In this document: piece after piece, positions 1 through 44,269 of the stretch
Layout: the number at the start of each line of letters is the position of its first letter
Position numbering within the stretch: the stretch's first letter is position 1
From: Paracoccaceae bacterium
GTDB taxonomy: Bacteria; Pseudomonadota; Alphaproteobacteria; Rhodobacterales; Rhodobacteraceae
Length of the DNA: 44,269 bases
Direction of reading: 5' to 3'
Assembly: GCA_029248915.1 (NCBI GenBank)
Contig: JAQWIK010000050.1
Location: 1-44,269 of the forward strand
The notes under the pieces: generated by a model
Told to the model about the DNA's origin: nothing
Seen by the model: only the letters and a program-made list of their open reading frames with translations
Database searches by the model: none
Made by a program: the position numbers and the translations under genes

Positions 1-2
1 AT

Positions 3-959
3 GCTGGGATATCTGAAGAAACACCAGCAATGAATGTCAATCGTTTATGTGGTTCAGGAGTTCAAGCTATTGTTTCTATCATACAGTCTATCGGACTGGG
101 TGATGCAGATTTTGGAGTAGCTGGGGGCTCTGAGAATATGAGTCGATCCCCTTATTCTGTGCAAGGCCAGAGATGGGGAGCAAAAATGGGTGATGTCAAA
201 ACATTAGACATGATGCTTGGGGCATTAAACTGTCCCTTCGGAACTGGTCACATGGGTATAACGGCCGAGAATGTTGCGCGCGAACAAAATGTTACTCGTG
301 ATGATCAGGATGAATTTGCTTTAGAAAGTCAAAAAAGAGCAGCGTTGGCGGCATCAAAAAACATTTTTGATAGCCAAATTAACTCAATAGAAATTAAAGT
401 AAAAAGGGACCTAGTTCCTTTCGAAAGGGATGAGCATCCTAAGACTACGACTTTGGAAGATTTAGCTTCCTTGCGTCCAGTTTTTGAGAATGATGGTACA
501 GTAACAGCTGGGAATTCATCCGGAATTAATGATGGAGCTGCTGCAATCGTCTTGTCATCTGCAGAAGCTGTCGAAAAATACGGTTTAAAACCCAAGGCTA
601 GGATTTTAGGCTATGGCCATGCTGGCGTTAGACCTGAGGTCATGGGTGTTGGGCCAATTCCAGCGGTACAAAACTTATTGAAAAAAACCGGTCTCACAAT
701 ATCAGATTTTGATGTTATTGAAAGTAATGAGGCTTTTGCAGCGCAAGCAATTGCGGTAAATCGCGGGCTCGATTTAGACCCTAATATTGTGAATCCAAAC
801 GGAGGAGCTATCGCATTAGGGCACCCGGTTGGTGCCACTGGAGCAATAATTACACTCAAGGCTTTGTACCAACTCGAAAATATAAATGGAAAACGGGCCT
901 TGATTACTATGTGTATTGGAGGTGGTCAGGGAATTGCTCTGGCTATCGAAAGAATTTGA
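3..959 (+). CDS. Acetyl-CoA acetyltransferase / beta-ketothiolase, 5'-partial
   Basis: Thiolase that condenses two acetyl-CoA, or cleaves 3-ketoacyl-CoA, in the cytoplasm. The reading frame is open from base 3, so the gene starts upstream of the window; about 80 N-terminal residues of a ~390-residue enzyme are missing. The acyl-accepting Cys is in NRLCGSG just after the left edge. The NEAFAAQ motif, the GHPVGATGA histidine and the C-terminal CIGGGQG cysteine are all present, so the catalytic set is complete. The first internal Met (base 30) lies only two codons before the conserved NRLCGSG region and is not the true start. Substrate specificity (biosynthetic PhaA type or broader BktB type) cannot be settled from this part. 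It is convergent with dnaJ across 16 bases. Confidence 0.92.
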   Translation, partial: AGISEETPAMNVNRLCGSGVQAIVSIIQSIGLGDADFGVAGGSENMSRSPYSVQGQRWGAKMGDVKTLDMMLGALNCPFGTGHMGITAENVAREQNVTRDDQDEFALESQKRAALAASKNIFDSQINSIEIKVKRDLVPFERDEHPKTTTLEDLASLRPVFENDGTVTAGNSSGINDGAAAIVLSSAEAVEKYGLKPKARILGYGHAGVRPEVMGVGPIPAVQNLLKKTGLTISDFDVIESNEAFAAQAIAVNRGLDLDPNIVNPNGGAIALGHPVGATGAIITLKALYQLENINGKRALITMCIGGGQGIALAIERI

Positions 960-975
960 ATTCGCAAATTTATTT

Positions 976-2109
976 TCAACCTTTCATTTGATCCCAAAAT
1001 GCCTTAACCGACGAAAAAAAGTTGTTTGTTTCTGGGTTGTTATCTTCGGAAAGGTCCTCAAACTCCTTTAAAAGTTCCTTTTGGCGTACCGTCAAATTTA
1101 CGGGAGTTTCTACTGCAAGCTCAATAAACATGTCGCCGTATTGAGTTGATTTAATTGCGGGCATGCCTTTCGAGCGCAATCTCATTTGTCTTCCAGATTG
1201 GCTCCCGGACGGTACTTTAACTCTACTTCTACCACCGTCCAAGGTGGGTACTTCTATATCTCCTCCCAGTGCTGCACGTGCCATTGAAACTGGTACCCGG
1301 CAAAATAAGTTATGTCCGTCGCGTTCAAAAATTTTGTGTTGTGACACATCGATAAAAATATAGAGGTCACCCTGACTCCCTCCACGTGCTCCAACTTCGC
1401 CTTCACCTGAAAGTCTGATCCTCGTTCCGGTTTCTACACCCTGTGGAATGTTCACAGATAATGCGCGATCTTTTTTCGTTCTTCCTTGCCCACCGCATGA
1501 TCTGCATGGGTTTTTTATTACCTGCCCTAGTCCAGAACAAGAAGGACAAGAACGTTCAACAGTAAAAAATCCCTGAGAAGCGCGCACTTTTCCCATTCCG
1601 GAACAGGTAGGGCAGGTTGTAGGTTCTGTTCCGCTTTCTGCGCCTGATCCATTGCATGATGTGCACTGAACTGTTGAAGGAACATTTATTGTTTTTTGTA
1701 GTCCTGAGTAGGCCTCTTCCAGTGTTACTCTGAGGTTATATCTTAGGTCTGAGCCTCGGGCAGAACGATTTTGGCTACTTCTCCCCCCCATCATATCTCC
1801 AAAGAGATCGTCAAAAACATCAGAAAAGGCACTGGAAAAGTCTCCACCACCAAAGCCGCTACCGCCGCCACCTCCCATGCCACCTTCAAAAGCAGCATGG
1901 CCATATCTATCGTATGCCGCCTTTTTTTCGCCATCTTTTAAAATGTCGTATGCCTCATTGGCTTCCTTGAACTGAGCTTCGGCATTTGGATTATCTGAGT
2001 TGCGGTCTGGATGGAGCTCTCTCGCTTTAGTTCGAAAGGCTTTTTTTATCTCTTCGGGCGACGCGCCCTTATTTATGCCCAAAACTTCGTAATAATCACG
2101 TTTTGACAT
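976..2109 (-). CDS. dnaJ: Chaperone protein DnaJ (Hsp40)
   Basis: Co-chaperone that stimulates DnaK ATP hydrolysis and delivers unfolded clients. The 377-residue protein has an N-terminal J-domain with HPD at residues 33-35, a Gly/Phe-rich linker, four CxxCxGxG zinc motifs ([32 protein letters not shown]) and the C-terminal client-binding domain, which makes it a full type I DnaJ. The ATG at 2109 was chosen because it gives the canonical [11 protein letters not shown] and has GAGGG about 10 bases upstream. The longer frame to 2148 would run through a terminator hairpin. It lies downstream of dnaK, with a hairpin plus U-tract between them that may lower dnaJ relative to dnaK. Confidence 0.97.
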
Positions 2110-2132
2110 AATAGGTGTCCCTCTAATAAAAT

Positions 2133-2162
2133 AAAAACCAACCTGCATAAAGCAGGTTGGTT
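2133..2162 (-). terminator. Hairpin with U-tract between dnaK and dnaJ
   Basis: Perfect 11-bp inverted repeat: 2136-2146 pairs with 2152-2162 around a 5-base loop. On the minus strand the stem ends in a U-rich run (TTTTTATTTTATT with the last stem Ts). It starts 18 bases after the dnaK stop, and the dnaJ ribosome-binding site follows directly. By form it is an intrinsic terminator. Because dnaJ has no obvious promoter of its own in the short gap, I infer partial read-through that sets a DnaK-over-DnaJ ratio. Confidence 0.8.
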
Positions 2163-2179
2163 AATTCACTCAAAACTAA

Positions 2180-4099
2180 TTAATTTTTTTCGTCGCCCAG
2201 ATCTTCGAAATCAGCATCAAGAATATCATCGTCCGCGTTTGCTGCTGCATTGTCACTCGCATCGAAGGGAGCTGCATCTTCTTCATTTTCTTGGCTCGAC
2301 TTATAGATGGCTTCACCGAGCTTCATTGCTGCATCAGTAACATTTTGAATGCCAGATTTAATTTTTCCAGCATTCTCAGTCTCAAGGTCATCTTTCAGAG
2401 CAGAAATTGCCAGCTCGATTGCCTCAATCGTTGTCGGATCTACCTTGTCCGCGTGATCTTCCATTGATTTCTCAGTTGAGTGTATCAAGCTCTCTGCTTG
2501 GTTCTTAGCTTCTATAAGTTCACGCCGTTCTTTGTCTGATTCTGCATTCTCTTCTGCATCTTTTACCATTTGCTCGATATCGTCATCAGATAGGCCACCG
2601 GAGGCTTGGATCGTAATTTTTTGTTCTTTACCAGTTCCTTTATCTTTTGCAGAAACTGAAACAATCCCGTTTGCATCAATATCAAAGGTAACCTCAATTT
2701 GGGGCATGCCACGTGGTGCTGGGGGTATCTCTTCCAAGTTAAATTGACTAAGTATCTTGTTATCGGCAGCAAGTTCGCGCTCACCTTGGAAAACTCTGAT
2801 TGTAACTGCATTTTGATTGTCTTCAGCAGTTGAAAAAACCTGAGACTTTTTTGTTGGAATGGTCGTATTTCTATCGATTAACCTTGTGAAAACCCCTCCC
2901 AATGTTTCAATACCTAGCGATAGTGGAGTTACGTCTAATAATACTACATCTTTGACATCACCTTGAAGAACACCAGCCTGGATGGCTGCGCCCATTGCAA
3001 CCACTTCGTCTGGATTTACGCCCTTATGTGGCTCCTTTCCAAAGAATTTAGAAACTTCTTCAATTACCTTAGGCATTCTCGTCATTCCACCGACTAGAAC
3101 GATTTCGTCAATATCATCGGTTGAAAGGCCCGCATCTTTAAGTGCTGCTTGGCAAGGTTTAATGGAAGCCTTTATAAGATCGCCAACTAATGACTCAAGT
3201 TTAGCGCGGGTTAACTTCATAACCATATGCAGAGGCTGACCTGTTTTGCCATCCATAGAAATAAAAGGCTGGTTTATCTCTGTTTGGTTTGCTGAAGACA
3301 GTTCTATCTTTGCTTTTTCCGCCGCTTCTTTCAAACGTTGTAGAGCCATTTTGTCTGCAGTTAAATCGACACCATTTTCTTTTTTAAATTCGTCGGCCAG
3401 ATAATTTACGATCCGCATATCAAAATCTTCACCGCCTAGAAAAGTATCACCATTAGTAGATTTGACCTCAAACAAACCATCGTCTATCTCTAATACGGTC
3501 ACATCAAACGTACCACCACCTAGGTCGTACACAGCGATAGTTTTAGTTTCTTTTTTATCTAAACCATATGCCAATGCCGCTGCTGTTGGTTCATTTATAA
3601 TTCTCAGAACTTCCAACCCAGCAATTTTTCCAGCGTCTTTTGTTGCTTGCCTTTGAGCATCATTGAAATAAGCGGGTACAGTTATAACTGCTTCAGTCAC
3701 ATCTTCACCAAGATACCCCTCAGCTGTTTCTTTCATTTTTTGCAAAGTAAAAGCTGAGATCTGAGAAGGACTATACTTTTCATCTTTAGCTTCGACCCAG
3801 GCATCACCATTTCCACCATCTACAACAGAGAACGGTAGATTTTTTTTGTCTTTTGCTAGGTCAGGATCATCAATTCTGCGTCCAATAAGGCGCTTTGCAC
3901 CAAAAACTGTGTTGCTAGGGTTTGTTACAGCTTGCCTTTTTGCAGGCTGACCAACGAGACGCTCATCATCGGTGAAACCAACAATCGATGGAGTCGTTCG
4001 AGCACCCTCAGCGTTCTCAATAACTCTTGGTTGGGATCCGTCCATTATAGCAACGCAGCTATTTGTGGTGCCTAGATCGATACCAATAACTTTACCCAT
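2180..4099 (-). CDS. dnaK: Molecular chaperone DnaK (Hsp70)
   Basis: ATP-driven chaperone for folding and disaggregation, working with DnaJ, GrpE and ClpB in the cytoplasm. It is full length (639 residues). It opens with [12 protein letters not shown] (phosphate loop 1 of the actin-like ATPase), has [12 protein letters not shown] and [10 protein letters not shown] in the nucleotide-binding domain, a substrate-binding beta domain with [14 protein letters not shown], and a helical lid ending in the typical acidic tail [12 protein letters not shown]. The ATG at 4099 has AGGA about 8 bases upstream. An RpoH-like promoter lies at 4206-4234. grpE is not in this window. Confidence 0.99.
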
Positions 4100-4205
4100 T
4101 TCTTTATTCCTTTTCTTACGTGCTCATAAATAATACAGTTGGGTCCCAAATACAGACTAGAGTGATTTAGAAAGTGGGATCAAACAATAAACTCTAACAG
4201 GCGGT

Positions 4206-4234
4206 ATATAGGGACGCTTAAAGCGACCTGCAAG
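4206..4234 (-). promoter_or_regulatory. Candidate heat-shock (RpoH-type) promoter of dnaK
   Basis: On the minus strand CTTGCAG (4234-4228) is followed after 14 bases by CCCTATAT (4213-4206), close to the sigma-32 pattern CTTGAAA-N11-16-CCCATNT. The start of transcription would lie about 100 bases before the dnaK ATG. The match is imperfect at two or three positions, so this is a candidate judged from position and sequence. Confidence 0.6.
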
Positions 4235-4239
4235 CGTCC
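4212..4239. repeat. 8-bp perfect inverted repeat inside the dnaK promoter
   Basis: GGACGCTT (4212-4219) and AAGCGTCC (4232-4239) are exact inverted copies 12 bases apart. They overlap both the -35 and -10 elements of the candidate promoter. The repeat is not the CIRCE element (TTAGCACTC-N9-GAGTGCTAA). It could be an operator or chance; no protein is assigned. Confidence 0.6.
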
Positions 4240-4373
4240 ATAGTGAAATTTTTTATAAAATGTTATAAAAACTGCCCAAGTTCAAAAAAGTTTAAATTTT
4301 ATTAGGTATTTATTTAAAAAATTATTATGAATAATTAAAGTATCACACAGACGAAAATAACTGGCTCTATGGT

Positions 4374-5165
4374 ATGAATTACAAAAAAATTTGCGAAGTC
4401 TTTAGATCGCTAGCGCTCACAAGTGGTGAGGCAATCATGGAGATATATAATCATAACAAGTTTGAGGTTTTGTTGAAATCTGATGATAGTCCAGTCACTA
4501 TCGCTGATAAACAAGCAGATAAAATTATATCGAAGGGCCTAAAAAAATATTTTCCAGAAATACCAGTCATTACCGAAGAACAGGTTGGATCTCACAGCTT
4601 AAATGCCCAAGTTTTTTTCATTGTAGATCCACTTGATGGTACGAAAGAATTTATCAAACGCAGAGGCGATTTTACTGTTAACATAGCCCTAGTGTGTGAC
4701 GGAAAGCCAATAAGAGGCATTGTCTATGCGCCAGCACGACACAGATTATTTTATACAAATTCAAACGGTAAAGCAGTTGAAGAAAAGGGACATTTTAGTG
4801 TCTTGAAAATGGGCTTAATAAAAAATATTCAAACTGCGTTTTCCGATAACACGGCACTAAAAGTTATTGCCTCTAAGTCTCATCGTGACGCACAAACTGA
4901 TCAATATATATCAAAATATAATTGTGAAGAAATAGTTAATGCGGGCTCATCTCTTAAGTTCTGCTTATTGGCTACCGGTGAAGCAGATCTTTACCCACGC
5001 TTTGGTCCAACCATGGAATGGGATACTGCTGCAGGGCATGCTATTTTATCAGCGGCTGGTGGTATTGTGGTGCAAGCGGAAAATAAGCAACATTTGGAGT
5101 ATGGAAAACAGGGTTATAAAAACCCATTTTTCATAGCTGCTTCTAAAAGTGTGATACTGAGATAG
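4374..5165 (+). CDS. cysQ: 3'(2'),5'-bisphosphate nucleotidase, CysQ-like
   Basis: Metal-dependent phosphatase of the inositol monophosphatase superfamily. CysQ members hydrolyse adenosine 3',5'-bisphosphate, a by-product of sulfate assimilation, to AMP. The 263 residues include the metal-binding acidic pair VITEEQ, the signature DPLDGTKEFIKRRGDFTVNI and the C-terminal WDTAAGHAI motif. The KEFI form of the signature is typical of CysQ rather than of SuhB-type inositol phosphatases. The chosen ATG has no clear ribosome-binding site upstream. It is divergent from dnaK and convergent with ptsN, so it is probably its own transcription unit. An inositol or other sugar-phosphate substrate is the main alternative. 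Confidence 0.88.
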   Translation: MNYKKICEVFRSLALTSGEAIMEIYNHNKFEVLLKSDDSPVTIADKQADKIISKGLKKYFPEIPVITEEQVGSHSLNAQVFFIVDPLDGTKEFIKRRGDFTVNIALVCDGKPIRGIVYAPARHRLFYTNSNGKAVEEKGHFSVLKMGLIKNIQTAFSDNTALKVIASKSHRDAQTDQYISKYNCEEIVNAGSSLKFCLLATGEADLYPRFGPTMEWDTAAGHAILSAAGGIVVQAENKQHLEYGKQGYKNPFFIAASKSVILR

Positions 5166-5208
5166 TCATTTTCAACAAACTAATTTAAATTTTTAAGAAT
5201 ATTACTTT

Positions 5209-5673
5209 TTACGCAGCTTTAACGTTAACTGGCTCTGTTAAAATAGTATAAAGAGTAGTGGGGTCAGGGTTGGAGCGTAACTTGGCAACGACGGATTGTT
5301 CGCGAAGAGTACGTGATACCAGAGCTAAAGCTTTCAGATGCTCTACACCGGCAGTTTTAGGTGCAAAGAGACTAAAAATAACATCCACTGGCTGCTTATC
5401 AATAGCGTCAAACTCAACAGGGTTTTCTAGAAGTATCAAAGCTCCCACTACGTGATTTAAATTTTCCAAACGGGCATGAGGCAAAGCAATTCCACCACCA
5501 ACCCCGGTCGGTCCAAGTGCTTCTCTGTCAATCAATGCTTCAACAGTATTTGCGTAATCAGTATGGTAACACATCTCAGCAATTCCAGCCAGATCGTGCA
5601 ATAACCTCTTTTTACTCGAAACAGAGGAGAAAATACGGATTGCTTCCGGTTTTAACAGATTTGAAAATTCCAT
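5209..5673 (-). CDS. ptsN: PTS IIA-like nitrogen regulatory protein PtsN
   Basis: Phosphoryl acceptor of the nitrogen phosphotransferase system, taking phosphate from NPr (PtsO). It adjusts nitrogen and potassium metabolism and cell-envelope responses rather than carrying sugar. The 154 residues form one EIIA domain of the fructose/mannitol type, with the phosphorylated His66 in GIALPHARL. The usual GPTGVGGG motif precedes it. It lies 39 bases downstream of hpf, the arrangement common in proteobacteria. The downstream gap to cysQ (43 bases, convergent) shows no GC-rich terminator. Confidence 0.95.
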   Translation of the reverse strand: MEFSNLLKPEAIRIFSSVSSKKRLLHDLAGIAEMCYHTDYANTVEALIDREALGPTGVGGGIALPHARLENLNHVVGALILLENPVEFDAIDKQPVDVIFSLFAPKTAGVEHLKALALVSRTLREQSVVAKLRSNPDPTTLYTILTEPVNVKAA

Positions 5674-5712
5674 TTAAAATAGCTCTTCTAGACACCCTTA
5701 AAAGCGATTAAT

Positions 5713-6276
5713 TCAGTTGGGTTGCACCCAACCTATATTTCCATCGTCACGCTGAAATAATATATGTACGCCTTGTTTTTCTTTAGTTTTAAATAAAAGA
5801 AATGGCAAGTTAGATTTTTCCAATTCTTCAGAAGCGGCCTTAACAGAAAAAACAGGAAACGTTCTCTCTGTTTCGGCAACAATCATGGGCCCTGAAGTGA
5901 TGGCCGAATCCTTATCACCCTCTTTCGTGACGGGGGTATACGATGTGGAATCAATAAATTCAACTGATTGATTTCGATCTTTGTGATGCCCTTTGATTTT
6001 TCTTTTATATCGGCGTAGTTGCTTTTCCACTTTTTCCGTACATGCATCAAAAGCGGCATAAATTTCTGCTTTGGAAGCTTTTGCTTTCGCAGTCAATCCG
6101 GTTGATAAGTGAATAATTGTATCGCAAACAAACTCATGTCCACTTTTTGAAAAAATAATTTGAGCGTCTGTTGGGCGCTCGGCGTGTTTACTGATAGCAT
6201 TACGTAGTTCCTCCTTAACATGTGTTTGGAGAGCGTTGCCAACATCGATATGTATTCCTGAAATTTGGTATTGCAT
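5713..6276 (-). CDS. hpf: Ribosome hibernation promoting factor, long form
   Basis: Binds the 30S subunit in stationary phase and drives dimerisation of ribosomes into inactive 100S particles. The 187-residue protein has the N-terminal S30AE fold (about residues 1-100, MQYQISGIHIDV) and the C-terminal dimerisation domain (about 130-187, with EELEKSNLPFLLFKTKE), so it is the long HPF and not the short E. coli type. AAGGA lies 7 bases before the ATG. The last codons form a perfect 7-bp hairpin (5716-5722 with 5726-5732) with no U-tract after it. The ~200-base gap upstream from lptB suggests an independent promoter, though I cannot point to a clear one. Confidence 0.95.
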   Translation of the reverse strand: MQYQISGIHIDVGNALQTHVKEELRNAISKHAERPTDAQIIFSKSGHEFVCDTIIHLSTGLTAKAKASKAEIYAAFDACTEKVEKQLRRYKRKIKGHHKDRNQSVEFIDSTSYTPVTKEGDKDSAITSGPMIVAETERTFPVFSVKAASEELEKSNLPFLLFKTKEKQGVHILFQRDDGNIGWVQPN

Positions 6277-6477
6277 ATAACTATCCTTACATCAGCCATT
6301 TGAGGCAAAGTTAAAATAAGTAGCAACTGAAGGCACACACTTCTCAGCGTCTGAGGTTTATGTTTTCAATTTTTTACTCTTGTAAAAAATTTATCACCTT
6401 AATCACCCTATAGTTTTATTGAAGAACTTTGCAGCAATTATGTCAATAAAAATGAAATGAAAAGTTTATATTTTCTA

Positions 6478-7227
6478 TTAAATATTAAAGTCTTCTCCTA
6501 AATAAACGCGACGTACATTATCATTATTTACAACATCTTCAGGCAACCCAGAAACGATAACTCGGCCATCATGTAAAATATATGCTCTATCTACAATCTT
6601 TAGGGTATCTCGCACATTATGATCAGTTATGAGCACGCCTATATCTTGACTTTTCAATTCTGCAACAAGAGTACGAACGTCGTTTATGGAAATTGGGTCA
6701 ACTCCGGCAAAAGGTTCATCTAGAAGTATATATTTTGGATCTGTAGCTAAGGCCCTCGCAATTTCCACTCGACGACGCTCCCCGCCTGATAAAGCGAGCG
6801 CAGGAGTTCTTCTTAAATGCCCTATGCGAAAATCTGACAATAACTTTTCTAATTTTGCTTGCCGCTCTGATTTTATAGGTGTTGAAATATCAAGTATCGA
6901 CTTTATGTTTTCTTCAACGTTCAAACCTCTGAATATGGACGTTTCTTGTGGCAAATAGGCCAAGCCCATTCTAGCTCGGCGATACATAGGCATAGTTGTT
7001 ACGTCTAAACCATCTATTTTTACTTGCCCCCCATCTGCTGAAGTTAAGCCGGCTATCGAATAAAATGTAGTCGTTTTTCCAGACCCATTTGGCCCTAGCA
7101 GCGCAACTACCTCACCTTTTCGTAGTTCCAAGGAAACATCATGGATAACTATCCTTTTCTTAAAACTTTTCCTGAGGCCGGCTACCTGCAACCCTATTTC
7201 AGACTCTAATATCTTAAAAGAAGGCAT
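6478..7227 (-). CDS. lptB: LPS export ABC transporter ATP-binding protein LptB
   Basis: Cytoplasmic ATPase of LptB2FG, which extracts lipopolysaccharide from the inner membrane. The 249 residues have Walker A GPNGSGKT at 45-52, the ABC signature LSGGE at 146-150 and Walker B YILLDEP with D170-E171, followed by the H-loop in TDHNVRDTL. The first ~16 residues are an extension compared with E. coli LptB. The start codon directly abuts the lptA stop. It lies in an lptC-lptA-lptB unit. In many proteobacteria rpoN follows lptB, but here hpf does. Confidence 0.96.
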   Translation of the reverse strand: MPSFKILESEIGLQVAGLRKSFKKRIVIHDVSLELRKGEVVALLGPNGSGKTTTFYSIAGLTSADGGQVKIDGLDVTTMPMYRRARMGLAYLPQETSIFRGLNVEENIKSILDISTPIKSERQAKLEKLLSDFRIGHLRRTPALALSGGERRRVEIARALATDPKYILLDEPFAGVDPISINDVRTLVAELKSQDIGVLITDHNVRDTLKIVDRAYILHDGRVIVSGLPEDVVNNDNVRRVYLGEDFNI

Positions 7228-7734
7228 TTAATTAGTGCTTGGGGATATAACTGTTTTAACGCTCCCCAATAATTGAGTCATTCCTGTTTTTGTATTTATT
7301 AATATTTGGTCAGCCATTATATTACTGGCTCCCTGAACTAACTGTGCATTTCCAGTTAAAGAAATGGAATTATCTGTTAAGGAATAGATAGCTTTATCTG
7401 CTCTAGCAATGTCTTGGTCACTTTTTAATTCAATATTGCGCTCCGCAAAAACTTTTTCCAATTTGTTAGTCTTGGAATAAATAGCTTTAACGTACTCTGC
7501 ACTCAGCACAGTTTTTCCTTGAATAATTTGTACTCCATCAAATAATTCAGCCAAATTGCTCTCTTGATTAAAGGTTAAGCGGTCTGAGTTGAATTCAATG
7601 GGTTCGGTTCGATCTGATGCTAGCGAACCAAAACCGGTGTTTTGTGCGAACGACATATCAGATAGTAAAATAGCAAATAAAAATATTTTTACAATTTTTG
7701 GCAAGTTTCTACTCTTAAAAAGATTTACGAACAT
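7228..7734 (-). CDS. lptA: LPS transport periplasmic protein LptA
   Basis: Periplasmic bridge protein that carries LPS from LptC to LptD. The 168 residues start with a basic, hydrophobic signal peptide (about 1-30, KIFLFAILLSDMSFAQ) and continue as one OstA/LptA beta-jellyroll domain (residues ~40-160), containing EFNSDRLTFNQESNLAELFDG. Identity rests on this domain and on position between lptC and lptB. It overlaps lptC by 20 bases and touches lptB with no gap, which indicates translational coupling. Confidence 0.9.
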   Translation of the reverse strand: MFVNLFKSRNLPKIVKIFLFAILLSDMSFAQNTGFGSLASDRTEPIEFNSDRLTFNQESNLAELFDGVQIIQGKTVLSAEYVKAIYSKTNKLEKVFAERNIELKSDQDIARADKAIYSLTDNSISLTGNAQLVQGASNIMADQILINTKTGMTQLLGSVKTVISPSTN

Positions 7735-8320
7735 CGTATACCATCTTAACGCCTTGAGTAAAACTTATAACTAGATTAGATGATGTATCCTCTCTAAATA
7801 TATCAAGTTGTCCTGCCTCTATGGTGCTAATCCCAAATAAGCCTTTTACGGGACCACCAGCCTTTATCAAAGTTTTGTCAAGCGCTGAAAATATTTCTGG
7901 GGCAGTAATTTCCATTCGGTCGTCTGTTTTTAAGATTACATTTTTTGAAAAAACTAAATTGTTTTTTCCTTTATTGAGCATAGCTGTATCCGATGACAAA
8001 AATAATTTAGAACCATTTCCAAAAAAAACTCTCAAGATAGCAGATTTTATAAGTGCTGTATCTTTTTTTTCAGTTGAGATAATTTGATCTGCTGATATGC
8101 GAAGTTCATCTCCGGAGTGTGTCATTGATGAGTATATTGGTTTAGTGAGGCCATCATCCAGCGTTGCAAAATTTACATCCTTGGCGAAAGGAATTTCTGT
8201 ACTTGGGTCTAATTTCTTTGCTGACAAAAAAATTAGTATGAGAGCAAATAAACCTAAAAAAACCAAGGTGAGCTTAAGGTAAAAAATCGTATTTGAATAG
8301 CTGATTTGCAACCTGGGCAT
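7715..8320 (-). CDS. lptC: LPS export system protein LptC
   Basis: Bitopic inner-membrane protein that receives LPS from LptB2FG and passes it to LptA. The 201 residues have a single N-terminal membrane segment (about 15-34, LKLTLVFLGLFALILIFLSA) and a periplasmic LptC/DUF1239 domain. Sequence conservation in this family is low, so the call depends partly on the lptA-lptB context. It begins 13 bases after the RNase D-like gene ends. Confidence 0.85.
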   Translation of the reverse strand: MPRLQISYSNTIFYLKLTLVFLGLFALILIFLSAKKLDPSTEIPFAKDVNFATLDDGLTKPIYSSMTHSGDELRISADQIISTEKKDTALIKSAILRVFFGNGSKLFLSSDTAMLNKGKNNLVFSKNVILKTDDRMEITAPEIFSALDKTLIKAGGPVKGLFGISTIEAGQLDIFREDTSSNLVISFTQGVKMVYDVRKSF

Positions 8321-8333
8321 TTATAAAACCGGT

Positions 8334-8945
8334 TTAATGCTCAAAAACATCAATATCATTCCAACCCTTAATGTCTAAAGCTGCGCGAAATGGTAGAAAT
8401 TTAAAACACTCGTTAGCTAAATTAGCTCTATTTTCACGTTCTAGCATTTCGTTTAGTTTTTCTCGCAATGCGTGCAAATGCAAAACGTCAGTTGCAGCGT
8501 ATTCGATTTGAGCTTTAGTTAGAGTTTTGGCACCCCAGTCACTTGATTGCTGCTGTTTTGAAATATCAATTTCTAAAAGCTCTGTAAGAAGATTTTTTAG
8601 TCCATGACGATCAGTGTAAGTTCGCGCAATTTTACTAGCTATTTTTGTACAATAAACGGGTGAAGCAAGAAGCCCAAAAGTAGAATATAAAATGGCAATA
8701 TCGAAACGTCCAAAATGAAATAACTTCAGAACATTTCTATTCTTTAGCAATCGTGTCAGGTTCTGTGCCTTCTTTTGACCTTTTTCTATTTGAACAATAT
8801 GGGTGTGCCCGTCACCGGATGAAAGCTGCACTACACAAAGTCTATCACGAACGGGGTTCAATCCCATTGATTCGCAATCAACTGCCACTATTTTGCCCAG
8901 GTCAAGGCTATCAGGTAAATCTTTACTGTAGGTGAAATTTGTCAC
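8334..8945 (-). CDS. rnd: RNase D-like 3'-5' exonuclease
   Basis: DEDDy-family exonuclease that trims RNA 3' ends. It has ExoI (VDCESMGL, D23 and E25), ExoII (HFGRFDIAIL) and ExoIII (YAATDVLHL with Tyr and Asp). At 203 residues it has only the nuclease domain and lacks the HRDC domains of E. coli RNase D (~375 residues). This short form is usual beside lptC in alphaproteobacteria. The start was moved to the GTG at 8945 because AAAAAGGA sits 6 bases before it and the product then begins MTNFTYSKDLPD. The longer frame begins with a TTG at 8972. Confidence 0.88.
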   Translation of the reverse strand: MTNFTYSKDLPDSLDLGKIVAVDCESMGLNPVRDRLCVVQLSSGDGHTHIVQIEKGQKKAQNLTRLLKNRNVLKLFHFGRFDIAILYSTFGLLASPVYCTKIASKIARTYTDRHGLKNLLTELLEIDISKQQQSSDWGAKTLTKAQIEYAATDVLHLHALREKLNEMLERENRANLANECFKFLPFRAALDIKGWNDIDVFEH

Positions 8946-9108
8946 TGGTTTTCCTTTTTCACAATCCCACAATATTCAAATAACTGTTGGCTTACGATCA
9001 AGCAACTACAGAAAATTTATATTTAATTATAGTGAAATTAAGAATAAACTCAAAATCGAACATTAAAATTAATAAGTAATATATTTACCAGAACTATTTT
9101 GAAAAGCT

Positions 9109-9924
9109 ATGATTTCTAAGAATTTGTTTTCTCTCAAAGGAAAGACGGCACTAGTTACTGGAGGATCTACAGGTATAGGCCTCATGGCAACTGCGGGTTT
9201 AGCTTCAGCAGGCGCAAAAGTTTTTATTGTTTCTCGAAAATTGGAAAATTGTCGAAACGCAGCAAAAAAATTAAATAATTATAACTTTGAAGGAGAAGTT
9301 ATACCTTTTAGTGGTGATTTGAGTAGTGAGAATGGGATTAATACCATATCTGATCAAATTTACTCTAAAAATTCAGAATTACATATATTAATTAATAACG
9401 CTGGTAGGACATGGGGTTCAAATCTTAGTAGTTTTCCTTACGATGCTTGGGCAAAAGTTCTCAACCTTAATGTATCTGCTATTTTTTATTTAACTCAGAA
9501 ACTAGTCCCCCTGTTAACAGCCTCGTCAAAGTCAGCTTTCCCATCGCGTGTTGTGAATATAGGTAGTGTTATGGGAGAAGTTCCAATGGGTGATGGTGCT
9601 TATTCATATGCAGCCTCGAAGTCTGCTGTTCACCATATCACTAGAATTTTAGCCAAAGAGCTGGCTGAAAGAAATATAACGGTGAACGCTCTGTCTCCTG
9701 GTCCATTTCAGTCCAACATGACTGATTTTGCGATAGGAGACTCAAAAGGCACAACTCGTGTTTCAAAAAGAGTTCCACTAAATCGTATAGGGCAAACTGA
9801 CGACATTGCTGCAGCTATTCAATTTTTATGTGGAAAAGGCGGGTCGTATGTCACTGGTGCTATATTACCAATATCTGGTGGGATAAATGTTTCAACTGGA
9901 CCAAGTATATTTGGTGAGGACTGA
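9109..9924 (+). CDS. Short-chain dehydrogenase/reductase (SDR)
   Basis: NAD(P)-dependent oxidoreductase of the classical SDR family, 271 residues. The Rossmann cofactor motif TGGSTGIG is at 17-24, NNAG at 96-99, the catalytic Ser153 in IGSVMG and Tyr167/Lys171 in YAASK. SRK after beta-2 suggests an NADP(H) preference. This is the first gene of a three-gene plus-strand operon with a MaoC hydratase and an APH-type kinase. That context points to hydroxyacyl-CoA or hydroxy-acid chemistry. The true substrate is unknown; gluconate 5-dehydrogenase-like SDRs are also similar in sequence. Confidence 0.88.
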   Translation: MISKNLFSLKGKTALVTGGSTGIGLMATAGLASAGAKVFIVSRKLENCRNAAKKLNNYNFEGEVIPFSGDLSSENGINTISDQIYSKNSELHILINNAGRTWGSNLSSFPYDAWAKVLNLNVSAIFYLTQKLVPLLTASSKSAFPSRVVNIGSVMGEVPMGDGAYSYAASKSAVHHITRILAKELAERNITVNALSPGPFQSNMTDFAIGDSKGTTRVSKRVPLNRIGQTDDIAAAIQFLCGKGGSYVTGAILPISGGINVSTGPSIFGED

Positions 9925-9925
9925 T

Positions 9926-10399
9926 GTGCTGAGCTTTGAAGATCTTAAAAAACAATTGGGTTTAGAAGTAGGTGTTTCGAGATGGTTTACCATTGACCAA
10001 GAAAGAATAGATAAATTTGCTGATTTAACAGAAGATTGGCAATACATACATACAGATCCAATTGCTGCTAAAAATACATCTTTTAATGGAACTATAGCAC
10101 ATGGGTTTTTAACAGTTTCACTTCTTTCTGCTATGTATTACGACGCAATCCCTGTGATAGAAGGATCTGAATTAGGAGTAAATTATGGCTTTGATAAGCT
10201 AAGGTTTTTATCACCAGTAAAAGTTGGATCAAAGGTTCGAGGGCACTTTGAGCTTGCTGATATTCGAGAAGGTAGGCCTTTTGAAATTTCGACGACATGG
10301 CGTGTTGAAGTTGAGATAGAGGGCTTTGAGAAGCCAGCTTTGGTTGCCCACTGGATTGGGAGGCAATATTTGTCAAAAGGTCTTAGTCAAGATGGCTAA
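9926..10399 (+). CDS. MaoC-family enoyl-CoA hydratase/dehydratase
   Basis: Hotdog-fold hydratase of the R-specific enoyl-CoA hydratase type (157 residues). It has the hydratase-2 motif with catalytic Asp and His in LTEDWQYIHTDPIAA, followed by NGTIAHGFLTVSLLS. The start was set at the GTG at 9926: GAGGA lies 5 bases upstream within the SDR 3' end, and the longer frame to 9887 would overlap the SDR by 38 bases. The gene begins one base after the SDR stop and overlaps the following kinase gene by 8 bases. It probably acts on a CoA ester made or used by its neighbours. Confidence 0.88.
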   Translation: MLSFEDLKKQLGLEVGVSRWFTIDQERIDKFADLTEDWQYIHTDPIAAKNTSFNGTIAHGFLTVSLLSAMYYDAIPVIEGSELGVNYGFDKLRFLSPVKVGSKVRGHFELADIREGRPFEISTTWRVEVEIEGFEKPALVAHWIGRQYLSKGLSQDG

Positions 10400-11417
10400 A
10401 AAAAAGTTAGATTTCAAAGCTGCATCAGCATGGGCTGAAACTAATATTAAAAATTTTTATAGACCCGCAAAGTATACAAAGTTTAATTCTGGTCAGTCCA
10501 ACCCAACTTATTTAATCGAAACCCCCAAGAAAAAATATGTTCTTCGAAAAAAACCAGAGGGAATTTTATTAAAGTCGGCACATGCGGTGGATAGGGAGTA
10601 TAGAGTTCAGTTAGCCTTGCAAAATAGCCAGGTTCCAGTTCCAAGAATGCTTGCTTTCTGTGCTGATGCTAGTGTTTTAGGCACAGATTTCTATATTATG
10701 GAGTACATACAGGGTATTTGTTTTGAGGATCCACGTTTAGATGTCATCGCTGAGCATCGCCGTTATTCAATCTTTGAAGAAATGAGTAATATCTTAGCGG
10801 AGATACACAAAGTTGATTTATTAAAAGTCGGTCTTTCCGACTACGGTCCAGGTGGTGACTATTTCACAAGACAAATTACTCGCTGGACGAAACAATATCG
10901 ATCTTCCGAAACAGATCAAATTAGAAGTATGAACCAACTTATCCTATGGTTGGAAGGAAATACTCCGGTCGATGATGGAAAACGATGTTTAGTTCATGGC
11001 GATTTCCGATTAGATAATTTATTTTTTGACCCCAAAAAAAATAAGTGTGTGGCGGTATTAGATTGGGAGCTTTCAACAATTGGGCATCCTTTTGCAGATC
11101 TAGCTAGCGTACTTATGCAGTGGTCAATGCCAACTGGCTTAGAGGGGCGCGGTTTGCAAAACGTAGACAGAAAAGAATTTGGTCTTATGGAAGACAAAGA
11201 ATTTATTGATTCTTACTGTAAAAGAGCGGGTTTAGAAGGTATTTATAATTTTGAATTTTATATGGCATTCGCTTTTTTCCGAATGGCAGCTATTCTTCAA
11301 GGAGTTAAGAAAAGAGGGCTTGAAGGTAATGCATCTAATCCAGAAAAAGCCATGAAACTTGGAAAATTAGTCAAATTATTTTCTGAAAAAGGGATTGCTG
11401 TTTTACAAAAGAAATAA
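10392..11417 (+). CDS. APH-family phosphotransferase (ACAD10/11 kinase-domain-like)
   Basis: Kinase-like protein of the aminoglycoside phosphotransferase (APH) fold, 341 residues. The Brenner motif LVHGDFRLDNLFFD supplies the catalytic Asp, and AVLDWELSTIGHPFADLA supplies the metal-binding Asp. An N-lobe with KYVLRKKPEG holds the ATP-binding Lys. Its sequence resembles the kinase domain of ACAD10/ACAD11 and LvaA, which phosphorylate 4-hydroxyacyl-CoA, more than true antibiotic kinases. The ATG at 10392 gives MAKKKLDFKAASAW and overlaps the maoC stop; the frame to 10326 would overlap far more. A function with hydroxyacyl-CoA is inferred, not shown. Confidence 0.85.
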   Translation: MAKKKLDFKAASAWAETNIKNFYRPAKYTKFNSGQSNPTYLIETPKKKYVLRKKPEGILLKSAHAVDREYRVQLALQNSQVPVPRMLAFCADASVLGTDFYIMEYIQGICFEDPRLDVIAEHRRYSIFEEMSNILAEIHKVDLLKVGLSDYGPGGDYFTRQITRWTKQYRSSETDQIRSMNQLILWLEGNTPVDDGKRCLVHGDFRLDNLFFDPKKNKCVAVLDWELSTIGHPFADLASVLMQWSMPTGLEGRGLQNVDRKEFGLMEDKEFIDSYCKRAGLEGIYNFEFYMAFAFFRMAAILQGVKKRGLEGNASNPEKAMKLGKLVKLFSEKGIAVLQKK

Positions 11418-11428
11418 TGGCATTTGGG

Positions 11429-12493
11429 TTAGTCTATCCAACCATTTAAATTTTTATCAATCAAAGAAGAAAGCGCATCGATGTGAGCAGTGCTGTCATT
11501 TAGACAGGGTATATATGTAAATTCTTCTCCCCCAGCTTCCTCAAAACTTTCTTTGATTTCTTCATTTATTTCTTCCAAAGTCTCAATACAGTCAGAAGAA
11601 AAAGCTGGCGCCATAACGGCTATAGACTTTTTCTTTTCTTCTTTAACAAGTCTTGCAACTTCTTCAACTGTGTAAGGTTTCAACCATTCCGCTGGTCCAA
11701 ATTTAGATTGAAAGGTGGTAATAATATCTGTTTCTTCCCATCCCAGACGTTCCTTTAATAACCTAGTAGTTTTCTGGCACTGGCAATGATACGGGTCACC
11801 TTGCATTAGGTATCTTTTTGGCATGCCATGATAGCTACAAACAAGAATTTCTGGTCTAGTTTTTTTTGCAGCATAAGCTTCTTCTACAGACTGTGCTAAG
11901 GCTTCAATATACTGAGGTTGTTCAAAATAAGGCTCTACAACGCGAACAACTGGTTGCCATCTCTCCTGCATTAACGCTTTAAAAAATTGGTCATTTGCTG
12001 ATGCTGATGTAGCTCCAGCATAATGAGGATAAAGAGGGAAAAATAAAATTTTTGTACACCCCTCTTGAACCATTTCTCTTACTTTGGATTGTGTTGAAGG
12101 ATTCCCGTAACGCATACAAAAATCAACTTTGATTTTCTCCCCATATTTCTTTTCCATTATTTTTTTTATTTTCAAGGTCTGATTTCTTGTTATAGTCAAC
12201 AACGGACTTTCATTTTCCTCGGTGTTCCAAATAGATTTATAGGCTGCGCCAGATCTAGAGGGGCGAATTGATAATATTACCAATTGCAACAATGGTTGCC
12301 ATAACCACGGGGAATAATCGATAACACGTCTGTCTGACAAAAACTCTGATAAATATCGTCTCATCGACCAATAGTCATAGTGATCGGGAGTACCCAAATT
12401 AGCTAGAAGAATACCTATTCGCTTTTTTGGAATTTTTGGATGGTCCCTTGTTGCATGTTTGGGGATTGTTAATGATGCTGTTTCATCAAACAT
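11429..12493 (-). CDS. hemH: Ferrochelatase
   Basis: Inserts Fe2+ into protoporphyrin IX to make protoheme, the last step of heme synthesis. The 354 residues include LLANLGTPDHYDYWSMRRYL near the N-terminus, FFPLYPHYAGATSAS, the catalytic His in VCSYHGMPKRYLMQGDPY and the C-terminal APAFSSDCIETLEEI motif. CQCQ after DPYH recalls the Cys-rich region of other bacterial ferrochelatases; a cluster binding role is not certain. It is the second gene after an NDUFAF5-like methyltransferase, 58 bases apart, and is convergent with the APH kinase gene over 11 bases. Confidence 0.97.
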   Translation of the reverse strand: MFDETASLTIPKHATRDHPKIPKKRIGILLANLGTPDHYDYWSMRRYLSEFLSDRRVIDYSPWLWQPLLQLVILSIRPSRSGAAYKSIWNTEENESPLLTITRNQTLKIKKIMEKKYGEKIKVDFCMRYGNPSTQSKVREMVQEGCTKILFFPLYPHYAGATSASANDQFFKALMQERWQPVVRVVEPYFEQPQYIEALAQSVEEAYAAKKTRPEILVCSYHGMPKRYLMQGDPYHCQCQKTTRLLKERLGWEETDIITTFQSKFGPAEWLKPYTVEEVARLVKEEKKKSIAVMAPAFSSDCIETLEEINEEIKESFEEAGGEEFTYIPCLNDSTAHIDALSSLIDKNLNGWID

Positions 12494-12551
12494 TATTTAT
12501 TTTCTCTTATCTTATCAGTATGCTGTTGAGGTAAGTCATTGTGCTGAATGG

Positions 12552-13370
12552 TCAATCTTTCAGTTTTTCTTCTTTTACTTTTAGTGCATCAGCAAGTCTT
12601 GTTGTTGCTGAGCCACGTTTCAAGGGCTTTGGTGTGTCTTGTGATGGTATCCAGCCAGTTATGGTAATAAACTCAAAAGTTGCTTTTACACTATTGTTCT
12701 GTGAATTCTGGTTTTTGATATATTTATCAGATGCTAAAGAAAAGAGTCTCCGATGTGAAAATTTTTTTGACCGATGTATTTGGACATTTGTTTCACCCAT
12801 TTTGCGAAGGTCATATAGAAGATCTAAAGGTTTCTTATAATTGATTTCATTAATCATAATGTCTGCGACAGGTAATACAAAACCTGCACGCATTAGAAAA
12901 GAACCAGCATCACGAATATCTATCATTGGGAGGATTCTAGGTGAAATACCGCCAGTTAACTCAATTTCTGCTGAAACAATAGATTCTCTAAGTTCATTCA
13001 GTGTTTGACCACCTAAGAAAATACCAAGAAGTAAGCCACCTTTTTCCATAGCTGATCTGCACTGGATTAATTGACCAATAGGATCATTAGAATGGTGCAA
13101 TGACATACCGTGGATTACTAAATCATAGCCCTTTTGTGGAAACTTTAATATTTCATCATCATCAATAAAATCAGCACCATGGAAAGCTTCCTGCCAATAA
13201 TAAGGATTACCACAAACGATTAAAATTTTTTCAAATTTCTTTTTAAAGAATTTTAACCTATCCTTTATCTCCTGGACAGCTACTTTTTGGAGGAAATTAT
13301 CTTCTTTATCTGATCTCACCCTTCTTTTTTCTAAGGCTGATCTATCAATAATTTCTTCACTATTTTTCAT
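12552..13370 (-). CDS. SAM-dependent methyltransferase-fold protein, NDUFAF5-like
   Basis: 272 residues with a degenerate class I methyltransferase fold. The N-terminal IDRSALEKRRVRSDK and the YDLVIHGMSLHHSNDP segment resemble NDUFAF5/BioC-like proteins. In mitochondria NDUFAF5 hydroxylates an arginine of complex I subunit NDUFS7, and alphaproteobacterial homologues of this length are common. The usual glycine-rich SAM loop is replaced by ILIVCGNPYYW, so real methyl transfer is doubtful. It is followed by hemH and divergent from grxC, which matches alphaproteobacterial gene order as I know it. The function in bacteria is not established. Confidence 0.7.
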   Translation of the reverse strand: MKNSEEIIDRSALEKRRVRSDKEDNFLQKVAVQEIKDRLKFFKKKFEKILIVCGNPYYWQEAFHGADFIDDDEILKFPQKGYDLVIHGMSLHHSNDPIGQLIQCRSAMEKGGLLLGIFLGGQTLNELRESIVSAEIELTGGISPRILPMIDIRDAGSFLMRAGFVLPVADIMINEINYKKPLDLLYDLRKMGETNVQIHRSKKFSHRRLFSLASDKYIKNQNSQNNSVKATFEFITITGWIPSQDTPKPLKRGSATTRLADALKVKEEKLKD

Positions 13371-13512
13371 ATACTCGAGATAAAGAGATTCTTTAAAATA
13401 TTCAAAGTATAATTTTCTTTTTTAGAATAAGCATGACCATAATTGTTTTATATAAATTTATGGCTTATTTATTGGTCGTATAAATTAATAAGATTAGAAA
13501 AATTATTGTGCG

Positions 13513-13770
13513 ATGCAAATTGATATCTATACTTCACCCCTCTGTGGCTTTTGTACGATTGCAAAAAATTTGTTGATCAAAAAGGGTGTAGACTTTAACG
13601 AGTACGATGTGCTGAAAAACCCATCTCTTAAGCCTATTATGATTGATCGAGCAAACGGATCCACAACAGTACCTCAAATTTTTATCAATAAGCAGCATAT
13701 TGGTGGGTGTAAGCAATTATTTGGATTGGACCAAAATGGAAAGCTAGACGAAATACTGAGTAAAAAATGA
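13513..13770 (+). CDS. grxC: Glutaredoxin 3 (GrxC-type)
   Basis: Small dithiol glutaredoxin (85 residues) that reduces disulfides and glutathione mixed disulfides with GSH in the cytoplasm. The active site is CGFC at residues 11-14, and the cis-Pro loop STTVPQIFINKQHIGG matches GrxC. The usual class I motif is CPYC, so Pro is replaced by Gly and Tyr by Phe. This may alter redox potential or allow cluster binding. It is divergent from the NDUFAF5-like gene across 142 bases and is followed by a MarR gene after 39 bases. Confidence 0.93.
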   Translation: MQIDIYTSPLCGFCTIAKNLLIKKGVDFNEYDVLKNPSLKPIMIDRANGSTTVPQIFINKQHIGGCKQLFGLDQNGKLDEILSKK

Positions 13771-13809
13771 ATACTAAATCATATCAATTACGCTTATAGG
13801 CTCGAATAA

Positions 13810-14247
13810 ATGAATGATGATAACAGCACACTTGCCATTTCTTTGTTCAGTGAAATTCTGACTGTTGATCAATTATTAAGATTACAACTTGCTAAAGTAT
13901 TACCCAAAGGAATGGAGCTATCACACTTCTCTGTGCTAAATCATTTGGCTTACATTAATGTTGAAAGAACACCAGCTCAACTTGCAAAAAGCTTTCATGT
14001 CACCAGGGGTGCTATGACCAATACCCTAAGACGCCTCGAAGTTTCTGGGTATGTACACATTCGTCCAGATTGGGATGATGCCCGAAAGAAAAAGGTAGCT
14101 ATTAGCCAATCTGGTAGAATGGCGCGCAATAATGCTATCTCTGCAGTTGCGCCTGTTTTAAATGAAGTTGTGTCTGACTTAGGAAAAGATCACCTGAAGC
14201 AAACATTACCAATTTTGCGAGGACTGAGAGTAAAATTGGAGCAGTAA
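13810..14247 (+). CDS. MarR-family transcriptional regulator
   Basis: 145-residue winged-helix DNA-binding protein. The recognition region TPAQLAKSFHVTRGAMTNTLRRLEVSGYVHIRPDWDDARKKKVAIS carries the typical MarR wing with an acidic-basic DDARKK turn. Such dimers usually repress nearby genes and are released by small phenolic or oxidative signals. It lies between grxC and nhaA on the same strand (gaps of 39 and 84 bases), so either neighbour could be a target. No operator was identified. Confidence 0.9.
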   Translation: MNDDNSTLAISLFSEILTVDQLLRLQLAKVLPKGMELSHFSVLNHLAYINVERTPAQLAKSFHVTRGAMTNTLRRLEVSGYVHIRPDWDDARKKKVAISQSGRMARNNAISAVAPVLNEVVSDLGKDHLKQTLPILRGLRVKLEQ

Positions 14248-14331
14248 TTTTTTATTTTGCTTGTTTTAATTGCTGTTCTATATTTTATCTATTACTTGGT
14301 TTTTAAATAGCAAAGCTTTGTTGAGGACTTT

Positions 14332-15630
14332 ATGTATCGCGTTTGGAATTTTTTAACTAACTACTCTCTTCTTCTGATTTTTGGTGCTGTAATTGCTTTA
14401 ATATGGGCAAATACAAATCCTCATAGTTATCACCATCTGGTAGAGTACCCGTTATGGTTCAATGATTGGCTTGGACCTAACTATAAGTACTGGGCTAAGG
14501 CCTACGGAGACGGGTACGACACTTTTGCATCAGGTGGAGCGACAAACGTCCTAAGTTTTCATTATTTAGTAAATGATATTGGTATGGCTTTCTTTTTTGC
14601 CATAGCAGCAAAAGAGGTTTGGGAAGCGATTATTTTAAAAGATGGTAGCCTTCGTGGGAAGAAAGCTGCCACTCCATTAGTTGCAACCGCCGGTGGTATG
14701 TTTGGTCCAATTGCAGTCTATTTAGGTCTGGCGGCTTTTCTGGGTTCTGATACTTACAATGCTGTTCAAAATGGTTGGGCTATACCCACAGCTACTGATA
14801 TAGCATTCAGTTATTTAGTCGGACGTATAGTCTTTGGCGCTGGACATCCTGCTGTAAGATTTTTGCTTCTTTTAGCTATTGCTGATGACGCCGCTGGTCT
14901 AATTATTCTGGCAATCTTTTACCCATCGGGTGAACTAGCACCAGAATGGCTTTTAGTCTCATTTGCGGCAGCTTTTCTAACATATATTGCTTTCAACTGG
15001 CTTCCCCACCGAATGGATGACGGCAAGCAAGAACGGCCATATACAACCTTGGTTCGAAAATATTTAACTTTTTGGCCTTATTTGTTGGGTGGCTGCATAA
15101 GTTGGTATGGCTTTATGAAAGCCGGTTTGCACCCAGCATTGGGCTTATTACCTATCGTACCTGTCATTCCGCATGCTGATCGAGCCTTTGGGTTTTTTGA
15201 CGCGGCTGAGGAACATGCGCATGACCTTCTAAATATGATAGAGCATGCTCTGAAGCATCCCGTCGAAATAGTTTTGTTTTTCTTTGGTTTGTTGAATGCC
15301 GGTGTAGAGTTTTCGTCCATAGGTGATGCAACTTGGTTAGTTTTGGCTGGTTTAATAATCGGAAAACCTGTTGGCATTTTTCTATTTGGGTGGCTGGCAG
15401 CGTCGCCAATGCGTTTGGGAATGCCAGAAGGAATGCGCTTAATTGATTTGGTCGTTATAGGCTTTGTGTCAGCAATTGGCTTTACGGTTTCACTGTTTGT
15501 TGCGACTGTTGCTTTCGACGCTGGCCCTGTTCAGGATGCTGCAAAGATGGGTGCTCTGTTTAGTTTTGCTGCTGCTATTCTTTCAATAGCGGCAGGAAAA
15601 GTATTCAAAGTGGAAAAGAGAAACAGTTAA
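14332..15630 (+). CDS. nhaA: Na+/H+ antiporter NhaA
   Basis: Inner-membrane electrogenic antiporter that exports Na+ for two H+, for pH and salt homeostasis. The 432 residues form about a dozen membrane segments. The two ion-binding aspartates are in LLLLAIADDAAGL (D185-D186), and the ATDIAFS motif at 154-160 holds the Asp equivalent to E. coli D133. It is longer than E. coli NhaA (388), with extra residues in the first periplasmic loop (about 38-75). The ATG has TTGAGG 6 bases upstream. It is likely important for a marine cell. Only 84 bases separate it from the MarR gene, and I saw no recognisable sodium riboswitch. Confidence 0.95.
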   Translation: MYRVWNFLTNYSLLLIFGAVIALIWANTNPHSYHHLVEYPLWFNDWLGPNYKYWAKAYGDGYDTFASGGATNVLSFHYLVNDIGMAFFFAIAAKEVWEAIILKDGSLRGKKAATPLVATAGGMFGPIAVYLGLAAFLGSDTYNAVQNGWAIPTATDIAFSYLVGRIVFGAGHPAVRFLLLLAIADDAAGLIILAIFYPSGELAPEWLLVSFAAAFLTYIAFNWLPHRMDDGKQERPYTTLVRKYLTFWPYLLGGCISWYGFMKAGLHPALGLLPIVPVIPHADRAFGFFDAAEEHAHDLLNMIEHALKHPVEIVLFFFGLLNAGVEFSSIGDATWLVLAGLIIGKPVGIFLFGWLAASPMRLGMPEGMRLIDLVVIGFVSAIGFTVSLFVATVAFDAGPVQDAAKMGALFSFAAAILSIAAGKVFKVEKRNS

Positions 15631-15685
15631 ATTTAAGGTAATATTTTTGTCAGATTTACCTTCATAAACGTACGTTTTTTATAAT

Positions 15686-18373
15686 CTAAACGTAGCGTCC
15701 GTGACAGTGTTTGAACTTTTTACCTGATCCGCAAGGGCACTTTTCATTTCGCCCAGTGTTTTGCCAATTCTTTGGCATTTCCTTTTCAGGAATACGATTT
15801 ATGGGCAACCCATTAGTTTTAGGTTGTTCAATTTTTTGATTTTGCCCCTGTTTGGATACCATCTGCTCAACAATGGCTTTCTGCTCTTCCTCTGTTAATG
15901 GTCGAACTTTCCCCATATGTTTTGTTACATCTAAACGTAATGAGCCCAGTAAACTTTCAAAAAGTTGGAATGCTTCATTTTTGTACTCATTTAATGGATC
16001 TCTTTGCGCGTAACCGCGAAAACTAACAACGCTTCTAAGATGCTCTAGTTTAAGTAGATGTTCCCGCCATTTTTGATCAATTGTTTGAAGTAAAATCTGT
16101 TTGCAGATTTTGCTCATATTTTCAGCGCCAAACGATTTATTTTTTTCATCCATAAATTCGTCTAATGCGTTACTTATACGATCTCTAATAACTTCATTAT
16201 CAACACCATCTTCGTCAGCCCACTCGACAATTGGCAGGTTCATATTAAAAATCTCGTTTACGTAGTTTTTCAGATCTTCAGTTTCCCACTGCTCAGCATA
16301 CGCTTTGGCGGGCATATATAGCTCCACAGCGTCATCTAAGACTTCTTCCCGCATATCCTCAATTATTTCATTAATTTCGGTTGATCTTAAAATCTCAAGG
16401 CGTTGCTCAAAAATTGCTTTTCTTTGATCATTCATTACGTCATCAAATTTTAGCAATTGTTTCCTAATGTCGAAATTACGTCCTTCAACTTTAGCTTGAG
16501 CTCTTTCCAAGGATTTATTAACCCAGGGGTGAACGATTGCTTCACCTTCTTCCATACCCAGTGTTGAAAGTACTTTATCCAAACGCTCAGATCCAAAAAT
16601 TCGCATTAAGTCATCTTCAAGACTTAGAAAAAACGAAGAACGACCGGCATCACCCTGACGACCGGACCGGCCACGAAGCTGGTTGTCAATCCTACGGCTT
16701 TCGTGCCGCTCAGTTGCAAGCACAAATAATCCACCCGCGCCTAAAACCTTTTCTCTTTCCCCGGAATGAGAAGCTTCAATCTCAGTTCGTAATTTTTCAG
16801 GATCTTCGTTTGGATGTTTTGCTAAAGACTCAATCACTTTCATTTCTACATTGCCACCGAGTTGGATATCCGTTCCTCGCCCAGCCATGTTTGTCGCTAT
16901 TGTTACGGCTCCAAGCTTACCAGCATCACCAACAATTTGAGCCTCTTGTTCGTGTTGTCTTGCGTTTAAAACGTTGTGTTTTACTTTTTCTTTTTTAAGC
17001 ATATCCGACAGAAGTTCGGATTTCTCTATAGAGGTCGTTCCGACTAACACGGGCTGGCCTTTAGTATTTGCCTCCTTAATCTCTTCTATAACAGCCGCAT
17101 ATTTCTCAGTCTTGGTTCGATAAACTTTATCGTCTTCATCTATTCGGGTTATCGGTCGGTTGGTTGGAACTTCTATTACTCCTAGATTGTAGATTTCTTT
17201 AAATTCCTCTGCCTCAGTTACTGCCGTTCCAGTCATGCCTGATAATTTGTCGTATAGGCGGAAATAATTTTGAAATGTTACGCTGGCCAAGGTTACGTTT
17301 TCAGATTGTATTGAACAGTTTTCTTTCGCTTCTATCGCTTGATGAAGCCCTTCAGAAAGGCGACGTCCCGGCATCATACGCCCAGTAAACTCATCGATTA
17401 ATACTACTTCGTCATTACGGACTATGTAATCTTTATCTTTTGTGAATAATTTATGTGCCCTTAGACCTTGATTAACATGATGAACAATAGTTGTGCTTTC
17501 TGGATCATACAGAGACTGCCCATTTGGTAATATTCCTTCTGAAAGCAGTATGTCTTCTAAATAATCATTGCCTTCATCAGTAAAGGTTACGGCTCTTGTT
17601 TTTTCGTCAATTGTGAAGTGAATATCTTCCAAAGAAGGTATTAATTTATCAATAGTTTGATACAATTCACTTCGATCTTCTGCAGGTCCAGAAATTATAA
17701 GTGGAGTTCTTGCTTCATCAATTAAAATACTGTCAACTTCGTCAACTATCGCAAAATAATGATATTTTTGATTCATCTGGTCGATTTCACTTTTCATGTT
17801 ATCTCTTAGATAATCAAAGCCTAACTCATTATTTGTTGCGTAAGTTATATCGCATTTATAGGCGGATAATTTTTCTTCATCTGTTTGCTCCGGGTGGACG
17901 ACACCGGTTGTCATACCTATTGACCCATATACTTTCGACATCCAATCTGCATCGCGCTTCGCTAAATAATCATTTACCGTAACAATGTGAACGCTCTTGC
18001 CCGCTAATGCATTCAGATAGGCAGGAAAGGTTGCTACAAGGGTTTTTCCTTCCCCAGTTTTCATTTCTGAAATATTACCTTGATGCAGAAAAATTCCACC
18101 CATTAATTGAGTATCAAATGCTCGTAGTCCAAGTGAGCGCTTTGCTGCTTCACGACAGTTAGCAAAAGCTTCAGGTAATAGAGAGTCTAGCGCCTCTCCA
18201 TTTGTATAACGCTCTTTTAACTCGTCAGTTTTTTTTATTAATGCCTCATCAGAAAGTTTCTCAAAATGAGCCTCAAGCGAGTTGATTTTGTCAACAATTG
18301 GCTGGATACTTTTGATCTTTCGATCATTCGATGAACCAAAAGCGGCTCTTGCAAGTTTTCCAAATCCCAGCAT
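15686..18373 (-). CDS. secA: Preprotein translocase ATPase SecA
   Basis: ATP-driven motor that pushes unfolded proteins through SecYEG. The 895 residues show Walker A MKTGEGKT, the DEAD-like [15 protein letters not shown], the conserved [10 protein letters not shown] motif and GRSGRQGD of the second helicase lobe. The C-terminal tail [14 protein letters not shown] is a complete zinc-binding region for SecB and lipid contact. GGAG precedes the ATG by 6 bases. It is convergent with nhaA over 55 bases. That gap has only a weak AT-rich repeat (15635-15662) and a palindrome at 15667-15678. Confidence 0.99.
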
Positions 18374-18594
18374 TTTTTCTCCAATTATTTAACTTGCACA
18401 AACCCGTTTTTATAGCCTTGCTTGATATTAAAACTCAAACTAGGAATTAGGTCAGTATTTCGCGTTACTAGTAAGCGATTTAAGGGCCTCGCATAGTAGT
18501 GTCAACGTTAGCAAAAAAAACATAATTAACTTATAGATAAATTTATAACAAAATTAACACCTAAAACTCAAAAATCCTTTTGTTGGAGTGATAA

Positions 18595-19827
18595 ATGGCC
18601 AAAATAGTAAAAGTTTCACCACTAGCTCCGTCTAGATTTCCAGATATTCCTGCCATAAAAGGAGTCAATTTTTCGTTTGCGTCAGCTGGGATAAAATATC
18701 AGGGCCGAAACGATGTAATGTTGGCAATTTTAGATCCGGGAACAGAAATTGCTGGTGTTTTCACATCTTCTTCTACTAGATCTTTTGCGGTTATAGATTG
18801 TGAAGAAAAAATCCATCTCAAAGATAGCTCTTTAGGAGCAGCCATAGTTGTAAATTCAGGTAACGCAAACGTTTTCACCGGATCTAAAGGAAAGATTTCT
18901 GTAGAAGCAATTACTTCAACAGTATCAGAAGTTTTAAATATACCTCTGTCCAGGGTCTTTTCTTCTTCGACTGGTGTTATTGGTGAGGAGTTACCTCATA
19001 ATTTGATCATTGATGCATTGAACAAAATGGTGGCTGATAAAACTGAGCACGGTATTTTCGAAGCTGCAAAAACAATTATGACTACGGACACCTATCCCAA
19101 AGGCTCTGTTAGAAAAATTTTAACTGAAGAAGGCGAAATAACTATTGTAGGGATCGCCAAAGGTTCAGGGATGATTGCTCCAAACATGGCCACGATGCTA
19201 GTATACTTATTTACAGATGCATCTGTTAAAAAGGAGGTTTTACAGTCCTACCTATCCGAAATAAATGAAAAAACTTTTAATTCAATTTCAGTTGATGGTG
19301 ACACATCAACGTCTGATACTGTTTTGATGGCAGCTACGGGACAATCAGGCATTAGAATAGAAAAGAACGACAAAATTTTTTCACAAGGGTTGACTTCCCT
19401 TATGACTGATCTTGCTCATCAGGTGGTTAAGGATGGAGAAGGAGCATCCAAGTTTGTTGAAATCAATATTTTAAACGCAAAAAATTACTCTGACGCAAAA
19501 ACCCATGCGAAGTCTATCGCTAACTCTCCGTTGGTAAAGACTGCCATAGCGGGTGAGGACCCTAACTGGGGAAGAATTGTTATGGCAATAGGTAAATCTG
19601 GTGCTCAGGCTGAAAGGGATAAAATAAAAATATTTTTTGGTGACATACTGATAGCAGAAAACGGCTGGGTAGCCCCTAATTATTCGGAAGAAATTGGTGC
19701 GCAGTATATGAAGAACACCGCAATAAAAATCTCTGTGGATTTAGGCCTGGGGGTAGCAAATACTACTTTTTGGACCTGCGATTTTACGAGTGATTATATA
19801 AGTATCAACGCGGATTATCGTTCATGA
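18595..19827 (+). CDS. argJ: Bifunctional ornithine acetyltransferase / N-acetylglutamate synthase
   Basis: Recycles the acetyl group from N-acetylornithine to glutamate in arginine biosynthesis; bifunctional forms also use acetyl-CoA. The precursor (410 residues) cleaves itself before Thr200 in KGSGMIAPNMATML, giving alpha and beta chains. GEDPNWGRI and the C-terminal FWTCDFTSDYISINADYRS are typical. TTGGAG precedes the ATG. It overlaps mutT by four bases (ATGA). It is divergent from secA across 221 bases that should hold both promoters. Confidence 0.97.
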   Translation: MAKIVKVSPLAPSRFPDIPAIKGVNFSFASAGIKYQGRNDVMLAILDPGTEIAGVFTSSSTRSFAVIDCEEKIHLKDSSLGAAIVVNSGNANVFTGSKGKISVEAITSTVSEVLNIPLSRVFSSSTGVIGEELPHNLIIDALNKMVADKTEHGIFEAAKTIMTTDTYPKGSVRKILTEEGEITIVGIAKGSGMIAPNMATMLVYLFTDASVKKEVLQSYLSEINEKTFNSISVDGDTSTSDTVLMAATGQSGIRIEKNDKIFSQGLTSLMTDLAHQVVKDGEGASKFVEINILNAKNYSDAKTHAKSIANSPLVKTAIAGEDPNWGRIVMAIGKSGAQAERDKIKIFFGDILIAENGWVAPNYSEEIGAQYMKNTAIKISVDLGLGVANTTFWTCDFTSDYISINADYRS

Positions 19828-20222
19828 AAATAGTCTTAGTTTCAGCAGTCGCTCTGATAGATAAAGATGGAAGGATTCTAATAGCAAAGCGCCCTGATGG
19901 AAAGTCGATGGCTGGTTTGTGGGAGTTTCCTGGCGGCAAAGTTGAATTTGGGGAAACACCAGAACAAGCTCTGGTGCGAGAGCTATCGGAAGAATTAGGT
20001 ATTAAGACTTGGAACAGTTGCCTGGCTCCGTTGACATTTGCAAGCCATGCATACGAGGAATTTCACTTATTAATGCCATTGTTTGTTTGTCGAAAGTGGG
20101 AAGGAGTTGTGCTGCCAAAAGAAAAACAAGAATTGAAATGGGTTTATTCCAAAGAACTAAAAAACTACCCGATGCCCCCGGCTGATATCCCTTTAATTCC
20201 AATTCTTAGAGATTGGGTCTAA
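19824..20222 (+). CDS. mutT: MutT-type NUDIX hydrolase (8-oxo-dGTP diphosphatase)
   Basis: Hydrolyses oxidised nucleoside triphosphates so that they are not built into DNA. The 132 residues contain the complete Nudix box from GGKVEFGETPEQ to RELSEELGI, and start with VSAVALIDKDGRILIAKRP. Length and the KSMAGLWEFPGGK segment match MutT. It is translationally coupled to argJ through an ATGA overlap. This argJ-mutT pair is common in alphaproteobacteria. It is convergent with infB over 28 bases. Confidence 0.92.
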   Translation: MKIVLVSAVALIDKDGRILIAKRPDGKSMAGLWEFPGGKVEFGETPEQALVRELSEELGIKTWNSCLAPLTFASHAYEEFHLLMPLFVCRKWEGVVLPKEKQELKWVYSKELKNYPMPPADIPLIPILRDWV

Positions 20223-20250
20223 ATTTTCTGATTTATTAAAGGTTTAAGGA

Positions 20251-22749
20251 TCAATCCAGCTTTCGAGCAATTTCTTCGCGCTCAAATATTTCTATAACAT
20301 CATCAGCACGGATATCTTCATAATTTTCAAAAGCCATGCCACATTCCTGTCCCGATTGAACTTCGGGCACTTCATCTTTAAACCTTTTTAAAGTTTTCAA
20401 TGTACCTTCATGGATTACAATATCGTCACGAAGCAAACGGACCCCAGCACTTCTTCTGGCTACTCCTTCCGTAACTAGGCATCCAGCAATTTTTCCGACC
20501 CCTGATACTTTGAATACTTCTTTGATTTTTGCATAACCAATAAAATTCTCGCGAATCTCTGCTGAAAGAAGACCAGATGCTGCAGCTTTTACGTCATCAA
20601 CTAAATCATAAATTATGGAGTAGTAACGGATTTCAACACCTTTTTGGTTTGCAGAATTTCTTGCAGAAGCATTAGCTCTGACATTGAATCCCATAACAGG
20701 TGCACCTGATGCCTCAGCCAATCCGACATCTGTATCCGTTATAGCTCCTACACCATAATGTAATACTCGCACTCTAACTTCGTCGTTGCCTATTTTTTCC
20801 ATAGCTTGGACAATAGCCTCTGCTGAACCCTGAACATCAGCCTTTACAAGAATAGGCATTTCTGTGACGCTTTCATCCTCTTTTGCTTTGGCCATCAATT
20901 GTTCAAGGGAAGTTCCAGCACCAGCTGCCGCGCGTTTCTCTTTAGCGGCGTTTTCACGGTATTCAGCAATTTCTCTAGCCTGTGCTTCTGTTTCAACTAC
21001 ATTTAGCACGTCCCCTGCTTCAGGTGTTCCGTTCAAACCAAGAACCTCAACCGGCACCGATGGCCCAGCTTCTTGAATTCTTTCACTTTTGTCATTGATA
21101 AGTGCGCGGACTTTTCCCCATTGCTCTCCCACAACAAAAATATTTCCTTGCTTTAGTGTTCCATTTTGAACCAGAACAGTAGCCACTGGGCCACGTCCTA
21201 CGTCTAACTGTGCTTCAATAACTGCTCCATGGGCTGCTCTTTTATTATTCGCCTTAAGCTCTAAAATTTCAGATTGCAAAGCAATTGCATCTAATAATTC
21301 ATCAATTCCTTTTCCTGTTACCGCAGATACCTCTACATCCTGCACTTCGCCAGACATAGCTTCGACGATTACCTCGTGTTGTAATAACTCGGTACGGACT
21401 TTGTCTGGGTTCGCTTCTGGTCTGTCACACTTATTGATTGCAACAATCATTGGTACTTGAGCGGCTTTGGCGTGGTTTATCGCTTCCACCGTTTGAGGCA
21501 TAACGCTGTCGTCTGCGGCGACAACCAAAACTACAATATCAGTTACTTGAGCACCTCTTGAGCGCATCGAAGTGAAGGCTGCGTGCCCTGGTGTATCTAG
21601 AAATGAAAGAACAGTACCATCTTTAGTCTTTACTTGATAAGCACCGATATGCTGAGTTATACCGCCAGCTTCACCAGAAACAACTTTGGCATTTCTTATT
21701 GAGTCCAAAAGGGAAGTTTTACCGTGATCAACGTGCCCCATAATTGTAATTACAGGTGGTCGAGGTTTAAGATCTTCAGGATTATCTTTAATTTCAGTTA
21801 TCGCATCTTCAACATCAGAAGCAGAGACCCTTACAATTTTATGCCCAAACTCCTCAATTATTAGTTCAGCAGTATCCGCATCTATAACCTGGTTTTGGGT
21901 TACCATCATTCCCATTTTCATCAATGATTTTACAACTTCTGCAGATCTTTCTGCCATTCGGTTTGCAAGCTCGGAAACAATAATTGCTTCTGGAACCTGT
22001 ACGTCCCTAACAATTTTTTCTCTTTCCAGAGGCTGGCCAATTGCTTTTTGTCTGGCTCGTTCTTGCTTACGCTTCATCGCCGCCATAGACTTTTGATGAC
22101 TTCGCTCTCCACCGTCAAGGGCTTGGCTTAAGGTTAACTTGCCAGAACGCCTTCCTTCATCACCACGTCCACGTCCGGACGATCTGTCATCACTTTCTCG
22201 GTCTTTTTTTCTTGAGTTTGGTGATGATGGGCGAGTACTTTTTGAGTCACTAAACTCTCTGCGTTGTGGCGCATCTGGTTTAGTTACAGTTTTTGCTTCC
22301 ACCGCAGCTCTTTTAGCCTGCTCTTCTGCCTGCTTTTTAGTTGCTTCCGCCTGAGCCTCTTTTTCACTCTTTATTTCTTCAGCTTTTTTTAACTCTCGTT
22401 GCCTGTTTTCCTGTTCAAGACGTCTTTGCTCTCGTTCTTTCTCGCGCTCTTTCGCGCTGGCTTCACGCTGCGCAACCTCGTCAGCCTCCCTTGCTTTAGC
22501 CGCTTGGAGCGCCTTTAATCTGCGCTCCATTTCTGTATCTGAGACCCCTGATGCGAGGCCTTTGGCACGGTCTAAGTTTGATGATTGAATGCCAGTTGTT
22601 GTTGTACCTGCTTTTGGCACAACTACTCTTTTTCTCTTTGTTTCTACGACAACGTTTTTAGAGCGCCCATGACTAAAGCTCTGTTTCACGTTACTAGCCC
22701 TTGGCCCACTTCGGACACCTAAGGTTTTTTTTCCATCATTATCGCTCAT
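20251..22749 (-). CDS. infB: Translation initiation factor IF-2
   Basis: GTPase that brings fMet-tRNA to the 30S subunit and helps subunit joining. The 832 residues have a long charged, Lys/Glu-rich N-terminal region with repeated coiled-coil character (about 70-230), then the G domain with [12 protein letters not shown] (G1), DTPGHAAF (G3) and NKCD (G4), and the C-terminal domains ending in [14 protein letters not shown]. The start overlaps the ylxR stop by four bases, so it is coupled. It is the last gene of the rimP-nusA-ylxR-infB operon seen here; truB and rpsO are not adjacent. Confidence 0.98.
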
Positions 22750-23369
22750 TTAGACTTTTCATCCTTTCGAAAAGAATTTTGATCTTTTACGATGCGCAAT
22801 CCTTTTAGGCGCTGAGCATCTTCTACTATACGTTGAGTTAAACCACCAGATGCTAGTGCACAGTGGGTGATATTTTCTCGTCCAAAGGCTTTTCCAAGTT
22901 CTTTTGAGTTGAGCCAGCCAATATAACTTCCGCCATCAGGCGTTCTTAATCTTGATTTTTCTCTACCAGAGCCATCGCTAGACTGAATTAAAACTTTCGC
23001 AATATCTTTTTTAAGCCAGTCTTTTACTTTTTCGTATCCGCAAATACATTGTCCGGATTTCCGCGATAAACCAATTAGTTTCGTAATGCGATCTGCTATT
23101 AAATTTTCAACTTGTGTTGCTAAATTTTTTACACATGTGGCGTTTTGGTTTGCAGCTCTAGCAAATAGTTGGCTTTCTTCCGCTTTAACAATTGCAGAGC
23201 GTTTAGCCTTCACCCACATACCTCTGCCCGGTAATTTATTTTCAAGATCAGGATATATTACGTTGTTAGGGCCTAAAACAAAGCGCACCAATTCACTTTT
23301 TGACAGCACCTTGCCCGTGGCAATGCACTTTCGTTCCGAAACCTTAAATTTTTCTAAAGAAGAAGTCAT
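22746..23369 (-). CDS. YlxR/L7Ae two-domain RNA-binding protein
   Basis: 207 residues with two small domains. The N-terminal YlxR (DUF448) domain has [19 protein letters not shown] and LPGRGMWV. The C-terminal L7Ae-like RNA-binding domain has [21 protein letters not shown]. In alphaproteobacteria this fused form regularly sits between nusA and infB, where many bacteria have separate ylxR and rplGA genes. It may bind rRNA or a K-turn, but a specific role is unproven. It starts 8 bases after the nusA stop and overlaps infB by four. Confidence 0.9.
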
Positions 23370-23377
23370 AAAACAGG

Positions 23378-24970
23378 TTACTCTTCAATTTCCTCATTGT
23401 TAGGTGCTAGATCGTCAGGATTGACCCACCCCAGCATAACACGCGCTGTCATTACTAGATCTTGAGCTTCTTCCAAACTTACATCAAACTTTTCAAGTAA
23501 TCCGTCGTCTTTTACTCTTTCACCATCAACAGTAGTCCAACCCCCAGCCAGCTCCCAGTCTGCACAGGTAGCGAATTCATCCAGGGTCTTTATTCCATCT
23601 TCTGCTAATGCCTCCAGCATCTGAGGTGACAAACCTTCAAAATTAACAAGACTGTCTTCGACTCCAAGTTCTTTAGCGCGTTGAAGAGCTTTATTTGCTT
23701 GCTCCTCAAGAAATTCTTTTGCACGTGTTTGAAGTTCTTTCGCCGTATCTTCATCAACACCATCAATGACGAGTAATTCGTCTATTTCTACGTATGCGAC
23801 CTCTTCCAGATTTGCAAAACCTTCAGAAACTAATAACTGGGCAAAAAACTCATCCACATCTAAAGTCTCAATAAATAGTTGAGTTCGCTCTTCAAATTCT
23901 TTCTGCCTTCGGGCACTTTCTTCCGCTTCAGTCATTATGTCTATATCAAGGTTCGTTAGTTGACTTGCTAAACGAACGTTTTGCCCTCGCCGGCCTATTG
24001 CTAAAGAAAGCTGTTCTTCCGGAACCACAACTTCGATTTTCCCTGCTTCTTCATCCAACACGACCTTACTTACTTCAGCTGGCTGCAGTGCGTTTACTAA
24101 AAATGTTGGCTGATCTTCATTCCAAGGAATAATATCAATTTTCTCTCCTTGCAGTTCATTTACAACGGCCTGAACTCTGCTACCCCGCATCCCAACACAT
24201 GCCCCAACGGGATCAATTGTTGTATCAGTAGTAAAAACTGCTATTTTTGCACGCGATCCTGGATCGCGAGCGACAGATTTAATTTCGATAACACCCTCGT
24301 AAATTTCGGGCACTTCCATTTTGAACAATTCGGACATGAACATTGGATCTGTTCTCGACAAAAATATTTGAGGTCCTCTTGTTTCTCTTCTCACGTCTTT
24401 TATGTAGCAGCGAATTCGGTCATTTGGGCGATAGCTTTCTCGTCCAATTTTTTCTGTACGCCGCAAGATAGCCTCACCGCGTCCCACATCTACGACTACA
24501 TTTCCGTACTCTTCTCGCTTAACAACGCCATTAATTATAGTTCCAGCACGATCTTGAAATTCTTCATATTGACGATCTCGCTCTGCCTCACGGACCTTTT
24601 GTAAGATAACTTGTTTAGCTGATTGAGCAGCGATTCTTCCCATATCAACAGGGGGGATTTCTTCAATGTATTGCTGTCCAACTTCTGGGCTTTCCATATA
24701 TTGCTTTGCCTGCTCAATAGTCATCTCAGCCTGATAGTTTTCCGCTTCCTCTTCAGTTACTACTGTACGAACACGCGTAAAAGTTGCACGGCCTGTCTTT
24801 CTGTCGATGGACACTCGTATATCCATTTCTGAACCATATCTTGACTTAGCCGCACGGGCGAGACTCTCTTCCATAGCTTCTATAACTAAGCTTGGGTCAA
24901 TCATTTTTTCTCGAGCAACAGCTTCAGCTGTTTGTAAAAGCTCAAGCTGATTTGCAGAAGTAATGGCCAT
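23378..24970 (-). CDS. nusA: Transcription termination/antitermination factor NusA
   Basis: RNA polymerase-bound factor that modulates pausing, termination and rrn antitermination. The 530 residues carry an N-terminal RNAP-binding domain, an S1 domain (about 130-200, GTIINGVVKREEYGNVVVDVG), KH1-KH2 (DPVGACVGMRGSRVQ and LAIGRRGQNVRLASQL) and two C-terminal acidic helix-hairpin repeats. The ATG shares its A with the rimP TAA stop. A leader terminator ahead of rimP could give NusA control of its own operon. Confidence 0.98.
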   Translation of the reverse strand: MAITSANQLELLQTAEAVAREKMIDPSLVIEAMEESLARAAKSRYGSEMDIRVSIDRKTGRATFTRVRTVVTEEEAENYQAEMTIEQAKQYMESPEVGQQYIEEIPPVDMGRIAAQSAKQVILQKVREAERDRQYEEFQDRAGTIINGVVKREEYGNVVVDVGRGEAILRRTEKIGRESYRPNDRIRCYIKDVRRETRGPQIFLSRTDPMFMSELFKMEVPEIYEGVIEIKSVARDPGSRAKIAVFTTDTTIDPVGACVGMRGSRVQAVVNELQGEKIDIIPWNEDQPTFLVNALQPAEVSKVVLDEEAGKIEVVVPEEQLSLAIGRRGQNVRLASQLTNLDIDIMTEAEESARRQKEFEERTQLFIETLDVDEFFAQLLVSEGFANLEEVAYVEIDELLVIDGVDEDTAKELQTRAKEFLEEQANKALQRAKELGVEDSLVNFEGLSPQMLEALAEDGIKTLDEFATCADWELAGGWTTVDGERVKDDGLLEKFDVSLEEAQDLVMTARVMLGWVNPDDLAPNNEEIEE

Positions 24971-25545
24971 TATTCAATCTCCTCTAACCTGTCGGTTTCA
25001 ATTTCGTCAAATTCTTTATCATCGAAGTTTTGGTTAATTTTTTTTTGTTTTAGCATTTCTTTTACTAATTCATCGGTCAATACGAGTTTGGCTTCAGCAA
25101 GCCAGTCAAATTCTAAGCCAATTGTGCCTTCGTCTAAATTAATTAAAATTTCTGAACCATTGATACCGGCCAATGTTCCTTTAAATCTTTTTTGACCTTC
25201 GATTAACTCAACTGTTTCTATTTTAGCCTCATAACCTTCAAATGCTTCAAAATCCTTAATTCTTGTAAGTGGGCGATCAATACCTGGGCTGGACACTTCA
25301 AGATTGTATGTGTCTAAAATTGGGTCTTCGACATCAAGCACAGCGCTTATACCTGTAGATATCTCAGCACATTCATCAACATTAATATATCCATCTGGTC
25401 TTGCGGCCATTATTTGCAACGTAATTTCTTTATTACTGATTAGTCTTAAACGAACTAATTCGAATCCCATATCTGAGAGGATAGGGTTGATAATTTCAAA
25501 TAGCTTTTTTTCAGTAGCTGACTGAGCAATTAAATCGTTTGTCAT
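24970..25545 (-). CDS. rimP: Ribosome maturation factor RimP
   Basis: Helps assembly of the 30S subunit. The 191-residue protein has the RimP N-domain ([37 protein letters not shown] segment) and the [11 protein letters not shown] motif leading into the SH3-like C-domain. The ATG at 25545 ([14 protein letters not shown]) was chosen because GGGA precedes it and the longer frame to 25629 translates through a GC-rich terminator. It is the first gene of the nusA-infB operon, and its stop overlaps the nusA start by one base. Confidence 0.95.
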
Positions 25546-25558
25546 TTTTCCCAAACAT

Positions 25559-25580
25559 AAAAAAACGGGCCCGCGGCCCG
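25559..25580 (-). terminator. Intrinsic terminator/attenuator in the rimP leader
   Basis: On the minus strand a perfect 6-bp GC stem (25575-25580 with 25566-25571, three-base loop) is followed by seven Us. It ends 13 bases before the rimP ATG, with no gene upstream that needs terminating within ~175 bases. Position and form suggest transcriptional attenuation of the operon. Confidence 0.78.
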
Positions 25581-25591
25581 CTGCATTTTTC

Positions 25592-25615
25592 CGGTGGAGT
25601 GCGTAGTGCACACCG
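25592..25615 (-). other. Second hairpin upstream of the rimP terminator
   Basis: CGGTG (25592-25596) pairs with CACCG (25611-25615). Inside this, TGC (25600-25602) pairs with GCA (25608-25610), and three bases bulge on one side. It lies 11 bases from the terminator stem. Tandem hairpins of this kind are expected in an attenuating leader RNA. Any alternative antiterminator pairing has not been computed. Confidence 0.5.
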
Positions 25616-25755
25616 CTTTGAGAGGCCATATATTTTGATTCAACATTTTTTGCAAGTCACCATTTGAACATTTGCTGATTTATGTAAAAAGTAAAACCAA
25701 ACTAATTAAACTGAGAGTTTGGATTCACAATTGTTTATCTAGGTGAGAGTGAAAT

Positions 25756-26025
25756 TCATGCTTTCTTATTATCCGTGACATTTACTTTTGTTTCGCTAGC
25801 TGATCGGGAATAAAAGCCTTCTGGAAGTTTAATTGCTGCAGCTAAGTCAGAAATTTGGGAGTTTGAAAACGTAATTTTATTTATGCGATCATTAACAGGA
25901 TCATATTGCTCTAAAGTTATGCATTCTTCAAAATTTGTTACAGTAATATCTTCTGTTAATTGCTTACTGCCTTCGTCGAGTATCGTAATCACTGTGCAGT
26001 CAAATTCGTGTTCTATGCTAAACAT
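25756..26025 (-). CDS. Conserved hypothetical small protein
   Basis: 89-residue acidic protein (MFSIEHEFDCTVITILDEG at the N-terminus) without a signal peptide or membrane segment. The text reads like a compact beta-rich cytoplasmic protein with a short disordered, charged tail (about 72-89). I do not recognise a domain or function. It may be a small protein shared among Rhodobacterales. It sits alone between the FAD oxidoreductase (62 bases upstream) and the rimP leader, on the same strand as both. Confidence 0.6.
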   Translation of the reverse strand: MFSIEHEFDCTVITILDEGSKQLTEDITVTNFEECITLEQYDPVNDRINKITFSNSQISDLAAAIKLPEGFYSRSASETKVNVTDNKKA

Positions 26026-26087
26026 TGGCGTCTCTTTGGTTTTTTGTTCTAACCAACTTGTATGAGAAGAGGTTTTTTCAAAGTAAT

Positions 26088-27164
26088 TTATACAAAACGA
26101 TGTGGTGAAAATTTCTCACTTAAACTAGTTGGAACTTGTGGGGTGTGATTAAATAAAATATCCTCGGTGATCTGACTAGCAGCAAGGCATGTCTGGAACC
26201 CATATCCCCCCTGTCCAGCGAGCCAGAAAAAATTGGGTGACCCGGCATCTGGGCCAATAACCAAAGACTGGTCAGGAGCAAAGCTTCTCAAGCCAGCCCA
26301 ATTAGAAGTTAGCTTTGTTACTTTTGTTTCCATCAGCATTTCAAAATTGTAAATTCCTCGGGCGATATCCTCTTCATCGGCCCACGCATCGTGGGGATCA
26401 CAGGGACTAACGTCAGCAGGCGATACTATCATGCTTCCCGCGTCTGGTTTGGCGTACCAAGTGTCATCACTACCAAATAATACTGGAAGAGAACTCAAAT
26501 TATTACTGGTATCTATCTCAACCCTCGCCATTGATCTTTTATACGGTTGAATATTCTTGGGCTTCAGATTTGCAAGTTTAGCGATGTTGTCTGCCCAAGC
26601 ACCACCGGCATTAATAATTATGTCTGATTGGATTTTTGAATTTATTACCCATTTATTATTATTTCTTTCGAGCTTACTAACCGCTGAATTAGTAAAAATA
26701 TGAACACCATTACTAAGACATTCTTTGCGCAAGGTTTGGATCAAAAGATCTGTATCAATATCGAAAACGTCATCGCGCCAGGCCGCTTGTTTTACGGATT
26801 TCAAGTCTATTATTGGAGCTTTTTCTTTGGCTTCACTTACTGAAATTGAAGATAAGCCGAGGCTCTTAGCATGACTATTGAACGCGTCTATTTCACCATT
26901 TTTTTCTAGCGACATAAGCCCACGCTGCTTTAAAATATCCGGGTATTTATATTGCAACTCGCGAAAAGTGATCAGATTAAGTTCACAAACATCGCTATTT
27001 CCGTAATCCGATATGAACACAGCAGCTGAACGACTTGAAGAGTGGTGTGCTAGAAAATCTTCTTGCTCCCAAAGACCTATTTTAGCGTGCTTGGAAAGTC
27101 TTGCCGCAGCGGACAAACCTGCAATTCCGCCTCCTATTACAGCAATATCAAATGTTTCTGACAA
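26088..27164 (-). CDS. FAD-dependent amino-acid/amine oxidoreductase (DAO family)
   Basis: 358-residue flavoprotein of the glycine oxidase/D-amino-acid oxidase-like family. The dinucleotide fold is at the N-terminus (IAVIGGGIAGLSAA, GGGIAG at 11-16), followed by SSRSAAVF, the INAGGAWADNIAKL segment, and the C-terminal WAGLRSFAPDQSLVIGPD with GQGGYGFQT for flavin contact. Substrate is probably an amino acid, N-methyl amino acid or related amine; it is not identified. It is transcribed after the ABC importer genes and may process what they import, although a hairpin at 27188-27213 lies between. Confidence 0.85.
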   Translation of the reverse strand: MSETFDIAVIGGGIAGLSAAARLSKHAKIGLWEQEDFLAHHSSSRSAAVFISDYGNSDVCELNLITFRELQYKYPDILKQRGLMSLEKNGEIDAFNSHAKSLGLSSISVSEAKEKAPIIDLKSVKQAAWRDDVFDIDTDLLIQTLRKECLSNGVHIFTNSAVSKLERNNNKWVINSKIQSDIIINAGGAWADNIAKLANLKPKNIQPYKRSMARVEIDTSNNLSSLPVLFGSDDTWYAKPDAGSMIVSPADVSPCDPHDAWADEEDIARGIYNFEMLMETKVTKLTSNWAGLRSFAPDQSLVIGPDAGSPNFFWLAGQGGYGFQTCLAASQITEDILFNHTPQVPTSLSEKFSPHRFV

Positions 27165-27187
27165 TTGAGAATTCTTTTTTTAAATGA

Positions 27188-27213
27188 GAGCCCCTAGTGA
27201 GTGAAAGGGGCTC
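27188..27213 (-). other. Intergenic hairpin after the binding-protein gene
   Basis: GAGCCCCT (27188-27195) and AGGGGCTC (27206-27213) form an 8-bp perfect stem. No U-tract follows on the minus strand (TCATTTAAAA instead). It lies 13 bases after the binding-protein stop. It may protect the 3' end of the importer mRNA or partly terminate before the FAD oxidoreductase. Confidence 0.55.
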
Positions 27214-27226
27214 CCTAGATTAATTT

Positions 27227-28297
27227 TTATTGAGGCACTTCAGCAGTTATACCTTCTACATAAAAGTTCATTCCAAGTAGTGTGCCGTCGTCAGATGTTT
27301 CTCCGGCTGCCAACCAATCGGATCCATCTTGTTTTTTAAGCGGCCCAGTAAATGGATGGTAAGTTCCATTAGCGATTGCATCGCGCATAGCTAAGGCCTC
27401 TGCTTTTATTTCTGATGGAACAGCGTCTGAAATTTCTCCTATGCCAACCATGCCTGGTCCAATTCCATCCCATGTGTCAACAGATTCCCAAGAGCCATCT
27501 AAAACGGCTTGAGTTCTTGCAACATAGTAAGGACCCCAGTCGTCAATAATTGAAGAAACCCGTGGCATTGGCGCATATTCACCCATATCAGATGCTTGTC
27601 CAAAGGTGATTACATTTCCCGCCTCTTTTGCGGCAGCTTGGGGTGCTGTTGAATCAGTGTGCTGCAAAACAACATCAGCACCTTGATCTATCAATGCCTT
27701 AGCAGCATCTGCTTCTTTCGCTGGGTCAAACCAAGTATATGCCCAGATGATGTTGAATTCTACATCTGGATTTACCTTTTTAGCATGGATATAAGCTGAA
27801 TTTATTCCTCGAATAACTTCGGGAATTGGAAATGATGCAATATACCCAATTTTATTAGTTTTTGTCATTTTTCCAGCAATATGCCCCTGGATTGCGCGTC
27901 CTTCATAGAAACGTGCTTAATATGTTGATACATTATCAGAGCGCTTATAACCGGTCGCGTGTTCAAATCTTACGTTTGGAAATTTTTTTGCAACATTTAT
28001 GGTGGGGTCCATGTATCCGAAGGAGGTGGTAAATATAAGATCTGCCCCTTGCATAGCCATAGTTGTCATTACACGTTCAGAGTCGGCGCCCTCGGGAACA
28101 CTCTCTTGATAGATGGTTTCAACGCGATCACCAAAATGTTTTTCTACCGCTAAACGGCCTTTGTCGTGTTCGTATGTCCAACCGCCATCGCCAATTGGAC
28201 CAACATAAACGAAACCGACTTTTACATCTGCAGCACTTACCGCAGTTCCTAGACCAAGGGCGAGCAGCACGCCAGCTAGTATGGATTTATAATTCAT
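27227..28297 (-). pseudogene. BMP-family ABC transporter substrate-binding protein, interrupted by one in-frame TAA
   Basis: Periplasmic binding protein of the BmpA/PnrA (nucleoside-type) family. It has a signal peptide (about 1-22, ending VSA-AD), and GPIGDGGWTYEHDKGR and IGYIASFPIPEVIRGINSAY motifs. Codon 127 is TAA (27917-27919). On both sides the frame is unchanged: NVSTY, stop, ARFYEGRAIQGHIAGK, then MTKTNKIGYI. Homologues usually have Ser there, and TCA to TAA is one base change. Without the stop the protein would be 356 residues, normal for the family. An internal ATG (27868) could make the C-terminal 213 residues, but they would lack a signal peptide. It could be a real nonsense mutation or a sequence error; the rest is intact. 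Confidence 0.88.
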
Positions 28298-28321
28298 GAT
28301 GTCTCCTAATATTGTTTTGCC

Positions 28322-29245
28322 TCATTGAGAGGCGTGGAAAGGTCGCGCCAACGAGCCAGGCGCAGTATGATGTCCAAATAAAGATATACCTACCAGAACA
28401 ACTATTGTCACGAGATATGGTGACATAGAAAGAATTTCTACTGGAATAGCTACACCTATTGCCTGTAAATTAAGTTGTAAAACAGTGATACCGCCGAAAA
28501 GATAAGCACCTATTAGAACCCGCCACGGTTTCCAGCTGGCAAAAACGACAAGTGCCAGCGCAATCCAGCCAGCACCTGCTGTCATTCCTTCAGTCCATTG
28601 TGGAACACGAGCAAGACTAATGTATGCACCTCCAAGACCCGCCATTGCTCCGCCAAACATAATTGCAATGAACCGAATTCTGACCACTTTATAACCGAGA
28701 GCATGTGCAGCCTCTTGGTTTTCACCTACGGCTCTTAATACCAAACCCCATCTAGTTTTGTTCACTATAAGAGCTACTACTGCAACAACCAATATGGAGA
28801 GATAAACGATTGCATCATGAGAAAAAAACATAGGTCCTAAAATTGGAATATCTGAAAGAAATGGTATTTCAAACTTAGTTAAAGTTGGACTTTTTATTCC
28901 TTCATAAGGCTTTCCAATTAGAGCGGATAAACCCAGTCCTACCATTGTTAATCCTAAACCTGTGGCAACCTGATTAGACATCATAAACTGAGTTAGAACT
29001 GCAAATATAATTGAAAGAAGTGCCCCCGCAATAGCTGCACAAAGAAAGCCATAAATTGGTATTTGGGTATTCACAGCAATGATAAAACCAATGACAGCTC
29101 CTATAATCATCATTCCTTCAACGCCAAGATTTAGAACGCCTGATTTCTCTACTATTGCTTCGCCAATAGCTGCTAATAATACTGGCGTTGCTGAAATCAT
29201 CAAAGCAGGAATAAGCAATACTAAATCTATTCCAAAAACCACCAT
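28322..29245 (-). CDS. ABC transporter permease, BMP/nucleoside-type (second subunit)
   Basis: 307-residue integral membrane protein of the branched-chain-type (BPD_transp_2) permease family, with about 8-10 hydrophobic segments. LNLGVEGMMIIGAVIGF near residue 40 and the cytoplasmic coupling-helix region LRAVGENQEAAHALGYKVVRIRF (about 168-190) are typical. It pairs with the preceding permease gene, which ends one base away. AGGAG lies 9 bases before the ATG. It is the YufQ-like subunit by gene order. Confidence 0.93.
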   Translation of the reverse strand: MVVFGIDLVLLIPALMISATPVLLAAIGEAIVEKSGVLNLGVEGMMIIGAVIGFIIAVNTQIPIYGFLCAAIAGALLSIIFAVLTQFMMSNQVATGLGLTMVGLGLSALIGKPYEGIKSPTLTKFEIPFLSDIPILGPMFFSHDAIVYLSILVVAVVALIVNKTRWGLVLRAVGENQEAAHALGYKVVRIRFIAIMFGGAMAGLGGAYISLARVPQWTEGMTAGAGWIALALVVFASWKPWRVLIGAYLFGGITVLQLNLQAIGVAIPVEILSMSPYLVTIVVLVGISLFGHHTAPGSLARPFHASQ

Positions 29246-29246
29246 G

Positions 29247-30332
29247 CTATAAGCTCCTAAATTTCAGTCTGTAATTAGTGAAAATATCGGTTGCTAACAA
29301 AAAGAATAGAAGCATGCCTTGCAAAAGTTGGATAGAGGCTCCAGGCAAACCAAGCATAAGCTGAGCTATTTCCCCGCCAATATAAGTCAAAGCCATTAGA
29401 AGGCCTGCTAACAATATTCCAATAGGATTTAACCTGCCTAAAAACGCAACGATAATTGCTGTAAAGCCATACCCTGAATTGAAAGAAATAGTAATTTGTC
29501 CAGCAGGTCCAGCTACCTCAAATAGGCCAGCCATGCCTGCCAGAAGCCCAGATGTTCCCAAGCAAAAAATAATAGTTTTAGATGGATTAATACCGGCAAA
29601 GTAAGCAGCTTTGGGCGCTTCGCCCGATATCCGTATTTCATAACCTTTTTGATGCTTAAGAAATAAAAAATATGCCAAAATAACAGATATAAATGCTGTT
29701 ATTACCCCCCAGTGCATACCAGAATTAGTAATTATCTCTTCATTAAAAGCACTTGGGTAATCCTTAAAATTTCTGCTTCCTGGAAACCCCATCCCGTCAG
29801 GGTTTCGCAATAATCCCTGGCTCACAGATGCTAGTATATTTTCAGCCACGTAGACAAGCATCAATGAAACTAGTATTTCGTTTGTTTTAAAATATACCTT
29901 TAATAATGCCGGGATTAAGCCCCAAATAAAGCCTCCCAGAGCTCCAGCCAAAACCATCGCTGGAAAGATGAATATACTTTCTTGCGGATAAAAACTCAGA
30001 GCTACAGATGCTCCAAAAATAGCACCTAAGATATATTGTCCTTCAGCACCTATATTCCAAATTCCAGCTTTGAAACCAATCGATAGGCCAACGGCAATGA
30101 GAATGATCGGTCCTGCTTTTACCAAGAGTTGTGGTCTCGCATACGATGCAAAACTTTCGTCAAACAAGGGATCCCAAAAAATAAGTTTTATTGCGCTAAA
30201 TGCTGATGCGAATTCATCAAGCAATAGTCCGAACATTATTCCTCCAAAAAGCATTGTTAGAAAAACTGCTATTAGAGGAGTTGTGACGGCCCAGGCCCGG
30301 GAAACATTTCTGCGCTTTTCAAGTCTGAGCAT
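29247..30332 (-). CDS. ABC transporter permease, BMP/nucleoside-type (first subunit)
   Basis: 361-residue inner-membrane permease of the same family, with a FKAGIWNIGAEGQYILGAIFG signature and coupling region YEIRISGEAPKAAYFAGINPSKT. The N-terminus is preceded by the basic run RLEKRRNVSRAW. The ATG at 30332 was preferred over a TTG at 30341, which would lengthen the overlap with the ATPase gene; this choice is not certain. The start lies within the ATPase 3' end, so it is coupled. It is YufP-like by position. Confidence 0.92.
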   Translation of the reverse strand: MLRLEKRRNVSRAWAVTTPLIAVFLTMLFGGIMFGLLLDEFASAFSAIKLIFWDPLFDESFASYARPQLLVKAGPIILIAVGLSIGFKAGIWNIGAEGQYILGAIFGASVALSFYPQESIFIFPAMVLAGALGGFIWGLIPALLKVYFKTNEILVSLMLVYVAENILASVSQGLLRNPDGMGFPGSRNFKDYPSAFNEEIITNSGMHWGVITAFISVILAYFLFLKHQKGYEIRISGEAPKAAYFAGINPSKTIIFCLGTSGLLAGMAGLFEVAGPAGQITISFNSGYGFTAIIVAFLGRLNPIGILLAGLLMALTYIGGEIAQLMLGLPGASIQLLQGMLLFFLLATDIFTNYRLKFRSL

Positions 30333-31842
30333 GGCTATCAAGATCTAAATCAGATCCTCCCATGAGCAATCCAACATCCTCTGAAGACAGGTGTCCAAGC
30401 TCATATATTCTGGACATGTAGCCGTTGGTTAAGACTGCAAAAGTATCACAGATTTCAAAAAGTTCATCTAAATCCTGGCTGATTACTATAACTGCAGACT
30501 TTTGAGAAGCCAGATTTAAGATTGATTGCCGTATGAAAGCAGCGGCTGCTGCATCAACGCCCCATGTTGGTTGGTTGACAACAAAAACTTTCGGCTTTTC
30601 AAGAATTTCGCGCCCTATCACAAATTTTTGTAAGTTGCCTCCAGATAGCGAGGCTGCGGTATTATCTAACGTTGGTGTTCGGACATCAAATTCAGAAACA
30701 ATCCTACTTGTTTTTGTGCTTATGTTTTTGAAATTAATAATACCCCACTTATCGATTACATCTTTTGAATGTGAAGTCATGAGTGTGTTTTCAACAAGTG
30801 ACATTGCGGGGGCGGCTGCGTGCCCCAATCTCTCTTCTGGAGCGGCTCGAAGCCCTAATTCGCGACGTTGATTGGGGCGAAGGTGTCCGATATGCCGATC
30901 CAATAGCGTTATAGTTTTTGGGCTCGTTTTCGTCTCTCCAGATAAGGCTCCAAGAAATTCATCTTGACCATTACCAGCCACACCTCCAATTCCTAGTATT
31001 TCACCTACGCGAACGGAAAAGTTAATATTTGATAAAGAAGTTCCAAAAAAGTCTTTAGAATGAACAGAAAGATTAGAAACTTTTATAAGTTCTTCCCCAA
31101 ATGTTCGATTTTTTCTAGACGGACTGGAAAATGATTTACCAACCATCATTTCACCAATTTTCTTTGCACTAGTATTTTTAGGTGTGCAGGACCCTACTTT
31201 CTCTCCATTTCGTAGAATTGTCGCAAAATCACAAATTTCGCGTATTTCCTCCAATTTATGTGAAATATATAAAATTGATTTGCCCTCTTTTTTAAGCCTA
31301 AGAAGTGTCTCAAAAAGTGTTGTCACTTCATTTGGGGTTAAAACAGAAGTTGGTTCATCCATAATAAGTAATTTAGGGTTTTGGAGAAGGCACCTGATAA
31401 TTTCTACTCTTTGACGTTCGCCAGCTGACAATTGTCCAACTAGCCTCTTCGGATCTAATGGGAGACCGTATGATTTTGAAACAGTTTCAATTTTTTGCGA
31501 TAGATCATTAATTTTTGGTGGATTTTCCATCCCTAGAGCAATGTTTTCAGCAACATTCAAAGCATCAAATAAGGAAAAATGTTGAAAGACCATTGCTATG
31601 CCGCTTTGACGAGCTTTACTTGGCTCTGATGGTCTAAAATTTTCTGAAACTAGCTTCATGTTACCAGAATCTGGCTGCATTAAGCCATATATCATTTTCA
31701 CGAGCGTTGACTTTCCAGCCCCATTTTCACCTAACAATGCATGAATTTCGCCTGAATTAATTTCAAAACTTATATTTTCGTTAGCTTTTACACCGGGAAA
31801 TGATTTGGATATGCCGTTAAGTTGTAACAAAACTTCGGCCAC
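30319..31842 (-). CDS. ABC transporter ATP-binding protein with two ATPase domains, BMP/nucleoside-type
   Basis: 507-residue energising subunit with two tandem ABC domains, like RbsA and YufO. The first domain has an intact Walker A GENGAGKS (38-45), signature LSAGERQRVE and Walker B LLIMDEPTS. The second has a degraded Walker A (GVAGNGQDEF), a LSGGNLQKF signature and VNQPTWGVD instead of the usual Glu, so only the first is likely catalytic. The GTG at 31842 was chosen because AAGGAG lies 7 bases upstream; an ATG at 31857 lies upstream within that site. It is the first gene of the importer operon, divergent from dnaE over 158 bases. Confidence 0.93.
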   Translation of the reverse strand: MAEVLLQLNGISKSFPGVKANENISFEINSGEIHALLGENGAGKSTLVKMIYGLMQPDSGNMKLVSENFRPSEPSKARQSGIAMVFQHFSLFDALNVAENIALGMENPPKINDLSQKIETVSKSYGLPLDPKRLVGQLSAGERQRVEIIRCLLQNPKLLIMDEPTSVLTPNEVTTLFETLLRLKKEGKSILYISHKLEEIREICDFATILRNGEKVGSCTPKNTSAKKIGEMMVGKSFSSPSRKNRTFGEELIKVSNLSVHSKDFFGTSLSNINFSVRVGEILGIGGVAGNGQDEFLGALSGETKTSPKTITLLDRHIGHLRPNQRRELGLRAAPEERLGHAAAPAMSLVENTLMTSHSKDVIDKWGIINFKNISTKTSRIVSEFDVRTPTLDNTAASLSGGNLQKFVIGREILEKPKVFVVNQPTWGVDAAAAAFIRQSILNLASQKSAVIVISQDLDELFEICDTFAVLTNGYMSRIYELGHLSSEDVGLLMGGSDLDLDSHAQT

Positions 31843-32000
31843 GCAACACTCCTTCATGAACTTTCGGTTTACCGATCTTAGAGAGTATCACTTTAAGGAC
31901 AATAATTTCTGGCTCAAGTGCAAAATTTTCAGAAATACGCGTTGTTAAAAAATAAAAATTGGGGCAAACCTAAGAGCAGATTTAATTTTGTGGAAATTTT

Positions 32001-35000
32001 ATGTCTTTGGCTGCCAAATTTGTTCATCTACGACTTCATTCAGAGTATTCACTTTTACAAGGAGCAATGCGTCTAAAATCTCTTCCTGACCTATGCATTG
32101 AAGAGAATATGCCCGCTGTGGCTGTAACGGATAAAAATAATTTGTTTTGTGCATTAGAATTCTCTGTTTCTGCCAGTAGCAAAGGCATACAGCCAATAAT
32201 CGGTTGCCAAATAGATACCCAATATTCAGATTTAAAAGTTGGCGAAACTTTACCAAAAATAGCACCCCTTGTTTTAATCGCTCAGAGTGAAAAGGGTTAT
32301 CAAAACTTAATGAAACTTAATTCTTGCCTCTACCTCAATGAAGATAGGAGAGGTTTACCTCGAGTTGATCTGCTTGAGCTGGAAAAATATTCAGACGATC
32401 TAATTTGCCTTTCAGGCGGTCCTGGAGGGCCAATTGGTTCTTTGCTTGCCGATGGTCAGATCGACGAAGCAACAAGCATAGCATCTAGGCTTTTAGGAAT
32501 TTTTTGCGATCGTTTTTATATTGAATTGCAGCGGCATCCTGAAGAGGGTGGGTTACCTTTTCTAGAGCAAAAAACCGAGCCATTTTTTTTAAAAATTGCA
32601 TACGAAATGGAAATTCCAGTTGTTGCAACAAATGATGTACATTTTTTAAATTCTGAGGCTTATGAATCTCATGACGCGTTGCTCTGCATAGCTGATGGTG
32701 CTTATGTTGATCAACAAGAGCCCAGAAGACGTCTAACACGACAACATTATTTCAAAACGTCGTCTGAAATGTTGGCTCTTTTTGCTGATATCCCGGAGGC
32801 AATAGAGAATACTGTAGAAATTGCTAAACGCTGTTCTTTTATGGTTTCATGTCGTGATCCAATATTGCCAAAATTTGCAGATGATGAAGTCGCTGAGTTG
32901 CGCCGTCAAGCTAATGAAGGCTTGCAAAAAAGGCTTGCGGTAATTCAACATGCGGCATCAATGGAGGAATACCAAAAAAGGTTAGACTTTGAGCTTAACG
33001 TAATCATTGATATGGGTTTCCCAGGTTACTTTTTGATTGTTGCTGATTTTATCCAATGGTCGAAGAAAAATAGAATTCCAGTTGGTCCCGGTAGGGGTTC
33101 AGGTGCTGGATCACTTGTGGCCTATTCACTTACAATAACAGATTTAGATCCTATTAGGTATTCGCTACTCTTTGAGCGCTTCTTAAATCCAGATCGGGTC
33201 TCAATGCCTGACTTTGATATTGATTTCTGTATGGATCGTAGAGAAGAGGTAATACGATATGTGCAGGAAAAATATGGCCATGATCGTGTTGGTCAAATAA
33301 TCACATTTGGCGCATTGCTGTCAAAGGCAGCTATCCGAGATATCGGACGTGTATTGCAAATGCCTTACGGGCAAGTAGACCGGCTTGCTAAGATGATACC
33401 AGTTGAAGGTGTCAAACCAGTATCCATAGAAACAGCTATTGAAGAAGAGCCTAGATTTAAGGAAGAGGCAAAAAATGAAGAAGTCGTGGGAAGGCTTTTG
33501 AATTACGGAAAAGAAGTTGAAGGTCTTTTAAGGAATGCTGCAACGCATGCTGCTGGAGTTGTAATTGGAGACAGGCCTTTAGATACATTAGTACCACTAT
33601 ATAAAGATCAAAAATCAGATATGCCGGCAACTCAATATAATATGAAATGGGTTGAACAATCTGGATTGGTGAAATTTGATTTTTTAGGCTTAAAAACATT
33701 AACAGTTATTCAGAATGCCGTTGAATTAATTTTGAAGTCTGGGCGCCCTTTACATGTAAGCGCTGATGGTAATGAATTATATGTGCCTCAAAATGGTGCT
33801 GAAAATGAAATAAATGCTATCCCCTTAGACGATGACGCAACTTACCATCTTTATTCATCAGCTAAAACGTATGCGGTTTTCCAGGTTGAAAGCCAGGGCA
33901 TGATGGATGCACTTAAGCGCATGAAGCCAACTTGTATTGAGGATATTGTGGCTTTGGTGGCTCTATATCGACCAGGGCCAATGGAAAATATCCCGGCTTA
34001 TTGCGAGGTGAAAAATGGCTTAAAGGAACGCATATCGATACACCCGCTGATTGACGATATTTTGGAAGAGACACAGGGTATAATTGTTTATCAAGAGCAA
34101 GTTATGCAAATCGCTCAGGTTATGGCTGGATATAGTTTGGGTGAAGCGGATTTATTGCGTAGAGCTATGGGTAAAAAGATTAAAGAGGCAATGGATGCTG
34201 AGCGTCCAAAATTTGAAAAAGGCTCTGCTGAAAATGGGGTTGATACGAACAAAGCATCTGAAATTTTTGATTTATTGGAAAAGTTTGCAAATTATGGTTT
34301 TAATAAATCGCACGCTGCGGCTTATGCAGTAGTAAGTTATCAAACTGCATGGTTGAAAACTAACCACCCATTGGAATTTATGGCAGGTGTAATGAATTGT
34401 GATATTCATTTAACCGAAAAACTTGCAATATATTTTGAGAAAGTTGTTAAAAAAGAGTTAGAGCTTCCTTATGTGCCGCCTTGTGTTAATAAATCTTATG
34501 CAACATTTTCGGTAGTAAATGGATCGTTAGTTTACGGATTGGGTGCGCTTAAAAATATTGGAATTGAGGCTATGCAACTGATCATAGAGGCACGAGGCTC
34601 AACTTCTTTTTCAACCCTTTTTGATTTAGCTAGAAGAGTTGATCTAAAACGGGTAGGCAAAAGACCTTTAGAAATGTTGGCTAGAGCAGGTGCTTTTGAT
34701 GAGCTTGACCCTAATAGAAAAAGGGTCTTCGAAGCTCTTGAAGATCTAGTTTATTATTCAGTGGCAGTTCATGAACAAAAATCGTCAAACCAAGTCTCGC
34801 TGTTTGGCGAAACTGGTGATGATTTGCCAGAGCCTCGTATTAAGGATTATCAAGACTGGCTTCCAGCTGAACGATTAGCTGAGGAGTACATTGCTATAGG
34901 CTTTTATTTGTCTGATCATCCATTGGGCGATTATGCCAGTGCTTTAAAACGAAATGGTGTTTTGACCTTAGACGAAGTGATTAGTAAAGCGGAAGCAGGC

Positions 35001-35507
35001 CCTTTTGTTGCTAAAATGGCGGGCGTGGTAGCCAATCGACAAGAAAGAAAATCAGCGCGAGGAAATCGTTTTGCATTTCTCCAACTGAGCGATAAAACTG
35101 GTTCTTATGAAGCCACTCTATTTTCAGAAGTTCTTGAAAAATCAAGGGAATATATAGAAACCGGGTCAAAGGTTTTGATGACAGCGGAAGCTTCGTTAGA
35201 GTCTGACCAAATTAAGTTATTAGCTAGATCAATTAGTCCTTTAGACATTGGAATTTCAAAAGTTGATGCGGAAGGAATGCGAGTTTTCGTAAATGACGAA
35301 AAAGTAATTAGTTCCGTTGCTTCAGTATTAGATCAATCGAGAGATCAAATTAAAATAGGGGCTAAAGGTCCAATATACTTGCGCCTTATTAATTCAACTT
35401 TGCCTGGGGAGGTCGAAATTGATTTGGGCGAAAATTTCCCGATAAATCCGCAAATTAGAGGTGCGATCAAGAGCCTCAATGGGGTTGTGGAAATTGAAGA
35501 AATATAG
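32001..35507 (+). CDS. dnaE: DNA polymerase III alpha subunit
   Basis: Catalytic subunit of the replicative polymerase. The 1168 residues have an N-terminal PHP domain (FVHLRLHSEYSLLQGAM, residues ~8-23), the C-family polymerase core with VGPGRGSGAGSLVAYSL and catalytic PDFDIDF (403-409), the HAAAYAVVSYQTAWLK fingers motif, a helix-hairpin and an OB-fold domain near 1000-1080 (VAKMAGVVANRQERKSARGN). Length and layout match DnaE1 rather than the error-prone DnaE2. The ATG at 32001 has a weak site (GTGGAA) upstream. nadE follows after ~80 bases. Confidence 0.99.
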   Translation: MSLAAKFVHLRLHSEYSLLQGAMRLKSLPDLCIEENMPAVAVTDKNNLFCALEFSVSASSKGIQPIIGCQIDTQYSDLKVGETLPKIAPLVLIAQSEKGYQNLMKLNSCLYLNEDRRGLPRVDLLELEKYSDDLICLSGGPGGPIGSLLADGQIDEATSIASRLLGIFCDRFYIELQRHPEEGGLPFLEQKTEPFFLKIAYEMEIPVVATNDVHFLNSEAYESHDALLCIADGAYVDQQEPRRRLTRQHYFKTSSEMLALFADIPEAIENTVEIAKRCSFMVSCRDPILPKFADDEVAELRRQANEGLQKRLAVIQHAASMEEYQKRLDFELNVIIDMGFPGYFLIVADFIQWSKKNRIPVGPGRGSGAGSLVAYSLTITDLDPIRYSLLFERFLNPDRVSMPDFDIDFCMDRREEVIRYVQEKYGHDRVGQIITFGALLSKAAIRDIGRVLQMPYGQVDRLAKMIPVEGVKPVSIETAIEEEPRFKEEAKNEEVVGRLLNYGKEVEGLLRNAATHAAGVVIGDRPLDTLVPLYKDQKSDMPATQYNMKWVEQSGLVKFDFLGLKTLTVIQNAVELILKSGRPLHVSADGNELYVPQNGAENEINAIPLDDDATYHLYSSAKTYAVFQVESQGMMDALKRMKPTCIEDIVALVALYRPGPMENIPAYCEVKNGLKERISIHPLIDDILEETQGIIVYQEQVMQIAQVMAGYSLGEADLLRRAMGKKIKEAMDAERPKFEKGSAENGVDTNKASEIFDLLEKFANYGFNKSHAAAYAVVSYQTAWLKTNHPLEFMAGVMNCDIHLTEKLAIYFEKVVKKELELPYVPPCVNKSYATFSVVNGSLVYGLGALKNIGIEAMQLIIEARGSTSFSTLFDLARRVDLKRVGKRPLEMLARAGAFDELDPNRKRVFEALEDLVYYSVAVHEQKSSNQVSLFGETGDDLPEPRIKDYQDWLPAERLAEEYIAIGFYLSDHPLGDYASALKRNGVLTLDEVISKAEAGPFVAKMAGVVANRQERKSARGNRFAFLQLSDKTGSYEATLFSEVLEKSREYIETGSKVLMTAEASLESDQIKLLARSISPLDIGISKVDAEGMRVFVNDEKVISSVASVLDQSRDQIKIGAKGPIYLRLINSTLPGEVEIDLGENFPINPQIRGAIKSLNGVVEIEEI

Positions 35508-35585
35508 ACAATGGTAGCTGTAGATTTAGTAAAAACTTTTCACTAATTAAATTCCTGCTAAGTGTTCAGCCGTAAGGGAAGATAC

Positions 35586-37238
35586 ATGAGCGATCAATTC
35601 AAAATTACTTTGGCCCAACTCAACGCAACAGTTGGCGATTTAAAAGGTAATGCTGATAAAGTAATAAAAGCATGGGACAATGCGCGTGATGAGGGTAGTA
35701 ACATTATAGCGTTTCCTGAGCTGTTTATAACTGGATACAATCCCCAAGATTTAATTTTAAAACCGGCTTTTCAAAAAGCTTCTACTGAAATGATCCAAAA
35801 AATAGCAGAAACTTGTTCGAAAGGCCCAACCATCGCTGTTGGTGGACCGTTTTCTGACAATGAAAATCTTTACAATGCCTACTACATTTTGTCAGAGGGC
35901 AAGATACAAGCAATTATTAAAAAGCATCATCTTCCCAATGAAGAAGTCTTTGATGAAGTTCGCCTGTTTGCATCTGGTAATGTGGATGGGCCATTCCAGG
36001 TTGATCAAATGCGGATAGGAAGCCCAATATGTGAAGATGCATGGCATACCGATATAGTGGAAACTCTAACTGAGACAGGAGCTCAAACTCTGTTGGTTCC
36101 AAACGGAAGCCCATATTACAGGGGTAAAACAGAAATCAGACAAAACGTAATGGTTTCTAGGGTGATAGAAAGTGGATTACCTCTTGTTTATCTAAATTTA
36201 GTAGGTGGCCAAGATGATCAGGTTTTTGATGGGGGATCTTTTGTATTAAATCCTGGCGGCGAACTCGCTTTGCAAATGCCGCAATTTGAAGAAAACATTG
36301 CAACCTGTGTTTTTAAAAAAACTGCGGGGGGCTGGATGGCCGACGCTGGGCAAAAGCATCGTATTGTTGAGCCATTAGAGTCAGATTATTTTGCAATGGT
36401 AATAGGACTGCGCGATTATTGTAAAAAGGCAGGCTTTGATAGGGTTGTTATCGGTCTTTCTGGAGGAGTTGATAGTGCTCTGGTAGCAACTATTGCAGTT
36501 GATGCATTAGGGCCACAATCTGTAAGAACCGTTATGCTTCCATCTGAATACACGAGCAAAAGCTCGCTTGATGATGCTGCTGAATTATCTAATAATTTAA
36601 ATTGTCGATATGACTATCTTTCAATTGAAGAAGGTCGGCTTGCAATTTCTGAAACACTATCAGATTTATTTAAGGGTAAAGAGCCTGATTTAACTGAAGA
36701 AAATATTCAATCGAGATTACGAGGGTTATTATTGATGGCAATTTCCAATAAATTTGGTGAAATGTTGCTAACTACGGGGAATAAGTCTGAAGTTTCAGTG
36801 GGTTACGCCACTATATATGGTGATATGGCGGGTGGTTATAATCCAATAAAGGACCTTTATAAAACACGTGTATTTGATATCTGTAGGTGGCGTAATGAAA
36901 ACGCCAGACATTGGATGAAGGCCTCAGGGGTAAATGTTATTCCAATTAATATAATTGAAAAACCGCCTAGTGCTGAGCTGCGTCCTGACCAAAAAGACAG
37001 TGACAGTTTGCCAGATTATTTTGTCTTGGATGGAATACTAAAAATCCTCGTTGATGAAGATGGAACTATAGATGATTGTACCGCTGTGGGGTATAGTGAA
37101 GAGGACGCCAAACGTGTTCAAAAGTTATTATTTATAAATGAATATAAGCGTTTTCAGTCAGCGCCAGGGACGCGGTTAAGTAAACGTGCTTTTTGGCTTG
37201 ATCGGCGCTATCCCATAATTAACCGCTGGTGCGAATAG
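35586..37238 (+). CDS. nadE: Glutamine-dependent NAD+ synthetase
   Basis: Last step of NAD synthesis: amidates deamido-NAD using glutamine as nitrogen donor. The N-terminal nitrilase-type glutaminase has Glu45 (AFPELFITGYNP), Lys113 (KHHLPNEEVFDEVR) and Cys149 (SPICEDAWH). The C-terminal synthetase has the PPi loop SGGVDS at 292-297 and TGNKSEVSVGYATIYGD. The 550-residue length is typical of two-domain NadE. The ATG at 35586 was chosen for AAGGGAAGA just upstream and the conserved MSDQFKITLAQLN. The frame to 35562 adds eight residues. It probably follows dnaE in one transcript. Confidence 0.97.
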   Translation: MSDQFKITLAQLNATVGDLKGNADKVIKAWDNARDEGSNIIAFPELFITGYNPQDLILKPAFQKASTEMIQKIAETCSKGPTIAVGGPFSDNENLYNAYYILSEGKIQAIIKKHHLPNEEVFDEVRLFASGNVDGPFQVDQMRIGSPICEDAWHTDIVETLTETGAQTLLVPNGSPYYRGKTEIRQNVMVSRVIESGLPLVYLNLVGGQDDQVFDGGSFVLNPGGELALQMPQFEENIATCVFKKTAGGWMADAGQKHRIVEPLESDYFAMVIGLRDYCKKAGFDRVVIGLSGGVDSALVATIAVDALGPQSVRTVMLPSEYTSKSSLDDAAELSNNLNCRYDYLSIEEGRLAISETLSDLFKGKEPDLTEENIQSRLRGLLLMAISNKFGEMLLTTGNKSEVSVGYATIYGDMAGGYNPIKDLYKTRVFDICRWRNENARHWMKASGVNVIPINIIEKPPSAELRPDQKDSDSLPDYFVLDGILKILVDEDGTIDDCTAVGYSEEDAKRVQKLLFINEYKRFQSAPGTRLSKRAFWLDRRYPIINRWCE

Positions 37239-37277
37239 TGAATTTTGTTCATCTGCTTAGCTCGATAAGATGAATGT

Positions 37278-38531
37278 ATGCCCTCTTTATGTCGAAAATG
37301 TTTCAATACTTTTACCGAAGAAGGACGATGTCCAATCTGCAATTCACCGTTAGTGGTATCCCATGATGAGTTGTTTAGTCTGAATATCGCACATATGGAT
37401 TGTGATGCTTTCTATGCAAGTGTTGAAAAACGTGACAATCCGGAATTAGCAGATAAGCCCGTAATTATTGGAGGTGGCAGACGTGGCGTTGTTTCTACCG
37501 CCTGCTACATTGCCAGAATATGCGGTGTAAAATCAGCAATGCCTATGTTTAAGGCTCTGGAGAAGTGCCCAGATGCAGTCGTTATCAGGCCTCGGATGAA
37601 AGTGTATGCTGAAATAAGTCAACAGATTAGGATAATGATGACTGACATTACACCTATGGTTGAACCGTTGTCTCTTGATGAAGCTTTTATGGATTTGTCT
37701 GGCACTCATAAATTACATGGAGTTCCACCGGCTGTAATGCTTGCAAAGTTGATGGATAGGATTAGTGGAAAATTAGGTTTGACTGGGTCAATTGGGCTAT
37801 CGCACAATAAATTTTTGGCAAAGATTGCTTCAGATCTCAATAAGCCAAATGGATATTCAATAATTGGCGAAGCGGAAACTGGCTCTTTTTTAAAAGATAA
37901 ATCTGTTCGATTGATATGGGGAGTAGGCAGTTCAGCGCAAAAGTCATTAGAAAAGGCAGGTATACGGACTTTCAGTGACTTGCTGAGGTGGGACAGAAAA
38001 GATTTAGCAAAAAAATTTGGTTCTATGGGTGATCGTTTATGGTTTTTGGCAAAAGGTCAGGATGCTCGGATTGTATCAAATAATGACCGAGTTAAGTCTA
38101 TTTCCAACGAGACGACTTTGTTTGAAAACACAAGTGACTTGCGCGTTTTAGAAGGACATTTATGGAGGCTTTGCGAAAAAGTGTCTTCGAGAGCCAAATC
38201 TAAGGGATTAGCTGGTTCAGTTGTGATTTTGAAATTAAAATCATCAAACCATAAGTTGATAACGAGAAGGCTCACGTTACGAGATCCAACACACTTGGCA
38301 GATATCCTGTTTCGTTCAACTTATCCTTTGATGAAAGCATCAATCTCAAATGGCCCATTTAGGCTGGTAGGTATAGGATTATCGGGGCTTTGTTTTGCAA
38401 GCCAAGCAGAGCGTGAGCCAGAACTTTTAGATAATGGAGCTCTCAAAAGGATCAAAGTTGAGCGTGTTACTGATGAAATTAGAGAAAAATACGGAGATGA
38501 AGCAGTGATAAAAGGCAGATCACTTCTTTAA
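37278..38531 (+). CDS. dinB: DNA polymerase IV with N-terminal Cys-pair extension
   Basis: Y-family translesion polymerase (417 residues). The catalytic acids are in AHMDCDAFYASVE (D41, D43) and LSLDEAFMDL (D134-E135). The thumb carries the helix-hairpin segment (SAQKSLEKAGIRTFSDLL), and the little-finger domain follows. Before the polymerase is a 30-residue extension with CRKC (C5, C8) and CPIC (C18, C21), which looks like a small zinc ribbon. I saw no obvious QL(S/D)LF-type clamp motif at the C-terminus. It starts 39 bases after nadE and meets the amidohydrolase gene end to end, stop to stop, with no terminator. Confidence 0.94.
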   Translation: MPSLCRKCFNTFTEEGRCPICNSPLVVSHDELFSLNIAHMDCDAFYASVEKRDNPELADKPVIIGGGRRGVVSTACYIARICGVKSAMPMFKALEKCPDAVVIRPRMKVYAEISQQIRIMMTDITPMVEPLSLDEAFMDLSGTHKLHGVPPAVMLAKLMDRISGKLGLTGSIGLSHNKFLAKIASDLNKPNGYSIIGEAETGSFLKDKSVRLIWGVGSSAQKSLEKAGIRTFSDLLRWDRKDLAKKFGSMGDRLWFLAKGQDARIVSNNDRVKSISNETTLFENTSDLRVLEGHLWRLCEKVSSRAKSKGLAGSVVILKLKSSNHKLITRRLTLRDPTHLADILFRSTYPLMKASISNGPFRLVGIGLSGLCFASQAEREPELLDNGALKRIKVERVTDEIREKYGDEAVIKGRSLL

Positions 38532-39404
38532 TCATTCAGCAGCAATTTTTTCTGACTTGCAAATTAATGATGATATTTGAATAAGTGCAGGTAAGAGCCG
38601 TGTTTTTAATTCCTCAAACTCTGAGTTTGGTAAAATTTTTTCTTCATCCATATAAAGTGATCGATCAATTTCTAACTGAAGTGCATGGATCCTTTTTTTA
38701 ACTTTGCCATGGTGTTTTGTTATGAAGGCACCCGCAAACGGTGTATTTTTTGCTACTCTGAAATCATGTTGTTTTAAAATTGAAATTACGAGATTCGTGA
38801 ACTCAGGATCGCTTGACATACCGAACCTGTCACCAACAACAATTTCTGGTGGTTTGATAAAAGATGATTGCGTTGAGACAGCCTCGTGCGGCATTGAGTG
38901 TATGTCTATTAATAAACTTTGACCGAAAACAGACTGAGACCTTTGGAGAAGATTTGACAGGTCCGTGTGATAAGGTTTCCAGTAATATTTTATTCGTGAT
39001 TGCGCTTGTTCAAAACTTAGTTTCCCTCGATAGATTTCCTTTCCATGCGAAACCACTCTTGGAATAACACCTAAACCAGATGAAATTCGTGGATTTTTTA
39101 TGTTATTTTTAATTCCACTGATTAAAGCAGGATCTAATTCGTCTGTTGAACGATTTAGGTCTATAAAAGCTCTTGGTGCATTTGCAATTATCTTAGGTGC
39201 CCCATATTTCTCAATACCATCAATCAATTGGTCCAAGAAAGCATCTTCTGAAGATCGAATCGATAGCTGGTCTAATATCGATTGATTCAAAAATGATACG
39301 CCGTAGTCTCGACCAGAATGTGGTAAAGCAAAAACAACTCCAGATGTAAGTGAAACTGGCTCAACTATACTATGCTGTCTAATATCGGCAAAACCACTAT
39401 TCAT
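38532..39404 (-). CDS. N-formylglutamate amidohydrolase family protein
   Basis: Hydrolase of the N-formylglutamate deformylase (HutG/FGase) family, 290 residues. The N-terminal FALPHSGRDY, the IANAPRAFIDLNRS segment, DIHSMPHEA and GRVKKRIHALQLEIDRSLY-like HGKVKKRIHALQLEIDRSLY regions match, with His and Asp residues placed to bind zinc. The best known activity frees glutamate from N-formylglutamate in histidine degradation. No other hut gene is near, so another acylated amino acid is possible. It is convergent with dinB and divergent from tRNA-Val. Confidence 0.9.
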   Translation of the reverse strand: MNSGFADIRQHSIVEPVSLTSGVVFALPHSGRDYGVSFLNQSILDQLSIRSSEDAFLDQLIDGIEKYGAPKIIANAPRAFIDLNRSTDELDPALISGIKNNIKNPRISSGLGVIPRVVSHGKEIYRGKLSFEQAQSRIKYYWKPYHTDLSNLLQRSQSVFGQSLLIDIHSMPHEAVSTQSSFIKPPEIVVGDRFGMSSDPEFTNLVISILKQHDFRVAKNTPFAGAFITKHHGKVKKRIHALQLEIDRSLYMDEEKILPNSEFEELKTRLLPALIQISSLICKSEKIAAE

Positions 39405-39443
39405 ATTTTAAGGTTAGCGTAAAATATATTAAATCAAAAGCTC

Positions 39444-39472
39444 TTGATGTCTGATCAATGTAATATTATAGA
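39444..39472 (+). promoter_or_regulatory. Candidate sigma-70 promoter of tRNA-Val
   Basis: TTGATG (39444-39449), a 17-base spacer and TATAGA (39467-39472) are a good housekeeping promoter. The next bases are CCCCC, a GC-rich discriminator usual for stable RNA genes under stringent control. The start would be near 39479, giving a ~50-base leader with a 7-bp GC hairpin (39481-39487 with 39493-39499). Confidence 0.7.
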
Positions 39473-39530
39473 CCCCCATCGGCGCGGTAATCCCGCGCCC
39501 CCATTGTTGGGGTGCTTAGTTCGTCGGTTT

Positions 39531-39605
<75 letters not shown>

Positions 39606-39667
39606 GTTGAGCTCGTTTGAGCAAAATAAAGGTGCTTACTTGCACCGCGAAAAAAAAGGAGAACCTT

Positions 39668-39793
39668 ATGAAGGTTAAAAATTCACTCCGTTCGCTGAAG
39701 CAGCGACATCGTGACTGCCGAGTAGTACGACGTCGTGGGCGTGTATACGTCATAAATAAGACTCAGAGACGTTTCAAAGCTCGACAAGGTTAA
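39668..39793 (+). CDS. rpmJ: 50S ribosomal protein L36
   Basis: Small basic protein of 41 residues, beginning [20 protein letters not shown] and ending [11 protein letters not shown], a clear L36. It has one Cys and a His where zinc-binding forms have C-x2-C...C-x4-H, so it resembles the Cys-poor (YkgO-type, C-minus) form often found in proteobacteria. AGGAG (39657-39661) lies 6 bases before the ATG, a near-ideal ribosome-binding site. A GGTGC/GCACC hairpin (39631-39646) lies in the leader. It follows tRNA-Val and is convergent with pyrF with three bases between stops. It is far from the large ribosomal protein clusters. Confidence 0.95.
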
Positions 39794-39796
39794 AAA

Positions 39797-40489
39797 CTAA
39801 CCGTTTATCTCACTCACGATTTCTTGGGCTGCTTTCTTAGGGTTGGAAGACCTTAATATTGGTCGGCCTACTACAATATGATTAGCCCCGTTTTGGATAG
39901 CAAAATGAGGCGTAGAAATTCTTTTTTGATCCTCAGTTTCAGACCCTTTCGGACGAACACCAGGTGTAATGATTAATTTTCCTGAAGCACTGTCCAAGTC
40001 TCTAATTTTATTGCTTTCTAAAGGTGAAGCAATAATACCATCTGCTCCCGCCTCGAACGCCCGGCCCGCTCTCTCAACCACCAAATCACTGATTTCGCCA
40101 GATTTATAAAGATTATCATTTAAATCTTCCCGATCTAGCGAAGTTAATATTGTTACGGCAAGTATCTTTAGATTTGAACCTGCGGCACCCTCTTTTGCTG
40201 CGTTTACTACACTAGGATCACCGTGAACTGTTAAAAAGTCTAACTCGTATTTGGCTATACCTTTTACGGCAGCCTCGATTGTAGCCCCAATATCAAAAAG
40301 TTTAAGATCTAAAAAAATCCGTTTACTGTGCTCCTGCTTAAGTTCATCTGCAAGAGCAAGACCTCCTCCAGTTAACATTCCAAGTCCAATTTTATAAAAC
40401 GATACAGTTTCACCCAATTTGTTAACAATATCCATGCCTGCGATTATATTTGGAACATCTAAAGCAACTATTAAGCGATCATCTGACAT
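39797..40489 (-). CDS. pyrF: Orotidine 5'-phosphate decarboxylase
   Basis: Final step of UMP synthesis: removes CO2 from OMP. The 230 residues form a TIM barrel with the catalytic D-x-K-x-x-D in FLDLKLFDIG (D61, K63, D66), N-terminal IVALDVPN, and GVRPKGSETEDQKR for the phosphate region. GGAG lies 7 bases upstream of the ATG. It is divergent from clpB across 216 bases, so the two promoters share that gap. Confidence 0.97.
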   Translation of the reverse strand: MSDDRLIVALDVPNIIAGMDIVNKLGETVSFYKIGLGMLTGGGLALADELKQEHSKRIFLDLKLFDIGATIEAAVKGIAKYELDFLTVHGDPSVVNAAKEGAAGSNLKILAVTILTSLDREDLNDNLYKSGEISDLVVERAGRAFEAGADGIIASPLESNKIRDLDSASGKLIITPGVRPKGSETEDQKRISTPHFAIQNGANHIVVGRPILRSSNPKKAAQEIVSEING

Positions 40490-40604
40490 ACTTTCTCCAA
40501 ATTTAAATACACCACCCCGCTTGTTTCAGCGAACTTTTTTGCCGTCAAGCGTGTATAGGAAATATTTTAGGAGATTTAGAAGCCTTAGGACATTAATGCA
40601 TTAT

Positions 40605-40633
40605 CTTGAAATTAACTCAAACAATACCCAACT
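40605..40633 (+). promoter_or_regulatory. Candidate heat-shock (RpoH-type) promoter of clpB
   Basis: CTTGAAA (40605-40611) is a full match to the sigma-32 -35 element. After 15 bases CCCAACT (40627-40633) is near CCCATNT. A start near 40641 would give a ~65-base leader. Together with the dnaK promoter it suggests shared RpoH control. It rests on sequence pattern alone. Confidence 0.55.
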
Positions 40634-40705
40634 AGTTATCGAGGCCGGAGTGAATATGCTAAAGCTTAGGTATTCCAGACAGTGCTTGTGAAAAGGAGAA
40701 AAACC

Positions 40706-43321
40706 ATGGACTTAAACAAGTTCACGGAGCGGGCAAAAGGCTTCGTTCAAAATGCTCAATCGTTAGCAATCAGTGAAAACCATCAGAGGCTTCTGCCGGA
40801 TCATTTACTCAAGGCTTTAATATCAGATGACCAAGGCCTTGCAGCAAATCTCATATCTAAATCTGGAGGAAACGTTGATGAAATCTCGCTTTTCTTAAAC
40901 ACATTTTTGGAAAAGCAGGTACAGGTGAAAGGGAATGTTCAGCCATTTGCTGATCCTTCATTTTTAACAGTTTTAGAAGAAGCAGAAAAACTTGCCCAAA
41001 AATCTGGTGATCAATTTGTTGCTACGGAAAGATTATTAACAGCTCTAGCGGTGGTAAAGTCTGGAGCTCAACAAGCATTGCTTTCAGCAGGGATGACTGC
41101 TCAAAAAATTAATAGGGCTATTGAAACACTGCGGAAAGGTCGCACGGCAGATAGTGTAAGTGCTGAAGACAATTATCAAGCACTAGAAAAATATGCTCAA
41201 GATCTTACCCATGCTGCCCGCGATGGAAAAATTGATCCAATCATAGGACGTGATGAAGAAATACGGCGCGCCATGCAAGTTCTCTCACGTAGAACAAAAA
41301 ATAATCCTGTTTTGATTGGAGAGCCAGGCGTTGGAAAGACAGCTATCGCCGAGGGAATGGCCTTACGAATTGTAAATGGGGATGTTCCAGAATCGTTAAG
41401 AAATAAAAAACTAATGGCGCTTGATATGGGATCTTTGATTGCTGGGACAAAGTATCGTGGAGAATTTGAAGAAAGATTAAAATCTATTTTAATTGAAATA
41501 TCTGCTGCGGCTGGTGAGATCATTTTATTTGTGGATGAAATGCATACTTTAGTGGGTGCAGGGAAAACCGAAGGTGCGATGGATGCAGCAAATCTAATCA
41601 AACCAGCGCTTGCCCGGGGGGAGCTACACTGCATTGGCGCTACTACTCTTAACGAATATCGCAAATATGTGGAAAAAGATGCGGCTTTAGCGAGACGATT
41701 TCAGCCTATCCTGGTCCAGGAGCCAACGGTTGAGGATACAATATCAATTCTTAGAGGAATTAGAGAAAAATATGAATTGCACCATGGTGTAAGGATATCC
41801 GATTCTAGTTTAGTTGCCTCAGCCACTCTTTCAAATCGCTATATTACAGATCGTTTTTTACCCGATAAGGCAATTGACTTAATAGATGAGGCAGCAAGTC
41901 GCTTGAGAATGCAAGTGGACAGTAAGCCAGAAGAGTTAGATGCTTTAGATAGAGAGATTTTACAAAAGCAAATAGAGGCGGAAGCTTTACGATTAGAGGA
42001 AGATGCTGCTTCTAAAAAACGGCTTTTTTCTCTGGAAAAAGATTTAATTGATTTACAAGAGCGTAGTGCTGAACTGACCGCGAAATGGCAGGCCGAAAGA
42101 GATGAATTGGCTGGTGCTCGTGATCTAAAAGAACAATTAGAAAAAGCCCGTGCGGATCTAGACATTGCAAAACGTGCTGGCAATTTAGTTAAGGCAGGTG
42201 AGCTTTCGTATAGCATTATTCCCAAGCTTGAAAAACAAATATCAAAAGTGGAAGATAAAGCGGCTGAAGGTAAAATGGTCGAAGAAACAGTTTTGCCTGA
42301 CCAGATAGCTTCTGTCGTCGAGCGGTGGACGGGAATCCCAACAACAAAAATTTTAGAAAGTGAACGAGAAAAGCTACTCCGTATGGAAGACGTGTTGGAG
42401 AATAGAGTAATAGGCCAAAGGAAAGCTGTCAGAGCACTAGCTAATGCTGTGCGCAGAGCGCGAGCGGGCTTAAATGATGAAAATAGGCCGTTGGGTTCAT
42501 TCTTATTTTTAGGTCCTACGGGTGTTGGTAAAACTGAGTTGACCAAAGCAGTCGCAGAATTCTTATTTGAAGATGAAACCGCAATGATGCGGGTGGATAT
42601 GTCTGAATTTATGGAAAAGCATGCGGTTGCGCGTTTGATCGGAGCTCCCCCAGGCTATGTGGGATATGATGAAGGCGGTGTGCTGACTGAAGCAGTTCGC
42701 CGTAGACCCTATCAAGTAGTCTTATTTGATGAAGTTGAAAAAGCCCATCCAGATGTTTTTAATATTCTACTCCAAGTTCTTGATGATGGGATGCTTACTG
42801 ATAGCCATGGGCGTGTGGTGGATTTCAAACAAACACTTATTATTTTGACATCAAATTTGGGTGCCCAGGCCCTTAGCCAATTACCTGAAGGTTCAAATTC
42901 ATCTGATGCGAAAAGAGATGTAATGGATGCGGTAAGAGTGCATTTCAGGCCAGAATTTTTAAACCGTCTTGATGAAATATTAGTTTTTGACAGACTTGCT
43001 AGAAAAGAAATGTCAGCAATTGTTGATATTCAACTGAATAAGTTGGCAAAACGCCTGAATGCTAGAAATATAAAAATTGATTTAGATTCGAGTTCAAAAG
43101 CTTGGTTAGCAAATGAAGGTTATGATCCAGTATTTGGCGCCAGACCTTTGAAAAGGGTAATACAGAACGCAATACAAAATCCAATAGCAGAAATGTTATT
43201 ATCAGGCGATATTGATGATAACGATACAGTTCATGTAACAGTTGGTTCAGATGGATTGATTGTAGGTGACCGAGTCGGTACGTCGGGTGTTTCTCCCCCT
43301 GAAGACGTGGTTGTTCATTAA
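40706..43321 (+). CDS. clpB: ATP-dependent chaperone ClpB (Hsp100)
   Basis: Hexameric disaggregase that pulls proteins out of aggregates with DnaK/DnaJ. The 871 residues have a Clp N-domain (1-150), the first AAA+ module with Walker A GEPGVGKT (205-212) and [12 protein letters not shown], the middle coiled-coil (about 405-525, rich in Leu/Glu/Lys), the second AAA+ module with GPTGVGKT (603-610) and [12 protein letters not shown], and an arginine finger region. The middle domain separates ClpB from ClpA/ClpC. The ATG at 40706 was chosen because AAAAGGAG is 8 bases upstream. The frame begins at a GTG 24 bases earlier. Confidence 0.98.
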
Positions 43322-43600
43322 AAAAGAAAGTTTTTTGTGATAAACGAGCGAATTTATACCTCTGAGAAGAATCTATGTAGAGAATCTTCGACTCAATATC
43401 TGGTGAAATTTAAAGGATTGCTGACTAATTGTGGGGCGTGTGTAATTTTATAGAAATTTGAGTAAGAAATACGATATATTATTTCCTACAGTTTTTCCTC
43501 TAAATTATTATTTTTATACAAAAAAAACCCTATAAATATGGGAAAAAGGGACTTTCAATAAGATTTTGAAAGAAATATTTTCTTTTTATCAAAAAAGGGG
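43322..43600. other. AT-rich region between clpB and the rRNA promoter
   Basis: About 280 AT-rich bases without a supported gene. Just after the clpB stop an A/T hairpin (AAAAAA-GAAAG-TTTTTT at about 43322-43337) may end clpB transcription, but it is weak. A-rich tracts (43520-43527, 43591-43596) near the end could act as UP elements for the rRNA promoter. I found no other structure here. Confidence 0.5.
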
Positions 43601-43629
43601 TTGCGAGATACGGTAGTAATGGTTAGAAG
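43601..43629 (+). promoter_or_regulatory. Candidate ribosomal RNA (rrn) promoter
   Basis: TTGCGA (43601-43606), 17 bases and TAGAAG (43624-43629), followed directly by CCCC. An A-tract and AGGGG come just before. The -35/-10 form resembles rRNA promoters of Rhodobacterales. The C-rich start region is typical of stringent promoters. No second promoter is obvious. Confidence 0.6.
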
Positions 43630-43635
43630 CCCCTT

Positions 43636-44004
43636 CACTGGCAGTGTTTCGGCATTTGTTGGTGTGGCTGGATTAGTAAATTACTAGTTTAGCTGTAAAA
43701 ATTCAGAGGTGATGATCGGCGGTAAGCGCTAAATAGTAAACGCGCTGCGGCTTGGTTTGTGTCTTTGAAACGTTATTTGAAAATTTGGAACACAGAAGAG
43801 ATATGTGGGCAGTTTGATTCATTCGATGGATCAGCTTTTGCATATCGCACTATTAGGGGTAACCCGATGATGTAGTGTCAGCTTCACTGTTTGTCGGCTT
43901 TCGGTAACTTTGGTTACTGATGCAACAAACAGTTTTGATCGGTTTGAACAACCGATCAGTGATGTGCAGAGGTTCGAACGTCAAGGTTAAGCATTTATGC
44001 TTTT
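43636..44004 (+). other. 16S rRNA leader
   Basis: About 370 bases of precursor leader. A boxA-like element (TGTCTTTGAAA at 43760-43770) for Nus antitermination is followed by the GAAGAGATATGTGGGC stretch often seen in alphaproteobacterial rRNA leaders. Stems are GATCGGTT/AACCGATC (43937-43944 with 43950-43957), GTAAC/GTTAC near 43905-43917 and AAGCAT/ATGCTT (43989-43994 with 43997-44002). The 3' partner of the RNase III processing stalk lies beyond the window. Confidence 0.65.
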
Positions 44005-44269
44005 CAACTTGAGAGTTTGATCCTGGCTCAGAACGAACGCTGGCGGCAGGCCTAACACATGCAAGTCGAGCGCGCCTTCGGGCGAGCGGCGGACGGGTTA
44101 GTAACGCGTGGGAACGTGCCCAGATCTACGGAATAGCCACTGGAAACGGTGAGTAATACCGTATACGCCCTTTGGGGGAAAGATTTATCGGAGAAGGATC
44201 GGCCCGCGTTAGATTAGATAGTTGGTGGGGTAACGGCCTACCAAGTCTACGATCTATAGCTGGTTTTAG
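44005..44269 (+). rRNA. 16S ribosomal RNA, 3'-partial
   Basis: The first ~265 bases of small-subunit rRNA, beginning CAACTTGAGAGTTTGATCC and continuing with the GAACGAACGCTGGCGGCAGG and GCCTTCGGGCGAGCGGCGGA stretches. The short V1 loop (CGCCTTCGGGCG) and pattern are as in Rhodobacteraceae. It runs off the right edge. The 5' end is set by similarity to related 16S genes and may be off by a few bases. Confidence 0.97.

Follow-up and report, generated by a model that had tools for sequence, protein, structure and literature searches.

Bacterial enzymes for the breakdown of 4-hydroxy acids are known from the growth of Pseudomonas on levulinate, and to our knowledge the enzymes that perform this breakdown in animals were not known until recently. 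The conversion of a 4-hydroxy acid to 4-hydroxyacyl-CoA, then to 4-phosphoacyl-CoA and finally to 2-enoyl-CoA is established for ACAD10 and ACAD11, the enzymes of mammalian 4-hydroxy acid catabolism, and for LvaA and LvaC of the Pseudomonas lva operon, LvaABCDE (PMC12440821, PMC11342911, PMC6692424). Burkholderia pseudomallei orthologues replaced the ACAD10 domains in vitro, and the ACAD10 kinase favours the (R)-4-hydroxyl about fourfold (PMC11342911). LvaD reduces a 4-ketone, and in P. citronellolis a histidine phosphatase lies beside the LvaA homologue, with removal of the intermediate's phosphate as its suggested role (PMC6692424). In the ACAD11 active site, D753 is catalytic and R626, H634 and R637 bind phosphate (PMC12440821).

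The window, by which we mean the whole stretch of 44,269 nucleotides analysed here, lies on contig C50 of a 2.02 Mb assembly that is 90% complete. It encodes an SDR, a MaoC-type protein and an APH-fold kinase, with Pfam matches to adh_short (3.7e-46), MaoC_dehydratas (PF01575, 3e-25) and APH (1.2e-48), respectively. The close packing of these genes given in the preliminary description held, all three reading frames lying on the plus strand where it had placed them, with the gap and overlap listed in Table 1. Of the 16 genomes of the genus that were searched, 8 have the kinase (counting G012, in which it comprises 31 residues only, at a contig end), and the SDR and MaoC genes precede it in all eight, so the arrangement is not a product of chance. 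Spacing of the three genes is identical in loci L004-L007 and L032, and dN/dS values between the window and L004-L007 (0.08-0.10 for the SDR, 0.16-0.25 for MaoC and 0.11-0.15 for the kinase) show that the genes are under purifying selection. The operon is thus confirmed as real. Among named organisms, the closest relatives belong to the marine Rhodobacteraceae, MED-G52 for example, with a kinase identity of 97%. The operon promoter presumably lies in the intergenic region upstream of the SDR gene, where a promoter scan gave no site above chance (9 found against 8.5 expected); a terminator scan likewise gave no more than chance. The RNase D-type exonuclease gene recurs next to the operon in G268, in G303 and in another two loci of the family, and the ferrochelatase gene in G268.

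Table 1. Features of the operon, its flanks and the acyl-CoA dehydrogenase encoded elsewhere in the genome
Feature	Position	Strand	Details
RNase D-type 3'-5' exonuclease gene	8334-8972	-	divergent flank
Intergenic region	8973-9108		136 bases, from divergent RNase D-type exonuclease gene to SDR start
SDR gene	9109-9924	+	ATG start 9109, TGA end 9924; 271 aa
SDR/MaoC gap	9925		1 base
MaoC gene	9926-10399	+	GTG start 9926, TAA end 10399; 157 aa
MaoC stop/kinase start overlap	10392-10399	+	8 bases
APH-fold kinase gene	10392-11417	+	ATG start 10392, TAA end 11417; 341 aa
Ferrochelatase gene	11429-12493	-	convergent flank, 11 bases past kinase stop
ACAD10/11-LvaC-type ACAD	C102:72570-73814		E 2.7e-114 to ACAD11, 2e-128 to 4hr3

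In phmmer searches the kinase matched mouse ACAD11 over residues 5-336 with an E-value of 6.3e-79, whereas the nearest aminoglycoside kinase gave 5.9e-4; the match to 3dxp had an E-value of 1.4e-85. The ACAD10/11 type proposed earlier was therefore upheld, and the clustering with unrelated APH groups that the preliminary description had named as an argument against it does not occur. Identity as a drug-resistance or aminoglycoside phosphotransferase was rejected, since the ACAD11 match is far stronger and no NCBIfam resistance model reached its cut-off, these being missed widely (37.5 bits against 205 for APH_3p). As judged from these matches, the kinase is a member of the ACAD10/ACAD11 kinase family and not of the drug-resistance APH group. 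Its D204 and N209 correspond to the catalytic residues D220 and N225 in ACAD11, its R160 to R176, and its R68-E69 to the CoA-contact Arg beside the alphaC Glu (the first CoA-contact Arg is printed as R86 in the ACAD11 paper, has index 83 beside the Glu in the PDB chain, and was matched by description), while D224 is the metal residue. The catalytic Asp and Asn and the two Arg residues were kept in every one of up to 96 aligned kinases covering them; such universal conservation confirms a working member of the family and not a particular substrate, and the two Arg residues discriminate little. Phosphorylation of 4-hydroxyacyl-CoA with ATP is thus a predicted activity.

An AlphaFold model of the kinase, weak in quality (14 sequences, mean pLDDT 65), served as a coarse fold check only. 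Its top fold match was 3dxp (TMq 0.82) and its second the 25-hydroxysteroid kinase 9fsg; ACAD11 was absent from the 50 fold matches listed. A tree of the kinases, obtained by a quick search with SH-aLRT support only and with long-branch warnings, placed the window kinase in a clade of its genus (support 100) among Rhodobacteraceae kinases. The tree left out 24 of the 96 kinase rows, as too distant or partial and to save time, and its deep order is unreliable. The two other APH proteins of the genome were too distant to serve as outgroup (end branch of about 10), and rooting failed.

Among solved structures, the SDR is closest to RhlG (2b4q, E 1.1e-63), which was deposited as a 3-oxoacyl reductase. 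It carries the glycine motif TGGSTGIG at position 17 and YxxxK at 167-171. It passed no NCBIfam cut-off among the 25 matches listed (gluconate 5-dehydrogenase, FabG and others), the best being PRK08213 with 219.4 bits against a cut-off of 279. The MaoC protein, closest to Rv0130 (2c2i, E 5.7e-29), has both the domain and, as D37-x4-H42, the D-x4-H dyad of MaoC hydratases, and is a predicted (R)-specific enoyl-CoA hydratase.

The preliminary description had taken the acyl-CoA dehydrogenase and the CoA ligase to be missing. This fails at the level of the whole genome. Of nine acyl-CoA dehydrogenase matches in the assembly, the one on contig C102 is of the ACAD11 type (Table 1), the next distinct group after that type being MCAD at an E-value of 1.3e-37. 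It keeps all six ACAD11 residues that were checked (H597, R626, R631, H634, R637 and D753). The gene for an AMP-forming ligase ends 12 bases upstream of its ATG; the best NCBIfam model for this ligase, 3-(methylthio)propionyl-CoA ligase, scored 725 bits, under its cut-off of 822. With ligase and ACAD encoded on another contig of the genome, nothing obliges the route to be short, and a novel short route that dispenses with them is ruled out by the search of the own genome. The case illustrates how reading a single contig can take an unlinked pathway for a shorter one.

Both halves of the proposed pathway, the trio and the ligase-ACAD pair, occur in 7 of the 16 genomes of the genus. With respect to kinase and ACAD, seven genomes carry both, one the kinase only (G007, 75% complete, in which no ACAD was found), one the ACAD only (G008, 69% complete, in which no kinase was found) and seven neither; the ligase is present in exactly the eight ACAD-bearing genomes, seven of which also carry the kinase. 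The family was represented by 296 genomes, almost every one from a different genus; both genes were present in 148, the kinase without the ACAD in 6, the ACAD without the kinase in 4 and neither in 138, at thresholds of E <= 1e-80 for the kinase and E <= 1e-100 for the ACAD (Fisher 5e-71, in a test that ignores shared ancestry). At other thresholds the association was weaker and still strong. The kinase-ACAD pair thus travels together through about half of the sampled, marine-rich family.

Beyond the genus, 185 genomes gave some kinase match; gene order was surveyed around the 57 best-ranked of these kinases, each from a different genome, and neighbours were counted on the kinase strand within 7.5 kb; several loci end at contig ends, so that the counts are lower bounds. 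A histidine phosphatase was present in at least 40 of the 57 loci, an SDR of the window type in at least 29, a PaaI-type thioesterase in at least 29, an MFE-2-type SDR (SDR2) in at least 28, an NMO flavoprotein in at least 27, MaoC in at least 26, a thiolase in at least 23, an IclR in at least 19, the ligase in at least 17, the ACAD11-type ACAD in at least 15 and a CurA-type reductase in at least 12; two loci had none of these partners. Ligase, MaoC, ACAD11-type ACAD and kinase share one strand in eight loci, and the ACAD lies within 2 kb of the kinase in 15, of which 12 also have MaoC. The best solved matches of SDR2 are a (3R)-hydroxyacyl-CoA dehydrogenase and human HSD17B4. One relative (G300, L168) carries, in a single tight run, ligase, alpha/beta hydrolase, SDR, MaoC, MFE-2-type SDR, NMO, ACAD, histidine phosphatase, kinase, a third SDR and thioesterase. 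In a sister genus (G268, L075), the slot between RNase D and ferrochelatase (HemH) holds SDR, MaoC, MFE-2-type SDR, histidine phosphatase, kinase, thioesterase and CurA-type reductase. From this longer operon at the same site, we conclude that the genus of the window has probably lost genes there. No close match to the histidine phosphatase or the SDR2 of these longer operons was found in the genus, the best full-length match being 35% for the former and at most 41% for the latter; a histidine phosphatase of the own genome, of 33% identity at best, was taken to be a different member. The CurA-type reductase has matches of 62-63% in 4 of the 16 genus genomes, all of them kinase-bearing, and is absent from the own assembly. 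A plasmid-borne kinase copy in Sulfitobacter is followed by a branched-chain ABC transporter. The hydratase, dehydrogenase, thiolase and histidine phosphatase genes that co-occur with the kinase-ACAD pair are specific candidates for later steps of the route and for a control on the phospho-intermediate, open to testing in relatives that are in culture, Sulfitobacter among them.

Twenty wider loci beyond the family were picked by hand. In another alphaproteobacterial family (f10), the exact SDR-MaoC-kinase order with a divergent ACAD, of 64% identity to that of the own genome, was seen in all three loci examined, drawn from eight genomes with a match. In actinobacteria of the Actinomarina group, MaoC lies 3' of the kinase in 17 of 17 loci, and in all five loci examined the ACAD is divergent just upstream, followed by kinase-MaoC and then a thiolase. 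A link between kinase, MaoC and ACAD11-type ACAD that spans phyla is the strongest argument for the trio working with the C102 pair. In this genome the ACAD is unlinked, and its partnership with the kinase is a predicted one. Neither the SDR-MaoC-kinase arrangement nor its Rhodobacteraceae cluster was found in a search of open-licence papers.

We consider it likely that the trio constitutes one half of a two-locus pathway that feeds 4-hydroxy acids into beta-oxidation. Such a pathway is a two-locus, pared-down version of the ACAD10/11-Lva route for 4-hydroxyacyl-CoA, and probably goes on through (R)-hydration. The C102 ligase would make 4-hydroxyacyl-CoA, the window kinase would phosphorylate its 4-hydroxyl with ATP to give 4-phosphoacyl-CoA, and the ACAD11/LvaC-type ACAD on C102 would remove the phosphate to give 2-enoyl-CoA with no net oxidation. 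MaoC may then hydrate this product to (R)-3-hydroxyacyl-CoA, with thiolysis to follow. The chances are about even that the SDR acts at C4, where it would make the 4-hydroxyl from a 4-ketone or correct its configuration for the kinase. The pathway is based on gene families, residues, co-occurrence and synteny, from which its every reaction, stereochemistry and substrate are predicted. Counting against it are the separation of kinase and ACAD in this genome, the single-gene genomes G007 and G008, the two family loci with none of the partners, the absence from this genome of close matches to the histidine phosphatase, SDR2 and CurA-type reductase, and the weak structure model, with ACAD11 missing from its listed fold matches. 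The family loci in which a PimC/PimD-type ACAD pair accompanies the kinase instead also count against it, in that a local role with the ACAD11 type need not extend to all relatives.

For the SDR we lean towards C4, because LvaD reduces a 4-ketone, the ACAD10 kinase prefers the (R)-configuration and the window-type SDR coexists with SDR2 in 24 of the 29 family loci that have it. The main rival places it at C3, as an (R)-3-hydroxyacyl-CoA dehydrogenase following MaoC, so that the trio would combine a kinase with the two activities of peroxisomal MFE-2 (hydratase 2 plus SDR), here encoded by separate genes. This is quite possible, at somewhat below an even chance. The deposition of RhlG as a 3-oxoacyl reductase favours a C3 role, as does the position of the SDR next to MaoC both here and in the three f10 loci examined, and the window SDR could cover the step of SDR2, to which the genus has no close match. 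However, its coexistence with SDR2 in those 24 loci indicates that the window-type SDR is not simply a substitute for SDR2, and in L142 and L163 it adjoins the kinase with neither MaoC nor SDR2 present.

Two further explanations concern the trio as a whole. It seems to us very unlikely that the kinase, in the manner of 25-hydroxysteroid kinase, targets a hydroxyl group on a terpenoid or steroid acid of cyclic or branched structure, with the operon forming part of a pathway for terpenoid or steroid side chains. In favour of this reading, the 25-hydroxysteroid kinase (9fsg), which has the APH fold and acts on a lipid hydroxyl, is a distant relative and the second fold match, PimC/PimD-type ACADs (one or both subunits) accompany the kinase in at least 20 of the 57 family loci, and the Sulfitobacter copy is followed by the ABC transporter. 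Against it, 9fsg is matched at only E 8.4e-11 and about 20% identity, the similarity to ACAD11 being far stronger; no PimC/PimD pair adjoins the kinase here; and in the ACAD of this genome the residues with which the ACAD11 pocket binds phosphate are kept. Extremely improbable is a trio of functionally unrelated genes, in which the kinase would be an antibiotic kinase or a stray APH, and MaoC and SDR would have roles in lipid storage or in lipid metabolism at large. While SDR and MaoC are very large families, and both accompany the kinase in only 13 of the 57 family loci (a lower bound, hence at least 13), the constancy of order and overlaps across the genus under purifying selection, the exact trio in f10, the kinase-MaoC pairing of the Actinomarina group and the failure of any NCBIfam resistance model to reach its cut-off all argue against it.

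Compared with ACAD10 and ACAD11, the likely 4-hydroxy acid pathway proposed here has a kinase homologous over its whole length with D220, N225 and R176 kept, and an ACAD with the six residues kept (PMC12440821, PMC11342911). In contrast to them, separate genes encode kinase and ACAD, each on its own contig, there is no HAD domain, and MaoC and SDR accompany the kinase. Kinase, ACAD, ligase and SDR, the set described for lva (PMC6692424), are all in this genome, and the histidine phosphatase beside the P. citronellolis LvaA homologue has its parallel in the family relatives. Unlike lva, however, the genes do not form one operon, ligase and ACAD being on C102 and the kinase on C50, and MaoC is present; the SDR, a putative Lva type by the preliminary description, is closest to RhlG among solved structures. 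With peroxisomal multifunctional enzyme 2 (HSD17B4) the locus shares a hydratase-2-type MaoC and an SDR downstream of the ACAD11 step, and relatives have a true MFE-2-type SDR adjoining MaoC, but the genes are separate here and the window SDR is RhlG-like, not MFE-2-like. The chemistry is already known, as are the families of the kinase and the ACAD; here the route would be split over two loci and trimmed.

A broader reading, which we hold to be unlikely, takes the trio and the C102 pair as what streamlining has left of a cluster for 4-hydroxy-lipids, including lipid-peroxidation products, that extends across the Rhodobacteraceae and in which the RhlG-type SDR would fix the configuration at C4 for a kinase selective for (R). 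The additions to the cluster seen in relatives are a CurA/PTGR-type alkenal reductase beside the kinase, the histidine phosphatase, with a possible part in clearing or proofreading of the phospho-intermediate, a dehydrogenase of the MFE-2 type, a thiolase and the NMO-type flavoprotein. If true, this cluster would be a bacterial counterpart of the mammalian route from 4-hydroxynonenal to beta-oxidation, with a dedicated correction system.

Synonymous divergence across the operon (window 9109-11417) was compared with L004, the kinase locus of the nearest relative. The kinase gene displayed a divergence of only 0.11, as against 0.56 for the SDR gene and 0.26 for the MaoC gene, and this gradient in the sequences suggests that a recombination tract covers the 3' end of the operon. 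Further along the window, a 272-aa protein kept across the genus gave no match when searched against Pfam; judged by sequence, it is a candidate methyltransferase-type protein. The window ends within a 16S rRNA gene, and thus the contig probably breaks at an rRNA operon.

Features located by coordinates
Feature	Locus and position	Strand	Remarks
272-aa protein	window 12552-13370	-	adjoins ferrochelatase gene
16S rRNA gene, first 265 bases	window 44005-44269		window end
CurA/PTGR-type reductase	L075:9400-10443		NCBIfam 447.7, passing cut-off of 440

Outside the genus, neighbouring genes were counted at 57 kinase loci, the best-ranked of 185 genomes with a match (one per genome), and all counts are minima. 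An NMO-family (PF03060) flavoprotein was found alongside the kinase in at least 27 loci (L076, L077, L079 and L168 among them), and the single such protein tested against NCBIfam was given a name by no model. An acyl-CoA dehydrogenase akin to the two-subunit PimC/PimD type, with one or both subunits seen, was present in at least 20 of the 57 (including L078, L079, L134, L138, L139, L145 and L228); L156 is one example carrying both this type and the ACAD11 type. In Sulfitobacter pontiacus (L228) the kinase operon lies on a plasmid: a thiolase and a histidine phosphatase come ahead of the kinase, and beyond it are an IclR regulator and an ABC transporter of the branched-chain type.

In at least 12 of the 57 loci, including L075, L077, L079, L169 and L171, a CurA/PTGR-type reductase lay no more than 1.7 kb from the kinase, and this association hints at alkenal or 4-hydroxyalkenal substrates.
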